This document shows, one piece after another, positions 1 through 64,000 of a stretch of 64,000 nucleotides of DNA. Within the stretch, counting starts at the first letter, position 1; each line of letters begins with the position of its first letter. The notes under the pieces are model-generated. The model saw only the letters and a program-made list of their open reading frames with translations, did no database searches and had not been told where the DNA came from. A program made the translations under genes and the position numbers. This DNA comes from Streptococcus mutans (GTDB taxonomy: Bacteria > Bacillota > Bacilli > Lactobacillales > Streptococcaceae). The stretch is taken from assembly GCF_006739205.1 (NCBI RefSeq), contig NZ_AP019720.1, positions 620,001 to 684,000 of the forward strand. Reading direction: 5' to 3'.

Positions 1-995
1 ATGATATGGCGCAAAAGCAACTGAATGTAACGCGTGAGCAGGCATTGGAGTGCAATATTCTGGATATTTTGGATGATGATAGTTATACTTACAATGATTT
101 GATTACAAAAACGCCGGAAATTGTTCTGACGCGGCGTGATGAATATGATGAATTTATCACTTTACGCATTCGTTTTGCCTTAAACCGCCGTGAAAGTGGC
201 TTTATTTCAGGACTAATTGCTGTCTTGCATGATGCGACCGAACAGGAAAAAGAAGAACGTGAACGCCGTCTCTTTGTTTCTAATGTCAGTCATGAACTGC
301 GGACACCATTAACCTCTGTAAAGTCCTATTTAGAAGCTTTGGACGATGGTGCCCTGACAGAATCAGTGGCTCCTAGTTTTATCAAGGTATCACTTGATGA
401 GACTAATCGCATGATGCGTATGATTACTGATTTACTTAGCTTATCACGTATTGATAATCAGACCAGTCATTTAGATGTTGAATTGACGAATTTTACAGCT
501 TTTATGAATTATATTCTGGATCGCTTTGATCAAATTCAAAGTCAGCAATCAACTAATAAGGTTTACGAAATTATTAGAGATTATCCTGACAAATCAGTTT
601 GGATTGAAATTGATACCGATAAAATGACTCAGGTAATTGATAATATTTTAAATAATGCAATCAAATATTCACCTGATGGCGGTAAGGTGACTGTAACGAT
701 GCAGACAACAGATACACAACTCATCCTTTCTATATCCGACCAAGGCTTGGGTATTCCTAAGAAGGATCTCCCTCTTATTTTTGACCGTTTTTATCGTGTT
801 GATAAGGCAAGAAGCCGTGCTCAAGGTGGGACTGGTTTAGGATTAGCAATCGCCAAAGAAATTGTCAAACAGCATAAAGGCTTTATTTGGGCCAATAGTG
901 AGGAAGGCGAAGGGTCGACCTTTACCATCGTTTTACCTTATGAAAACGATAATGATGCAATTGATGAATGGGAAGAAGATGAAGACGAATCATGA
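1..995 (+). CDS. vicK: Sensor histidine kinase VicK (WalK), 5'-truncated by window edge
   Basis: This is the C-terminal part of the VicRK (WalRK) sensor kinase, which controls cell-wall turnover, exopolysaccharide and biofilm genes in streptococci. The reading frame is open from the first bases, so the transmembrane, HAMP and most of the PAS region lie upstream of the window. Visible are the HisKA motif SHELRTPLTS (phospho-His about residue 96 of the readable part), the N box DNILNNAIKYSPDGG, the G1 box DQGLGIP, the F box and the G2 box GGTGLGLAI of the HATPase domain, and an acidic C-terminal tail. The stop overlaps the vicX start by 4 nt (ATGA), as expected for the vicRKX operon. Identification is firm; the true start cannot be seen. 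Confidence 0.96.
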   Translation, partial: DMAQKQLNVTREQALECNILDILDDDSYTYNDLITKTPEIVLTRRDEYDEFITLRIRFALNRRESGFISGLIAVLHDATEQEKEERERRLFVSNVSHELRTPLTSVKSYLEALDDGALTESVAPSFIKVSLDETNRMMRMITDLLSLSRIDNQTSHLDVELTNFTAFMNYILDRFDQIQSQQSTNKVYEIIRDYPDKSVWIEIDTDKMTQVIDNILNNAIKYSPDGGKVTVTMQTTDTQLILSISDQGLGIPKKDLPLIFDRFYRVDKARSRAQGGTGLGLAIAKEIVKQHKGFIWANSEEGEGSTFTIVLPYENDNDAIDEWEEDEDES

Positions 996-1795
996 CAGAA
1001 ACAGGTTTTAGATACAGCATTCTGGCTTCTGGTTCAAGTGGCAATAGTTTTTATTTGGAAACTCCTCAAAAGAGAATTTTAATTGACGCAGGCCTCTCAG
1101 GTAAGAAAATTAGTCAATTAATGGCAGAAATAGACCGAAAAGTAGATGATGTTGATGCCATTTTAGTAACACATGAACATAAAGATCATATTCACGGTGT
1201 TGGTGTACTAGCTCGGAAATATGGTTTGGATGTCTATGCGAATGCAGCAACATGGCAAGCTATGGATAGCATGATTGGTAAAATTGATGTCAGCCAAAAA
1301 CATATCTTTGATCTGGGGAAAACCATCACTTTTGGGGATATTGATATTGAAAGTTTTGGTGTCAGCCATGATGCTGCTCAACCACAGTTTTACCGCCTGA
1401 TGAAAGACGGCAAGAGTTTTGTCTTATTGACGGATACAGGTTATGTCAGTGATCGTATGGCAGATCTGATTGAAAATGCTGATGGTTATCTGATTGAGTC
1501 CAATCATGATATTGAAATTTTACGCTCAGGTATCTACCCTTGGAGTTTAAAACAGCGTATTTTATCCGATAAAGGACACCTATCAAATGATGATGGTGCA
1601 GAAACAATGGTTCGAACTTTGGGGAATAAAACAAAAAAGATTTATTTGGGACATCTCAGCAAAGAAAACAATGTCAAAGAATTAGCCCATATGACGATGA
1701 AGAATGCTCTCATGCAGGCAGATTTGGCTGTAGATCATGATTTTAAGATTTATGATACCTCGCCAGATACTGCTTTACCATTAGCAAAAATCTAG
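992..1795 (+). CDS. vicX: VicX, MBL-fold metallohydrolase
   Basis: This 267-aa protein belongs to the metallo-beta-lactamase fold (YycJ/WalJ family), linked to the VicRK two-component system and to coordination of cell division with DNA replication or cell-wall stress. The zinc-binding motif THEHKDHIHG (HxHxDH) lies at about residues 60-69, with further ligands expected in the SHD and DTG segments near residues 125-150. The start codon overlaps the vicK stop (ATGA), so the genes are translationally coupled. No signal peptide is visible, so it should be cytoplasmic. The exact substrate is not known from sequence; a DNA or RNA nuclease role has been proposed for the family. Confidence 0.94.
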   Translation: MTETGFRYSILASGSSGNSFYLETPQKRILIDAGLSGKKISQLMAEIDRKVDDVDAILVTHEHKDHIHGVGVLARKYGLDVYANAATWQAMDSMIGKIDVSQKHIFDLGKTITFGDIDIESFGVSHDAAQPQFYRLMKDGKSFVLLTDTGYVSDRMADLIENADGYLIESNHDIEILRSGIYPWSLKQRILSDKGHLSNDDGAETMVRTLGNKTKKIYLGHLSKENNVKELAHMTMKNALMQADLAVDHDFKIYDTSPDTALPLAKI

Positions 1796-1840
1796 TGGAC
1801 AGCTTAAAAGGAAGAATGAAAAACAAAGATTACTCGGAAA

Positions 1841-1869
1841 TGGTTGTTCTGGGTGATTTTTGCTATAAT
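1841..1869 (+). promoter_or_regulatory. Probable promoter for rnc-smc (extended -10)
   Basis: TGCTATAAT at 1861-1869 is an extended -10 box about 30 nt before the rnc start, with only a weak -35 (TGGTTG) at 17-nt spacing. It lies in the 106-bp gap between vicX and rnc and suggests rnc can be transcribed independently of vicRKX. Confidence 0.6.
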
Positions 1870-1901
1870 AGAAAGGTCTAAGGATAAAAGAAAGGATTTA
1901 T

Positions 1902-2597
1902 ATGAAAACATTAGAAAAAAAACTGGCAGAAGACTTTAAGATCGTCTTTTCTGACAAGGAATTATTGGAAACTGCCTTTACTCATACTAGTTATGCTAAT
2001 GAGCATCGCCTCCTAAACATTTCACATAACGAGCGCTTGGAATTTTTAGGAGACGCTGTTCTGCAGTTAACGATTTCACGTTATCTTTTTGACAAATACC
2101 CTCAAAAAGCTGAAGGTGATTTATCAAAAATGCGTTCGATGATTGTTCGTGAAGAAAGTTTGGCGGGTTTTTCTAGAAATTGTCACTTTGACCGCTATAT
2201 TAAATTAGGTAAGGGTGAAGAAAAATCTGGCGGTCGTCAAAGAGATACTATTTTGGGCGATTTATTTGAAGCTTTTTTAGGTGCTCTTTTATTGGATGCA
2301 GGTCTTAAAGCTGTTGAGGCCTTTCTCAATCAAGTTGTGATTCCTAAGGTTGAAAATAATAATTATGAACGTGTTACCGATTATAAAACGGCACTTCAAG
2401 AATTATTGCAAGTTGACGGGGATGTTTTGATCGATTACGAGGTCTTAAAAGAATCAGGACCCGCCCATGCAAAATGCTTTGAAGTTGCTGTTTCTATGAA
2501 TCATGAAAAACTTAGTAGCGGGACAGGCAAATCAAAAAAATTAGCAGAGCAAGAGGCTGCTAAAAATGCGCTTGAAAAACTTCAACGAGGTTCTTAA
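1902..2597 (+). CDS. rnc: Ribonuclease III
   Basis: This is the double-strand-specific endoribonuclease that processes rRNA precursors and some mRNAs and sRNA duplexes. The 231-aa length is normal. The RNase III signature [12 protein letters not shown] is at residues 43-54, with the catalytic Glu/Asp residues inside it and a second acidic cluster at [11 protein letters not shown] around residues 118-128. A C-terminal double-stranded RNA binding domain spans about residues 155-229. The start ATG follows AAAGGATTTAT. The stop TAA shares its last base with the smc ATG (TAATG), so smc translation is probably coupled. Confidence 0.97.
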
Positions 2598-5500
2598 TGT
2601 TTTTAAAAGAAATTGAAATGCAGGGATTTAAATCTTTTGCTGATAAGACCAAGGTTGAGTTCGACAGAGGAGTGACAGCCGTTGTTGGACCAAATGGTTC
2701 AGGAAAGAGTAATATTACGGAGAGTTTACGCTGGGCTTTGGGTGAGTCAAGTGCCAAGAGCCTGCGTGGCGGCAAGATGCCAGACGTGATTTTTGCAGGA
2801 ACTGAAAATCGAAAGCCACTCAATTACGCTCAAGTAACGGTTATTTTAGATAATAGCGATGCCTTTATCAAAGACGCTCAAGAGGAGATTCGCATTGAAC
2901 GCCATATTTATCGTAATGGGGACAGTGATTATCTTATTGATGGTAAAAAAGTACGCCTGCGCGATATTCACGATTTGTTTATGGATACTGGTTTGGGGCG
3001 TGATTCCTTTTCCATTATTTCTCAAGGACGTGTGGAAGAGATTTTTAATAGTAAACCAGAAGAGCGTCGTTCAATTTTTGAAGAAGCAGCCGGTGTCTTA
3101 AAATACAAAACACGTAAAAAAGAGACGCAGTCTAAGCTAACACAGACTCAGGATAATTTGGATCGGCTGGATGATATTATCTATGAACTGGAGACACAGA
3201 TAAAGCCTTTAGAACGTCAGGCAAAAACAGCCAAAGAATTTTTGGTTTTGGAAACAGAACGCAAGGAGAAACAGTTAGACTTGCTGGTCTACCAAATTCT
3301 CCATCATAAGGAAGCCTTAGTGAAAAACCAAGCTGAGCTTGAAAAAGTTAAACAAAATTTAGCAGCCTATTATCAAGAACGTGATCTATTAGAAACTAAG
3401 AATCAGACTCTAAAAGAAAAAAGGCACCAGCTTTCTCGTCAAATGGATCAAAAGCAGGCTGATCTCCTTGAAATGACACGTCTCATTAGTGATTATGAGC
3501 GTCAGATTGAACGCATTCATTTAGAGGTTAGTCAAAAGACAGAAAAGAAGCAATCTACTCAAAAAAGCCTAGAACAATTGTCAGAGCAAAAGGCTTCTCT
3601 TAAAACAGAATTAGCTCAAAAAGAAGTTGACTTAGAACAATTAGAAGAGGATCTCAAACAAAAAAATCAAGAAATTAAAAATGTCGAAACGGAATTGTCA
3701 CGTTTTGCAACAGATCCTGATCATATTATTGAAAGTTTACGAGAAGATTTTGTTAGACTCATGCAAAAAGAGGCTGATACTTCTAACCAATTGGCTGTTT
3801 TAAAAGCAGAAATGGATAGTCGAAAGCAAGAATCCGAAAGTAAAACAGCAGAAATTAAACAAGTACAAGCAGACTTAGAGAAAGCAAAAGATCGAGAACA
3901 AAGGGAATCCGCAAACTTTGAAACTGCTAAAACCAAAGTTCAAGAATTGCTAAAGGACTATCAAAAAACAGCACAGCTTGTTCAGAATTTAGAAGCTGCT
4001 TATGCTGAGCAGCAAGAGGCTATGTTTCAATTGTTGGATGATGTCAAAGACAAGAAAGCACGCCAAAGCAGTCTGAAGTCCATCTTAAAAAGCCATAGTA
4101 ATTTCTATGCAGGTGTTAGGTCTGTTCTTCAGCAGGCTGATAAAATTAAAGGTATTGTTGGCGCGGTTAGTGAACATTTAACTTTTGATAAAAAATATCA
4201 AACCGCACTTGAGATTGCCTTAGGTGCCAGCAGTCAAAATATTATTGTTGAAGATGAAGCGGCGGCCAAACGATCTATTGATTTTTTAAAGAAGAACCGT
4301 CAAGGTCGAGCAACTTTTCTTCCTTTAACAACCATTAAACCCCGTCGTTTATCTGAGTCAAATCAAAGCCTATTAACTTCCAGCCAGGGCTTTCTCGGTT
4401 TAGCACGTGATTTGGTAAGTTTTGAGCCTCGTTTGCAAACAATTTTTGGCAATTTACTGGGTGTCACAGCGATTTTTGATACGGTTGGTCATGCCAATCA
4501 GGCAGCTCGCCAGTTACGTTATCAAGTGCGTCTTGTGACATTAGATGGAACAGAGATCCGTCCCGGAGGGTCCTTTTCAGGAGGGACTAGCCGTCAAAAT
4601 AATACAACTTTTATCAAGCCAGAACTGGATCATTTGACACAAGAGCTAGCGCTTTTAGAAGAAAAACAAGTTGAGCAGGAAAGAACAGTTGAAAAGACCA
4701 AGCAGGACTTGGAAGTGAAAAAAGCAGATCTTTTAGAATTAAGGGAAAAAGGAAATCAAGCCCGATTGGCTGAGCAAAAGGCTGAGATGGAGTATCAACA
4801 ATCAGAGTCTCATTTACAAGAGCTGGTCTTGCTTTATACCCAATTAAAACAAACAAATCAGGCGGATCTTAATCGAGACTTAGAAAAAGACCAAGCACTT
4901 TTACAAGAAAAGCTGTATAAAATTGCTGATGACAAGGAAAAGCTCAATCAAGAGATTGCTCAAATCAAGGAAGATAAGGATAGTATTCAGCAAAAGACAG
5001 CTGCTTTAAGTCAACAACTCTCTTCTTTGCAACTTTCTGAGCGTGATTTGTCTAATACACAGAAATTTGAAAGAACGAATTTAAAACGTTTGGCAGAAGA
5101 ATTAGCTGAATTGGAGCAAAATGAAGTTGGTATGATGCAACTTTTAGATAGCCAAGAAGAGGATTTGGATGAAAAACGTTTACCATCGCTCAAACAGCAA
5201 TTAGCAAACGCTCAGGCTAGAAAAATAGAGAGTGACCAAGAACTTGTCCGCTACCGTTTTGAACTGGAAGACTGTGAAGCACAGCTAGAAGAGGTTGAGA
5301 CCAATCTCCTAAAAACTAATCAAAAGAATGAAGAGTTCATTCGTCAGCAAACGCAATTAGAAGCAAAAAGGGATCATGTATCCAATCAATTGCGCCGTTT
5401 TGCCAATAACTTGGCTGAAGATTATCAACTAAGCTTAGATGATGCTAAACAAGAGGCAGGACCGATTGAAAATCTAGAAGCTGCTCAAGCTCATTTAAGC

Positions 5501-6133
5501 CAATTGGAAAAGCAAATTAAGGGATTGGGACCGGTCAACCTTGACGCAATCGGTCAGTACGATGAAGTGTCTGAGCGTTTGCATTTCTTAAATAGTCAAA
5601 AAGATGACCTTGTTCACGCTAAGGAACTTCTCCTGAATACTATTCATGATATGGATGATGAGGTCAAGGCACGCTTTAAGACGACTTTTGAAGCTATTCG
5701 TGACAGTTTTAAGACGACCTTTACGCAGATGTTTGGCGGAGGAAGTGCTGACTTGCTTTTGACAGAAGGAGATCTCTTGATGACCGGTGTTGAAATTTCA
5801 GTGCAGCCGCCTGGCAAGAAGATTCAATCTCTCAATCTTATGTCTGGTGGTGAAAAGGCACTGTCTGCTTTGGCATTGTTATTTGCCATCATTCGTGTTA
5901 AAACCATTCCCTTTGTTATTTTGGATGAGGTTGAGGCTGCTCTTGACGAGGCCAATGTCAAGCGTTTTGGTGATTATCTGAATCGTTTTGATAAGTCCAG
6001 CCAGTTTATTGTGGTCACTCACCGTAAAGGCACCATGTCTGCTGCAGATAGTATATATGGGGTTACCATGCAGGAATCAGGTGTCTCTAAGATTATCTCT
6101 GTTAAGCTAAAAGAAGTCGAAAAGATATCTTAA
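2597..6133 (+). CDS. smc: Chromosome segregation protein SMC
   Basis: This 1178-aa condensin ATPase works with ScpA and ScpB in chromosome compaction and segregation. The N-terminal Walker A GPNGSGKSN is at residues 31-39. Two very long Glu/Lys/Gln-rich coiled-coil arms flank a hinge domain at about residues 510-640 (KGIVGAVSEHL... through GGSFSGGTSR). The C-terminal ABC signature LNLMSGGEKALSALAL is followed by Walker B FVILDEVEAALDEANV. Length and architecture are normal for Firmicutes. It overlaps rnc by one base, a conserved pairing in streptococci. Confidence 0.97.
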   Translation: MFLKEIEMQGFKSFADKTKVEFDRGVTAVVGPNGSGKSNITESLRWALGESSAKSLRGGKMPDVIFAGTENRKPLNYAQVTVILDNSDAFIKDAQEEIRIERHIYRNGDSDYLIDGKKVRLRDIHDLFMDTGLGRDSFSIISQGRVEEIFNSKPEERRSIFEEAAGVLKYKTRKKETQSKLTQTQDNLDRLDDIIYELETQIKPLERQAKTAKEFLVLETERKEKQLDLLVYQILHHKEALVKNQAELEKVKQNLAAYYQERDLLETKNQTLKEKRHQLSRQMDQKQADLLEMTRLISDYERQIERIHLEVSQKTEKKQSTQKSLEQLSEQKASLKTELAQKEVDLEQLEEDLKQKNQEIKNVETELSRFATDPDHIIESLREDFVRLMQKEADTSNQLAVLKAEMDSRKQESESKTAEIKQVQADLEKAKDREQRESANFETAKTKVQELLKDYQKTAQLVQNLEAAYAEQQEAMFQLLDDVKDKKARQSSLKSILKSHSNFYAGVRSVLQQADKIKGIVGAVSEHLTFDKKYQTALEIALGASSQNIIVEDEAAAKRSIDFLKKNRQGRATFLPLTTIKPRRLSESNQSLLTSSQGFLGLARDLVSFEPRLQTIFGNLLGVTAIFDTVGHANQAARQLRYQVRLVTLDGTEIRPGGSFSGGTSRQNNTTFIKPELDHLTQELALLEEKQVEQERTVEKTKQDLEVKKADLLELREKGNQARLAEQKAEMEYQQSESHLQELVLLYTQLKQTNQADLNRDLEKDQALLQEKLYKIADDKEKLNQEIAQIKEDKDSIQQKTAALSQQLSSLQLSERDLSNTQKFERTNLKRLAEELAELEQNEVGMMQLLDSQEEDLDEKRLPSLKQQLANAQARKIESDQELVRYRFELEDCEAQLEEVETNLLKTNQKNEEFIRQQTQLEAKRDHVSNQLRRFANNLAEDYQLSLDDAKQEAGPIENLEAAQAHLSQLEKQIKGLGPVNLDAIGQYDEVSERLHFLNSQKDDLVHAKELLLNTIHDMDDEVKARFKTTFEAIRDSFKTTFTQMFGGGSADLLLTEGDLLMTGVEISVQPPGKKIQSLNLMSGGEKALSALALLFAIIRVKTIPFVILDEVEAALDEANVKRFGDYLNRFDKSSQFIVVTHRKGTMSAADSIYGVTMQESGVSKIISVKLKEVEKIS

Positions 6134-6230
6134 AAAAGCTTGGAAGTGCTTAGTTTGAAAAAACTGTAAGGACACAATCAATCTTTGACGGCAATAGTAC
6201 TTAAAGTAATTCTCAACAAGGAAACAAGGC

Positions 6231-6277
6231 GGGAACGACAAAATCATTTCTGTAAATTGCAATGGAATCTCGTTCCC
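6231..6277. repeat. Inverted repeat GGGAACGA/TCGTTCCC upstream of the T-box
   Basis: Two perfect 8-nt arms (6231-6238 and 6270-6277) enclose 31 nt in the gap between smc and the pheS leader. No T-run follows, so it is not an obvious terminator. Function unknown. Confidence 0.5.
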
Positions 6278-6300
6278 CATAGAATCTTTGATTCAGCCTA

Positions 6301-6329
6301 TTGAGAAATTTTGTGAAATCTGTTAAAAT
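6301..6329 (+). promoter_or_regulatory. Promoter of the pheS T-box leader
   Basis: A -35 box TTGAGA (6301-6306), a 17-nt spacer and a -10 box TAAAAT (6324-6329) with TG one base upstream form a good SigA promoter just before the T-box leader. Confidence 0.7.
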
Positions 6330-6339
6330 AGTAACAATT

Positions 6340-6540
6340 GAATAAAAGTCTATGAGATTAGTAGCTTTATGGAAGTTTGACAGGGAATGCGGGGCGTGAC
6401 TGGAAACCCGCTGGATGAAAGTTTAGTGAATTCACTCAGAAAGAAAGGCTTAATAATTAAGGTCTAGTCATACTAGATAAAAACGGATGGTACCGCGTGT
6501 CAACGCTCCGCTTAAGGAGTTTTGGCACATTTTTTGTTTT
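6340..6540 (+). promoter_or_regulatory. T-box riboswitch leader for the pheST unit
   Basis: This leader should sense uncharged tRNA-Phe and permit read-through into pheS. The conserved T-box core TGGTACCGCG lies at 6488-6497, where TGG pairs with the free tRNA ACCA end. It is followed by a terminator hairpin, GTGTCAA..CTCC (6497-6509) against GGAG..TTGGCAC (6516-6528), and a T-rich tract to 6540. The antiterminator would pair the T-box with the upstream arm. A candidate Phe specifier TTC followed by A sits at 6431-6433 on the 3' side of stem I, and an AGTA motif is near 6360. The specifier assignment is by eye; the T-box itself is clear, and the downstream gene fits. Confidence 0.88.
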
Positions 6541-6572
6541 TAACAAGGTCCTTAAATAGGAAAGGAAATCAC

Positions 6573-7616
6573 ATGGATTTACAAGCACAATTAGAAGAGC
6601 TGAGAAAATCAACTCAAGCAACATTAAAGGAAATGAGCGGCAATCACAGCAAAGAATTACAAGATTTGCGTGTTAAGGTTTTGGGTAAGAAAGGTTCCTT
6701 GACAGAACTTTTAAAAGGTCTAAAGGACTTACCAAATGAGTTGCGTCCTGTTGTTGGAAAACAAGTCAATGAAGTCCGTGATGTCTTAACAAAGGCTTTT
6801 GAAGAACAAGCTAAAATCGTTGAAGCCGCCAAAATTCAAGCGCAATTAGAATCAGAAACATTAGATGTCACTCTTCCGGGACGCCAAATACATCTAGGCA
6901 ATCGCCATGTTCTCAGTCAGATAAGTGAAGAAATTGAAGATATATTCCTAGGAATGGGTTTTCAAGTGGTTGATGGCTATGAAGTTGAACAAGACTATTA
7001 CAATTTCGAACGCATGAATTTGCCCAAAGATCACCCAGCACGTGATATGCAGGACACGTTTTATATTTCTGAAGACATTTTGCTTCGAACACATACCAGT
7101 CCTGTGCAGGCACGTACTTTAGATAAACATGATTTTTCTAAAGGGCCGCTTAAGATGATTTCACCCGGGCGTGTTTTTCGCCGCGATACAGATGATGCGA
7201 CGCATTCCCATCAATTCCATCAAATTGAAGGCTTGGTCGTTGGTAAAAACATTTCTATGGGTGACCTCAAAGGAACACTGGAAATGATTAGTAAAAAAAT
7301 GTTTGGTGAAGATCGTAAGATTCGTCTGCGTCCTTCTTATTTCCCATTTACAGAGCCTTCTGTTGAAGTGGATGTTTCGTGTTTTAAATGCGGCGGCAAA
7401 GGCTGTAATGTTTGTAAGAAAACAGGTTGGATTGAAATTCTTGGTGCCGGTATGGTTCATCCAAGTGTTCTTGAGATGTCCGGCGTTGACTCTGAAGAAT
7501 ATTCTGGTTTTGCCTTTGGCTTAGGCCAAGAACGTATGGCTATGCTGCGCTATGGAATCAATGATATTCGAGGTTTCTATCAAGGTGACAGCCGTTTTAC
7601 AGAACAATTCAATTAA
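6573..7616 (+). CDS. pheS: Phenylalanyl-tRNA synthetase alpha subunit
   Basis: Catalytic alpha subunit of the (alpha-beta)2 class II synthetase that charges tRNA-Phe. The 347-aa product starts at the ATG after AGGAAAGGAAATCAC; an earlier in-frame ATG at 6522 lies inside the T-box terminator and is not a credible start. The N-terminal coiled-coil tRNA-binding arm covers about residues 1-85. Class II motif 2 is seen in [21 protein letters not shown] and motif 3 in [18 protein letters not shown]. The Cys-rich segment [17 protein letters not shown] is usual in Gram-positive PheS. Expression is expected to follow tRNA-Phe charging through the T-box. Confidence 0.97.
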
Positions 7617-7687
7617 ATCTATAAGGTTGTAGAGCTTTTGCAAGCTAATTGCTCTGGCTCAGCCATCCACAAGTTAAAGGAGTGAAA

Positions 7688-8209
7688 ATGTCACAGGTTG
7701 AAATTAGAAAAGTCAATCAAGATGAGCTTTCTTTGCTTCAGAAAATTGCTATTCAGACTTTTCGTGAAACCTTTGCTTTTGATAATACAGCAGAGCAGCT
7801 GCAAAACTTTTTTGACGAAGCTTATACTTTGTCTGCTTTAAAATTAGAATTAGCTGATAAAGAATCAGAAACCTATTTTATTTTGATGTCCGATAAAGCA
7901 GCGGGATTTTTGAAAGTGAACTGGGGCATCTCTCAAACCGAGCAGGTATTAGAAGATGCATTTGAAATTCAACGTCTGTATATTTTGAAAGCTTATCAAG
8001 GTTTAGGTTTAGGAAAACAGCTTTTTGAATTTGCTTTAGAACGTGCGCAAATATCAGGCTTATCATGGGTTTGGCTGGGCGTTTGGGAAAAGAATGTTAA
8101 GGCCCAGTTATTGTATGCTAAATATGGATTTGAACAATTTTCTAAGCATTCTTTTTTTGTTGGTAACAAAGTGGATACGGATTGGTTGCTTAAAAAGTCT
8201 TTAAGTTAG
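7688..8209 (+). CDS. GNAT-family N-acetyltransferase
   Basis: A 173-aa single-domain GNAT protein lying between pheS and pheT, 14 nt before pheT, and so probably part of the T-box-controlled transcript. The start is the ATG after AAAGGAGTGAAA. The acetyl-CoA binding loop (motif A) is [19 protein letters not shown] at about residues 97-115, followed by the motif B region [13 protein letters not shown]. The overall pattern resembles PaiA-like diamine or amino-acid acetyltransferases, but the substrate cannot be assigned. Placement between the two synthetase subunits is typical of S. mutans and relatives as I recall, not a sign of insertion. Confidence 0.85.
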
Positions 8210-8222
8210 GGAAAGGAAATAC

Positions 8223-10628
8223 ATGTTAGTAAGTTATAAATGGTTGAAAGAATTAGTTGATATTGATGTACCTAGTCACGAATTGGCTGAAAAAATGTCA
8301 ACAACAGGTATTGAAGTTGAAGGGGTAGACGTTCCAGCAGAAGGACTGTCAAAATTAGTCGTCGGTCATGTCCTTTCTTGTGAAGATGTTCCAGAAACGC
8401 ATCTTCATCTTTGTCAGGTGGATACTGGCGAGGAAGAATCTCGTCAAATCGTTTGTGGAGCACCAAATATTACAGCTGGCATTAAAGTAATTGTTGCTCT
8501 TCCGGGAGCTCGTATTGCAGATAATTATAAGATTAAAAAAGGGAAAATCCGCGGTATGGAATCTCTGGGTATGATTTGCTCTCTGCAGGAGCTTGGTTTG
8601 CCGGACAGCATTATTCCTAAGGAGTATTCAGATGGCATTCAAATTTTGCCTGAAGATGCTGTGCCGGGTGAAAGTATCTTCCCTTATTTGGACTTAGATG
8701 ATGAAATCATTGAGCTGTCTATCACACCTAACCGTGCAGATGCTTTATCCATGCGCGGTGTGGCTCATGAAGTAGCAGCGATTTATGATAAATCTGTTCA
8801 TTTTGAAGATAAAGTCTTGACTGAAAGTGATAAGAAAGCAGCTGACCTTATCAAGGTAGCCATCGCTTCTGACAAGGTTTTGACTTACAAAGCGCGTGTG
8901 GTTGAAAATGTAACCATTAAACCAAGTCCACAGTGGCTGCAAAATCTGCTTATGAATGCTGGCATTCGTCCGATTAATAATGTGGTTGACGTGACCAATT
9001 ATGTTCTTCTTTACTTTGGACAGCCTATGCATGCTTTTGATTTAGATAAGTTTGAAGGCAAGGATATTCTTGCACGTCAGGCAAAAGCTGGTGAGAAATT
9101 AGTAACACTTGATGGTGAAGCGCGTGATTTGATTGAAGAGGATCTTGTCATTACTGTAGCAGATAAACCAGTGGCACTTGCAGGTGTTATGGGTGGTGCG
9201 ACAACTGAAATTGATGCCTCTTCTAAAAATGTTGTCCTTGAAGCAGCCGTCTTTGATGGAAAATCAATTCGTAAAACAAGCAGCCGTCTTAATCTGCGTT
9301 CCGAAAGTTCTTCACGTTTTGAAAAGGGTGTTAATTACGCTGATGTTGTTAAGGCACTTGATTTTGCTGCAGCAATGCTGACGGAATTGGCAGATGGAAC
9401 AGTTCTCGCTGGTCAGGTCAGTGCAGGAGCAGTTCCGACAGATGATATTCAAGTATCCACTAGTCTGGATTATGTCAATGTTCGCTTAGGTACAGACTTA
9501 GTTTTCTCAGATATTGAAAGTGTTTTTGCTCGCCTTGGTTTTGGTCTTTCTGGCAATGACGAAAAATTCACGGTTTCTGTACCGCGTCGCCGTTGGGATA
9601 TTAGCATTCAGGCGGATTTGGTCGAAGAGATCGCCCGTATTTATGGTTATGATAAATTACCGACAACACTGCCTGAAGCAGCAGGAACAGTTGGTGAATT
9701 GACCAAGTCACAAAAATTACGTCGTAAGATAAGAAGTTTGGCTGAAGGTAGTGGTCTTTCAGAAATTATTTCCTATGCCTTGACCACGCCTGAAAAGGCA
9801 GTTGCTTTTACGCCAAATCCTAGCAAGGTGACAGAACTGATGTGGCCAATGACCGTTGAGCGTTCGGCACTGCGTCAAAATATTGTCTCTGGAATGCTAG
9901 ATACCATTGCCTATAATGTAGCACGTAAGAGCAACAATCTAGCCCTATATGAAATTGGCAAAGTATTTGAGCAAACAGCGGATCCCCAAAAAGATTTGCC
10001 TAAGGAAATAGATACTTTTGCCTTTGCTCTGACAGGTTTAGTAACTGAAAAAGACTTTCAGACAGCAGCAACCCCAGTTGATTTCTTCTATGCTAAAGGT
10101 GTTCTGGAAGCTATTCTTGCTAAGCTTGAAATCACTGTTCAATTTGTTGCGACTAAAGAAATGGCTAATATGCATCCCGGACGTACAGCTTTGATTGAAC
10201 GTGATGGTCAAGTTATCGGTTATCTTGGTCAAGTTCATCCGCAGACTGCTAAACTGTACGATATTCCAGAAACTTATGTAGCAGAAGTGAATCTTAATGC
10301 ACTGGAAGCAGCTCTTAAATCGGATTTAGTCTTTGAAGATATCACTAAATTCCCAGCTGTTTCGCGCGATATTGCCCTGCTTCTTTCAGAAAAAGTGAGT
10401 CACCAAGATATTTTGGATGCTATTGCAGCCAGCGGTGTGAAACGTCTGATCAAGGTAAAACTCTTTGATGTTTATGCCGGTGAAAAACTAGGAGTAGGTA
10501 AGAAATCAATGGCCTACAGCCTGACTTTCCAAAATCCTAATGATAATCTCACAGATGAAGAAGTTGCCAAATACATGGAAAAAATCACTTCAGCCCTAAC
10601 CGAAAAAGTTGGTGCTGAAGTGAGATAA
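8223..10628 (+). CDS. pheT: Phenylalanyl-tRNA synthetase beta subunit
   Basis: The 801-aa beta subunit provides the editing domain and tRNA anticodon binding. Domains in order are an N-terminal OB-fold tRNA-binding domain (about residues 40-150), the B3/B4 editing module (about 210-390), the B5 domain (about 405-475), the class II-like core (about 490-690) and the C-terminal ferredoxin-like anticodon-binding domain (about 705-801, ending GAEVR). Length is normal and the gene is intact. Its last 178 bp are found again at 14922-15099 with about 13 differences, flanking the Rgg/RiPP locus, so the 3' end of this copy may have been exchanged when that locus was acquired. Confidence 0.97.
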
Positions 10629-10630
10629 CG

Positions 10631-10661
10631 AAAAAATCTACCTTTAAAGGTAGATTTTTTT
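10631..10661. terminator. Bidirectional intrinsic terminator after pheT and shp
   Basis: AAAAAATCTACC / GGTAGATTTTTTT with a 6-nt loop is a perfect stem with T-runs on both strands. It can end pheT transcription (+) and shp transcription (-). Confidence 0.9.
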
Positions 10662-10680
10662 GGTATGTAAGCTAGTGAGC

Positions 10681-10749
10681 CTACCCACCGCCGATAATGA
10701 TAATTGTTTCTAATACCACTATCAAAGTCATAAAAATTTTATTTCTCAT
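10681..10749 (-). CDS. shp: Short hydrophobic peptide (SHP) pheromone precursor
   Basis: A 22-residue peptide encoded divergently from rgg and too short for ordinary ORF calling. It begins MRNKIF, has a hydrophobic middle and ends in ETIIIIGGG, the typical SHP form in which a Glu (or Asp) precedes the mature hydrophobic C-terminal 8-9 residues. GAGTGAGGAG gives a good ribosome site. SHPs are exported, matured (Eep and PptAB in other streptococci), re-imported by Opp/Ami and bound by Rgg. I recall this sequence as the S. mutans SHP1509 pheromone paired with the Rgg next to pheT. The operator at 10810-10825 and an overlapping -10 lie upstream, and the pheT terminator lies just beyond its stop. 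Confidence 0.92.
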   Translation of the reverse strand: MRNKIFMTLIVVLETIIIIGGG

Positions 10750-10777
10750 GTTTTTCTCCTCACTCACTTTTCTTATA

Positions 10778-10786
10778 TGTTATAAT
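10778..10786. promoter_or_regulatory. Overlapping back-to-back -10 boxes for rgg (+) and shp (-)
   Basis: TGTTATAAT on the + strand is an extended -10 for rgg. Its complement gives TATAAC (10779-10784), the best -10 for shp. The two promoters share the same bases, so polymerase cannot occupy both at once. Confidence 0.55.
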
Positions 10787-10809
10787 AAATTGCAATTAAC
10801 TGAATATAA

Positions 10810-10825
10810 ATCCCATATAGACAAT
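10810..10825 (-). promoter_or_regulatory. Putative Rgg operator upstream of shp
   Basis: Read on the - strand the sequence is ATTGTCTATATGGGAT. It matches 15 of 16 bases of the sequence upstream of wgkA (11703-11718), at almost the same distance from the -10 (25 versus 27 nt). It also lies in the rgg leader, 13 nt before the rgg start, so Rgg may affect its own gene. Confidence 0.7.
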
Positions 10826-10838
10826 TGAGGTACTATTG

Positions 10839-11696
10839 ATGACTGAATATGGAAAAATATTTAAAAAATTTAGAGAATCACGCGGTCTAAAAATGAAGGA
10901 AGTAGCTGGTTCAAATTTATCAACTTCACATCTTTCAAGATTTGAAAATGGAGAATCTGAGCTGACAATAAGTAAACTTATGACAGCACTGTACAAAATA
11001 AATATGCCTATTGAAGAATTTATGTATGCTGCCAATGATTTCCATCAGGATGAATTAAATGAGCTCCTTAAAGATGTGAGGGAGTGTGTTAATAATAAAG
11101 ATGTTGAACGATTAAAAGCGGTATTGATTAAGCAACAAGAGAATTTAAAAGAAGGTCGAATTTTTCACCATTTGAATGTTATTCTAGTAAAAATAAGGTT
11201 GCAAGATTTATCCGGTGAAACTTATTATAGTAAAGCAGACCTAGATTACTTAACAAATTACTTATTTAAAGTTGAATACTGGGGTTTCTATGAGCTGTTA
11301 CTTTTTACGAATACTATTGATGTTTTTAAACATGAAACTTTTATGGTTCTCTCTAGAGAGATGATGAGACGGTCAGATTTTTATAAAGAAATACCTCGAA
11401 ATCGACGTCTTATTTCACGTATGGCTCTGAATTCTTTTATAACTTGCATTGAAAGAGATAAACTGATTGATGCACTGTATTTTGAAAAACAATTAAGCAT
11501 CTGTCATTTTGATGAAACAGAAATTTATGAACGCTTGGTCTTTCATTATGCTCAAAATCTATTTGCCTATAAAAAATATAAGACGACACTTGCTATTATT
11601 GAAATAAAGAAATCAGTAGCAGCAATGAAATTGGCAGGGAGTTTGCATATTGCTGAAACCTATGAAAACCATCTTCAAAAAATTTTAGAAGGATAA
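10839..11696 (+). CDS. rgg: Rgg-family quorum-sensing transcriptional regulator
   Basis: A 285-aa cytoplasmic pheromone receptor. An N-terminal XRE-type helix-turn-helix (residues about 5-60, including LSTSHLSRFENGESELTISKL) is followed by an all-helical repeat domain (about 65-285) that binds the SHP peptide in this family. The start chosen is the ATG at 10839 with GAGG 8 nt upstream rather than the TTG one codon earlier. It is divergent from shp and immediately upstream of the RiPP operon. The expected function is SHP-dependent activation of shp and of the wgk operon through the shared 16-bp motif. I recall it as the S. mutans Rgg at SMU.1509. Confidence 0.93.
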   Translation: MTEYGKIFKKFRESRGLKMKEVAGSNLSTSHLSRFENGESELTISKLMTALYKINMPIEEFMYAANDFHQDELNELLKDVRECVNNKDVERLKAVLIKQQENLKEGRIFHHLNVILVKIRLQDLSGETYYSKADLDYLTNYLFKVEYWGFYELLLFTNTIDVFKHETFMVLSREMMRRSDFYKEIPRNRRLISRMALNSFITCIERDKLIDALYFEKQLSICHFDETEIYERLVFHYAQNLFAYKKYKTTLAIIEIKKSVAAMKLAGSLHIAETYENHLQKILEG

Positions 11697-11702
11697 TATG
11701 AA

Positions 11703-11751
11703 ATTGTGTATATGGGATAAAAAATCTCTCTTTTTGGATTTGATTTATAAT
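11703..11751 (+). promoter_or_regulatory. Rgg-dependent promoter of the RiPP operon
   Basis: The Rgg-box-like ATTGTGTATATGGGAT (11703-11718) is followed, after 27 nt, by a -10 TATAAT (11746-11751). No recognisable -35 exists at 17-nt spacing (AATCTC), as expected for an activator-dependent promoter. The RiPP precursor starts 30 nt further on. Confidence 0.7.
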
Positions 11752-11780
11752 AATTCTATCAAATCAAGGAGGTAAATACT

Positions 11781-11846
11781 ATGTTGACTAAAAAAGAGTT
11801 TAGTGTTCCTAAAACAACTAAGGTAAACTGTTGGGGTAAGCACTAG
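11781..11846 (+). CDS. wgkA: RaS-RiPP precursor peptide, WGK (tryglysin) type
   Basis: A 21-residue peptide with a strong ribosome site (AAGGAGGT). It starts MLTKKEF, has the basic stretch VPKTTK, and ends VNCWGKH. The C-terminal WGK motif defines the streptococcal radical-SAM RiPP subfamily whose product, tryglysin, is a heptapeptide with a Trp-to-Lys crosslink that inhibits other streptococci (recalled from the 2021 S. mutans quorum-sensing work). The last seven residues fit the expected core. It is followed by an attenuator-like hairpin and then the radical SAM gene, RRE protein and exporter. Gene names follow that literature and are from memory. Confidence 0.9.
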   Translation: MLTKKEFSVPKTTKVNCWGKH

Positions 11847-11856
11847 TAAAACAAGG

Positions 11857-11889
11857 TCTGTAGGCCATTGCATAGCTTACAGATTTTTT
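11857..11889 (+). terminator. Terminator/attenuator between precursor and radical SAM gene
   Basis: A 9-bp stem TCTGTAGGC / GCTTACAGA (one G-U pair, 9-nt loop) is followed by six T. It would let most transcripts end after wgkA, giving excess precursor over enzyme, with partial read-through. Confidence 0.8.
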
Positions 11890-11902
11890 AGGAGGTATTT
11901 TA

Positions 11903-13017
11903 ATGAGAGATTATTCACCATATCCGTTATTGGTTGATGTTTGTGTAACAAATCGTTGTAATTAAGTTGTTCATATTGTTCAGCAGAAGCAGGCCCTTTT
12001 GCCAGTAAAAAAGGAGAGATGTCTGTTGAGAAGCTGGATTCTATTTTCCGTGAATTAAATTTAATGGGAGTTCCGCGAGTAGGTGTTACTGGAGGTGAAC
12101 CGTTTATTAGAGATGATATATTAGACATCTTAAAGGCTTTTGATAAATATCATTTTGCTAAAGTTTTAAATACTAATGGTAACCTCATTACAGATTCTGT
12201 AGCTAAGGAATTATCTAAACTGCATTTGGATAGAATTTGTGTGACCGTGGATGGAAGTTGCTCTAAAGTTCATGATAGCCAAAGAGGTAAAGGAAGCTTT
12301 AAAAAGGCAATAGAGGGTATTAAAAATTTACAAAGGTATAATCTTCCTGTTTCTACACTTTTTACATTAGGAAGGCACAATGTAGATGATTTGATTAACA
12401 CTATTAGGTTAAACGATATGCTTAGAATTAAATATATGTCTGTAATGATTATTTGCCCAACAGGTAGAGCTAATGATGGAAGCATTCTAGCAGATAAGAA
12501 ACATTGGTATCCTGTATTTTTAGATTTAACAGAGAGATTGTCTCGTGGAGAATTTAAAGTGAAGTTTAAAATAGTTCCTCCAAATGAAAGTGATGTCTTT
12601 TGGACACATTATTTCCCACTAGCTTTTTACAACCGATTAGATTTACTTGAAAGTGTATGGCATCAAAGTCTGAACTTTAATAGTAACAAGAAAAGAGAAA
12701 TGTCTTGCCAAGCTGGAGTAAGAGCTTGTTCTATCAACCATAAAGGTGATGTTTATGGTTGTGATTTGATGAACGGCATTGATGAACTTGTAGCAGGTAA
12801 TGTAAAAGAAAAATCTTTTTATGAAATTTGGCATAATTCTTCTATATTTCATAAATTGAGAAATATTACATTTGACGATATTTCGGGGAAATGTGCTGGT
12901 TGCCCCTTACCTTGGTGTGGTGGTGGATGCAGATGCAGTGCACTGGAGTTAGATGGAACTTTGCTTGGATCTGATTTAGCATGTTTTTATGATGAAGAGG
13001 AAAGCGTATTGGTATGA
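11903..13017 (+). pseudogene. wgkB: Radical SAM/SPASM RiPP maturase, frameshifted at the 4Fe-4S motif
   Basis: The expected start is ATG 11903 with ribosome site AGGAGG. The frame gives 20 codons ending TNRCN and then TAA at 11963-11965. Shifting one frame restores the rest: with one extra T in the AATTA tract the sequence reads CNLSCSYC, a perfect CxxxCxxC radical SAM cluster, and continues to 13017 (371 aa). The C-terminal half carries a Cys-rich SPASM domain (CQAGVRAC ... CAGCPLPWCGGGCRC). An internal ATG at 12019 has GGAG nearby but would produce a protein with none of the three cluster cysteines. As sequenced the enzyme should be inactive. Either a real mutation or a sequencing error in a short A/T tract is possible. 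Its stop overlaps wgkC by ATGA. Confidence 0.9.
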
Positions 13018-13337
13018 AAAATCATTTTACAATAAAAGGGAAGAGAGATTTTGTTGTTGATAAAATTGACGATGAGTTTATAGGATATGATAGATTAGAT
13101 CTAGAGTATTATTCTTTTGATGATATAGGTGCTGAAATTTTATATTGTATTTCTAAAAACTTTTCTTTGGACAAAATCATTGAGGTCATTCAAGAAGAGT
13201 ATGATGTGACTTATGACGATTGTAAGAAAGCTATTGTCCATTTTTTAGAGGAGACACCTATATTACATATTATTTATGCAAATCTTATTAAATCAGACAT
13301 TTATTTATACCTAAAACCATTTCGGGAGGCATTATGA
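13014..13337 (+). CDS. wgkC: PqqD-like RiPP recognition element protein
   Basis: A 107-aa protein translationally coupled on both sides (ATGA overlaps with wgkB and with the transporter). The N-terminal beta-rich segment (about residues 1-35) and helical part with SFDDIGAEILYCISKNFSLDKIIEVIQEEYDVTYDDCKKAIVHFL match the PqqD/RRE winged-helix pattern, which binds the leader peptide and presents it to the radical SAM enzyme. No catalytic residues are expected. The assignment rests on this pattern and its position in the operon rather than on a profile search. Confidence 0.75.
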   Translation: MKNHFTIKGKRDFVVDKIDDEFIGYDRLDLEYYSFDDIGAEILYCISKNFSLDKIIEVIQEEYDVTYDDCKKAIVHFLEETPILHIIYANLIKSDIYLYLKPFREAL

Positions 13338-14614
13338 GTTATTCTAAAGAGGTGAACCGTTATGTTTTTCCTCTCGTTGCCACAAACCTTGTTCAAGTTT
13401 TGATTGGTCAAATTTCTCTTCATTTTGCTGTCGATAATTCTAATGCTGCCTTGTCTGGCATTTCTGTTATCCAGAATTTTCTTTTTGCATTTGGAGGTAT
13501 TCTTGGAGCCTTTAGTTTGTCGTTTAATATTAGAGGTGCCAAGGCTTTTTATAATAAAGAATACCAACGATTTAAAAATCTTTTAAAATCATCCCTGCTA
13601 ATTGATATTGGAATTGGACTGTCATTCATTCTTTTTTGTCTGGGATTGAGCAGACCTTTTTTGAAAGTTTTTTATGGTTTTGATGGTCAATTATTGGAAC
13701 TATCGACTACCTATTTCAAGATCATGTCTCCTTATATTTTATTGACCTTATTAATCTTCCTTTTTTCAAATCTTTTGAAAATTGAGAAGAAAACAAAGCC
13801 CATTTTTTGGATTGGAACCCTAAGTTCCGTGCTAGATGTCTTGTTAAACTATTACTTAGTTCCTCTTTTGGGAATTCGTGGAGCTGCTATTTCGTCTATT
13901 TTATCGCTGCTAGTCATTGTTTTAGGGTATTTCATTTTTGTAAAATCTCTTGTTTTTCAAGCGCTTCAAGAGGCTTCGACAAGTAAGTTAGAGCTTATCC
14001 GTTTTGGAATTCCTTTATCCATACAAGAAATACTGGAGAGTGTTTTATTTATCATGGCTTTCGACGCTTTCATGGGAAGACAAGGGCTACGCATTTTGTC
14101 CATCTATGCGGTAGTCAGTCAATTATTTGCAATTGTGAGAACACCTGCCTTTATGTATGCGGGTTCAATAGCAATCTTTTTGCCTGAAGCTAGGAAAAAA
14201 GAAGACGAAAAAGCATTGATTGCTACTATTTTTAGAAATAGCTACGCTGTTATATTTATATTTGCTTGTTTAGTAACAGTATTTTCAAATCCTTTTGCTC
14301 ATTTTTTGTCTGATGAAGTTATTGATAATGTGCTGCCTTTTACTTTGTACACGGTTGTGGTCATGGGAGCAACACCTCTATATGAAAGCTCTAAGATGCT
14401 TTTGCAAAGCAATGATGACGAACAATGGGTTTTAAAAATAACAAGCATTGTCAATATATTAAGTATCCTTATCTTATTAGTTCTCCAGTTAATGGGCAAG
14501 CAAACCTATCAATCTCTGTATGGCATTTATGGTTTGAGTTTAATAGTGCTTAGTATTCTTTTCATAAAAAGAAATAGTGAGAAGAGAGTATCATCACGTA
14601 AAATGACAATGTAA
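13334..14614 (+). CDS. wgkD: MATE-family exporter of the RiPP operon
   Basis: A 426-aa polytopic membrane protein with about 12 hydrophobic segments and the MATE layout of two six-helix halves. It starts by ATGA overlap with the RRE gene and ends the operon just before an intrinsic terminator. MATE proteins exchange drugs or small products for H+ or Na+; here export of the modified peptide (and possibly self-protection) is the natural inference. No ABC transporter or peptidase is present, so leader cleavage probably relies on a protease encoded elsewhere. Confidence 0.85.
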   Translation: MSYSKEVNRYVFPLVATNLVQVLIGQISLHFAVDNSNAALSGISVIQNFLFAFGGILGAFSLSFNIRGAKAFYNKEYQRFKNLLKSSLLIDIGIGLSFILFCLGLSRPFLKVFYGFDGQLLELSTTYFKIMSPYILLTLLIFLFSNLLKIEKKTKPIFWIGTLSSVLDVLLNYYLVPLLGIRGAAISSILSLLVIVLGYFIFVKSLVFQALQEASTSKLELIRFGIPLSIQEILESVLFIMAFDAFMGRQGLRILSIYAVVSQLFAIVRTPAFMYAGSIAIFLPEARKKEDEKALIATIFRNSYAVIFIFACLVTVFSNPFAHFLSDEVIDNVLPFTLYTVVVMGATPLYESSKMLLQSNDDEQWVLKITSIVNILSILILLVLQLMGKQTYQSLYGIYGLSLIVLSILFIKRNSEKRVSSRKMTM

Positions 14615-14644
14615 GACTTGTAGGGAGTAATACAAGTCTTTTTT
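14613..14644 (+). terminator. Intrinsic terminator of the RiPP operon
   Basis: AAGACTTGTA / TACAAGTCTT, a perfect 10-bp stem with an 8-nt loop, overlaps the wgkD stop and runs into a T tract. Confidence 0.92.
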
Positions 14645-14768
14645 AGAACTTTAATGAATAAAAGTTTTTTGACAGTTTACACTAGTTTCACCTAAAAAAT
14701 ATTATCGATTTTTCAAACGAAACGTCGCAGTAATCTTTGGTGGCTACATTAGGAGGTGATCTAAGGCC

Positions 14769-14843
14769 TTGAAAATCCCTTTGAAGATTGACAAATCAGT
14801 TAATCAATCTTCTTCTGCCTACGGTGGTACCTATAGTTCTTAG
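14769..14843 (+). other. Candidate 24-aa peptide ORF (TTG start)
   Basis: A near-perfect Shine-Dalgarno AGGAGGTGAT (14751-14760) precedes a TTG-initiated frame of 24 codons. The predicted peptide has a basic N-terminal half (KIPLKIDKS) and a Ser/Gly/Tyr-rich end, SSSAYGGTYSS, resembling a RiPP leader-core layout. The spacing (about 11 nt) is longish, the start codon is weak and no adjacent maturation enzyme exists. A GACC/GGTC hairpin follows. It may be a remnant of another peptide gene in the island or pure chance. Confidence 0.3.
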
Positions 14844-14921
14844 TGACCTTACGGTCGCTTTCGATAAGCTAATGCTTTAGGCAATAAGTAGGAAATCTAT
14901 GAATATGGGTTCTTAATATCT

Positions 14922-15099
14922 CAAAGTAAAACTCTTTGACGTTTATGCTGGTGAAAAATTGGGACAAGGTAAGAAATCAATGGCCTACAGCCTGACTTTC
15001 CAAAATCCTAATGATAATCTCACAGATGAAGAAGTTGCCAAATACATGGAAAAAATCACCAAAGCCCTAACCGAAAAAATTGGTGCAGAAGTGAGGTAA
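14922..15099 (+). repeat. Duplicated 3' end of pheT (59 codons incl. stop)
   Basis: This stretch aligns without gaps to pheT 10451-10628, 178 bp each, with about 13 substitutions counted by eye and an identical run of roughly 90 bp in the middle. It keeps the pheT frame and stop and encodes the last 58 residues with a few changes (LGVG to [12 protein letters not shown] to TKALTEKI). It has no start codon and is not a gene. With the intact pheT it bounds the shp-rgg-wgk locus, marking where the insertion recombined. Confidence 0.93.
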
Positions 15100-15401
15100 A
15101 AATTGACAGCTGATAAGCTTATAGCCGTCTGTTTCTTATTTTTAAACAGATAACTTAGCAAGGACAGTGCCCATCAATGATGTTTGCTGTTAGTTCAATA
15201 TGAAAAGAAAATTAATTTCTGTAAACGTCGTTTGTCAAGCCTATAAAAGACCTGTGTTTGTGAAAACAATTTCCCGTTTTAAAGGGATGATAGTCATTTA
15301 GTTTATCCTTTATGACTTTGTTAGCGCGTCTTACCGTACGTTTTTGTGACTAACTTTGTCAGTTTAATTATCACCCTTCAACCCTCCCAGTTGTTAAAAC
15401 T
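15100..15401. other. Non-coding gap after the pheT duplicate
   Basis: About 300 bp without a supportable gene. It holds one hairpin, TCTGTTT / AAACAGA (15128-15150), possibly the old pheT-distal terminator. The rest is AT-rich with no convincing frame or regulatory site. Confidence 0.6.
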
Positions 15402-15450
15402 GTCTGCGGCTTGCTGCCTTGTCTTACAATCAAACCAAAAGACTAGAATA
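15402..15450. repeat. Dispersed repeat copy A (GTCTG-GCTTGCTGCC-GTC...AAAAGACTA)
   Basis: The string GTCTGCGGCTTGCTGCCTTG, followed by AAAAGACTAGAATA, recurs with small changes at 35361-35403. Shared words are GTCTG, GCTTGCTGCCT, GTC and AAAAGACTA. It sits directly before the ribosome site of the next gene. Confidence 0.5.
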
Positions 15451-15462
15451 AGGAGAAAGGTT

Positions 15463-15789
15463 ATGACACATGTTGTATCTGAAATTTTTAAAGATGGCCC
15501 GGTAGACAGGTTTGGTTTACGAGGGGATCCTGTTTTTTGGAACTATTTAGAAAAGCATTTTCAAAAGGTAGCTATGCCATATTCCGAAAGAAAATTAGAA
15601 GAGGATATAAGAACGATCTATCAAGACTTAACTGGAAAAGAATTTAGAATGGGTGAGATGGCTCTTGTTAAAGACTTTATAAGTGAATCCGGCGGCATGT
15701 CATCAGGATGGCTTAGTGATGATTTTTGGCTTAAATCAGCTATACCGCTTCTGAAAAAACGATTGGCAAAATGGAATGAAACTTTATAA
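15463..15789 (+). CDS. Hypothetical protein, 108 aa
   Basis: The start is the ATG after AGGAGAAAGGTT; an upstream frame extension from 15346 lacks a ribosome site and crosses a repeat. The product is soluble and mixed alpha in character, with no signal peptide. It contains the stretch RFGLRGDPVFWNYLEKHF and a C-terminal MSSGWLSDDFWLKSAIPLL. I do not recognise the family. It stands alone between the pheT duplicate and the SemiSWEET gene, about 170 bp before the latter. Confidence 0.7.
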   Translation: MTHVVSEIFKDGPVDRFGLRGDPVFWNYLEKHFQKVAMPYSERKLEEDIRTIYQDLTGKEFRMGEMALVKDFISESGGMSSGWLSDDFWLKSAIPLLKKRLAKWNETL

Positions 15790-15963
15790 AGACTGCAGTT
15801 TATTGATTATGAAGAATGATAAATCAAGCAATGGTGTCATAAAAGACAAACGGGATGGCTTAACATTCTTTTGAAAACAATTTGACATTTTCAAAGAAAA
15901 GTTTAAAATGGAAAACAGTCTGAAGAATTGAGGTAATGAAGAACTTTGCGGAAAGAAAAAAAT

Positions 15964-16209
15964 ATGTTGATATTAGGTTGGGTAGCGACTTTTATGTCTA
16001 TAATGATGTATGTGTCTTATATCCCTCAGATTATGAATAATTTAGCAGGAAATAAGGGGGATTTTATCCAACCGTCAGTGGCTGCACTTAACTGCACACT
16101 GTGGGTAATTTATGGTCTTTGTAAAGAAAAGCGAGACCTTCCTTTAGCTGCCGCCAATATGCCAGGCATTGTTTTTGGCTTGATTGCAGCGATTACGGCA
16201 TTAGTTTAG
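15964..16209 (+). CDS. SemiSWEET sugar transporter (PQ-loop family)
   Basis: An 81-aa membrane protein with three transmembrane segments (about residues 3-22, 38-55, 62-80) and the PQ motif YVSYIPQIMNN in TM1 and a second conserved Asn/Trp region (LNCTLWVIYGL) in TM2. SemiSWEETs function as homodimers and allow passive sugar movement across the membrane. Start choice is uncertain: ATG 15964 has GGAAAG about 8 nt upstream, while a TTG at 15946 would add six residues. Family assignment is good; substrate is unknown. Confidence 0.82.
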   Translation: MLILGWVATFMSIMMYVSYIPQIMNNLAGNKGDFIQPSVAALNCTLWVIYGLCKEKRDLPLAAANMPGIVFGLIAAITALV

Positions 16210-16753
16210 CTTTATAAAAGCATTTATTTCATAAAGGTTGTGAATTGAGTCTGTGAAATAGAGATTTCTGTGGAACGGCTCTTTTTTTTCTGTCATTTAT
16301 CAACCTTTTCCTGAGATGATACCTACTTAATCACAATCAAATAGACGAGGAAATGTGTCAAAGTTAATGAGGGCTAAGCAAGAAAAGCTGTTAGCGACGG
16401 TCTGTCTAGCCACCTTGCTAGCTTTCTTTCTCAGTGTTATTGATTGCTCGAACGTGTATCGCAAGGTTTCAAGAAAGTTCACTGACGCTGGATTTTCTAC
16501 GAATTTTGGATAAAAGTGTTCTAACTTTTTATTGTGTAGTGGTTTTAGTTTAACGCAGTGATAAATTGGAATTTTCGCGTCTTGTTTTTTAGGCTCAACC
16601 CTTTAAAGTTCGGTGTTCTGCCGGAGCTTATCTAATCTATTTTAAGGAAAGCAAGACGACAAAATTGAATCGAGCTTTCATTACGATTGGCCGAACTTTT
16701 TATACGTAATTTTATATATTTACACTATTTTGTGAATAATTGCGTAGCAATCA
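16210..16753. other. Gene-poor gap with one weak small ORF
   Basis: About 540 bp without a solid gene. A 48-codon frame at 16367-16513 would encode a peptide with one hydrophobic segment (LLATVCLATLLAFFLSVI) but has no proper ribosome site. The last 60 bp before 16754 are very AT-rich and could be a CRISPR leader. No cas gene fragment could be recognised on either strand. Confidence 0.5.
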
Positions 16754-16842
16754 GTTTTACCCGCACGAGCGGGGGTGATCCCAGTGACAACAACGAATCA
16801 GATACAGAAATCATGTTTTACCTACACATATAGACTTGTGAT
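16754..16842 (+). CRISPR. Relic type I-E CRISPR array: one repeat, one spacer, one decayed repeat
   Basis: The 28-nt unit at 16754-16781 begins GTTTTACCCGC, has the palindrome CCCGC-ACGA-GCGGG and ends GGGGGTGATCC. From memory it matches about 25 of 28 positions of the S. thermophilus type I-E (CRISPR4) repeat. A 33-nt spacer (16782-16814) follows. At 16815, exactly 61 nt after the first repeat, the sequence again starts GTTTTACC and then degenerates (14 of 28 matches). Repeat length, spacer length and period are those of type I-E. No cas genes lie in this window, so the array is probably a remnant. Confidence 0.7.
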
Positions 16843-16996
16843 GTTAGACCGATTGAAATTGATTCTTTTGGATAGAAGGAAATCAAATATATATATTAAG
16901 TGGATGACAATAAAAGTAAAATATTAGATAATAGAGATTAAGAATTATAAAGAATTGGAAAATGTTTAGTCGTCAAACCTAAAATCATTATAATGA

Positions 16997-17004
16997 TACG
17001 AATA
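16997..17004 (+). promoter_or_regulatory. Possible ComX (SigX) cin-box upstream of rexB
   Basis: The exact octamer TACGAATA lies 74 nt before the rexB start and is followed by a T-rich run. An 8-mer can occur by chance about twice in this window on both strands, so the position upstream of a recombination operon is the only support. Confidence 0.3.
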
Positions 17005-17078
17005 TTTTTTTGATCAATTTTGTGATAATATAAAGAAGCGACATGCTTACCAATTATTTCAATCTGATAGAGGTAATA

Positions 17079-20000
17079 ATGAAACTTTTATATACCGACA
17101 TTCCATACAACATAACAGAGATTTTGGCCGAGGAAGCACAAATAGCTGCTAAGGCTGGTAAGCGGGTCTTTTATATTGCTCCCAACTCCTTGTCTTTTGA
17201 GAAGGAGCGAGCTGTTTTGGAGACCCTGCCTGAGCGGGCTTCCTTTGCTATTACCATTACGCGTTTTGAGCAGATGGCACGCTATTTTGTTTTAAATGAT
17301 ATTCATCAGGGCGAAACCATTGATGATAATGGACTTGCCATGGTTTTTTATCGTGCTTTATCCAGTTTTTCAGACCAAGATTTGCGTGTTTTTGGGCGTC
17401 TTAAGCAAGATGCTCATTTTATCAATCAATTGGTGGATTTGTATAAGGAACTCAAGGCTTCTAATCTGACTGTCTTAGAATTAAATCAGCTAAATTCGGC
17501 TGAAAAGCAGGAAGATTTGATTAAGATTTTTACAGAGGTTGAAACCATTTTAAGTGCTGGCCATTTTGATAATCAAAGCAAGATTGCCTTCTTTGCACAA
17601 CAGATCAAATTCGGTCATTTAGATACGGCTTTGCAGGATTTGACAATTGTTGTTGATGGTTTCACACGTTTTTCTGCTGAAGAAGAAAACCTGATAGGAC
17701 TGTTATATGAAAAAGGTGTTGACATTATCATTGGGACTTATATTAGTCAAAAAGCTTATCGTTCAACTTTTTCGAATGAGAATGTCTATCAGGCTAGTCT
17801 TGATTTCATTCGTGGTTTGGCTGGTAAATTTCAAACCAAACCAGAATATGTGGTATCAAAGCAAGAAGCTTTGCCTGCCTTTACCAAACTTTCTCAGCTA
17901 TTTGAAAGTTGTCATGATTTTTCGGACAGTCAGCTGGTCTTGACAGATAAGGACAAGGAACATGTAACTATCTGGGATGTCATTAATCAAAAAGAAGAAG
18001 TGGAACATGTTGCTAAGAGCATTCGCCGGAAACTCTATGAAGGTCATCGTTACAAGGATATTTTGGTCCTTCTTGGGGATGCGGATGCCTATAAACTGCA
18101 GATTGGCAAGATTTTTGATAAGTATGAAATTCCCTATTATTTTGGCAAAGCGGAGTCCATGAGTTCGCACCCGCTGGTTCATTTTGTGGATTCTTTGGAG
18201 CGGGTTAAACGTTATAATTTTCGTGCTGAGGATGTCATGAATCTGCTCAAATCAGGCCTATATGGCAAAATCAGGCAAAATCAGTTAGATAAATTGGAGC
18301 AGTATGTCATTTATGCTGATATTAAAGGAAAAACAAAGTTTTTTAAGGACTTTACGCTAGATAATCATGGGCAATTTGATCTAAAAGCCTTAAATAAACT
18401 GCGGGCAGAAGTCATGTCACCTTTACAAGAGCTGGTTAAAATACAGGCTCAAAAGGGAGACAGTATCCTGCAAAAATTGACCAGCTTTTTAGAAGCCATT
18501 TCTTTAACGAATAATTTTTCAAAATTAATCCAAGGTGTCAGTGACACTGAGCAGGAAAAGAACGAGCAAGTTTGGAAAACTTTTACGGTTATTTTAGAGC
18601 AATTTCATACGATTTTTGGACAAGAAAAAATGAAGTTGGCTGATTTTCTGGCACTCTTACGCAGCGGCATGCTGGCGGCTGATTATCGGACGGTTCCTGC
18701 TAGTGTTGATGTTGTGACAGTTAAGTCTTATGATTTGGTGGAGCCCCATAGCAATAAATTTGTTTTTGCTATGGGAATGACCCAGTCTCATTTTCCTAAA
18801 ATTGTCCAAAATAAGAGTCTTATTTCGGATGAAGAACGTGCAAAAATCAATGAAGCAACTCCTGACAATCGTCGTTTTGATATTGTCACTAAGGAAAATC
18901 TCAAGAAAAATCATTTCACCGCCCTGTCACTCTTCAATGCGGCCACTCAGGAATTGGTCTTAACCTTGCCGCAGATTTTAAACGAGGCAGAGGACAACAC
19001 CTCCTCCTATTTGCTTGAATTGCAAGATATGGGTGTGCCAGTTGTCGAAAAGGGGGGCAATCGTTTAGCTGCGGATCCAGAAGATATTGGCAATTACAAG
19101 GCGCTTTTGTCGCGTGTGATTGAACTTAACCGCTCTGCTATTGACCAAGAATTATCTAAAGAAGAGCAGACCTTTTGGTCAGTTGCTGTTCGCTATTTAC
19201 GCCAAAAATTGGCAAAAGAAGGACTTACGATTCCTGAAGTGAACGATAAGATGCAGACCAAGCAGGTTGCTGCAGAGGTTATGGCAGCACGTTTTCCAAT
19301 AGATCAACCTTTAAGTCTATCATCGTCTGCCCTGACAACTTTTTACAATAATCAGTATCTCTATTTCCTTCAATATATCCTTGGCTTGCAAGAGCTTGAA
19401 ACGATTCATCCTGATGCTAGAAATCATGGGACTTATTTGCACCGCGTGTTTGAATTGGTTATACAAGATCAATCTATTGATGATTTTGACAGTAAATTAA
19501 ATCGTGCCATTGATATAACCAACCATGAGGATAGCTTTCACTTGGTTTATAATGAAGATGAGGAAAGTCGCTATGCTTTGGGTATTTTAGAAGATATTGC
19601 TCGTAGTACGGCTACCATTTTAAAAGGGGATAATCCTGTTCAGGCAGAAAGTGAAGAAGAAGCCTTTGAGTTAATGCTGGATCAGACTGTTAAAATCAGA
19701 GGGGTTATTGATCGCATTGATCGCTTGTCAGATGGCAGTTTAGGAATTGTTGATTATAAATCAAGTAAAAATACCTTTGATCTGCAAAAATTTTACAATG
19801 GACTCAGTCCGCAGTTAGTGACTTATATAGAAGCTCTTCGGTCTTGTAAAAATTTGAATGAGACAGATAAGATTTTTGGAGCCATGTATCTTCATATGCA
19901 GGAACCTAAAATTGATTTAGCCAATATGAAATCCATCGAAAAAATTCCGGAAACGGTTCATAAGAATTTAAGTTATAAGGGACTCTTTTTAGAAGATGAA

Positions 20001-20321
20001 AAAGCACATCTGGCTAATGGGAAATACCATTTGCATGATGCTGTCTATAGTCAAAAAGAAGTTGATTTGCTGCTTGATTATAATAAAAGACTCTATCGCA
20101 GTGCCGCAAAGCAAATCAGAAAAGGAAACTTTCTCATTAACCCCTACAGTCAGGATGGCAAATCTGTTCAGGGAGAACAGCTGAAGGCTATTACACATTT
20201 TGAAGCAGATCGCCACATGCCTTATGCTCGTAAACTTTATCAGCTGCCACGCAAAGAAAAACGTCAGGGCTTCTTGGCGTTAATGCAGTCTAAAAAAGAG
20301 GAGGAAGGCAATGACCTTTAA
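17079..20321 (+). CDS. rexB: ATP-dependent helicase/nuclease subunit B (RexB/AddB)
   Basis: RexB pairs with RexA to form the Gram-positive AddAB-type exonuclease V used in double-strand-break repair. The 1080-aa product starts at the ATG after GAGGTAATA rather than at the upstream in-frame ATG (17043), which lacks a ribosome site. The N-terminal region is an inactivated helicase-like domain; the C-terminal part carries the RecB-family nuclease motif with GIVDYKSS (about residue 900) preceded by KIRGVIDRIDR. The Fe-S cysteine arrangement of Bacillus AddB is not evident, as is typical for streptococcal RexB. It overlaps rexA by 11 nt. Confidence 0.95.
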   Translation: MKLLYTDIPYNITEILAEEAQIAAKAGKRVFYIAPNSLSFEKERAVLETLPERASFAITITRFEQMARYFVLNDIHQGETIDDNGLAMVFYRALSSFSDQDLRVFGRLKQDAHFINQLVDLYKELKASNLTVLELNQLNSAEKQEDLIKIFTEVETILSAGHFDNQSKIAFFAQQIKFGHLDTALQDLTIVVDGFTRFSAEEENLIGLLYEKGVDIIIGTYISQKAYRSTFSNENVYQASLDFIRGLAGKFQTKPEYVVSKQEALPAFTKLSQLFESCHDFSDSQLVLTDKDKEHVTIWDVINQKEEVEHVAKSIRRKLYEGHRYKDILVLLGDADAYKLQIGKIFDKYEIPYYFGKAESMSSHPLVHFVDSLERVKRYNFRAEDVMNLLKSGLYGKIRQNQLDKLEQYVIYADIKGKTKFFKDFTLDNHGQFDLKALNKLRAEVMSPLQELVKIQAQKGDSILQKLTSFLEAISLTNNFSKLIQGVSDTEQEKNEQVWKTFTVILEQFHTIFGQEKMKLADFLALLRSGMLAADYRTVPASVDVVTVKSYDLVEPHSNKFVFAMGMTQSHFPKIVQNKSLISDEERAKINEATPDNRRFDIVTKENLKKNHFTALSLFNAATQELVLTLPQILNEAEDNTSSYLLELQDMGVPVVEKGGNRLAADPEDIGNYKALLSRVIELNRSAIDQELSKEEQTFWSVAVRYLRQKLAKEGLTIPEVNDKMQTKQVAAEVMAARFPIDQPLSLSSSALTTFYNNQYLYFLQYILGLQELETIHPDARNHGTYLHRVFELVIQDQSIDDFDSKLNRAIDITNHEDSFHLVYNEDEESRYALGILEDIARSTATILKGDNPVQAESEEEAFELMLDQTVKIRGVIDRIDRLSDGSLGIVDYKSSKNTFDLQKFYNGLSPQLVTYIEALRSCKNLNETDKIFGAMYLHMQEPKIDLANMKSIEKIPETVHKNLSYKGLFLEDEKAHLANGKYHLHDAVYSQKEVDLLLDYNKRLYRSAAKQIRKGNFLINPYSQDGKSVQGEQLKAITHFEADRHMPYARKLYQLPRKEKRQGFLALMQSKKEEEGNDL

Positions 20322-23300
20322 ATCATTTTTAACAGATCAAGAAATAGCTTCCTTACAAATTCAAGAAGCACAGTCTGATAAGAAACAAAAACGAACACCT
20401 GAGCAAATTGAGGCCATTTACACTTCAGGAACCAATATTTTGGTTTCTGCCTCTGCTGGTTCAGGAAAAACCTTTGTGATGATTGAGCGGATTATGGATA
20501 AAATTCTGCGTGGTGTAACGATTGATCAGCTTTTTATTTCCACCTTTACCGTTAAGGCTGCTGGTGAGCTTAAGGAGCGTTTAGAAAAGAAAATCACCGA
20601 GCAATTGCGTTTGACAAATGACACTGCCCTCAAACAATTTCTCAGCGAACAACTCTTGGGATTGCAGACTGCGGATATTGGAACCATGGATGCCTTTACC
20701 CAAAAATTAGTGACACAGTACGGCTATACCTTGGGAATTTCACCGAATTTTCGAATTTTACAAGATAAAAGCGAGCAGGATCTTCTTAAAAATGATGTCT
20801 TTGACGACCTTTTTACTGATTACAGAACTGGCGATCAAGCAGAGCTTTTCACTAAGCTTGTTAGGAATTTTGCTGGAAATCGAAAAGATTCGAGCAATTT
20901 TAGACAAATTATTTACAAAATTTATGATTTCAGTCAGGCAACCGATAATCCCCAAAGATGGCTTTTGGAGAATTTCTTAAAAGGAGCCAATACCTATAAG
21001 GATTTTTCAGCTATTCCTGAACAAGAAGTGAAAGACTTTTTGAATACTTTGCAGGAAACTGCTCTCGCTCTTCGTGATGTGACGGATTTAGAAGATTACA
21101 AGCAAGTAACGGCTAAAGGAACTCCAACAGCAGCTTATCAAAGGCACCTTAAAATGATTGAGCAGCTGCAGGATTGGGTCTTGCATTTTGACAGTCTATA
21201 CGGGCGAGATGGTCTGGGGAAATTAGCAAATGACATTGCAACACTCATTCCATCTGGTAACGATGTGACAGTAGCAGGAGTTAAATATCCTGTCTTTCGC
21301 AGTTTGCACAGTCGCTTAAGAGGACTAAAACACTTGGAAACAATTTTCAAGTATCAGGATCAAAGTCTGCCTTTGTTGCAAGTACTGCAATCTTTTAACC
21401 TTGATTTTTCAAAACAATACCTGCAAGCAAAGATGCAGGAAAATGCCTTTGAGTTTTCAGACATTGCACATTTTGCTATCCAGATTTTAGAAGAAAATGA
21501 TGCTATTCGTCAGCTTTATATAGATAAGTATCATGAAGTCATGGTAGATGAATATCAGGATAATAATCACACCCAAGAGCGCATGTTGGAACTTTTATCT
21601 AATGGGCGCAATCGCTTCATGGTAGGAGATATTAAGCAATCTATCTATCGGTTTCGTCAGGCAGATCCACAGATTTTTAATCAAAAATTTAAGGATTTTC
21701 AAGAACATCCAGAGCATGGAAAACTCATTCTCTTAAAAGAAAACTTTCGGAGTCAGTCAGAAGTCTTAGATGCTACCAATAGTGTTTTTACGCACCTTAT
21801 GGATGAAACGGTTGGAGAAATTCTCTACGATGATACCCATCAGCTTGTGGCTGGCAGTTCAGCTCAGAAAATTCCTTATCCGCAAAATGAAACACAAGTC
21901 CTCATCTATGATACAAAGGATCAGCAAAATCAAGATCTTGCTGTAGAAGATGATAGTAATCAAATCAGTCTAGGTGAGGTCAAATTGGTTGCTAAGGAGA
22001 TTATTCGCCTTCATAATGAAGAAAAGGTTCAGTTTGAAGATATTACCTTGCTTGTCTCATCGCGGACACGCAATGATGGTATCTTGCAAACCTTTGATGA
22101 TTATGGCATTCCTTTGGTGACTGATGGTGGTGAACAAAACTATCTGAAATCAGTGGAAGTTATGGTCATGTTGGATACTCTGCGTTCTATTGATAATCCT
22201 CTCAATGATTATGCTCTAGTAGCTCTTTTGCGTTCACCTATGTTTGCTTTTGATGAGGATGACTTGGCTCGTCTAGCTCTGCAAAATCTACCAGATCAAC
22301 ACAAACAAAATCTTTATGAAAAGATGGAGAATGCCAGAAATGGCCAAGGCCAGCAAGTTCAGTTGATCACAGAAGCATTGTCTGCCAAATTGGATGCTTT
22401 CTTTGAAACTTTTCTCAGTTGGCGTGAGTTTAGTCTCTTAAATTCGCTCTATGATTTGATTTGGAAAATTTATAATGATAAGTTTTACTATGATTATGTG
22501 GGAAGTTTACCAAAATCTGAACAGCGCCAAGCCAATCTTTATGCTCTAGCCCTGCGTGCCGATAACTTTGAGAAAACAGGTTTTAAGGGGTTGTCGCGCT
22601 TCATTCGCATGATTGACAAAATTCTAGAAAATCAAAATGACTTGGCTGATGTTGAAGTCGCTTTACCTAAAAATGCAGTGACGCTGATGACGATTCATAA
22701 GAGTAAGGGATTGGAATTTAAATATGTCTTTGTTCTTAATATTGATAAAAAATTTAGCATTCAAGATATGACATCACCCTTAATCTTATCGCGGCAAAAC
22801 GGTGTTGGTATCAAGTATATTGCTGATATGAAAGAAGAACTAGAGGAAAAATTATTGCCAACAGTTAAAGTCAGCATGGATACTCTTCCTTATCAACTGA
22901 ATAAGCGTGAGCTTCGTCTGGCAACCCTATCTGAACAAATGCGATTGCTTTATGTTGCCATGACACGATCTGAAAAGAAACTTTACTTGGTCGGAAAAGG
23001 CAGTCAGGAAAAATTAGGGGATCAGTATGATGGCAAATCAGAAAACAATCATTTGCCAGTAGCTGATCGTGAACACTATTTGACTTTTCAGGATTGGCTT
23101 TTGGCGATTGAAGCTGCTTATGCTGCCGATGAACTTCATTTTAAAACAAGTTTTATAACGGATGAAGACTTAACAGAAGATAAAATGGGAAGTTTAGAAG
23201 CAGAGCAGGCTTATGATGCGGATAATCTTAAGGATAATCGGCAATCAGATAATATTGCGCGTGCTTTAGATATGTTAGAAGCAGTTGAAAAATTAAATCA

Positions 23301-23949
23301 GCACTATAAGGCTGCTATCCATTTACCAACTGTTCGTACGCCAAGTCAGATCAAAAAATTTTATGAGCCTGTTATGGAAACAGAAGGTGTAGAGGTGATG
23401 CAAACTTCCTATCAGACTAAACCAAAGTTTGAGCTGCCTCAATTTTCAAAAAAGGCGAACCAAGATCCAACAGCTCTTGGTTCAAGTGTTCATGAACTTA
23501 TGCAGCGGCTTCATTTGAGTGAACAGGTTAGTCTTGAAGATATTTTAACTGCTCTGGCAGAACTATCTGTAGAAGAAAATGTTAAAAAAGCTATTCAGGT
23601 TGATAAGATTTTGCATTTCTTCCAGACCAGCCAACTGGGGAAACTCATTCAAGCAAATGCTGACAAGGTCTATCGTGAAGCACCCTTTGCTATGCTGCAA
23701 GCGGATCCTGCAAGCGGAGAAGACTATGTCGTGCGGGGGATTATTGACGGTTACATTCTTTTTGATAATCGGATTGTCCTCTTTGATTATAAAACAGATA
23801 AATTCACTAATAGTCAAGCTATTAAAGAGCGTTACCGAGGTCAGATGACACTTTATGCTCAAGCTTTGAGCCAATCCTATAATATCCAACAAGTAGACAG
23901 TTATTTAATTCTATTAGGCGGTGAAAAATTAGAAGTTGTGGAAATTTAA
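20311..23949 (+). CDS. rexA: ATP-dependent helicase/nuclease subunit A (RexA/AddA)
   Basis: A 1212-aa UvrD/RecB-type helicase with C-terminal nuclease. Walker A is SASAGSGKTFVMIERIM (about residues 46-62). Motif II is MVDEYQDNNHTQ (about 410-421), followed by motif III GDIKQSIYRFRQADP, and motif VI is AMTRSEKKLYLVG. The nuclease motif near the C-terminus is IVLFDYKTDK, with GIIDGYILF before it. Together with RexB it degrades and resects DNA ends and loads RecA. It ends about 15 nt before a large palindrome that may act as terminator. Confidence 0.96.
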   Translation: MTFKSFLTDQEIASLQIQEAQSDKKQKRTPEQIEAIYTSGTNILVSASAGSGKTFVMIERIMDKILRGVTIDQLFISTFTVKAAGELKERLEKKITEQLRLTNDTALKQFLSEQLLGLQTADIGTMDAFTQKLVTQYGYTLGISPNFRILQDKSEQDLLKNDVFDDLFTDYRTGDQAELFTKLVRNFAGNRKDSSNFRQIIYKIYDFSQATDNPQRWLLENFLKGANTYKDFSAIPEQEVKDFLNTLQETALALRDVTDLEDYKQVTAKGTPTAAYQRHLKMIEQLQDWVLHFDSLYGRDGLGKLANDIATLIPSGNDVTVAGVKYPVFRSLHSRLRGLKHLETIFKYQDQSLPLLQVLQSFNLDFSKQYLQAKMQENAFEFSDIAHFAIQILEENDAIRQLYIDKYHEVMVDEYQDNNHTQERMLELLSNGRNRFMVGDIKQSIYRFRQADPQIFNQKFKDFQEHPEHGKLILLKENFRSQSEVLDATNSVFTHLMDETVGEILYDDTHQLVAGSSAQKIPYPQNETQVLIYDTKDQQNQDLAVEDDSNQISLGEVKLVAKEIIRLHNEEKVQFEDITLLVSSRTRNDGILQTFDDYGIPLVTDGGEQNYLKSVEVMVMLDTLRSIDNPLNDYALVALLRSPMFAFDEDDLARLALQNLPDQHKQNLYEKMENARNGQGQQVQLITEALSAKLDAFFETFLSWREFSLLNSLYDLIWKIYNDKFYYDYVGSLPKSEQRQANLYALALRADNFEKTGFKGLSRFIRMIDKILENQNDLADVEVALPKNAVTLMTIHKSKGLEFKYVFVLNIDKKFSIQDMTSPLILSRQNGVGIKYIADMKEELEEKLLPTVKVSMDTLPYQLNKRELRLATLSEQMRLLYVAMTRSEKKLYLVGKGSQEKLGDQYDGKSENNHLPVADREHYLTFQDWLLAIEAAYAADELHFKTSFITDEDLTEDKMGSLEAEQAYDADNLKDNRQSDNIARALDMLEAVEKLNQHYKAAIHLPTVRTPSQIKKFYEPVMETEGVEVMQTSYQTKPKFELPQFSKKANQDPTALGSSVHELMQRLHLSEQVSLEDILTALAELSVEENVKKAIQVDKILHFFQTSQLGKLIQANADKVYREAPFAMLQADPASGEDYVVRGIIDGYILFDNRIVLFDYKTDKFTNSQAIKERYRGQMTLYAQALSQSYNIQQVDSYLILLGGEKLEVVEI

Positions 23950-23964
23950 TAGCAGACATATTCC

Positions 23965-24065
23965 AAAAAAGAGTAGTCTAATGAAAAGAACCACTTATAA
24001 TGGACAGTATAAAAAAGTTATACACTGTTCTTATCAGGAGGTTCTTTTCATAAATACTCTTTTTT
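23965..24065. repeat. 101-bp nested inverted repeat after rexA
   Basis: Outer arms AAAAAAGAGTA (23965-23975) and TACTCTTTTTT (24055-24065), middle arms ATGAAAAGAACC and GGTTCTTTTCAT, and an imperfect inner stem around AAAAG form a long cruciform-capable palindrome. T-runs occur at both ends, so it can terminate transcription in both directions. The word ATGAAAAGAAC appears a third time at 24070. The size and layout also fit a MITE-like element. Confidence 0.7.
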
Positions 24066-24173
24066 ATTTATGAAAAGAACTGTTATTTAAACGTAATGTT
24101 TGTTTTATGTTTGAATATCGAAAAAAATTTAAAAATATTATATAATAGAAGAAAAGAAGGAAAAGAGGTATTT

Positions 24174-24929
24174 ATGAAGAAGGAAGAACGATTAGAAGAA
24201 ATCACAAAACTCATTAATAAGCGAGGAACCATTCGGGTTACTGAAGTTGTGGAACGATTAAAGGTATCAGACATGACTGTCCGTCGCGATTTAACTGAAT
24301 TGGAAGGCTTGGGAGTATTAACACGTATTCACGGTGGGGCTAGAAGCAATAATATTTTTCAATATAAAGAAATGTCCCATGAAGAAAAACATTCTCGACA
24401 AATAGAAGAAAAGCACTATATTGCACAAAAGGCTGCCGAGTTAGTAGAAGAAGGAGATACGATCTTTTTAGGACCGGGAACAACTGTAGAACTGCTGGCT
24501 GAAGAGATTAATAAGACAACTTTGCAAGTCATCACCAATTGTCTTCCTGTTTTTCAGATCTTATCGCAAAAGCAATCAGAGACGTTTAGAGTCCATTTAT
24601 TGGGCGGCGAAATGAGAAGTATCACTCAGTCTTTTATTGGAGAAATAACAAATATCGTTTTAGAAAAAATGCATTTTTCTAAAATGTTTTTCAGCGGCAA
24701 TGGTGTCAAAGGAAATGAAGTGATGACATCAAGTTTCCAAGAAGCTTATACTCAGAAGATGGCTTTAGGAAGGGCAATTGAAAAATATTTACTGATTGAC
24801 TCTTCAAAGATTGGAAAAGAAGATTTTACGTCATTTTATCAGCTATCACAATTGACAGCTCTGATTACAGATTGTCAAGATGACGATAAGCTTCAAAAAC
24901 TGAGCAAATATACTGAGATTATTAACTAA
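24174..24929 (+). CDS. lacR: Lactose operon repressor LacR (DeoR family)
   Basis: A 251-aa DeoR-type repressor of the tagatose-6-phosphate lac operon; family inducers are phosphorylated sugars such as tagatose-6-P or galactose-6-P. The N-terminal winged HTH ([24 protein letters not shown], about residues 20-43) carries the DeoR signature, followed by IHGGAR. The C-terminal sugar-phosphate sensor domain has [19 protein letters not shown] (about 97-115) and [10 protein letters not shown]. The chosen ATG follows GAAAAGAGGTATTT; the frame is open 26 codons further upstream but without a ribosome site. It lies codirectional with and 306 bp before lacA, separated by its own terminator. Confidence 0.95.
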
Positions 24930-24972
24930 ATCGTTAGATAACAAAAAGTGATCAGAAAAATAAGATAATCAA

Positions 24973-25042
24973 AGAGAGCGAGAGAAGACCTTCAAGATTG
25001 TTTAGCAATCATAGCGGTCTGACTCGGACTCTTATTTTTTTG
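24973..25042 (+). terminator. Terminator between lacR and lacA
   Basis: A stem with AGACC/GGTCT at its core, an inner ATTG/CAAT pair and flanking GAGAG.../...CTCTT pairings is followed by a run of T at 25034-25041. It separates lacR from the lac structural transcript. Confidence 0.6.
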
Positions 25043-25121
25043 CGTAAAAACACTCAAACTTCAAACAAAAATTATATTTTATCAACAGAAAAAGGAAATA
25101 TTTTTTAAATAATACCAAAAA

Positions 25122-25138
25122 TGTTTAAAAAATAAACA
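25122..25138. promoter_or_regulatory. Putative LacR operator
   Basis: The palindrome TGTTTA-AAAAA-TAAACA lies just upstream of the lacA -35 box, and a related half-site TTTTTTAAACA follows at 25151-25161 between the -35 and -10. TGTTT/AAACA-type repeats are known operators of Gram-positive LacR proteins; assignment here is by position and pattern. Confidence 0.55.
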
Positions 25139-25146
25139 AAAATGTG

Positions 25147-25175
25147 TTGATTTTTTAAACAAGTTATAGTATATT
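25147..25175 (+). promoter_or_regulatory. lac operon promoter
   Basis: TTGATT (25147-25152), a 17-nt spacer and TATATT (25170-25175) stand 60 nt before lacA. The promoter is flanked by the putative LacR palindrome and a downstream cre. Confidence 0.7.
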
Positions 25176-25190
25176 ATAACTAAAGAAAAA

Positions 25191-25204
25191 CGAAAACGCT
25201 TTTC
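25191..25204. promoter_or_regulatory. cre site (CcpA catabolite repression)
   Basis: CGAAAACGCTTTTC has the cre core (G-AA-CG-TT-C) and lies about 15 nt downstream of the -10 box, a location where CcpA blocks transcription. Confidence 0.75.
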
Positions 25205-25235
25205 TGACTAAAAAATCATTTCAAGGAGAATGACT

Positions 25236-25664
25236 ATGGCAATTATTATTGGTTCAGATGCAGCTGGTAAAAGACTTAAAGATGTTATTAAAACATTTTT
25301 AAAAGACAACAATCATGAAGTTTTAGATGTTACTGAAAGGAAAGATTTGGATTTTGTAGATTCAACTTTAGCAGTTGTACATGAAGTACAAAAAAATGAT
25401 AAAAATTTGGGGATTGCAATTGATGCCTATGGTGCGGGCAGCTTTATGGTAGCTACTAAAGTCAAAGGTATGATTGCAGCAGAAGTGTCTGATGAACGTT
25501 CAGCTTATATGACACGCGGCCATAATAATGCGCGTATCATTACTCTTGGTGCTGAAATTGTTGGAGATGAACTGGCCAAAAATATTGTTAAGGACTTTGT
25601 AGAGGCTAAATATGACGGCGGCCGTCATCAGATCCGTGTAGATATGCTAAATAAAATGTGCTAA
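25236..25664 (+). CDS. lacA: Galactose-6-phosphate isomerase subunit A
   Basis: LacA and LacB together convert D-galactose-6-phosphate to D-tagatose-6-phosphate, the first cytosolic step after PTS uptake. The 142-aa protein has the RpiB/LacAB fold, beginning [16 protein letters not shown] with later [14 protein letters not shown]. The chosen ATG has CAAGGAG seven bases upstream; an ATG two codons earlier is too close to the ribosome site. It is the first gene of the operon, preceded by the promoter, operator and cre site. Confidence 0.95.
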
Positions 25665-25689
25665 AGACAAATAGAGTGAGGAAATGAAA

Positions 25690-26205
25690 ATGAAAATTGC
25701 TATTGGTTGTGACCATATTGTTACTGATGTGAAAATGGAACTATCTAAACATCTAAAAGAAGAAGGTTATGAAGTTCTAGATGTAGGGACCTATGACTTT
25801 ACACGTACGCACTATCCCATCTTTGGTAAAAAAGTGGGCGAAGCAGTTAGCAGTGGTGAAGCGGATTTAGGTGTATGTATGTGCGGTACTGGTGTGGGTA
25901 TAAGTAATGCTGCCAATAAAGTACCGGGTGTTAGAACGGCATTAGTAAGAGATATGACTTCTGCACTGTATTCAAAAGAAGAACTTAATGCAAATGTCGT
26001 TAGCTTTGGCGGCGCTATTATAGGTAAGTTGTTATTATTTGATATTGTAGATGCTTTTATTAAAGCCCAGTATAAACCGACAGAAGAAAATAAGAAATTA
26101 ATTGCTAAGATCAAACATTTAGAAGCACATAACGATAAACAAGCAGATCCGCATTTCTTTGATGAATTTCTAGAAAAGTGGAATCGCGGTGACTATCACG
26201 ATTGA
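25690..26205 (+). CDS. lacB: Galactose-6-phosphate isomerase subunit B
   Basis: A 171-aa RpiB-fold partner of LacA. The start [13 protein letters not shown] and the segment [22 protein letters not shown] carry the active-site Cys/Thr/Gly pattern of the family. The ATG at 25690 is favoured because AGTGAGG sits 8 nt before it; an ATG two codons upstream is only 2 nt from that site. It follows lacA by 25 nt. Confidence 0.95.
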
Positions 26206-26223
26206 GTAAGGGGAGTTATCATT

Positions 26224-27156
26224 ATGATGCTAACAGTTACGATGAATCCTTCCATTGATATTGCTTACCAGCTGGATGACTTAAAGGTTGATACTGTCAA
26301 TCGTGTCATTGAAACGCATAAAACACCCGGAGGAAAAGGATTGAATGTGACACGTGTTCTGTCTCAGTTAGGAGACGATGTCCTTGCTAGCGGCCTTCTT
26401 GGTGGGAAACTTGGTGAATTTTTAGAAGCGGAACTTGATAAGTCTGCCATAAAGCATTCTTTTTATAAGATTTCTGCAGAGACAAGAAATTGTATTGCTA
26501 TTTTACATGGTGGCTATCAAACAGAAATATTAGAACAAGGACCTTATGTTTCCGCTAAAGAATCTAAAGGGTTTCTTGAATTTTTTGAAAAATTACTTCC
26601 AAAATTAGAAGTTGTCGCAATTTCAGGAAGTCTTCCAAAAGGGGTTCCTGTAGACTATTATTCTCAAATGATTGCGATTTGCAAGCAACATCAGGTTCCT
26701 ATTGTTTTGGATTGTTCAGGTCAGGCTTTGTTGGAAGTGTTAAACGGTGCAGCTAAACCAACTGTCATCAAGCCCAATACAGAAGAATTATCTCAAATTA
26801 TGGAACGGGAGATTACAAATGATGTTGCTGTTTTAAAGTATGCTTTGGCTAGCCCCATCTTTTCAGGAATTGATTGGATTATTGTCTCACTTGGTTCTCA
26901 AGGTTCTTTTGCCAAGCATGGTCAAACATTTTATAAGGTCACTATTCCTAAAATAGCAGTCGTTAATCCAGTTGGTTCAGGGGATTCAACGGTAGCTGGA
27001 ATTACATCGGCTCTTGCTGCAGGAGCAAGTGATGAGAAATTGCTCAAAAAAGCGAATACACTTGGTATGCTCAATGCTCAGGAAAAATTAACTGGACACG
27101 TTAACTTAGAAAATTATGATAATTTATACCAACAAATTGAGGTAGCGGAGGTTTAA
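26224..27156 (+). CDS. lacC: Tagatose-6-phosphate kinase
   Basis: A 310-aa PfkB-family kinase that phosphorylates tagatose-6-P to tagatose-1,6-bisphosphate with ATP. The N-terminal [12 protein letters not shown] and [15 protein letters not shown] bind substrate, and the C-terminal PfkB signature [17 protein letters not shown] carries the catalytic Asp (about residue 254). The ribosome site GGGGAG lies 8 nt upstream. It sits between the isomerase and the aldolase genes in the usual order. Confidence 0.95.
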
Positions 27157-27160
27157 AAAG

Positions 27161-28141
27161 ATGACATTAACACAAGAAAAGCGCAGTTATATGGAAAAAC
27201 TTAGTGATGAAAATGGAATTATTTCAGCTTTAGCTTTTGACCAGCGTGGTGCTTTAAAACGCTTGATGGCGCAGTATCAAACGCAAGAACCAACGATTGC
27301 TCAAATGGAAGAGCTGAAGGTCTTAGTAGCAGAAGAATTAACACCTTATGCTTCATCCATGCTGCTTGATCCAGAATATGGTCTTCCAGCAACAAAACAT
27401 TTGGATAAAAATGCAGGTTTGCTCCTTGCTTATGAGAAGACTGGTTATGATACAACAAGCACTAAACGCTTGCCAGATTGTCTGGTTGAATGGTCAGCCA
27501 AACGTTTGAAAAAACAAGGTGCAGATGCTGTTAAATTCTTGCTCTACTATGATGTTGATGGTGATGAAGAAGTTAACCAGCAAAAACAGGCTTATATTGA
27601 ACGAATTGGTTCTGAATGTAAGGCAGAAGATATTCCCTTTTTCCTTGAAATTTTAGCTTATGACGAAACCATTACTGATGCCGCAAGCGTTGAGTATGCT
27701 AAAGTAAAGCCTCATAAAGTGCTTGATGCTATGAAAGTCTTCTCAGACGAGCGTTTTGGCATTGATGTTCTGAAGGTTGAGGTTCCTGTTAACATGAAGT
27801 ATGTCGAAGGTTTTGGTGATGGCCCAATTGTTCACACTCAAGATCAAGCAGCAAACTTCTTTAAACAACAAGATCAAGCAACACCGCTTCCCTATATTTA
27901 TTTGAGTGCAGGTGTTTCTGCTAAGTTATTCCAAGATACGCTTGTTTTTGCAAAAGAGTCAGGGGCTAATTTTAACGGTGTCCTTTGCGGACGTGCCACA
28001 TGGGCTGGTTCAGTTAAAGATTATATTGAAAAAGGCGAAGCAGCAGCCCGCCAGTGGCTTCGTACAGAAGGATTCAAGAATATTGATGAGCTGAATAAGG
28101 TTTTAAAAGCAACCGCAACGTCTTGGAAAGAAAGGGCTTAA
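27161..28141 (+). CDS. lacD: Tagatose-1,6-bisphosphate aldolase
   Basis: A 326-aa class I aldolase that cleaves tagatose-1,6-bisphosphate to dihydroxyacetone phosphate and glyceraldehyde-3-phosphate. Typical segments are [13 protein letters not shown] near the N-terminus, [10 protein letters not shown], and [16 protein letters not shown], which contains the Schiff-base Lys. In the UA159 arrangement as I recall it lacF follows directly; here three extra PTS genes intervene. The next gene begins 16 nt downstream with its own ribosome site. Confidence 0.95.
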
Positions 28142-28157
28142 AAAATGGTGAGCGGTT

Positions 28158-28631
28158 ATGTCACAGTTATTTAGCGAAGATACAGTATTTATTTCAAAAC
28201 AAAAAGAAAAAGAAGAAGTATTCAAAGAGATTGCTGGAAAATTGCTGGAAAGAAAATTAGTGACATCAGAGTATATCAACAACTTAATTGAAAGAGAAAA
28301 AAATTATCCAACTGCTCTGTCCCTATCTCCGATTGATACAAGTTTACCAAATATTGCTATTCCTCATACAGAAAGCGAATATGTAACAGAAACTCGTATT
28401 GTACCGGTAAAACTAAAATATCCTATTGTTTTTCATAATATGATTCTGCCGGATGAAGAAGTGACTGTTTCATTCTTATTTATGATTTTAAATCATAATG
28501 AGAGTGAACAAGCAGGATTGCTGGCTGGAATAATGGATTTTATTAATCGGCAAAGTATTAGTGATTTGAAAGTCTTTTTCAATTTAGAAGATAGCCATAA
28601 AATTTTTGATTATTTAAAACAGCATTATTAA
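28158..28631 (+). CDS. PTS EIIA component, galactitol/fructose type
   Basis: A 157-aa PTS_EIIA type-2 domain. The phosphorylation site His is in PNIAIPHTESEYV (about residue 73). It accepts phosphate from HPr and passes it to the IIB protein encoded 14 nt downstream. The location between lacD and lacF and the partner genes indicate a galactose transporter producing galactose-6-P for LacAB, as described for some other oral streptococci. The start is the ATG after GGTGAGCGGTT, a weak but acceptable site. I recall no such gene in the UA159 lac operon. Confidence 0.85.
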   Translation: MSQLFSEDTVFISKQKEKEEVFKEIAGKLLERKLVTSEYINNLIEREKNYPTALSLSPIDTSLPNIAIPHTESEYVTETRIVPVKLKYPIVFHNMILPDEEVTVSFLFMILNHNESEQAGLLAGIMDFINRQSISDLKVFFNLEDSHKIFDYLKQHY

Positions 28632-28645
28632 AAAGGAGTAAAATT

Positions 28646-28948
28646 ATGATTAAAATTTTAGCTGCCTGTGGTGCAGGTGTGAATTCAAGCCATCAAATTA
28701 AGAGTGCATTGGAATCAGAATTGACAAAACGTGGTTATCAAGTATCGTGTGATGCTGTGATGATTAAAGATATTAATGAAGATCTACTCTCTCATTATGA
28801 TATTTTTGCTCAAATTTCTAAAACGGATCTAGGCTTTGATGTTACTATCCCTGTGGTGGATGCAGGACCAATTCTTTATCGTATTCCTGTAATGGCAGAA
28901 CCTGTCTATCAAAAGATGGAAGAAATTATTAAAAGTTTACATACGTAA
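28646..28948 (+). CDS. PTS EIIB component, galactitol type (GatB-like)
   Basis: A 100-aa PTS_IIB protein of the lactose/galactitol/cellobiose-like P-loop fold. The phosphorylated Cys is residue 8 in KILAACGAGVNSSHQIKS. It transfers the phosphate from IIA to the incoming sugar bound to IIC. A good ribosome site, AAAAGGAG, precedes the ATG. It is the middle gene of the three-gene insert. Confidence 0.88.
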   Translation: MIKILAACGAGVNSSHQIKSALESELTKRGYQVSCDAVMIKDINEDLLSHYDIFAQISKTDLGFDVTIPVVDAGPILYRIPVMAEPVYQKMEEIIKSLHT

Positions 28949-28973
28949 ACTGTAATCAATAGGAGATAATCAT

Positions 28974-30374
28974 ATGAATGTGATAATTGAATTTGCCAAT
29001 GCAGTCTTTAAGCCAATTATTGATCTTGGTGCGGCACCACTGATGACTGTCATTTTAACCATTATAGCTTTATGTTTTAGAGTGAAATTTACAAAAGCTT
29101 TGGAAGGCGGTATTAAATTAGGGATTGCCTTGACTGGTATTAGTGCCATCATCAACATTTTGTCTACTGCTTTTTCTGGAGCGATGACGGATTTTGTAGA
29201 TCGTACTGGACTTCACTTAAATATTACTGATGTCGGTTGGGCACCACTAGCAACCATTACCTGGGGCTCTCCATATACATTATATTTTCTGTTAGTCATG
29301 CTTATTGTTAATATCATCATGTTGGTATTCCATCAAACAAATACCTTGGATGTTGATATCTTTGATATTTGGCACCTGTCTATTGTAGGTCTATTTGCTA
29401 TTTTTAGTGGTGCAAATTTACTTGTTGCAACGGTTTTAGTCATCTTTATTGGAGTTTTAAAAATCATTAATTCTGATGTGATGAAACCGACTTTCAATGA
29501 TTTATTGGGAACTGGCAATGAAAACCCCATGACAACAACTCACATGAATTACATGATGAACCCAATCATTATGGTATTTGATAAAATTTTTGATAAGCTG
29601 TTTCCTTGGTTGGATAAATATGATTTTGATGCTGCTAAATTAAATGCTAAAATTGGTTTTTGGGGTTCTAAATTTGCTATCGGTGTTTATTTGGGGATAT
29701 TTGTTGGTTTGCTGGCTGGTCAAACTCCTACACAAGTGATTTCTCTAGCTTTTACAGCTGCAGTTTGTTTGGAGTTATTTTCACTGATTGGCTCTTGGTT
29801 TATCGCAGCTGTGGAACCGCTATCACAAGGAATTACAAATTTTGCTTCTTCCAAATTGAAAGGTCGCACATTAAATATTGGATTAGATTGGCCATTTCTT
29901 GCAGGTCGTGCAGAAATTTGGGCTGCTGCTAACATTTTAGCACCTATTATGCTATTTGAAGCCATTATTTTACCAGGGAACAAATTATTACCTCTTGCAG
30001 GAATTATTGCAATGGGTGTTACTCCAGCTTTATTGGTTGTAACACGCGGTAAGCTAATCAGAATGATTATTATTGGTACGATTGAATTGCCTCTGTTTTT
30101 GTGGTCAGGAAGTTTAATGGCACCGTTTATCACGGAAACTGCCAAAAAAGTTGGGGCATTTCCTAAGGGAATAAGCAGCTCGACATTAATCTCTCATACG
30201 ACAATGGAAGGTCCTATTGAAAAATTTTTAGCTTATTTTGCAGGTAAGGGCACAGCTGGTGATGTGCAATACATGTTATATGCTGTGATTGCACTTGCTA
30301 TTTATACTCTTTTATTTTTCTGGTATGTTGCTCAAATGAAAAAACGCAATCAAGCTTATGAAGAAGCGAAATAG
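28974..30374 (+). CDS. PTS EIIC component, galactitol family (GatC-like)
   Basis: A 466-aa polytopic membrane permease with about ten hydrophobic segments and features of the PTS-GFRTP galactitol IIC family (PF03611-like), including GWAPLATITWGSPYTLYFLL and NIGLDWPFLAGRAEIWAAAN. It should import galactose (or galactitol) coupled to phosphorylation by the two upstream proteins. No sign of truncation. It ends 43 nt before lacF, which keeps its own ribosome site. Confidence 0.87.
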   Translation: MNVIIEFANAVFKPIIDLGAAPLMTVILTIIALCFRVKFTKALEGGIKLGIALTGISAIINILSTAFSGAMTDFVDRTGLHLNITDVGWAPLATITWGSPYTLYFLLVMLIVNIIMLVFHQTNTLDVDIFDIWHLSIVGLFAIFSGANLLVATVLVIFIGVLKIINSDVMKPTFNDLLGTGNENPMTTTHMNYMMNPIIMVFDKIFDKLFPWLDKYDFDAAKLNAKIGFWGSKFAIGVYLGIFVGLLAGQTPTQVISLAFTAAVCLELFSLIGSWFIAAVEPLSQGITNFASSKLKGRTLNIGLDWPFLAGRAEIWAAANILAPIMLFEAIILPGNKLLPLAGIIAMGVTPALLVVTRGKLIRMIIIGTIELPLFLWSGSLMAPFITETAKKVGAFPKGISSSTLISHTTMEGPIEKFLAYFAGKGTAGDVQYMLYAVIALAIYTLLFFWYVAQMKKRNQAYEEAK

Positions 30375-30417
30375 AATGAACATGTCTATATTATATTTTT
30401 AGAAAGAAGGTATGAAA

Positions 30418-30732
30418 ATGAACAGAGAAGAAGCGACTCTTTTGGGGTTTGAAATTGTAGCCTATGCAGGAGATGCACGTTCTAAATTACTTGAAGCTTT
30501 GAATGCGGCACAGGCCGGTGAGTACGATAGGGCAGAAGAGCTTGTAGCTGCGGCAGATGACTGTATTGTTGATGCCCATAAAGCTCAAACAAGCCTTTTG
30601 GCTAAGGAAGCACAAGGCGATGATATTGAACTTAGTGTTACTTTAATGCACGGACAAGATCACCTGATGACAACCATACTTCTAAAAGATTTGATGAAAC
30701 ATTTAATTGAATTGTACAAAAGAGGGAGCTAA
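30418..30732 (+). CDS. lacF: Lactose PTS EIIA
   Basis: The 104-aa lactose/cellobiose-type IIA protein, a homotrimeric helical bundle. The phosphoryl His is in [12 protein letters not shown] near residues 78-82. The start chosen is the ATG at 30418, seven bases after AGAAGGT; an ATG two codons upstream lies too close. It works with LacE to import lactose as lactose-6-phosphate. Six bases separate it from lacE. Confidence 0.95.
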
Positions 30733-30738
30733 AATAAT

Positions 30739-33863
<3,125 letters not shown>

Positions 33864-34034
33864 TGCCGGTATTTTAATCGCATTTGGTAATCATTTGCGT
33901 TGTTTGGGAGGCTTGCTGTCTTGACTGAAATTAAATCAAAAAGCTTGTTACTTCAATATTTTCTCAATATATCCTATATTTAATGAATACTTCCAAAAAA
34001 CAGCCTAAATTTTGGATAAAGACAGCAATAAAAA

Positions 34035-34073
34035 CAAGAGTGACAGTCTTTGATTGCACTCTTGCTTTGTTTT
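34035..34073 (+). terminator. Terminator after lacG
   Basis: CAAGAGTG / CACTCTTG, an 8-bp stem with a 14-nt loop, precedes a T-rich tract. It separates lacG from lacX. Confidence 0.75.
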
Positions 34074-34109
34074 AATGTTAAAAATATGAAGTAAGAATGA
34101 GGATAAGTA

Positions 34110-35006
34110 ATGGTTATTGAACTAAAAAATGAAAAAGTAACTGTCCAGTTTAAAGAGTTTGGTGGTGCTTTGTCTTCTATCAAAGATCAAGATGGTATAG
34201 AATACCTATGGCAGGGAAATCCTTACTACTGGAGTTCTCAGGCACCGGTTCTTTTTCCTATTTGCGGCAGTTTAAGAAATGATAAGGGCATTTACACGTC
34301 TAAGAAACACTCACATCGTTATGGCAGCATCCCTAGACACGGCCTGGTGCGAAAGAAAAATTTTCGCTTTGAGCAACTGGGAAAAGACAGTGTTGTTTTT
34401 ACCATTACTCCTGACAAAGAAATGCTGATGCAATATCCCTATCATTTTGAATTAAAGATTATCTACACTTTAAAGCATACAACTATTCGCACAGAGTATC
34501 AGGTTATTAACAAAGAAAAAGAAAGCATCATGCCTTATTTTATCGGAGGCCATCCCGGTTTGAACTGTCCCTTGTTTGCAGGAGATCGCTATGAAGACTA
34601 CTATCTTGAATTTGAAAAGGAAGAAACCTGTACAGTACCAAAATCTTTTCCTGATACAGGGTTGCTTGATTTACAAGACAGAAAAATTTTCTTGAAAGGG
34701 CAGAAATACCTTGATTTGGATTATTCTTTGTTTACGCATGACGCCATTACTTTAGATAATCTACAATCAAGAAGTGTCAGTCTGCGTTCTAAAAATCACG
34801 GCGGAGGCCTGCGTTTGGATTTTGCAGATTTTCCTTACCTTATTCTTTGGTCAACAGCCAATAAGAGTCCTTTTATAGCCTTAGAACCTTGGAGCGGGTT
34901 GTCAACTGCGGTAGATGAATCAGATTATTTTGAAGAAAAACGCAATGTGAGCTTTGTAGAGCCCGGACAGTTTGATCGAAACTATTTTGACATCACTGTT
35001 TTATAA
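34110..35006 (+). CDS. lacX: LacX, aldose 1-epimerase family protein
   Basis: A 298-aa galactose-mutarotase-like protein. Characteristic segments are FKEFGGALSSIKD, LWQGNPYYWSSQAPVLFPICG, IPRHGLVRKK (with the substrate-binding His) and FIGGHPGLNCP; the C-terminal WSGLSTAVDES and FVEPGQ are typical of the LacX subfamily. It presumably interconverts anomers of the sugar or sugar phosphate of this pathway. GAGGATAAGTA precedes the ATG. It is downstream of the lac terminator and may be read by read-through or a weak promoter. Confidence 0.9.
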   Translation: MVIELKNEKVTVQFKEFGGALSSIKDQDGIEYLWQGNPYYWSSQAPVLFPICGSLRNDKGIYTSKKHSHRYGSIPRHGLVRKKNFRFEQLGKDSVVFTITPDKEMLMQYPYHFELKIIYTLKHTTIRTEYQVINKEKESIMPYFIGGHPGLNCPLFAGDRYEDYYLEFEKEETCTVPKSFPDTGLLDLQDRKIFLKGQKYLDLDYSLFTHDAITLDNLQSRSVSLRSKNHGGGLRLDFADFPYLILWSTANKSPFIALEPWSGLSTAVDESDYFEEKRNVSFVEPGQFDRNYFDITVL

Positions 35007-35025
35007 AATTGAAAGGAGGGAGTTA

Positions 35026-35295
35026 ATGATGACTTCTCTTAAAAAAATAGCTAAAAACGCCATCTCATCAGCCTTTGAGATAGTCTATATACTGACCTTC
35101 ACCAATCAAAAAGATGTTCCGAATATGACAGAAGAAATCAAGCGATTGGGTAAGTGGTATGTCAATACTGGTGATGAATGGATTTGTCATTCAAATCTAC
35201 CTTTATCCGAATTTCAAGAGAAATTTTTGGAGCTGACACATCTGACTTCTGAGCAAGTGTTCTTGACTAAAGATCATCTGCCATTTTCAAAATAA
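35026..35295 (+). CDS. Hypothetical protein, 89 aa
   Basis: A small protein with a strong ribosome site (AAGGAGGG) before ATG ATG, 19 nt after lacX. It is soluble and mixed alpha/beta: an N-terminal basic helix (MMTSLKKIAKNA), a central hydrophobic strand FEIVYILTFT, then RLGKWYVNTGDEWICHS. I do not recognise a family. It likely shares the lacX transcript and ends at a terminator. Confidence 0.75.
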   Translation: MMTSLKKIAKNAISSAFEIVYILTFTNQKDVPNMTEEIKRLGKWYVNTGDEWICHSNLPLSEFQEKFLELTHLTSEQVFLTKDHLPFSK

Positions 35296-35325
35296 AGCTA
35301 AAAGATGGACATCTAGCTTATTTTT
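35294..35325 (+). terminator. Terminator after the 89-aa gene
   Basis: An imperfect stem AAGCTAAAAGATG / CATCTAGCTT with a very short loop ends in TATTTTT. Confidence 0.6.
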
Positions 35326-35360
35326 AATATTGCAGGCTCACTTTGTTGTAAATCAGTACG

Positions 35361-35403
35361 GTCTGTAGCTTGCTGCCTCGTCCTAAAAGACTAAGTTAGA
35401 ATA
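35361..35403. repeat. Dispersed repeat copy B
   Basis: GTCTGTAGCTTGCTGCCTCG followed by TCCTAAAAGACTAAGTTAGAATA resembles copy A at 15402-15450. Both lie in intergenic DNA downstream of a terminator. Confidence 0.5.
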
Positions 35404-35446
35404 GCAATCTTCTTTTAGTATCAGGGAGGTTCTTTTAAAACAGTCT

Positions 35447-35487
35447 AAAAATCCATTTGGAGAAGATAATGCTCCAAATGGATTTTT
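35447..35487. terminator. Terminator of the MetE-like gene (bidirectional)
   Basis: AAAAATCCATTTGGAG / CTCCAAATGGATTTTT is a perfect stem of 15-16 bp with T-runs on both sides, placed 2 nt beyond the stop of the - strand gene. It also shields that gene from + strand transcription. Confidence 0.93.
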
Positions 35488-35489
35488 AC

Positions 35490-36635
35490 TTAACCCCAAA
35501 ATTTCTTAGCGATTTCTTGGCCTTGTTTGATTTTAGCCCATTGCTGCGGGATAGCCAACTCATTGCCAGAATCACAAGAGGCAAAACCGCATTGATGTGA
35601 CAGCAGCAAACGTTCCTTAGGCAAAATGGTGCTGGCTTGTTCTAATAACTTGAGAACACGTTCTTCATCATCAAGATCAGTTGTCTTACTGGAAAGGAGT
35701 CCAAGAACAACCTCAGCATCTTTATCTTTAAGAGAAGCAAGAGCCTTCAAATCACCTGAGACGTCACTGTCCCATTCTAAGAAGAAGCGGTCATAGTGTT
35801 GATCACGCAAGAATTTTTCCGCAATCGCTTCATAAGTTCCGCCTGAGGCAGAACGGCTTTCATAATTTCCGCGGCAGTTATGTGTCCAAACTTTGAGTCC
35901 TAATTGATGCCCGTAATCAGCTACCTCGTTATTGATCGCAATGAATTCATCAGCTAAATCAGCCAGCGCAGCATTGCCATCAGCAAAAAACGAAGCAGGA
36001 TTTGATTCATCAAAAAGTTCCCAAAGGCAGTCATCAAACTGGATAATCTCACCGCCAGCTTCCTTGTATTCTGTCAAGAATTCCTTGTAGGCCTTGATAA
36101 GACCAGCTTTTAATTCGTCATTGGTTTTGTAAACTTGCCCTTCACCAGCAAGTTTATCAAAGATAGTCAGTTCAGTATAAGCATGCGCAGGTCCCCAAAT
36201 CGTTAATTTTGTTTGCGTATCACCAGCTTCTTCCTTGAGCAGTTTGTAAATATCTAAAAAATGATGATTTTTACCTGAAAGTGGCTGGGTAATGCGAATA
36301 CCGATGTCTTTACGTGTTTCGTACTGTCCGCCATCATGGTCTTTAAAAGTGTAGCCGTGGTCTGCAATGTAACGTTCAATACCTTTAAGTCCCCAAATAA
36401 AATCTAAATGCCACATGGACTTAGAATATTCACCATCTGTCAAAATATCAATACCATTTGCCTTTTCATCAGCAATGACCTTTTTAATCTCTGCTGTTTC
36501 TGTTTCACGATAACCCGGAAAACTATCATAAAAAGGATACTGAATGTTATCACGATGTTCAATTTTATTTTTATAGTCAAGCAGATCAGCTGGACGAAGA
36601 AGAGATCCAACTAGTTGGAATTTTGATTGTGTCAT
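35490..36635 (-). CDS. MetE-like (cobalamin-independent methionine synthase C-domain family) protein
   Basis: A 381-aa protein of the UROD/MetE_C barrel family, about half the length of true MetE, so it corresponds to the C-terminal catalytic barrel alone. Family features are VGSLLRPADLL at the N-terminus, DILTDGEYSKSMWHLDF, QFDDCLWELF, and zinc-type ligands THNCRGNY (His/Cys) and HQCGFASC (Cys). Such short proteins may methylate homocysteine from a donor other than polyglutamyl folate. The second ATG (36635) is preferred since AAAGAGG is seven bases upstream. A perfect MET box at 36719-36735 shows it belongs to the methionine regulon. Confidence 0.85.
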   Translation of the reverse strand: MTQSKFQLVGSLLRPADLLDYKNKIEHRDNIQYPFYDSFPGYRETETAEIKKVIADEKANGIDILTDGEYSKSMWHLDFIWGLKGIERYIADHGYTFKDHDGGQYETRKDIGIRITQPLSGKNHHFLDIYKLLKEEAGDTQTKLTIWGPAHAYTELTIFDKLAGEGQVYKTNDELKAGLIKAYKEFLTEYKEAGGEIIQFDDCLWELFDESNPASFFADGNAALADLADEFIAINNEVADYGHQLGLKVWTHNCRGNYESRSASGGTYEAIAEKFLRDQHYDRFFLEWDSDVSGDLKALASLKDKDAEVVLGLLSSKTTDLDDEERVLKLLEQASTILPKERLLLSHQCGFASCDSGNELAIPQQWAKIKQGQEIAKKFWG

Positions 36636-36718
36636 ATACATGCCTCTTTCTAGATTTCTTGCTTTTTATTGTACAAAAGCTGAGTACTTTTGAAAAATAG
36701 TTAATTTAGAGAAAAGCA

Positions 36719-36735
36719 TATAGTTTTAAACTATA
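36719..36735. promoter_or_regulatory. MET box (MetR/MtaR operator) upstream of the MetE-like gene
   Basis: TATAGTTTTAAACTATA is a perfect 17-bp palindrome and matches the streptococcal MET-box consensus TATAGTTTnAAACTATA. It lies about 25 nt upstream of a plausible - strand promoter (TTTTCA, 17 nt, TACAAT at 36668-36673), a position suited to LysR-type activation. Confidence 0.88.
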
Positions 36736-36855
36736 ACTAAAAAGACAGTTTTTGCCTAAACACAAACGCCTTCTCCTCGAAATGAAAAAGCAGTTTTCCC
36801 TATCTCCGCCTTTTTTGGTAAAATAGAAGAAAAAACAAGGAGCAACTTATAACCG

Positions 36856-37590
36856 ATGCGCGATAACCATTTACACACCCATTTTTCCTATGATTCTGAC
36901 GCTAGCTTTGAGGACTACCTGACTCACTATGATGGGGAAATTGTCACGACTGAGCACTACGACCTGTCCAACCCCTACACTCAGCAGGATGATGTACCTG
37001 ATTATGAGGCTTATTCTAAGGAAATAGCCGAGCTTAATGCGAAATACGGTAACCGCATCAAGCGAGGCATTGAAATTGGCTATTACCAGCCCCGTGAAGC
37101 GGACATTATCAGCTTCCTAGCTGACAAGGACTATGATTTGAAATTACTCTCTGTCCATCATAACGGGGTCAATGATTATTTGGATGATGAAGTGGCAGAT
37201 ATGGACAAAGAAACCATTATCCAAGAATACTTAGACAAGCTGGAATACGCCATCGGACGCGTGGAAGCTGATGTACTGGCGCATTTCGACTATGGCTTTC
37301 GTTTGTTTGACCTGACGGTTGATGAATTAAAGACTCATGAAGCCCAGCTGTGCCGCATTTTCCACAAGATGATCGACCACAACCTAGCCTTTGAACTCAA
37401 CAGCAAGTCCATGTACCTCTATCACCACGAGCACCTCTACCGCTATGCCTTAGGCCTAGTCAAAAACTTAGACTGCCACAAATACTCCATCGGCTCCGAC
37501 GGTCACAAACTCGAACACTTCCGCCTAGCCTTTGACAAAATCCAAGACATCTTAGATGAGTATGGAATTGAAGAGGGGGAGATAATTTAA
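36856..37590 (+). CDS. hisK: Histidinol-phosphatase, PHP family (HisJ/HisK type)
   Basis: A 244-aa PHP-domain phosphoesterase. The metal-binding motif is DNHLHTHFSYDSDA at residues 3-16, with later ligands in TTEHYD, KRGIEIGYY, SVHHNG, LAHFDY and SIGSDGH. The last step but one of histidine synthesis (histidinol-phosphate to histidinol) is the family function, but no other his gene is nearby, so a general sugar or histidinol phosphatase role is also possible. AAGGAGCAAC precedes the ATG. It is divergent from the MetE-like gene. Confidence 0.88.
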   Translation: MRDNHLHTHFSYDSDASFEDYLTHYDGEIVTTEHYDLSNPYTQQDDVPDYEAYSKEIAELNAKYGNRIKRGIEIGYYQPREADIISFLADKDYDLKLLSVHHNGVNDYLDDEVADMDKETIIQEYLDKLEYAIGRVEADVLAHFDYGFRLFDLTVDELKTHEAQLCRIFHKMIDHNLAFELNSKSMYLYHHEHLYRYALGLVKNLDCHKYSIGSDGHKLEHFRLAFDKIQDILDEYGIEEGEII

Positions 37591-37888
37591 AAAGCAGCGG
37601 TTGGTTGCTGTAGCATTTCGTTTGTAAACAGTATTCCTATTGTCAGCCAGCTCATGTGGTTCGGCACGCCAGCAAACATACGGTTTCATGATTTCTTGAA
37701 AGTCAAAAGTCTTTCAAGAACCTGTATTGTTAGCATTGCTAACGATATCTTGACTACTATAGCGACTGGTTTTAAGAGCAACTTCATCGTTTTTATGGAT
37801 GGATAAAAAGCTTTTATTATATAAATTAAATATTATGGTAGGTTGAGGATACTAAGCATACATGATGTCATTATGAAAAGAGGTTTTA
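37591..37888. other. Intergenic gap before the putative defence pair
   Basis: About 300 bp with no gene. Two hairpins stand side by side: TTCTTGAAAG / CTTTCAAGAA (37693-37720) and GTTAGC / GCTAAC (37729-37743), neither followed by a T-run. The last 80 bp are AT-rich and must hold the promoter of the next gene, but no box is convincing. Confidence 0.5.
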
Positions 37889-40800
37889 ATGAGTCAAATT
37901 AATAAAATTGAAAATGCTATTAAAGAGTTAGAAGGAGGAAAATTTCAGAATTTAGGAGATGCCTATCTGAGAAGAAAATACCATTTTGAAAATTTAGTTT
38001 CTTTGGGGTCTCAAGAAGGAACGGATAAGACAACTAAGGGAATCCCAGATTCTTACGCGGAGAAAGATGATAAATATATTTATATCATGTATGGCACCCA
38101 TAAGTCTGTAATACCTAAGTTGAAAGAAGATATTCAGTCAGTTAAGGAAAAAATTTTAGATGAAAAAATTGACGAAGATAAAGTTGAACGAATTATTTGT
38201 TGTCATATTTCCTCAAATATAGAAATTAAACAAAAAGAAGAACTAGAAAAATTAGCTGAGCCTTATGAGCTTGAGTTAATTGGAATTAATAACATTGCTA
38301 ATGACCTTACAAAATTAGATTTTCAATATTTGGCAAAAGACTATCTATCAATCAGCGAGTCTACGGAACAGGTATGGAATATTGATGACTTTATGAAAAT
38401 TCATGATAGCAGTAAAACAAACGCTCCTATTTCAAATGACTATATCGGTGATATAAGTGACATTACTAATTTGATAATATCAAGTGAAAATCAAATTCTG
38501 TTAATATCAGCTAAACCCGGAACAGGAAAAACACGATTAGCAATTGAAATTTGTTCCTCACTTGATAGAAGTAAATATAACATTCTTTGTATCAAGAGCA
38601 ATAATCAATCAATTTATCAAGATGTCAAGAGTCATTTAGACTCACAGAAAGAAAATATCATTTTCATTGATGACGTTAACATAACTCAAAATTATATTCC
38701 GACACTTGGTTTGCTAAACACAGACACTAATGTTAAGTTTATTCTTACTGTTCGTGATTATGCTGAAAATGAAGTAATTGCTAATATAAAAGAGTTTAAA
38801 TATGAGAGTATTGAGCCAAATGTTTTAAAAGATAATAACTTTACACAATTACTTAATCAATTCTCTAAGCATGATTTTTCCCACGGAGAAATTAAGCATA
38901 TCAATACTATCTCTAAAGGGAATCCACGAATTGCAGTCATTGCAGTTAAATTATCTAGTTCACAGGATTTGGCTAATTTCAATGACGAAGTTGATATTTT
39001 AAAAGATTACTATGAAGAGATTTTAACTAAAAATAATATTATCCACGAGGGACAAAAGGTTCTTTTCATTTTGTCATACCTTAAAAAAATTAGATTAGAT
39101 AATTTAGCAGACAATCAAGAGTTTACTAAACTACTGCAAATAACTGATATAACAGAAAAGGAATTTAGGGATGGGGTTGAAAGACTTCATGAACGAGAGC
39201 TATGTAATATCTATAATAACAAAATTGTAAAGATAGCAGACCAATCATTAGATGACTATATTGTTATCAAGTTTTTAATTAATAAAAAAGTATCTGTTTT
39301 AGAGATTTTACGCGAGCTCTATCCATTAAATAATCAAAAAGTTGTTCAAATATTAAATCAATTCTCTAATTTTATAAAAAAAGAGAGTGATGTAGAAATA
39401 GTTTCCGATGCGGTTAAAAAACATTATAGTGAAAATAGCTTTAAAAATGGTCAAGATGAAGAAAAATTTCTAACACAATTTGGTGTTTTGCTTCCTTTAG
39501 AGGCAATTTCTTATATTAAAAATAAAATTGACAATATTGAGATTGAGGATTATACAAGAGATAGTTTTATTGATGAAAAGAATAAAAAAACAACCATTAA
39601 AGATTCAATTTTATTGATAGTCCATACAATTAGCCGAACGAATTATTATAAACATGCTCTTCAATTATTGATAAAATATTTTGCTAAAAAGCCTAATAGA
39701 ATTTCTGAAGTTTATACCATTCTTGAAGAAAATTATGGTTTGGTAACAACTAGAGAATATATCTACTACAATATAGCGGGAGAAACAATAGTTGAATTAA
39801 ATAAATTTGACTTGTATCAACGCTACAATCAAGAATTAGTTGTGACAATCTTAAAACAGTATTTTAAGATTGAAGTAGAGAAAGCAACTGCAAATGGAGA
39901 TACAGGTATATTTAGACGTTACACAGTGCCAGACGGGGATAATTTGAAGAAATATCATAAAAATATCATGGAACTTCTAGCAAAACTATACGTTATAGGA
40001 AATTCAGAAGTTAGATGCTATATTGAAAAACTATTATATGATTACCAACTTATTATTTTAAAATATTCAGATAGTCATCCTAATACCATTGAAGAAGATT
40101 TAAAAAATATTAAAGAATTATTTTTTTCGAATTTAGCAAATTTGTCAATGGTGGAAGAAAAGATAGTTTATGCTTTGCACACGGTAGAAATTAAAGGGAA
40201 TTTCTCAATTTTTAAAGATTATAAAATTTCTGACAGACAAAAGGTATATAATAGTTTAATAAAACACAATTATGCATATCCGTATGCAGATAATGATAAA
40301 TTACAGTTACAAAAAATAGCAAATAACTATTCAAGCAATTGGGATGAAATTTTTAATTTTGCTAACCAATTCAAAAGTGATTCATTTATGAATGATAGAA
40401 ATATTGAATTTGTTTTATTTAATATGTTTCAAAAAGTAAATAACGATAGTAAAATGAGTTTTCTTGATTCAATGTTTAGAGCAAATTATCATTTTGAAAA
40501 TATTGTGCCTGATAGATTTTTAGAAGAAATAGAAAGAGAACAAATACAGGCTATTATTGCTTTCTCTCCAGAATCAGAGCGGTATAAGTGGCAATTTGCT
40601 TATCTAGTTAGACTTGAGGAAGTCAAGGAAGAAGATTTACAAATATTAGAGAGCCTTTTAAAAAATGAGTCATTACCAAAATATTTTACTATTTTAGATT
40701 TTTACAAGTATATTTTAGTGAAGCCAAGTTTTAAAGAAATACTAATTCAGAAGGCAGATGATATTAATTTTGTTATTCCTCATTTTATAAAAGAAGAGGA

Positions 40801-41470
40801 GGTACCAAGATTAATTAATCTACTTGGAGAAAATGTTTTAAAATCTTTGTATTTAAAAAATCTAGAGAAAGATATCGATCAGGGATGCTATCTTTTTCAA
40901 AAATTAGGAAATGATGATATAGACTTTGTAGTAGAAAGTTTGAAAAAGATTAATAAATTGAAAACGGGATATAGCAATGAGGCTTCTATGTTGCTACATA
41001 GCATTAAAAGTTTTAAAGATGCTGAAAAAATTTATTTAATTTTTTTGAATTATATAATATCAAAAGATTCTCTTTATTACTATAATAGTTTATTGGAAAC
41101 CATCGTGGAAGAAAATAATAATATTTTATTAAAAGCATTGAAGGGAACCAATAGCGAGGAATTAGCAATAAAATTTGTGAACTTGGGCGTAAAAGTCATA
41201 GATGATAAAAGTAAGAAAATAGAATTATTTAAAATTATAAAAGATAAAAGTTTTGGGAAAAGTACTTTTAAAAAAATTCATTTTTCCTCTTGTTCAACTT
41301 TTTTGGCAGGTAGTTACGTTCCGGTATTAGAGCAGGAAAGAGACTTCTTGAAGAATGTAAAAGAGATTTTTGACAATGATATGGACTATATTGAATTGGT
41401 AATACATATTAATAAAATAATAGATAACAATACCAAGCATATTGAAGAGGAACTAGAAAGGGAGTTTTAA
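37889..41470 (+). CDS. Large STAND-like NTPase with nuclease-like N-terminal domain (putative defence protein)
   Basis: A 1193-aa protein. Residues about 15-160 (GGKFQNLGDAYLRRK ... GTDKTTKGIPDSY ... KYIYIMYGTHK) resemble the Mrr-like PD-(D/E)XK-fold head found on some STAND proteins, although the usual E-x-K is not clean. A P-loop domain follows: Walker A AKPGTGKT at 208-215, Walker B IIFIDD at 257-262 and an R-containing FILTVRDY at 284-291. The remaining 850 residues are helical and Ile/Lys/Asn-rich, like target-sensing repeats. I infer an anti-phage or abortive-infection sensor of the nSTAND3 type. It is much more AT-rich than neighbouring core genes and is followed 85 bp later by a GmrSD-like gene. 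Confidence 0.72.
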   Translation: MSQINKIENAIKELEGGKFQNLGDAYLRRKYHFENLVSLGSQEGTDKTTKGIPDSYAEKDDKYIYIMYGTHKSVIPKLKEDIQSVKEKILDEKIDEDKVERIICCHISSNIEIKQKEELEKLAEPYELELIGINNIANDLTKLDFQYLAKDYLSISESTEQVWNIDDFMKIHDSSKTNAPISNDYIGDISDITNLIISSENQILLISAKPGTGKTRLAIEICSSLDRSKYNILCIKSNNQSIYQDVKSHLDSQKENIIFIDDVNITQNYIPTLGLLNTDTNVKFILTVRDYAENEVIANIKEFKYESIEPNVLKDNNFTQLLNQFSKHDFSHGEIKHINTISKGNPRIAVIAVKLSSSQDLANFNDEVDILKDYYEEILTKNNIIHEGQKVLFILSYLKKIRLDNLADNQEFTKLLQITDITEKEFRDGVERLHERELCNIYNNKIVKIADQSLDDYIVIKFLINKKVSVLEILRELYPLNNQKVVQILNQFSNFIKKESDVEIVSDAVKKHYSENSFKNGQDEEKFLTQFGVLLPLEAISYIKNKIDNIEIEDYTRDSFIDEKNKKTTIKDSILLIVHTISRTNYYKHALQLLIKYFAKKPNRISEVYTILEENYGLVTTREYIYYNIAGETIVELNKFDLYQRYNQELVVTILKQYFKIEVEKATANGDTGIFRRYTVPDGDNLKKYHKNIMELLAKLYVIGNSEVRCYIEKLLYDYQLIILKYSDSHPNTIEEDLKNIKELFFSNLANLSMVEEKIVYALHTVEIKGNFSIFKDYKISDRQKVYNSLIKHNYAYPYADNDKLQLQKIANNYSSNWDEIFNFANQFKSDSFMNDRNIEFVLFNMFQKVNNDSKMSFLDSMFRANYHFENIVPDRFLEEIEREQIQAIIAFSPESERYKWQFAYLVRLEEVKEEDLQILESLLKNESLPKYFTILDFYKYILVKPSFKEILIQKADDINFVIPHFIKEEEVPRLINLLGENVLKSLYLKNLEKDIDQGCYLFQKLGNDDIDFVVESLKKINKLKTGYSNEASMLLHSIKSFKDAEKIYLIFLNYIISKDSLYYYNSLLETIVEENNNILLKALKGTNSEELAIKFVNLGVKVIDDKSKKIELFKIIKDKSFGKSTFKKIHFSSCSTFLAGSYVPVLEQERDFLKNVKEIFDNDMDYIELVIHINKIIDNNTKHIEEELEREF

Positions 41471-41555
41471 TAATCCATTAGCTATCTCGCTATTTTCAAA
41501 TCTAGGAATAGAAATACTAATAATATTATTGAGATTTTGGAAGAAAGGAAAATTT

Positions 41556-43391
41556 ATGTCAACAACTATTGAAGTCAATAAACAAACTGTTAAACAACTT
41601 TTGGAGACAGGAAAAAAGAAAAATTTTGTTATTCCTGAATATCAGAGACCATATGCTTGGACAGCTGATCAGATTCAGACTTTATTTGATGATCTCGTGG
41701 AGTATACAGAAAGTTCCGAGAGCAGTGATAGCAGTGAAGAAAGCACCTACTTTTTAGGAACAATTGTTGCATATGAAAAAAATAATGAGCAAGAAATTAT
41801 TGATGGTCAGCAACGCATTACTTCATTGTTTTTGTTATTGAGAGCGATATATTCTAAGTTGACTTCTATGAGTGAGACGCCTCAGTCTAAAAATTTTATC
41901 ACGCAAATTGAATCAGCCTTATGGCAACAAGATGAATTAACTGCGAAAGTTGATTTTGAGAAAACACTAATTGTTTCTAGGGTAATGGGAGAAGAAGGGA
42001 ATGAAATTTTTTCTAATATTCTGGTTACAGGCGAAGTGAAAAAAGAAGCAAAAGATAATTACTCTCTTAATTACAGTCTGTTTGTAAAATTAATTGAAGA
42101 TTATGCTAGTAAAGAGCCAGAGTTGTTTTATTGGTTCATTTGGAATGTATTGAATAGAGCAATTTTACTTCCTATCACTGCGGATTCACAAAATACTGCT
42201 CTGACCATATTTTCAACACTAAATGATCGAGGGTTGGCCTTATCTGATGCTGATATTTTTAAAGCTAATATATATAATCACCTAAATGAAATGGATAAAC
42301 AATCCTTCGTTGAAAATTGGAAGCAGCTTGATGAAAATGCCGCAAATGCAAATGAAAGTATACAAAAGCTATTCTATTATTATATGTTCTATTTAAGAGC
42401 AAAAGATAATGATAGAAATACAACAACTCCACGAATGCGGAAGTATTATTTACAAAATAAAGAAAAAAAACTTTATCAAAAAGAGCTGATAAATGAATTG
42501 AGTTTGCTTGCTAGCTTATGGACTATTATTAACAATAATACAATAATTGATGATGAAGCTTGGTCAGAAAATAGTGAGATTCTCAAAGTCTTAGATGCTT
42601 TGTCCTCATATCCGAATGAATTCTGGAAATATCCTGTTGTTATCTACTATTTAAGATATAAAGATTCTGTGGAATTTGAAAGTAACTTTCTAACTTTCCT
42701 CAGACGTTTGTTCGCAGTTCTGTCTGCTAGGTATATAGTGACTCCAACTATTAATGCTGTAAAGCGCAGCATATTGAATTTAAATGCAGAAGTTTACCGC
42801 TCTGAAAATCCAAAATTTGATTTTAAACCTATCGATGAAGAGGAATTAAAAGAAAAGATAAAGCATTCTCATAGAAACACAGTTCGAATGATTTTGAAAG
42901 TTCTTGCCTATCAAAAACAAGAAGATTTACTTCCTCCTAAGTGGGAAATTGAGCATATCTTGCCTCAAAAATGGCAAAGTAGCTACTTTCCAGATAGTAC
43001 AGAACAAGAAGTAAAACTTCTTATCGAACATATTGGCAATAAACTTCCTTTCGAGAAGAAACTGAATATTATTGCGGGTAATGGTTATTTTCAAAAGAAA
43101 CAAGATAGCTATAATAAATCAAAAATTACAATTGTTCAAGAATTGTCTCAAGAAAAATCTAAATGGGAACTAGACGACATTAGAGAACGGGATATACGAA
43201 TTTCAGATGAATTACTGGATTTGCTTAAATCGTGGGGCTTAAACAAAATTGATGCAGAAAATGATAATAACAATGAGTCAAAATATAAAATTGAGATTCC
43301 TACTGATAGATTCGAAGATTATAGTCAATTTTTAACTATGTTTCATAAAGAAGATTCAGATGACAATAGAGAGCAGTTTCTGAATCTGTAA
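41556..43391 (+). CDS. GmrSD-like DUF262/DUF1524 protein (putative restriction factor)
   Basis: A 611-aa protein with the two-domain layout of GmrS-GmrD fused type IV restriction enzymes. The N-terminal DUF262 domain has FVIPEYQRPYAW (about residues 24-35), FLGTIV and the ParB-like nucleotide-binding motif DGQQRITS (83-90). The C-terminal DUF1524 domain has the HNH-like WEIEHILPQKWQ and IGNKLPFEKKLNIIAGNG segments. ATG 41556 follows AAGAAAGGA; an upstream TTG is less likely. Family members cleave modified phage DNA or act in other phage defence. It is probably cotranscribed with the STAND-like gene. A Ser/Glu-rich insert (TESSESSDSSEES) at 51-63 is unusual. Confidence 0.82.
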   Translation: MSTTIEVNKQTVKQLLETGKKKNFVIPEYQRPYAWTADQIQTLFDDLVEYTESSESSDSSEESTYFLGTIVAYEKNNEQEIIDGQQRITSLFLLLRAIYSKLTSMSETPQSKNFITQIESALWQQDELTAKVDFEKTLIVSRVMGEEGNEIFSNILVTGEVKKEAKDNYSLNYSLFVKLIEDYASKEPELFYWFIWNVLNRAILLPITADSQNTALTIFSTLNDRGLALSDADIFKANIYNHLNEMDKQSFVENWKQLDENAANANESIQKLFYYYMFYLRAKDNDRNTTTPRMRKYYLQNKEKKLYQKELINELSLLASLWTIINNNTIIDDEAWSENSEILKVLDALSSYPNEFWKYPVVIYYLRYKDSVEFESNFLTFLRRLFAVLSARYIVTPTINAVKRSILNLNAEVYRSENPKFDFKPIDEEELKEKIKHSHRNTVRMILKVLAYQKQEDLLPPKWEIEHILPQKWQSSYFPDSTEQEVKLLIEHIGNKLPFEKKLNIIAGNGYFQKKQDSYNKSKITIVQELSQEKSKWELDDIRERDIRISDELLDLLKSWGLNKIDAENDNNNESKYKIEIPTDRFEDYSQFLTMFHKEDSDDNREQFLNL

Positions 43392-43453
43392 GATTGTACA
43401 ACTATATTTTTGAATCCAATTCAAAAACTCCTAAACGAAAGCGAGTGCACATT

Positions 43454-43996
43454 ATGACCGAAAACTTAATCCTAGTCCGCCCCAGTCTTGATTGGGAAGA
43501 GGAATTACTGGCTTATAAGGAAGCTTTTAAAAGTGAGCACATGTATGGCGGAGCTGGGCTTTATAAATTTGATAGATTGTCTGATTGGCTGGTTTACCTA
43601 GACAGGCTCTCAAAGGATAAGCCAGCAGAAGAAGGGTGGACAGCAACGGTTTTTCTCTGCATTCGTCAGTCCGATAAGCGAATGATTGGTATTTGCAATG
43701 TCAGACATCATCTAAATAGTTTAGGTTTGCTTAATGTTTCAGGCCACATTGGTTATTCTATTCGGCCTGATGAGCGTAAGAAAGGCTACGCTAAAGTGCA
43801 GCTGCGCCTAGCATTGTTAGAAGCCAAGAAATTAGGCATTGACAAGGTTTTGGTGACCTGCGCAGACTGGAATATTGGTTCTGAACGTACTATCCTCGCA
43901 AACGGAGGTGTCTATGAAGACAGCCGTTTGGATAAATCAACGGGGAACATGATGAAGCGGTACTGGATAAATGTGACTGAAAGGAACAGCATATGA
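43454..43996 (+). CDS. GNAT-family acetyltransferase
   Basis: A 180-aa acetyltransferase of the GNAT fold. The acetyl-CoA loop is GYSIRPDERKKGYAKVQLRLAL (residues about 108-129), followed by VTCADWNIGSERTILANGGVYED, the usual beta5-alpha4 region. ATG 43454 with GCGAG nearby is favoured over an earlier in-frame ATG at 43394. Its stop overlaps the next gene by ATGA. The substrate is unknown; streptococcal relatives are annotated only as predicted acetyltransferases. Confidence 0.85.
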   Translation: MTENLILVRPSLDWEEELLAYKEAFKSEHMYGGAGLYKFDRLSDWLVYLDRLSKDKPAEEGWTATVFLCIRQSDKRMIGICNVRHHLNSLGLLNVSGHIGYSIRPDERKKGYAKVQLRLALLEAKKLGIDKVLVTCADWNIGSERTILANGGVYEDSRLDKSTGNMMKRYWINVTERNSI

Positions 43997-44619
43997 AACT
44001 AGTCTTTTTGCATGGTTTGGGACAGGATAAGACGGCTTGGAATGACGTGATAGCTGCTCTGCCTCATTACGACTGTCTAGCCTTGGATTTATTTGATGAA
44101 GGAAAAATGCCTGAAAATTTTACGACTTTGGTGGAACAAGTTGCTGCTGAACTCAAAGGGATAGAAGAAGATTTTGTGTTAATTGGTCTATCCTTGGGCG
44201 CTATGCTGGTTTTGGCGCTGAGCGACCATACTTTACCGCATATAAAAGGCTTCATTGTTTCTGGCGCGCAGCATGATTTGAAGAGGAGTTTTCTTTATAA
44301 GTTGCAGCTTCTTGGCCTGCAGCTGCTTCCCAAGTCCTTTTTTAAAAAACAAGGAGTAGAGAAGGATTCTTTTCTAGCCTTTTCAAAGTCTCTGTCAACT
44401 CTTGATTTAAGAGAAACTATCCAGCAAATAGACATACCCGCTTTGATTCTTTGCGGTCAAAAGGATAAGCCCAATCTTTTGCCTGCTAGGAAAATAGCAG
44501 AGCTGATACCCAATGCTCGCCTTTCTGTCATCAAAAAAGGTGGATATCTGTTAAACACCAAAATGCCAATCGTTTTTGCCAAAGAAATCACTGATTTTTT
44601 AAAGTATGAGTCTTTTTAG
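43993..44619 (+). CDS. Alpha/beta hydrolase lacking the usual catalytic His
   Basis: A 208-aa alpha/beta-fold protein coupled to the GNAT gene by ATGA. The oxyanion segment LHGLGQDKTAW (6-16) and nucleophile elbow GLSLG (65-69, Ser67) are intact, and an acidic residue lies in CGQKDKPN (about 157). Where the family has the catalytic His before LN in the last helix region, this protein has KKGGYLLNTKMP with Tyr185 (codon TAT at 44545-44547). Either the His is elsewhere or the enzyme is impaired. Otherwise it is of normal length. Confidence 0.8.
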   Translation: MKLVFLHGLGQDKTAWNDVIAALPHYDCLALDLFDEGKMPENFTTLVEQVAAELKGIEEDFVLIGLSLGAMLVLALSDHTLPHIKGFIVSGAQHDLKRSFLYKLQLLGLQLLPKSFFKKQGVEKDSFLAFSKSLSTLDLRETIQQIDIPALILCGQKDKPNLLPARKIAELIPNARLSVIKKGGYLLNTKMPIVFAKEITDFLKYESF

Positions 44620-44666
44620 AGTAATGGGTTTAGTGATATCAAGGTAAAATCTGATGAAGATGACAA

Positions 44667-44697
44667 TAAAAACCAGCAGATTTTTATCTGGCTGGCT
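44667..44697 (-). terminator. Intrinsic terminator overlapping the stop of the - strand membrane gene
   Basis: On the - strand CCAGCCAGAT / ATCTGCTGG (one bulge, short A-rich loop containing the stop TAA) is followed by TTTTTATT. The stop codon lies inside the hairpin. Confidence 0.8.
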
Positions 44698-45325
44698 TCA
44701 ATTGGGATGGCACTTTTTTGGAATAAATTGGCTGTTCATGCTCCATTAAAATCACTTTGAGGTGAAACCATTTGGCAAAGTATTTTTGCAGTTCTTTGTT
44801 AAGCCTTATTTGGATAAAAATGATGATAAAGATAGCAACAGCACCGCCTAGTCCATAAATGTAGACTGCTGCTTGTGTAGTGATCTTTGCATAAAGAAAG
44901 ATTAGTTCTGCAAGAAAGCCATAAAAAGCTATCAGTCCAGCGTTTAACGCCATAAAAAAGAAATAAAAGAGACTTTGAAACCCAACATGTCTGGTCTGAT
45001 AGATTGTTTTATAATTTTCAGTTATTTTTTCAAAAGTCGGCAGTGTTACGCCATCATAAGACACTGTCTGTCCATAATCTACCAACTTTGGTGAAGCATG
45101 GTAGCCAAATAATCGACAAATTTTGTAATTAATATTTCTCAAAAATAGATAGACGACAGTCATTAAAGCTATCGCAAAAGGGAACAAACGCACACGTAAA
45201 GAAGGAAAAGAAATAAATAAAGTTACTAAAGTGAGAAAGACAAGTATTAAATTGGCTATTTGTAGTGCGATATATAAGCATTTGATTGCAAAAGAGTAAT
45301 GGTGCTGCGACTTATAATTTTCCAT
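44684..45325 (-). CDS. Uncharacterised membrane protein, 213 aa
   Basis: A predicted membrane protein with hydrophobic segments near residues 14-42, 50-62, 118-143 and 152-172, and a basic C-terminal tail. The start is the ATG after AGGAGAACTTTG; the preceding TTG in frame is less likely. I do not recognise a family. It is transcribed opposite to its neighbours, with its own terminator, and stands back to back with the TMEM175-like gene. Confidence 0.75.
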   Translation of the reverse strand: MENYKSQHHYSFAIKCLYIALQIANLILVFLTLVTLFISFPSLRVRLFPFAIALMTVVYLFLRNINYKICRLFGYHASPKLVDYGQTVSYDGVTLPTFEKITENYKTIYQTRHVGFQSLFYFFFMALNAGLIAFYGFLAELIFLYAKITTQAAVYIYGLGGAVAIFIIIFIQIRLNKELQKYFAKWFHLKVILMEHEQPIYSKKVPSQLKPAR

Positions 45326-45501
45326 CAAAGTTCTCCTATGTTCTATTCTTAATGCGTCATGATATCTTAATAATATAAGTAGATAAGTAACTTGTCAATA
45401 TTTTTGAAAAAACGATACGAATTAGTAAGATTGAATTTTTTATTGATTAAAAAATTCAGATGCTTAAATCGTATACTAATGGTTTTATTTAAGACCTTTT
45501 T

Positions 45502-45510
45502 CTTATGTTA
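45502..45510 (+). promoter_or_regulatory. Extended -10 promoter of the TMEM175-like gene
   Basis: TTATGTTATAATAAAAAG contains TGTTATAAT, an extended -10, about 40 nt before the gene start. No good -35 is seen. Confidence 0.6.
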
Positions 45511-45550
45511 TAATAAAAAGAGCTTTTTGCTGTTTAAAGGAGATGAAAAA

Positions 45551-46117
45551 ATGTCAAAAGACCGTTTAGTAGCTTTTACTGATGCTGTGATTGCCATTAT
45601 CATAACCATTCTCATTTTAGAATTAGAAAAACCTAGTCAGATGACTTGGTCGGCTATATGGGATTTAAGGATGAATTTCTTTGCTTATACCATATCTTTC
45701 TTTTGGATTGGAACCATGTGGGTTAATATGCACCGCGCTTGGGATAGTATTGATAAAATTAACAATAATTTAGTTTGGATTTCCATGCTCCTGCTTTTCT
45801 TTTCTTCGTTTTTTCCTTATACCACAAGCATTGTTGCCAATCATTTTAATAGTTCTGTTGCGCAAACACTTTATGGCTTGGTTGTTTTGGCTGTTTCGTT
45901 TTGCAATGTCTGGATGTATAATGAGCTTGAGAAGGTAACCTCTCAAAATGATGTTCAGTTGATGGCTCGTAAGCACAACAGTCGGATGAAGGTAGATATT
46001 ACGATTAAATTAATTGGACTACTATTAGCCTTAACGATTTTTCCAGCAGCTATGATGTGGGCAGTACTTATCACAGCAATTTTTATTATTTTACCGAGAT
46101 CTATACAGACTCGTTAA
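45551..46117 (+). CDS. TMEM175/DUF1211-family membrane protein
   Basis: A 188-aa protein with six hydrophobic segments and the family signature RLVAFTDAVIAIIITILILEL in TM1 (FSDAV-type, here FTDAV). Bacterial relatives are potassium channels that assemble as tetramers, gated without the classical selectivity filter. The ATG at 45551 follows AAAGGAGATGAAAA; the longer open frame upstream crosses the promoter and is not coding. It ends before a bidirectional terminator. Confidence 0.87.
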   Translation: MSKDRLVAFTDAVIAIIITILILELEKPSQMTWSAIWDLRMNFFAYTISFFWIGTMWVNMHRAWDSIDKINNNLVWISMLLLFFSSFFPYTTSIVANHFNSSVAQTLYGLVVLAVSFCNVWMYNELEKVTSQNDVQLMARKHNSRMKVDITIKLIGLLLALTIFPAAMMWAVLITAIFIILPRSIQTR

Positions 46118-46201
46118 TCAAAAGAAATGAGTGATGATGCCGCAGTGGTTATTACCATGAGGGAGGAAAGGCATGGGCAGTTAAGTTCTCAAGAAAGAGC
46201 A

Positions 46202-46244
46202 AATAAAAGCTTTTCAAGTCAGTTTTACTTGAAAAGCTTTTATT
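46202..46244. terminator. Bidirectional terminator between TMEM175-like gene and DUF3042 gene
   Basis: AATAAAAGCTTTTCAAGT / ACTTGAAAAGCTTTTATT is a perfect 18-bp stem with a 7-nt loop, serving both converging genes. Confidence 0.92.
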
Positions 46245-46262
46245 GGTATTTTAGTAAATCAA

Positions 46263-46439
46263 TTAACGTGTGACACGGCGGCGAGCAGCTTTTTTACGGT
46301 TTTCTTCAATGAAAGCTGCTTTTTTTTCTTCTGGATCAATGATTGTTTTTTTAACAGCAAAGACTGCCCCAGCAACTGTTGCAGCAGTGCCGATAATACC
46401 TGTTGCAAGACCTCTAGCAAATGCATGTTTCTTAGCCAT
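46263..46439 (-). CDS. DUF3042 family small protein, 58 aa
   Basis: A short gene on the - strand opposite a spurious + strand frame. The protein starts MAKKHAFARGLATG, has a Gly/Ala-rich hydrophobic helix (IIGTAATVAGAVFAV), then IDPEEKKAAFIEENRKKAARRR, ending VTR. This N-terminal membrane-like helix with a basic tail is the DUF3042 pattern common in lactic acid bacteria; function unknown. AGGAG lies 7 nt before the ATG. It is divergent from miaA and ends before a strong bidirectional terminator. Confidence 0.88.
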   Translation of the reverse strand: MAKKHAFARGLATGIIGTAATVAGAVFAVKKTIIDPEEKKAAFIEENRKKAARRRVTR

Positions 46440-46458
46440 AATTAAGTCTCCTTTTATA

Positions 46459-46467
46459 TGTTATAAT
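46459..46467 (+). promoter_or_regulatory. Extended -10 promoter of miaA
   Basis: TGTTATAAT, 47 nt before the miaA start, in the gap shared with the divergent DUF3042 gene. Confidence 0.6.
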
Positions 46468-46513
46468 AATACTATTATCTTAAAAAATAATATATTTTTC
46501 AAGGAAAAAGTCT

Positions 46514-47398
46514 ATGAAAACAAAATTAATTGTTGTTTTAGGTCCAACAGCAGTCGGAAAAACAGCACTGGGAATTAAATTAGCCCAGCAATTTCATGGT
46601 GAAATTATTAGCGGTGACAGTCAGCAGGTTTATCGAAAGCTGGATATTGGTACGGCTAAGGCCACGGCTGCCGAACAAGCAGCAGTTCCGCATCATTTGA
46701 TTGATGTTAGAGAGGTAGATGAGAATTATTCTGCCTTTGATTTTGTTCAGGAAGCAACAAAAGAAATTGCCAGTATTTGCGCTCGAGGTTATCTTCCTAT
46801 TATTGTCGGCGGAACTGGGCTTTATTTACAAAGTCTTCTGGAAGGTTATCATTTGGGAGGCCAAGTTGATCATGAAGCTGTTTTAGCCTATCGAAGAGAA
46901 TTGGAAACCTTATCTGATACAGAACTTTCTCAGTTAGCTGAAACAAAACAAATTGTTATGACAGAACCGAATCGTCGACGTTTGATGCGTTCCTTGGAAC
47001 TCCACAAATTTAGCCAAGGTGTCCAAAATCAAGGAAGTCCTTATGATGTTCTATTGATTGGCTTAAATGACAATCGGCAAGATCTTTATGAACGCATTAA
47101 TGCTCGCGTTGATAAGATGATGACAGCAGGATTGTTAGACGAAGCCAAGTGGTTGTATGATAATTATCCTCATGCACAAGCAACTCGCGGAATTGGCTAC
47201 AAGGAACTCTTTCCTTATTTTGCAGGTGATATTGGTTTGGAAGAGGCTATTGAAAAAATTAAACAAAACACAAGACGTTTTGCGAAACGGCAGTTGACTT
47301 GGTTTAAAAACCGTATGGCTGTTTCATTTTATTCGGTCAGTGATTCGGACTGCAAGGGAAAAATCAATCAGGCTGTTGCTGATTTTTTAAGAAATTAG
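46514..47398 (+). CDS. miaA: tRNA dimethylallyltransferase
   Basis: A 294-aa enzyme that adds a dimethylallyl group from DMAPP to A37 of tRNAs reading UNN codons. The P-loop [11 protein letters not shown] is at residues 10-20, followed by [18 protein letters not shown] (substrate and catalytic Asp) and [16 protein letters not shown]. The C-terminal [14 protein letters not shown] is the conserved end. AAGGAAAAAGTCT precedes the ATG. A short terminator follows, then hflX on its own promoter. Confidence 0.96.
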
Positions 47399-47423
47399 AA
47401 ATCACTATGAGGTGATTTTTTTC
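47399..47423 (+). terminator. Terminator after miaA
   Basis: AAATCAC / GTGATTT with a 6-nt loop and a T-run directly follows the stop. Confidence 0.8.
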
Positions 47424-47586
47424 ATAGTTTAAGTTGTTTTTACATTAATTAAATGCTGATGAAATTCTTCAAAAAATAGGAAAAATTGTCAGACTTTTCT
47501 AGCTGGCTGTGATATAATAAAAACCAAGTTGCTATTCATATTTGCTTGGCAAAAGAAGACATTTCTCTGAAAGTGAAGGAACAAGA

Positions 47587-48834
47587 ATGATTGAAACAAG
47601 ACAAAAACAAGAACGGGTCATTCTTATTGGTGTCGCTTTACCAAATAGTGAAAATTTCGATCTGTCTATGGAAGAATTAGCCAGTCTTGCGAAAACTGCA
47701 GGAGCTGAGGTCGTTCAGACACACACTCAAAAAAGAGACCACTATGACAGTAAGAGTTTCATTGGTTCAGGAAAATTACTTGAAATCAAGCAAATAATTG
47801 CAACGGACGCTATTGATAGCGTCATTGTTAATAATCGTTTGACACCTCGCCAGAATGCCTATTTGGAAGCAGAACTAGGAGTTAAAGTTATTGATCGCAT
47901 GCAGCTTATTTTAGATATTTTTGCCATGCGGGCACGCAGTCACGAAGGCAAACTTCAGGTTCATTTAGCCCAACTTAAATACATGCTGCCGCGTCTTGTT
48001 GGGCAGGGTATCATGCTCAGCCGTCAGGCTGGGGGTATCGGCAGCCGTGGTCCCGGTGAAAGCCAATTAGAATTGAATCGCCGTTCTATTCGCAAGCAAA
48101 TTGCAGATATTGAACGGCAACTGAAAAATGCTGAAAAAAATCGGGAAACAAACCGCGAAAAACGCTTGGATTCGCAAATTTTTAAAATTGGGCTGATTGG
48201 TTATACCAATGCGGGCAAGTCAACCATCATGAATGTTTTGACTGATAATAAGCAGTATGAGGCTGATGAACTGTTTGCTACACTTGATGCGACAACCAAG
48301 CAAATTTATTTGACAGATCATTTTCAAGCTACTTTGACGGATACCGTTGGCTTTATTCAGGATTTGCCAACCGAACTGGTTGCTGCTTTCAAGTCAACGC
48401 TTGAGGAAAGCCGACAAGTGGATTTGTTGCTTCATGTTATTGATGCCAGTGATCCTAATCATGAAGAGCATGAAAAAGTTGTTCATGAACTTTTAAAGGA
48501 ACTTGGTATGACAGCCATTCCTCGATTGCTTGTTTACAATAAAATGGATAAGGCAGAAAATTTCATTGCCAGCCAATTTCCTCACATCAGCCTGTCTGCT
48601 AAGTCTGATGAGGCGGCAGCACTTTTACGTCAGTCTATTTTGGAAAAGATCAAGACTCTTTTTGTTCCTTTTACGATTACATGGCGTCAAGAAAAAAGCT
48701 ATAAACTTTATGAATTGGACAAGATAGCCTTGCTGACTTCTTATGATTTTAAACAAGAACTGCAAGAAATTAAAGGTTACATTTCGGAAAAAAATAAATG
48801 GAGGCTAGAGGAGTTTTATCGTGAATTATCTTGA
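47587..48834 (+). CDS. hflX: GTPase HflX
   Basis: A 415-aa ribosome-associated GTPase that can split stalled or stressed 70S ribosomes. The N-terminal HflX domain (about residues 15-185) includes DSKSFIGSGKL and the conserved GGIGSRGPGESQLE. A helical linker leads to the G domain with G1 GYTNAGKST (about 203-211), G3 DTVGF and G4 NKMD. ATG 47587 follows GAAGGAACAAG; the upstream frame has no ribosome site. Its last 14 bp overlap the following gene. Confidence 0.95.
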   Translation: MIETRQKQERVILIGVALPNSENFDLSMEELASLAKTAGAEVVQTHTQKRDHYDSKSFIGSGKLLEIKQIIATDAIDSVIVNNRLTPRQNAYLEAELGVKVIDRMQLILDIFAMRARSHEGKLQVHLAQLKYMLPRLVGQGIMLSRQAGGIGSRGPGESQLELNRRSIRKQIADIERQLKNAEKNRETNREKRLDSQIFKIGLIGYTNAGKSTIMNVLTDNKQYEADELFATLDATTKQIYLTDHFQATLTDTVGFIQDLPTELVAAFKSTLEESRQVDLLLHVIDASDPNHEEHEKVVHELLKELGMTAIPRLLVYNKMDKAENFIASQFPHISLSAKSDEAAALLRQSILEKIKTLFVPFTITWRQEKSYKLYELDKIALLTSYDFKQELQEIKGYISEKNKWRLEEFYRELS

Positions 48835-49456
48835 TTTAGCCCTTAAGTATGGTGGTTTTACTAGCTTAGATAAGATTTACTTGCAAAACAAGTTAGCCTT
48901 TTTGTCAGATGAGGAAAAATTAAGCTTTATCACACCGCCGCCAAGCGTTATCAATGCTTATTTTGCGGAACTTTATCAAAAGGAATCTCCTCAGGCCGCA
49001 ACAGATTATTATTTTGAATTGAGTCGGAACCTACATTTATTTACAGATAAACCATCGTTTGATGAACAAAAGCCTTTTGTTCGGCTTAATTTATCAGGAA
49101 AATCGTATGGGTTTGCTTATGAAAATGAAGAGGAAGAAGCGCAGGTCTTTAGTGAAAAAAAGGAAGAAATTACTGACAGTCTCTTATTTGACTTAGCTCA
49201 GATATTTCCCCAGTATAAAATTTTTAGCGACAATCAACAAATTAAAATGAAAAAAATGAACTTTGATGAGTATCAAAGTGAAACATTGGAAAATGCTGCA
49301 GCTTTGCTCAGCGACATTAGCCGTCTGCAAGATGGCACGATTAAAATAAGAAGTTTCAATCAGGAAGAAGTTATAGAATTAGCACAGGCCTACTCAGGAC
49401 GCAGATACTACAGTTATGCTCAAAATCAGGCAGTGCTTTACCTCAAAGAAGATTAA
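48821..49456 (+). CDS. Conserved streptococcal protein of unknown function, 211 aa
   Basis: The frame starts with GTG after AGAGGAG and overlaps hflX by 14 nt, so it is translationally coupled. It is a soluble acidic protein with an internal Glu-rich stretch (YENEEEEAQVFSEKKEE) and no motif I can assign. It sits in a conserved run hflX - this gene - rnz - SDR - recJ. Some databases carry a cystathionine beta-lyase label for relatives, but no PLP lysine motif is visible. Confidence 0.8.
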   Translation: MNYLDLALKYGGFTSLDKIYLQNKLAFLSDEEKLSFITPPPSVINAYFAELYQKESPQAATDYYFELSRNLHLFTDKPSFDEQKPFVRLNLSGKSYGFAYENEEEEAQVFSEKKEEITDSLLFDLAQIFPQYKIFSDNQQIKMKKMNFDEYQSETLENAAALLSDISRLQDGTIKIRSFNQEEVIELAQAYSGRRYYSYAQNQAVLYLKED

Positions 49457-49483
49457 CCAGTATAGAAAGAAAGTATTGTTAGT

Positions 49484-50413
49484 ATGGAAATTCAATTTTT
49501 AGGAACGGGTGCTGGCCAGCCAGCTAAGGCGAGAAATGTTTCCAGCCTCGTTTTAAAGCTGTTAGATGAACTTAATGAAATTTGGATGTTTGATTGCGGT
49601 GAAGGAACGCAGCGTCAAATTTTAGAAACAACTATTAAACCGCGTAAAATTAGAAAAATCTTTATTACCCACCTGCATGGTGACCATGTTTTTGGTTTGC
49701 CGGGATTTTTATCCAGCCGTGCTTTTCAAGCCAATGACGAACAGACAGATGTTGATATTTATGGACCGGTTGGTATTAAACATTTAGTTATGGCTAGCAT
49801 ACGTACTTCGGGAGCTCATTTACCTTATCACATTCATTTTCATGAATTTGATGCTAAGCATTTAGGGAAAATTTTAGAAACCGATAAGTTTATGGTTTAT
49901 GCGGAAAAGCTAGATCACACGATTTTTTGTGTTGGTTATCGTGTTGTTCAAAAAGATTTAGAAGGGACGCTGGATGCTGAGAAATTAAAAGCAGCAGGTT
50001 TACCTTTTGGCCCGCTTTTTGGTCGGGTCAAAAATGGTCAGGATGTCGTTTTAGAAGATGGGACGACAATTATTGCTAAAGACTATATTTCGGCTCCGAA
50101 AAAGGGCAAGGTTATTACTATTTTAGGAGATACCCGAAAAACAGATGCCAGTATTCGACTTGCTTTGGGAGCTGATGTACTGGTTCATGAGTCCACTTAT
50201 AGTAAGGGAGATGAGAATTTAGCGAGGCGTCATGGGCATTCAACTAATATGGAAGCTGCTCGTGTTGCAAAAGCTGCTTCTGTTAAGAAATTGCTACTTA
50301 ATCACATCAGTGCTCGTTTTCTTTCACATGATATTAGCCGTATGAGAGATGATGCACAGGAAATCTTTACTGATGTTCATATTGTCAGAGACTTAGAAGA
50401 AGTAAAACTATGA
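49484..50413 (+). CDS. rnz: Ribonuclease Z (tRNA 3'-endonuclease)
   Basis: A 309-aa metallo-beta-lactamase-fold endonuclease that trims the 3' trailer of tRNA precursors lacking encoded CCA. The zinc motif [15 protein letters not shown] (about residues 60-74) is intact, with further ligands in [19 protein letters not shown] and GHSTNMEAA. The length is standard for the short bacterial form. The stop overlaps the SDR start by ATGA. Confidence 0.96.
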
Positions 50414-51174
50414 AAGAACGTATAATTGTCATTACAGGTGCCTCAGGGGGGCTTGCTGAAGAAATCATTAAACGCTTACCGCAGACAGATCAACTTGTTT
50501 TATTGGGCCGTGATAAGGAAAAATTAGAAGACATGTATGCCTATCGTGAAAGAGTAACTTGTTTTCAAATTGATATTAAAGATGATGAGGCTGTGCAGGA
50601 TATAGTTGACACCATTTATCAAAAATTTGACCGCATCGATATTTTTATTAACAATGCAGGCTTTGGTGAATTTAAAGACTTTGATCACTATTCTAACAGA
50701 GATATTCGAGACATGTTTGATGTCAATACTTTGGCAACCATCAATTTTTCTCGTTTGGTTGGTCAAAAGATGGCAGAGGTTCAGTCAGGGCATATTATCA
50801 ATATTGCTAGTATGGCGGGCTTGATTGCTTCTAGTAAATCAACGATTTATTCAGCCACCAAGTTTGCAGTGATTGGTTTTTCAAATGCTTTGCGTTTAGA
50901 ATTAGCAGACAAAGAAGTTTATGTCACGACTGTTAATCCGGGACCGATTGCCACTAAATTTTTTGATAAGGCAGATCCTAGCGGCAATTATCTTAAGAGC
51001 GTTGAAGAATTCACTTTGCAGCCTGATGATGTTGCCAAAAAAATAGTTGCTATTTTTGGAAAAAATAAACGCGAACTCAATATGCCTTTTCTACTAAAGG
51101 CGGCGCATAAAGCCTATATTCTCTTTCCTAAATTGTCGGATTTTCTAACCAGAAAGGTATTTAACTACAAATGA
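50410..51174 (+). CDS. Short-chain dehydrogenase/reductase
   Basis: A 254-aa classical SDR. The cofactor motif is [11 protein letters not shown] (residues about 9-19), a Gly-rich TGxxxGxG variant where the last Gly is shifted. NNAG is at about 81-84 and the catalytic Ser-Tyr-Lys is in [22 protein letters not shown]. Substrate unknown. It is coupled by 4-nt overlaps to rnz upstream and recJ downstream. Confidence 0.88.
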
Positions 51175-53375
51175 TTACTTCCAAATATGCTTGGAAAATA
51201 AATGAAAAAAAGCCAGATGATGGCTTTTTTGAGCTGGCTAAAAAAGAAAATCTCAATCCTACAGCTGCACAAATTTTATATGAGCGAGGTTTTAAAACAA
51301 GTGAAGATATAGAAGCGTTTTTGAGACCTGATTTGTCTCAATTACATGATCCTTTTCTTTTAAATGATATGGACAAGGCTGTCACGCGTATTCGCAGAGC
51401 TATTGAAACCAATGAACGAATTCTTATCTATGGGGATTACGATGCTGATGGTATGACGTCAAGTTCCATTGCAAAGGAAGCTTTGGAAATGCTGGGAGCT
51501 GAGGTAGAGGCTTATCTTCCTAATCGTTTTACCGATGGTTATGGTCCCAATCTCAGTGTTTATAAATATTTTATTGAGCAGCAGGATATATCACTGATTC
51601 TTACTGTGGATAATGGTATTGCTGGCCATGATGCTATTGCTTATGCGCAAGGACAAGGTGTTGATGTCATTGTTACTGACCACCACAGTATGCCTGCTGA
51701 GCTTCCTTCAGCTTATGCTGTTGTTCATCCTGAACATCCGGATGCTAATTATCCTTTTAAATGTTTAGCAGGGTGCGGTGTCGCTTTTAAGCTAGCCTGT
51801 GCCTTGTTAGAATCCATTCCGACAGAGATGCTGGATTTGGTGGCTATTGGAACCATTGCCGATATGGTATCGCTCACCGATGAAAATCGTGTAATGGTCA
51901 AATACGGTCTTGAAATCCTAAAACAAACAGAGCGCGTCGGTCTGCAAGAATTAATAGCACTTGCAGGTGTTGATTTTGCTGATATCAATGAAGAAACTAT
52001 TGGTTTCAAGTTAGCACCCCAGCTTAATGCTTTGGGACGTCTGGATGATCCCAATCCTGCTGTTGAATTGTTGACAGGCTTTGATGATGAAGAAGCAAAG
52101 ACTATTGCGGCCATGATTAATGAAAAAAATGAGGAGCGAAAGACCATTGTACAGGCTATTTTTGAAGAAGCTATGACTCTGGTTGATGAGAACAAATCTG
52201 TTCAGGTCTTGGCTAAAGAAGGCTGGCATGCTGGTGTTCTGGGGATTGTTGCAGGTCGTATTATGGAACAAATAAACCAGCCAGTCATTGTTCTTAATAT
52301 TGAAAATGGCCTTGCCAAGGGAAGTGCCCGTAGTTTAGAGTCAGTCAATATTTTTAATGCCCTTGATGCGCATAGGGATTTATTTATGGCTTTTGGAGGC
52401 CATGCTGGAGCTGCGGGTATGACTCTAGAGGCTGATAAATTAGAAGAATTATCACAGGTTTTAAATGATTATATTCAAGAACATGCGATTGATTTATCGC
52501 AAAAGTCTGTTTTAGTAATTGATGAAGAATTGTACTTGCCAGAACTTAGTTTAGATACTTTAAAAGGGCTTGAAACTTTGGCTCCTTTTGGTATGGACAA
52601 TAAAAAACCTATTTTTTTACTAAGGGATTTTACAGTCAAACAGGTTAGAACGATGGGACAAAATGGAGCTCATTTGAAGTTAAAAGTGGCTCAGGAACAG
52701 GCTGTCTTTGATCTCCTTGCCTTTAACTACGGTTCGCTCGTGACAGAATTTCAACAAGCTCAGCATCTCGAACTAGCTGTTACTTTATCGGTTAATCGTT
52801 GGAACGGCAATACTAGTCTACAATTGATGCTAGTTGATGCGCGTGTTGAAGGCATTCAGTTGCTTGATATCCGTGCTCGCAATAGCGCTCTGCCTGACGG
52901 AGTTCCCTTTTTAGAAGATCAAACAGATAGTAAGGCAGTTGTCTTATTTGAAATACCGGAAAAAGAAGAAGACCTTCTAGCACTTTTTGAAAATCGGGAT
53001 TTTGAAGTCATTTATTTTAAAAATAGGATTAAGCATCAATATTATTTAACAGGATCTGGAACGCGTGAGCAATTTGCTAAGCTTTACAAGACGATTTACC
53101 AGTTTCCGGAATTTGATGTACGTCATAAGTTAAAAGAGCTCAGTCAATTTCTCAAAATTCCAGATATTTTGCTGGTCAAGATGATCCAAATTTTTGATGA
53201 ATTGGACTTTGTTTCCATTGATGATGGCATTATGACAGTTAATAAAGATGCTCAAAAACGGGAAATTTCTGACAGTCATATTTATCAAGATTTGAAAAAA
53301 TTAGTGAAATTCCAAGAGTTAATGGCATTAGGAACACCTCAAGAAATATATGAATTTTTAAAACGCGATCGCTAA
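51171..53375 (+). CDS. recJ: Single-stranded-DNA exonuclease RecJ
   Basis: A 734-aa 5'-3' ssDNA exonuclease used in recombination and mismatch or base-excision repair. The DHH motifs run LIYGDYDADGMTSS (about residues 84-97), LTVDNGIAG and VIVTDHHSMP (about 167-176), and the DHHA1 GGHAGAAGM motif lies near 410. A Firmicute-type C-terminal extension follows the OB domain. The start overlaps the SDR stop. The gene ends at a clear terminator. Confidence 0.95.
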   Translation: MITSKYAWKINEKKPDDGFFELAKKENLNPTAAQILYERGFKTSEDIEAFLRPDLSQLHDPFLLNDMDKAVTRIRRAIETNERILIYGDYDADGMTSSSIAKEALEMLGAEVEAYLPNRFTDGYGPNLSVYKYFIEQQDISLILTVDNGIAGHDAIAYAQGQGVDVIVTDHHSMPAELPSAYAVVHPEHPDANYPFKCLAGCGVAFKLACALLESIPTEMLDLVAIGTIADMVSLTDENRVMVKYGLEILKQTERVGLQELIALAGVDFADINEETIGFKLAPQLNALGRLDDPNPAVELLTGFDDEEAKTIAAMINEKNEERKTIVQAIFEEAMTLVDENKSVQVLAKEGWHAGVLGIVAGRIMEQINQPVIVLNIENGLAKGSARSLESVNIFNALDAHRDLFMAFGGHAGAAGMTLEADKLEELSQVLNDYIQEHAIDLSQKSVLVIDEELYLPELSLDTLKGLETLAPFGMDNKKPIFLLRDFTVKQVRTMGQNGAHLKLKVAQEQAVFDLLAFNYGSLVTEFQQAQHLELAVTLSVNRWNGNTSLQLMLVDARVEGIQLLDIRARNSALPDGVPFLEDQTDSKAVVLFEIPEKEEDLLALFENRDFEVIYFKNRIKHQYYLTGSGTREQFAKLYKTIYQFPEFDVRHKLKELSQFLKIPDILLVKMIQIFDELDFVSIDDGIMTVNKDAQKREISDSHIYQDLKKLVKFQELMALGTPQEIYEFLKRDR

Positions 53376-53378
53376 TCT

Positions 53379-53410
53379 AAGCCCTTTTCAATTTTTTGAA
53401 GGGCTTTTTT
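53379..53410 (+). terminator. Terminator after recJ
   Basis: AAGCCCTTTTCAA / TTGAAGGGCTT with a T-rich loop and a T-run, directly after the stop. Confidence 0.9.
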
Positions 53411-53436
53411 GTTAAAAGAATAACATTTTAATAACC

Positions 53437-53468
53437 TGACAATAAATGTCATCTTTATATGTTATAAT
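53437..53468 (+). promoter_or_regulatory. Promoter and putative operator of the WYL regulator
   Basis: The perfect inverted repeat TGACA-ATAAA-TGTCA (53437-53451) lies 11 nt upstream of the -10 TATAAT (53463-53468, extended TG). A near copy stands at the same distance from the next promoter (54392-54424), which suggests a common repressor or activator, most simply the WYL protein itself. Confidence 0.65.
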
Positions 53469-53494
53469 AAGCCTGAGAATAAGAGGTGGTAAAC

Positions 53495-54394
53495 ATGAGA
53501 GAGAGCAGATTATTTCAAATCATTTATCAGTTATTGACAAAGAAAAAGGTCACAGCAGCTAATTTAGCTAAACAGTTTGAAGTTTCTGTCAGAACGATTT
53601 ATCGTGATATTGATGCTCTTAGCAGCAGCGGTATTCCTATCTATGCCAGTCAAGGGAAAAATGGCGGTATTCAGCTGGATGAGGATTTTGTTTTGTCTAA
53701 GTCCTTATTGTCACAAGAAGAAAAAGAACAGATTTTAGATGGCCTGCAAGGTTTAGGTTCCGTTAACGGTATTGTAAACGATAAACAGTTACTGACTAAA
53801 TTGTCAGCTTTGTTCAAAGTGAAAAATCCTAATTGGATTGAGGTCCAGTTTAGTCCTTGGCAAAATCATGATCAGCAGCAGAAATTAGTTCAGCTTATAA
53901 AAGAAGCTATTTGTCAGAAGCACTTTTTTTCCTTCCTTTATTTCAGTAGTCTAGCCAAACAAACCAAGCGGAGGGTCAAACCTGTTCGTCTTGTTTTTAA
54001 AGGGCAGGATTGGTATTTGTATGCTTACTGTCTCTTAAGGCAGAACTATCGCTTTTTCAAACTGTCACGAATCAAAGAGTGGCAGATCTCAAGCGATTGT
54101 TTTGAAGATGATTTTTCAGAAATACTGATTAAAACGGATTTTGATTATGATTCGACAGTACATCTATCTCTTAAATTTGCTCCTCAGTTAGCCTTTCGCG
54201 TTTATGATGAATTTTCGGATGTCACTGCAGATCAGGAGGGTTCTTTATATGCAGAAATTGATCTTCCTGATAATGATGTTTTGGAAAGTTACCTTTTATC
54301 GTTTGGAGAAGGTCTAGAAGTCTTACAACCTGAGACTTTACGTCAAGCCATTCAGAAAAAATTGAAGAAAATGTTAACAATTTATAAAACCTGA
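53495..54394 (+). CDS. HTH/WYL-domain transcriptional regulator
   Basis: A 299-aa regulator. The N-terminal HTH_11 winged helix (about residues 1-60, with VTAANLAKQFEVSVRTIYRDIDAL) precedes a WYL ligand-binding domain (about 125-210, with KRRVKPVRLVFKGQDWYLYAYCLLRQNYRFFKLSRI) and a C-terminal WCX-like region. ATG 53495 is preferred over the GTG three codons earlier, since AGAGGTGG is then at normal spacing. The stop lies inside a second copy of the putative operator, so it probably controls itself and the downstream GyrI-like gene. Confidence 0.88.
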   Translation: MRESRLFQIIYQLLTKKKVTAANLAKQFEVSVRTIYRDIDALSSSGIPIYASQGKNGGIQLDEDFVLSKSLLSQEEKEQILDGLQGLGSVNGIVNDKQLLTKLSALFKVKNPNWIEVQFSPWQNHDQQQKLVQLIKEAICQKHFFSFLYFSSLAKQTKRRVKPVRLVFKGQDWYLYAYCLLRQNYRFFKLSRIKEWQISSDCFEDDFSEILIKTDFDYDSTVHLSLKFAPQLAFRVYDEFSDVTADQEGSLYAEIDLPDNDVLESYLLSFGEGLEVLQPETLRQAIQKKLKKMLTIYKT

Positions 54395-54424
54395 CATTAG
54401 CTGTCCAGTTTGCTATGTTATACT
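54392..54424 (+). promoter_or_regulatory. Second operator copy and promoter downstream of the WYL regulator
   Basis: TGACA-TTAGC-TGTCC (54392-54406) is followed after 12 nt by an extended -10 TGTTATACT. The operator overlaps the regulator's stop codon. The transcript would cover the leader and the GyrI-like gene. Confidence 0.6.
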
Positions 54425-54645
54425 GAACTTGTAAATGGGGGTGATCTATGAAATCACAAAACATTTATGTTTTCATGAGTTAAGAACCAATCACTTTAAG
54501 AATTCTTAACTTATGACAAAACGGTTCAGTCCTGAAAGACAGATGCGCATCTATAATCGGACTCACACTAAACAGCAACAAAGCAAAAATAGATTCGTTT
54601 CCAAACAAGTCTAATACTTTCTTGGTATAAAAAAGGAGAATAACA
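54395..54645 (+). other. Leader region with tiny ORF and palindrome
   Basis: About 250 bp before the GyrI-like gene. GGGGGTGATCT directly before ATG 54448 is a strong ribosome site for an 11-codon frame (MKSQNIYVFMS, stop at 54481). It is followed by the 14-bp palindrome TTAAGAATTCTTAA (54496-54509), which also pairs as AGTTAAGAA / TTCTTAACT. This could be a regulatory leader or a truncated gene. No further frame is convincing. Confidence 0.4.
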
Positions 54646-55278
54646 ATGAAACATGAATGGCGTAAATTTGAAAAAGAGTTATACGGTGTCAAAGCAAAAC
54701 CCATTTTTCTTGAAGTAGAAGAACAACAGTTTATTACCATCAAAGGAAAAGGAAACCCTAATGATCAAGATTTCTCTAATCGAGTATCTGCTCTTTATGC
54801 TTTAGCTTATGGCATTAAAATGGCTTATAAACAAGCAATGAAGACTGAGCAGGATGATCGGGCAGTTACTGATTTTGCAGTCTATCCTTTGGAAGGTCTC
54901 TGGCAACAAGCGAAAGATGCTAAGGAGGATACTTTGGAAAAAGATAAACTCTCCTATACGATTATGATTCGTCAGCCTGAATTTATCACTAAAGAACTTG
55001 TTGCCCAAGCTTTAGATAGAGTTAAAATCAAAAAACCAAATTCTTTTTACGAATCTATTTCTTTTGAAAGTATTAAAGATGGAAAATGTATTCAGGTTCT
55101 TCATATCGGATCTTATGATGATGAACCGCAGTCCTTTGCTAAGATGGACGCTTTTGCCAAAGAACATGGTTTAAAACGTTCGTCTGACATTCACAGGGAA
55201 ATCTACCTTAGCAATGCGCAGAGAACAGAAAAAAGCAAGCTCAAAACTATTTTACGCTATCAAGTGGAGGAAAAATGA
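54646..55278 (+). CDS. GyrI-like small-molecule-binding protein
   Basis: A 210-aa protein of the GyrI-like/SOUL fold used as a ligand-binding domain in BmrR-type regulators, here free-standing. Characteristic parts are the N-terminal FLEVEEQQFITIKGKGNPN, the central WQQAKD and the C-terminal VLHIGSYDDEPQSFAKMDAFAKEHGL and DIHREIYLSN. Such proteins bind or hydrolyse cyclopropanone-type and other toxic compounds in some cases. AAAAAGGAG precedes the ATG. It overlaps the broken ClbS-like gene by ATGA and is probably under the WYL regulator. Confidence 0.82.
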   Translation: MKHEWRKFEKELYGVKAKPIFLEVEEQQFITIKGKGNPNDQDFSNRVSALYALAYGIKMAYKQAMKTEQDDRAVTDFAVYPLEGLWQQAKDAKEDTLEKDKLSYTIMIRQPEFITKELVAQALDRVKIKKPNSFYESISFESIKDGKCIQVLHIGSYDDEPQSFAKMDAFAKEHGLKRSSDIHREIYLSNAQRTEKSKLKTILRYQVEEK

Positions 55279-55819
55279 TAGCTAGACCGACAATAAAAAC
55301 TGATTTACTCAATGCAGCCAAGGATGACTATCAGGCATTGAACACTTTGATATCATCTCTAAGCGAGTAAGAATTAACAGCAGTTTTTGATTTTTCAGAA
55401 GATGAGAAAAAGAAAGAGGCACGTTGGAAGCGTGATAAAAATCTTCGCGATGTTCTCATTCATTTATACGAATGGCAATGCTCCTTTTAAACTGGATTGC
55501 TTAAAATCAAAAAGGAGAAAGGGCATCTTTTCTACAAAAACCTCATAATTGGCGAAATTATGGACAAATGAATATTGAATTTTTGGAAAAACATCAGAAA
55601 ACTTCTTTAGAAAAAGCTAAGATACTGTTGGAAAATTCTCAGAAAAAACTATTTGCTTTAGCTAAGCAATTTTCAAATGAAGATTTGTTCGCCAAAGGAA
55701 TTTTCGATTGGGTTGGAGAAACAACCTTGGGAGCTTATTTTGTCAGTGCCACATCGAGTCATTATGATTGGGTCATTAAAAAGCTGAAAGCACATCAAAG
55801 AAAGTGTCAGCACAATTAG
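55275..55819 (+). pseudogene. ClbS/DfsB (DUF1706) four-helix-bundle protein, degraded
   Basis: Coding remains can be followed across the whole stretch: KTDLLNAAKDDYQALNTLI, stop TAA at 55368-55370, then WKRDKNLRDVLIHLYEWQ, a frameshift and another TAA around 55475-55500, then RNYGQMNIEFLEKHQKTS and the intact end FDWVGETTLGAYFVSATSSHYDW. These match the DUF1706 (ClbS/DfsB) pattern of DinB-like proteins, some of which are resistance hydrolases. At least two stops and one frameshift mean no functional protein. The start overlaps the GyrI-like gene (ATGA), so it was once part of that operon. Confidence 0.85.
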
Positions 55820-55836
55820 ACAATTTTACCTAAATG

Positions 55837-55857
55837 AAGGGCTGCTTAGCCCTTTTT
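55837..55857 (+). terminator. Terminator before apt
   Basis: AAGGGCT / AGCCCTT with a 4-nt loop, then TTTTTG. Confidence 0.8.
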
Positions 55858-55876
55858 GTATTTTTAAGATTAAAGA

Positions 55877-55905
55877 TTTTGAAAAAAAGAATTTCATGCT
55901 ATAAT
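55877..55905 (+). promoter_or_regulatory. apt promoter
   Basis: An extended -10 TGCTATAAT (55897-55905) with a weak -35 TTTTGA at 17-nt spacing. Confidence 0.6.
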
Positions 55906-55950
55906 AAAGCATAAATGATTTTTTGGCAGATTGCCCTAGAAAGTAAACAA

Positions 55951-56469
55951 ATGGATTTAAAAAATTACATTGCAACAATTGAGGATTATCCACAAGAAGG
56001 CGTCACTTTTCGTGATATCAGTCCTTTGATGGCTAACGGCAATGCTTATAGCTATGCTATTCGTGAGATTGTCCAATATGCGACAGATAAAAAAATTGAC
56101 ATGATTGTTGGACCTGAAGCGCGTGGTTTTATTGTTGGCTGTCCGGTCGCCTATGAATTGGGTGTTGGCTTTGCTCCTGTCCGCAAACCGGGGAAACTGC
56201 CGCGTGAAGTTATTGAAGCTCATTATGAAAAAGAATATGGTATTGATACCTTAACCATGCATGCAGATGCCATTAAGCCCGGTCAAAGGGTTCTTATTGT
56301 TGACGATCTTTTAGCAACTGGTGGCACAGTTAAGGCAACCATTGAAATGATTGAAAGGTTAGGCGGTATTGTTGCAGGCTGTGCTTTCTTAATCGAGTTA
56401 GATGGGCTCGATGGACGTCAGGCTATTGAAGGTTATGATACTAAAGTTTTGATGAATTTTCCTGGCTAA
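55951..56469 (+). CDS. apt: Adenine phosphoribosyltransferase
   Basis: A 172-aa purine-salvage enzyme that makes AMP from adenine and PRPP. The PRPP-binding motif [17 protein letters not shown] is at about residues 117-133, and the purine-binding [10 protein letters not shown] at about 52-61. ATG 55951 gives the standard family length; the upstream in-frame ATG at 55915 lies too close to the promoter. The ribosome site (AGAAAG) is weak. metA follows on its own promoter. Confidence 0.95.
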
Positions 56470-56470
56470 T

Positions 56471-56487
56471 TATAGTTGGAACCTATA
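56471..56487. promoter_or_regulatory. MET box upstream of metA
   Basis: TATAGTTGGAACCTATA is a near-perfect 17-bp match to the MET box, differing from the perfect copy at 36719 at three central positions and keeping dyad symmetry. It lies 22 nt upstream of the metA -35, a usual activator position. Confidence 0.78.
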
Positions 56488-56509
56488 TCTAACTAGAGAA
56501 AATATATAT

Positions 56510-56538
56510 TTGATAACTATATCTCCCTGTTTTATAAT
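56510..56538 (+). promoter_or_regulatory. metA promoter
   Basis: TTGATA (56510-56515), a 17-nt spacer and TATAAT (56533-56538), 34 nt before the metA start. Confidence 0.85.
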
Positions 56539-56572
56539 AATAAATAGACATTATAGAAGTGGAGATATTTTC

Positions 56573-57517
56573 ATGCCAATTACTCTTGATAAAAAATTAC
56601 CAGCTGTGGATATTTTGAAGTCGGAAAATATCTTCGTTATGGATGATAAAAGGGCAATTCATCAGGATATTCGGCCCATGAGTATCTTGATTCTTAATTT
56701 AATGCCAACAAAGGTAGCAACAGAAACGCAATTACTGCGCCTGTTGGCTAATACGCCCTTGCAGCTGAGTGTTGACTTTCTCTACATGACGAGTCATCAT
56801 TCAAAAACCACTCAGGCTGAACATATGAAGACCTTTTATAAAACTTTTAAGGATATCAAAGACAATTATTATGATGGCTTGATTATCACAGGTGCACCAG
56901 TTGAGACCATGCCCTTTGAGAAAGTTGATTATTGGGAGGAACTCTGTCAGGTTTTTCAATGGTCTAAGACTCATGTTTACTCTACTTTGCATCTTTGTTG
57001 GGGAGCACAAGCAGGGTTATATTATCGTTATAGTGTTGACAAGGTTCAGATGACAGATAAATTATCAGGCATTTATTTGCAGAAAGTAAATGAACAGCTA
57101 AGTCCTTTGATGCGTGGTTTTGATGATTGTTTCCTCTCGCCTCATTCACGTTACACTGAAGTATTGCTAAAAGATGTTAACAACAAAACCAATCTAGAAA
57201 TCCTTGCTAGCGGTGAAAAAGTTGGTCTGTCTATTTTGGCCAGTCGTGATATGCGAGAGGTTTACAGTTTTGGTCATTTAGAATATGACCGAGAAACCTT
57301 GGACAATGAATACAAACGCGATCTCAAAGCTGGTAAGAATCCTAAAATTCCGGAAAATTATTATCAAGATGATGATGTGACAACTCATCCTATTATGCGT
57401 TGGAATCTCGCAGCAGCGACTTTTTTTAGCAATTGGATTAATTACGCTGTTTATCAAGAAACCCCTTATCGCTTGGAAGAGTTGGAAAAGGATATATCAT
57501 TTTATGGCTATCTGTAA
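56573..57517 (+). CDS. metA: Homoserine O-acyltransferase MetA
   Basis: A 314-aa enzyme that activates homoserine with an acetyl or succinyl group at the entry of methionine synthesis; Firmicute members usually use acetyl-CoA, so the classical succinyl label may be wrong. The active-site Cys is in [15 protein letters not shown] (about residues 135-149), with a catalytic His/Glu pair in [11 protein letters not shown]. The ATG follows GTGGAGATATTTTC. A MET box and good promoter upstream point to MetR/MtaR control together with the MetE-like gene. Confidence 0.94.
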
Positions 57518-57526
57518 GGAGGTCTT

Positions 57527-58222
57527 ATGAGTTTTTTGCAACATTATAAATCAGGGAATTTGGTCTTACCAAGTGCCTTGCTTTTTCATTACAAAGATAT
57601 TTTTAGTAATGCGGATGATTTTCTGGTTTGGCAATTTTTCTACTTTCAAAACACCACAAAGATGGAAGACATTGCTACGAGTCAGATAGCCACAGCTATT
57701 GGCAAGACTGTCCCAGAAGTTAATCGCTCAGTATCCAATCTGATTAGTCAAGAGTTGCTAGACATGAAGACGATTGAATTGGACGGAGAAAGCGAAGTTC
57801 TATTTGATGCTACTTTGGCATTGAAAAAACTGGATGATTTGTTAACTGCAGCTGATGAGACAACTGTCTCATCTTCTAAAGGTACAAGTAATGCCTTGAA
57901 GGATTTGGTTGAAGATTTTGAGCGTGAATTAGGACGTATGCTGAGTCCTTTTGAGTTAGAAGATCTGCAAAAGACGGTTTCAGATGATAAGACAGATCCT
58001 GATCTTGTTCGAGCAGCCTTACGTGAAGCTGTTTTTAATGGCAAGACCAATTGGAATTATATTCAAGCCATCTTGCGAAATTGGCGTCGTGAAGGGATTA
58101 GTACATTACGCCAAGTTGAAGAAAGACGCAAGGAGCGAGAACAAGCCAATCCAGCCAATGTAACCGTTTCAGACGATTTTTTGTCTGCTATGAATTTATG
58201 GAGTGATTCTGATGCCAGATAA
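57527..58222 (+). CDS. dnaD: DNA replication initiation protein DnaD
   Basis: A 231-aa primosomal protein that helps load the replicative helicase. The N-terminal winged-helix part (about residues 1-115) and the C-terminal DnaD/DnaB_2 domain (about 125-205, with FERELGRMLSPFELEDLQKTV and NWNYIQAILRNWRREGISTL) are both present. It follows metA by 9 nt with an AAGGAGGTCTT ribosome site. Its end overlaps the trmK start region. Confidence 0.93.
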   Translation: MSFLQHYKSGNLVLPSALLFHYKDIFSNADDFLVWQFFYFQNTTKMEDIATSQIATAIGKTVPEVNRSVSNLISQELLDMKTIELDGESEVLFDATLALKKLDDLLTAADETTVSSSKGTSNALKDLVEDFERELGRMLSPFELEDLQKTVSDDKTDPDLVRAALREAVFNGKTNWNYIQAILRNWRREGISTLRQVEERRKEREQANPANVTVSDDFLSAMNLWSDSDAR

Positions 58223-58910
58223 GAAGAGAGAAGTTTCCCTTTCTCATCGTTTACAGGAAGTAGCAAGCTTTGTGCCAAAAGGTGCAAGGCTTCTTGATGT
58301 TGGCAGTGATCATGCTTATTTGCCCATTTACTTACTTGAGCAAGGGCTGATTGACTTTGCTGTTGCTGGTGAAATTATCAAGGGTCCCTATGAATCTGCT
58401 GTGGCTAATGTCAGTGAATCAGGATTGTCAGGCCAAATTGCTGTTCGTTTAGCTGATGGTTTGGCGGCTCTTAATGATAATGATGATATTGATCTTATTA
58501 CCATTTGTGGCATGGGCGGTCGTTTGATTGCCGATATATTAGCAGCTGGTAGTGATAAATTAAATTCTGTTAAACAATTAATTTTACAGCCTAATAATTG
58601 TGAAGATGACTTACGTTCTTGGCTAGTAGCCAATGATTTTATGATTAAGGCTGAAAAAATGGTAAAGGATAGACACAAGTATTATGAAATCTTAGTGGTT
58701 GAAAAAGGAAAGATAACTTTGTCAGATAAAGACTTGCGCTTTGGGCCATTTTTGCGACAAGAACGGTCGTCTATCTTTAAAGAAAGATGGCGGAAAGAAT
58801 TGGCTAAATTGGAATTGGCTCTGACCAAGGTTCCTGCTAAAAGGAAAGCAGACAACATGTTCCTTAGCACAAAAATCGAGCAAATTAAGGAGGTGCTCTA
58901 TGAAAGCTAG
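58212..58910 (+). CDS. trmK: tRNA (adenine(22)-N1)-methyltransferase TrmK
   Basis: A 232-aa class I SAM-dependent methyltransferase acting on A22 of tRNA. Motif I is [18 protein letters not shown] (about residues 19-36), and the catalytic-region motif [14 protein letters not shown] follows with [16 protein letters not shown] 58212 with GGAGTG about 7 nt upstream is preferred over the GTG at 58203. It overlaps dnaD by 11 nt and the Nif3-like gene by 11 nt; the trmK-nif3 pairing is conserved in Firmicutes. Confidence 0.93.
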
Positions 58911-59688
58911 TCAAATCATTAAACGTTACGAAGCTTATTGTCCGCAGGACTTGTCTTTGGAAGGCGATATATCGGGTCTGCAAATTGGGACACTGGATAA
59001 GGAAATCAAGCGGCTTATGATTGCTCTGGATGTTCGGGAAACAACTGTAGCCGAAGCGATTGAAAAAAAGGTAGATTTATTGATTGTCAAGCATGCTCCT
59101 ATCTTTCGTCCTTTGAAGAATTTAGTTGAGACTGCTCAAAATCATATTTATTTTAATCTCATTAAGCATGATATTGCTGTTTATGTCAGCCATACGAATA
59201 TTGATATTGTTCCTGATGGGCTCAATGATTGGTTTTGTGATTTATTGGATATCAAGAACAGAAGAATTTTGAGTCCAAGTAAAGATGATTATGGTATTGG
59301 GCGTGTTGGAGATATTTCTCCCCTCTCTTTTGAAGATTTGGCAAAAAAGGTTAAGAAAATTTTTAATTTGGATAGCGTTCGTTTGGTGTCTTATGGTGAG
59401 AATAATCCTTTAATTTCTCGTGTTGCCATTTGTGGCGGCAGTGGTCAGAGTTTTTATCAAGAAGCTCTAACTAAAGGAGCTCAAGTTTATATCACAGGTG
59501 ATATTTATTACCATACCGCTCAGGAAATGTTAACCAATGGTCTCTTGGCTTTGGATCCCGGCCATCATATTGAAGTCTTATTTGTTAGGAAATTGGCCGA
59601 AAAATTCCAAACATGGTCCTGTCAAGAAAACTGGGACATCACTATTTTAGAAAGTCAAGTTAACACCAATCCGTTTTATCATTTATAA
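58900..59688 (+). CDS. Nif3-like dinuclear metal center protein
   Basis: A 262-aa member of the Nif3/YqfO/YbgI family, toroidal hexamers with a two-metal site; often described as a GTP cyclohydrolase 1 type 2 homologue, with function unsettled. Metal-site segments are [13 protein letters not shown] (the family usually has HHP, here KHAP), VSHTNIDI and [10 protein letters not shown]. This is the short form without the CutA1-like insert. AAGGAGGTGCTCT precedes the ATG within the trmK end. Confidence 0.9.
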
Positions 59689-59714
59689 TTGGTTAATAGA
59701 AAAAGGAAACTTTT

Positions 59715-60818
59715 ATGAAAAAAGTTGCTATTATTGGAGCAGGTATTGTAGGTGCAACAGCTGCTTATTACTTATCTAAAGAAAAAGATATTGCTGTAAC
59801 GGTCTTTGATGACGGATTCGGACAGGCAACGAAAGCGGCAGCGGGCATCATTTGCCCTTGGTTTTCCAAACGCCGTCATAAAGCATGGTATCGTTTGGCG
59901 CGTTTGGGAGCAGATTTTTATCAAACCTTGCTTTCCGATTTAAAAAGGGATGCTTGTAAGGTTGACTTTTATGAACAATCTGGTGCTTTTCTCTTAAAAA
60001 ATAAAGCAGAAAGCTTAGATGAGCTTTTTGAGATAGGTCAAAAACGCAAAAGTCAGTCTCCTCTCATCGGCCATTTAGAAATTCAAAAACGAGCAGACCT
60101 TACAGGTCTATTAGCAGATCTTGTCGGTTTTGATAGGTGTATTTATGCTTCTGGTGCTGCTCGTGTTGAAGGTGCCAGTTTAACAGAAGCACTTTTAAAC
60201 GCCAGTCATGCGAAAATGGTTAACAAGAAAGTAGGACTTCAAGTGTTATCAGATGGTAACTATAGGGTTAATGGCAAAAAATATACAGCAGTATTACTTG
60301 CTTGCGGTGCTTGGTTACCGCAAATATTAGAACCACTCGGTTATAAGATTGACATTAGGCCACAAAAAGGGCAATTACGTGATTACTTTTTTAATAGCGA
60401 AGATACAGAGAAATTTCCAGTTATTATGCCTGAGGGTGAAGTTGATATCATTCCTTTTGCTCATGGAAAAGTGAGTGTTGGGGCCAGTCATGAAAATGAT
60501 CAAGGGTTTGATCTGCAAATCGATAACAGTGTTTTGGATAAAATGGAGAAGGAAGCGCAAACTTATTTTCCAAAATTAAAAGAGGCCACTTCAAAAAATG
60601 AGCGAGTAGGAACACGAGCCTATACCCGTGATTTTGCCCCTTTCTTTGGCCGAGTAACTGGTTTAGCCAATGTTTATGCAGCCAGCGGTCTAGGATCCTC
60701 TGGTTTAACAACAGGTCCTTTGATTGGCAATCAACTAGTAAAGATGCTCTTGGATAAAGAATTAGACATACAGGCCAGTGATTACAGTCCTGATAAATAT
60801 ATCGTTAAGAATAGCTAG
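59715..60818 (+). CDS. FAD-dependent oxidoreductase, DAO (DadA/glycine-oxidase-like) family
   Basis: A 367-aa flavoprotein with the N-terminal dinucleotide motif VAIIGAGIVGATAAYYLSKE (about residues 4-23) and the DAO-fold segments QATKAAAGIICPW, GACARVEG-like GAARVEGASL, and C-terminal AASGLGSSGLTTGPLIGNQL, which contacts FAD. It probably deaminates an amino acid or D-amino acid. It starts 26 nt after the Nif3-like gene with AAAAGGAAAC upstream and ends before the rmlA promoter. Confidence 0.88.
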   Translation: MKKVAIIGAGIVGATAAYYLSKEKDIAVTVFDDGFGQATKAAAGIICPWFSKRRHKAWYRLARLGADFYQTLLSDLKRDACKVDFYEQSGAFLLKNKAESLDELFEIGQKRKSQSPLIGHLEIQKRADLTGLLADLVGFDRCIYASGAARVEGASLTEALLNASHAKMVNKKVGLQVLSDGNYRVNGKKYTAVLLACGAWLPQILEPLGYKIDIRPQKGQLRDYFFNSEDTEKFPVIMPEGEVDIIPFAHGKVSVGASHENDQGFDLQIDNSVLDKMEKEAQTYFPKLKEATSKNERVGTRAYTRDFAPFFGRVTGLANVYAASGLGSSGLTTGPLIGNQLVKMLLDKELDIQASDYSPDKYIVKNS

Positions 60819-60846
60819 TGACACCGTTAACAAAAAATGATAAAAT
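60818..60846 (+). promoter_or_regulatory. rmlA promoter
   Basis: GTGACA (60818-60823), a 17-nt spacer and TAAAAT (60841-60846) with TG one base upstream. It starts overlapping the stop of the preceding gene. Confidence 0.65.
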
Positions 60847-60882
60847 GAAAGATGATTATAAATATAAAAGAGGAGACCTAGA

Positions 60883-61752
60883 ATGAAGGGAATTATTCTT
60901 GCGGGCGGCTCTGGGACGCGTTTATACCCATTGACTCGCGCTGCTTCAAAACAACTCATGCCGGTTTATGATAAACCAATGATTTATTATCCGCTTTCAA
61001 CCTTGATGCTGGCAGGAATTAAAGATATTTTGATTATTTCCACGCCTCAAGATTTACCTCGTTTTAAAGAGTTGCTTCAGGATGGTTCCGAATTCGGCAT
61101 TAAGCTCTCTTATGCTGAGCAACCGAGTCCAGATGGTTTGGCACAAGCCTTTATCATTGGAGAAGAATTTATTGGTGATGATCATGTTGCTCTCATTTTG
61201 GGAGATAATATTTATTACGGTCCGGGTCTTAGTCGAATGCTACAAAAAGCTGCCAGCAAAGAAAGCGGTGCAACTGTCTTTGGCTATCAAGTTAAAGATC
61301 CAGAACGCTTTGGCGTTGTTGAATTTGATAATGACAGAAATGCTATTTCCATTGAGGAAAAGCCAGAACACCCTAAATCACACTATGCAGTTACTGGTCT
61401 TTATTTTTACGACAATAGTGTTGTTGATATTGCTAAAAATATTAAACCTAGTCCTCGGGGAGAACTTGAAATTACAGATGTTAATAAAGCCTATCTTGAC
61501 CGAGGAGACTTATCAGTTGAAGTTATGGAACGTGGTTTTGCTTGGCTGGATACAGGTACGCATGAAAGTCTACTAGAAGCTGCGCAATACATTGAAACCG
61601 TACAGCGTATGCAAAATTTACAAGTCGCTAATCTTGAAGAAATTGCTTATCGTATGGGCTATATCACAGCTGACCAAGTACGTGAATTGGCACAGCCTTT
61701 GAAGAAAAATGAATACGGGCAGTACTTGCTCCGTTTGATTGGAGAAGCTTAA
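60883..61752 (+). CDS. rmlA: Glucose-1-phosphate thymidylyltransferase
   Basis: A 289-aa nucleotidyltransferase making dTDP-glucose, the first step toward dTDP-L-rhamnose for the S. mutans rhamnose-glucose cell-wall polysaccharide. The signature [16 protein letters not shown] is at residues 3-18, the sugar-binding region [17 protein letters not shown] follows, and GDNIYYG and EEKPEHPKS are present. AGAGGAGACCTAGA precedes the ATG. rmlC follows one base after the stop. Confidence 0.96.
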
Positions 61753-61753
61753 A

Positions 61754-62350
61754 ATGACTGAAGAACAATTTTTTGGCAAGGAATTAGCAGCATGCAAGAT
61801 TGATGCTATTCCTGGAATGATTGAATTTGATATTCCAGTCCACGGCGATAACCGCGGTTGGTTTAAAGAAAATTTTCAAAAGGAAAAAATGGTGCCGCTA
61901 GGTTTTCCAGAAAGCTTCTTTGCAGAAGGCAAATTGCAAAATAATGTTAGTTTTTCCCGTAAAAATGTTTTACGCGGTCTGCATGCAGAACCATGGGATA
62001 AATACATTTCAGTAGCGGACGAGGGAAGGGTTCTCGGTTCTTGGGTTGATCTGCGTGAAGGAGATAGTTTTGGTCATGTTTACCAAGCAGTTATTGATGC
62101 TTCCAAGGGTATCTTTGTTCCCCGCGGTGTGGCTAATGGTTTCCAAGTCTTATCTGACAAGGTTTCTTACAGTTATCTCGTTAATGACTACTGGGCGCTT
62201 GAACTCAAACCAAAATACGCTTTCGTCAACTATGCTGATCCAACATTAGGAATTGAATGGGAAAATCTAGCAGAAGCGCAAGTCTCAGAAGCGGATAAAA
62301 ACCACCCATTGCTCAAAGATGTTAAACCATTAAAAGCAGAAGATTTGTGA
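61754..62350 (+). CDS. rmlC: dTDP-4-dehydrorhamnose 3,5-epimerase
   Basis: A 198-aa cupin-fold epimerase, third step of dTDP-rhamnose synthesis. Visible are the NRGWFKENFQ segment, NVSFSRKNVLRGLHAEPWDKY with catalytic His, and VPRGVANGFQVLSD. It is of the longer streptococcal type (about 200 aa). ATG 61754 has GGAGAAGC upstream at good spacing; a TTG 15 nt earlier is inside rmlA and less likely. Its stop TGA overlaps the ATG of a decayed gene. Confidence 0.95.
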   Translation: MTEEQFFGKELAACKIDAIPGMIEFDIPVHGDNRGWFKENFQKEKMVPLGFPESFFAEGKLQNNVSFSRKNVLRGLHAEPWDKYISVADEGRVLGSWVDLREGDSFGHVYQAVIDASKGIFVPRGVANGFQVLSDKVSYSYLVNDYWALELKPKYAFVNYADPTLGIEWENLAEAQVSEADKNHPLLKDVKPLKAEDL

Positions 62351-62741
62351 TGTTTGAAATCTTCTTAGAGATTGCAAAAGAGCTCAATCAGATGTGAACT
62401 ACATCGCTATTAATGGGTACTGTTGGTCTGGAAGATCGGACAGGCAGATTATGGCAGGCGCGTGTTGTAGATATTCATGTACCCAGTAACCCTCGTGGTT
62501 GGGAGGTGCCTGATGAGGAACAGATTTACCGAACGGTTGAGTTGACCGCCATGAGCATGAATTTTAGAAAAACGGTCTTTCTGTAGAATTTGGTGGGCTC
62601 CATTTCCTGCCTAGTTTTGCAGGCCTTGCCTTAGAAGAATTAGAAGAACTAGAGATTAATAAGGACTCTTATCGAGCTGATAAAATCAATCGCAAAGACT
62701 TTGCAAAAATTGATTACTTGAAAAAAGTACTAGAGAAATAA
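62350..62741 (+). pseudogene. Decayed gene between rmlC and rmlB (possible nucleotidyltransferase-like)
   Basis: From ATG 62350, overlapping the rmlC stop, a frame reads MFEIFLEIAKELNQM and meets TGA at 62395. The same frame continues LLMGTVGLEDRTGRLW ... VDIHVPSNPRGWEVPDEEQIY to TAG at 62584. One frame over, a short overlap leads into KNGLSVEFGGLHFLPSFAGL ... DKINRKDFAKIDYL, ending TAA 62739. The pieces look like one protein broken by a stop and a frameshift or deletion. The DIH(V)P and GxS/GxV patterns recall small streptococcal nucleotidyltransferase-like proteins, but this is from memory only. Confidence 0.7.

Positions 62742-64000
<1,259 letters not shown>

Follow-up and report, generated by a model that had tools for sequence, protein, structure and literature searches.

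A tryglysin B locus of Streptococcus mutans with a probably frameshifted wgkB and likely retained signalling, precursor and export functions

The window analysed here is a stretch of 64,000 nucleotides of Streptococcus mutans (contig NZ_AP019720.1, positions 620,001 to 684,000). Judged by its sequence, the segment 10681-14614 of the window is the pdrA/shp-wgkABCD locus already published for tryglysin B of S. mutans. We consider it likely that in this copy the radical SAM gene wgkB is frameshifted, that SHP signalling, the precursor, the RRE protein and the exporter are kept, and that no tryglysin B would be made. The window locus is a damaged copy of the tryglysin (WGK) RaS-RiPP locus and not another kind of locus. 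Frame reading of the stretch gave the gene order shp on the minus strand, followed by the divergent pdrA, wgkA, wgkB, wgkC and wgkD, with the following features:

10681-10749, minus strand: shp, encoding the 22-aa pheromone precursor MRNKIFMTLIVVLETIIIIGGG, whose C-terminal 9 residues correspond to the active SHP ETIIIIGGG as published (PMC8092268, Table 2)
10810-10826, minus strand: PdrA box of the shp promoter, AATTGTCTATATGGGAT (consensus from PMC8092268)
10839-11696, plus strand: pdrA (Rgg), 285 aa, with an Rgg_C domain (Pfam)
11702-11718, plus strand: PdrA box of the wgkA promoter, AATTGTGTATATGGGAT, exact box match
11781-11846, plus strand: wgkA, 21-aa precursor MLTKKEFSVPKTTKVNCWGKH with the core VNCWGKH; NCBIfam NF050036, 46.5 bits (cut-off 34)
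11853-11887, plus strand: hairpin with a 3' T run between wgkA and wgkB, predicted fold
11903-11965, plus strand: wgkB N-terminal piece, 20 aa MRDYSPYPLLVDVCVTNRCN; TAA after the first cysteine of CxxxCxxC
12019-13017, plus strand: rest of wgkB, in a different frame, 332 aa (residues 40-371); NF050035, 656 bits (cut-off 650)
13014-13337, plus strand: wgkC, PqqD-like RRE protein, 107 aa; NF050069, 159 bits (cut-off 110)
13334-14614, plus strand: wgkD, MATE exporter, 426 aa; NF052396, 565 bits (cut-off 510)
14921-15099, plus strand: second, incomplete copy of the 3' end of pheT, 179 bp, 93% identical to 10450-10628

The curated NCBIfam tryglysin cut-offs were exceeded by WgkA, the 332-aa WgkB piece, WgkC and WgkD, and the locus is therefore not a chance arrangement. 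The Pfam matches at the locus were Rgg_C, Radical_SAM and SPASM, PqqD and MatE, and the SHP frame had a match in neither NCBIfam nor Pfam. In the published description of strain UA159, the locus encodes the quorum-sensing pheromone SHP, ETIIIIGGG, and the small antimicrobial peptide tryglysin B, VNCWGKH (Rued et al. 2021, PMC8092268). The window locus was assigned to it because the SHP, the core and the PdrA box match those of UA159. The two loci are alike in gene order, SHP, core and the PdrA box at both promoters, and in both a pheT-like sequence (the pseudogene SMU_1505c in UA159) lies behind wgkD, as far as the published account goes (PMC8092268). The locus and the peptide are thus both already published, and VNCWGKH is no new variant.

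An earlier note on this DNA had proposed an SHP/Rgg-controlled, WGK-type RaS-RiPP system of the tryglysin family, and this call is borne out by the NCBIfam scores and by the identical core and pheromone. Its components were recovered as described, namely the 22-aa SHP ending in ETIIIIGGG (minus strand, 10749-10681), the divergent 285-aa Rgg (ATG at 10839, to 11696), the 21-aa precursor ending in VNCWGKH (11781-11846), the PqqD-like protein WgkC (13014-13337) and the MATE exporter WgkD (13334-14614), with ATGA overlaps at 13014 and 13334. The homology search placed the 21-aa frame within RaS-RiPP precursors, in NF050036 (tryglysin RiPP) and above the cut-off, and comparison with the published tryglysins showed its core to be identical to that of tryglysin B. 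The system type is not new, as the note had said, since the UA159 locus was published in 2021. The peptide variant that the note thought worth recording is not a new one, because the core and the pheromone are those of the UA159 locus. As for the compact unit with a radical SAM/SPASM enzyme, the gene set and the overlaps stand and the intact enzyme does not; the locus does not read as a working unit, as wgkB is frameshifted inside the catalytic cysteine motif.

The two pieces of wgkB were compared with P0001, an intact 371-aa WgkB cluster in which the motif cysteines 19, 23 and 26 lie in one frame. The 20-aa piece of the window is identical to residues 1-20 of P0001, and the 332-aa piece differs from residues 40-371 at 2 of 332 residues. 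The larger piece retains the bulk of the radical SAM domain, together with the SPASM domain, but no CxxxCxxC, and its listed open reading frame begins at an internal ATG at 12019. Of the motif cysteines, the first belongs to the short piece, and the second and third are outside both pieces, upstream of the 12019 start. Because the motif cysteines are split or left out, the radical SAM cluster cannot be bound by either piece. Furthermore, as the frameshift falls within CxxxCxxC, no full-length enzyme can be read. A full WgkB with CxxxCxxC in one frame was accordingly missing from the window, and the short precursor with a C-terminal VNxWGKH, the Rgg with a divergent SHP and a 17-nt box at both promoters, the PqqD-like RRE protein and the MATE exporter were all present. 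A product translated from the internal ATG, without the [4Fe-4S] ligands, should be catalytically dead.

PdrA was 99% identical to a regulator named by its source as S. mutans Rgg/GadR/MutR. In UA159, the PdrA box AATTGTXTATATGGGAT stands at both promoters, and added SHP induces shp and wgk via PdrA, according to the published description (Rued et al. 2021, PMC8092268). Exact PdrA boxes occurred just twice in the whole genome (2,018,796 bases), at 10810-10826 and 11702-11718. Since the peptide and the boxes are identical to those of UA159, the same SHP/PdrA control is presumed for the window: the secreted SHP would be re-imported and bound by PdrA, which would switch on shp and wgkABCD from the two boxes. 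The boxes, SHP, Rgg, WgkA, WgkC and WgkD are intact, and signalling and expression are therefore likely kept. With shp, PdrA, the boxes, WgkA, WgkC and WgkD in this state, SHP would be made and sensed, and the precursor, the RRE protein and the exporter would be expressed. In UA159, WgkB together with WgkC crosslinks W-G-K of VNCWGKH when expressed in E. coli, and the mature heptapeptide is presumed to be exported (both as described in PMC8092268). In the present strain, the frameshift in wgkB would abolish maturation, and tryglysin B would not be formed.

Between the WGK codons and wgkB, a hairpin was predicted in all four loci folded, those of the window, S. ferus (L002), S. gallolyticus (L003) and Enterococcus caccae (L004), with raw energies of -14.3 to -22.9 kcal/mol. 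It is a probable partial terminator. The consensus terminator scan of 10600-15500 gave one terminator-like site, inside wgkD, and did not return the hairpin between wgkA and wgkB. Rfam gave 0 matches at gathering scores across the whole window.

In UA159, as known from the published description, wgkB is treated as one gene, and its product is active alongside wgkA and wgkC in E. coli (PMC8092268), whereas two frames were read here. The tryglysin A locus of S. ferus DSM 20646 (L002) has the same gene set and a 21-aa precursor, with identities of 88% for the WgkB piece, 78% for WgkC, 55% for WgkD and 65% for Rgg; unlike in the window, its core is VNSWGKH, its wgkB is in one frame, and wgk is not beside pheT (wgkB near 95 kb and pheT near 213 kb in G042). 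Enterococcus caccae ATCC BAA-1240 (L004) shares the 21-aa precursor, the hairpin and the order of WgkB (in one frame), WgkC and a MATE protein, at identities of 69% (WgkB piece), 43% (WgkC) and 31% (WgkD), but it has the core VAAWGKH and an Rgg-like match of 22% identity on the opposite strand. S. gallolyticus BI02 (L003) has the order Rgg, WgkB, WgkC and WgkD with a one-frame WgkB of 371 aa, but its precursor frame passes through VNSWGKN without a stop and runs to 52 aa, the hairpin lying inside the prolonged frame, which leaves its product uncertain.

The NF050035 cut-off was exceeded in 3 of 284 Streptococcus genomes (G000; G042, S. ferus DSM 20646; and G045, S. gallolyticus BI02) and in 3 of 395 genomes sampled from the order (G000, G045 and G530, Enterococcus caccae), and any NF050035 match was found in 57 of the 284. 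A search with P0016 as the query, at E 1e-60 and over a sample of 398 genomes of the phylum, matched no genome besides the one studied here. In addition, four S. salivarius genomes have been described with a wgk operon that shares about 92% identity with the S. ferus one (PMC12322106).

Among 335 Streptococcaceae genomes, wgkB relatives at E 1e-60 or better were present in four, all of them single assemblies in which errors are also possible. In one further genome of these four (G621), wgkB is likewise broken: a stop interrupts it, the SPASM part is missing, and genes resembling wgkC and wgkD come after it. The precursor of G621 seems to be damaged too, as MLNKK at 3562 and VWGK (WGK at 3612) lie in different frames. 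Only S. ferus among the four combined a 21-aa precursor with a wgkB in one frame.

The main rival holds that the frameshift arose in assembly or sequencing, and that the operon is intact and produces tryglysin B as published; we regard this as unlikely. It would account for a single frame change in a gene otherwise 99% identical, and it agrees with the published statement that the locus is conserved in 19 strains at >99% identity (PMC8092268). The otherwise undamaged state of wgkB would suit an error as well as a very recent loss. Against it, the genome is listed as 100% complete in one contig, and frame changes are rare among the tested genes. The latter was obtained by comparing 310 S. ferus frames of at least 150 aa, taken from 400 kb of G042, against 1.2 Mb of the genome under study. 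A total of 137 orthologues met the thresholds and seven were flagged, of which five had stops within about 35 residues of an alignment end; the remaining two were wgkB and a gene that is decayed in other respects. Frame changes amounted to 2 of 137 testable genes, wgkB included. In the reverse comparison (846 frames, 135 testable), the five flagged cases were all stops near alignment ends, and no frame change was found among the 135.

Moreover, a separate WgkB cluster of 332 aa (P0002, 42 member sequences) has the same internal ATG start and differs from the window piece at 3 of 332 positions, one SPASM-domain cysteine being lost in P0002. These different residues with the same start argue against an error confined to this assembly, with the reservation that P0002 is known as a protein sequence and its shortened start may be a frameshift, a cut or a mis-start. 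The 437 member sequences of P0001 suggest that intact wgkB is the commoner form. The counts of 437 (371 aa) and 42 (332 aa) were rejected as allele frequencies, as metagenome fragments blur them. For the control WgkD clusters, 109 + 1 were near full length and 1 was truncated at 94% identity, among the 8000 candidates sharing most words. The control PdrA clusters had 22 and 102 members, and no truncated PdrA was among the matches listed at 90% identity or more (best 120 of 254). In 20 of 92 WgkB relatives (P0001-P0092; P0093-P0106 of the 106 matches were left out as distant), CxxxCxxC was absent from the first 60 residues. These 20 were not accepted as evidence of loss, as contig-edge fragments are probably among them and one is a longer protein (P0072).

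It is highly improbable that the 332-aa product has taken on a new non-catalytic role, such as binding or escorting the peptide together with WgkC: the long open frame and the similar cluster P0002 would fit such a role, but the cluster-binding cysteines are absent and the loss of a SPASM cysteine in P0002 looks like decay. Programmed ribosomal frameshifting, which would join the two frames and yield WgkB at a low, regulated level, is hardly credible and was rejected, for although the break is clean and wgkB is open elsewhere, P0001, L002, L003 and L004 read the region in one frame and no X-XXY-YYZ slippery heptamer was seen at the break by eye.

A frameshifted wgkB remains the preferred reading. 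No report of it was found in the titles and abstract openings listed for the literature on tryglysin, wgkB and SMU_1508c. The word "frameshift" is absent from the main text of PMC8092268 and PMC12322106, and in the available text of PMC13361665 its sole occurrence is in a reference title on another gene. Native tryglysin B went undetected in S. mutans according to the published account of Rued et al. (PMC8092268). The window frameshift does not explain this non-detection in UA159, because the wgkB of UA159 was active in E. coli.

The wgk cluster is flanked by pheT (8223-10628) and the partial pheT copy. The copy corresponds in place to the pseudogene SMU_1505c, as published (PMC8092268). The closest genome by pheT (G273, 93%) has 170 bases between pheT and a stretch matching window 15470-15787. 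No match to the wgk block was found in the 5.7 kb of G273 examined, and it is not one of the 57 genomes, out of 284, in which NF050035 matched at all. Because G273 is without the block at pheT and without any NF050035 match, the block was probably either gained at the pheT site after the split from G273 or lost cleanly in G273. At the 13 sites where the two pheT ends differ, their agreement with five outgroups was mosaic. Recombination between the pheT copies could delete the whole wgk block, leaving a full-length pheT. A mobile-element origin was also considered and set aside, as no carrier was found in the viral, plasmid or phage collections searched. For WgkB relatives in viral_contigs, eight stretches matched a pattern and 0 were confirmed; 176 plasmid records matched WgkB, all at less than 60% identity; and no phage match to 10630-15099 was found.

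In purified form, tryglysins inhibit the species that produce them, and SHP was not seen to induce immunity (PMC8092268). Because of this self-inhibition, the loss of the maturase could pay. It is conceivable, although less likely than not, that S. mutans carries a segregating "mute" allele of this widely conserved locus in which the signal, the precursor, the RRE protein and the exporter are kept and the maturase is lost, so that its bearers escape the self-inhibitory tryglysin. If so, surveys of locus conservation by percent identity would overlook such non-producers. The figure of 19 strains with a conserved locus was obtained from nucleotide BLAST identity, and no reading-frame check is mentioned in the sections of that paper covered here (PMC8092268); a real frameshift would bear on this count. 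Furthermore, were the frameshift real, a morph that signals but lacks the product would serve as a naturally occurring null for the peptide, and as a case in which social cheating within the oral microbiome could be tested.

Between the WGK codons of the precursor gene and the maturase gene wgkB, at 11853-11887 of the window, a hairpin is predicted whose 3' end is rich in T. A hairpin of this kind was also predicted at this place in the related loci of S. ferus DSM 20646, S. gallolyticus BI02 and Enterococcus caccae ATCC BAA-1240, so that all four of the loci folded have one. Such a hairpin would be expected to keep the maturase at a lower level relative to the precursor.

The precursor of S. 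gallolyticus BI02 (L003 1585-1743) reads VNSWGKN, with no stop at that point, and its 52-aa frame crosses the hairpin and passes the wgkB start at L003 1709. The precursor of the WGK-type locus in Enterococcus caccae is MEKKKEFKKIRFANVAAWGKH (L004 5749-5814), and this host is not one of the streptococci that the consulted passages of the review PMC13361665 list for tryglysins.

Truncated and decayed genes were also observed. The cluster P0055 is a WgkB-like protein of 200 aa (83% identical), which lacks the N-terminal half and represents 326 member sequences; it may be a fragment or a recurrent truncation. In G621, a genome from another genus of the family, the wgk-like locus (L152 3562-6021) is decayed: VWGK and the precursor start sit in different frames, WgkB is interrupted by a stop and lacks the SPASM part, and wgkC- and wgkD-like genes come after the broken gene. 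Furthermore, the screen with S. ferus frames gave a second decayed gene in the window, at about 62350-62732 (L102 2350-2732, G000:C1 682350-682732). This gene is related to an S. ferus frame of 161 aa and contains two stops and one frame change.

The 3' end of pheT is present as a direct repeat on either side of the wgk block, at 10450-10628 and 14921-15099 of the window. Moreover, in the genome closest by pheT (G273), pheT is followed by a stretch matching window 15470-15787, without the wgk block between them. Recombination between the pheT 3'-end repeats could remove the wgk block cleanly.
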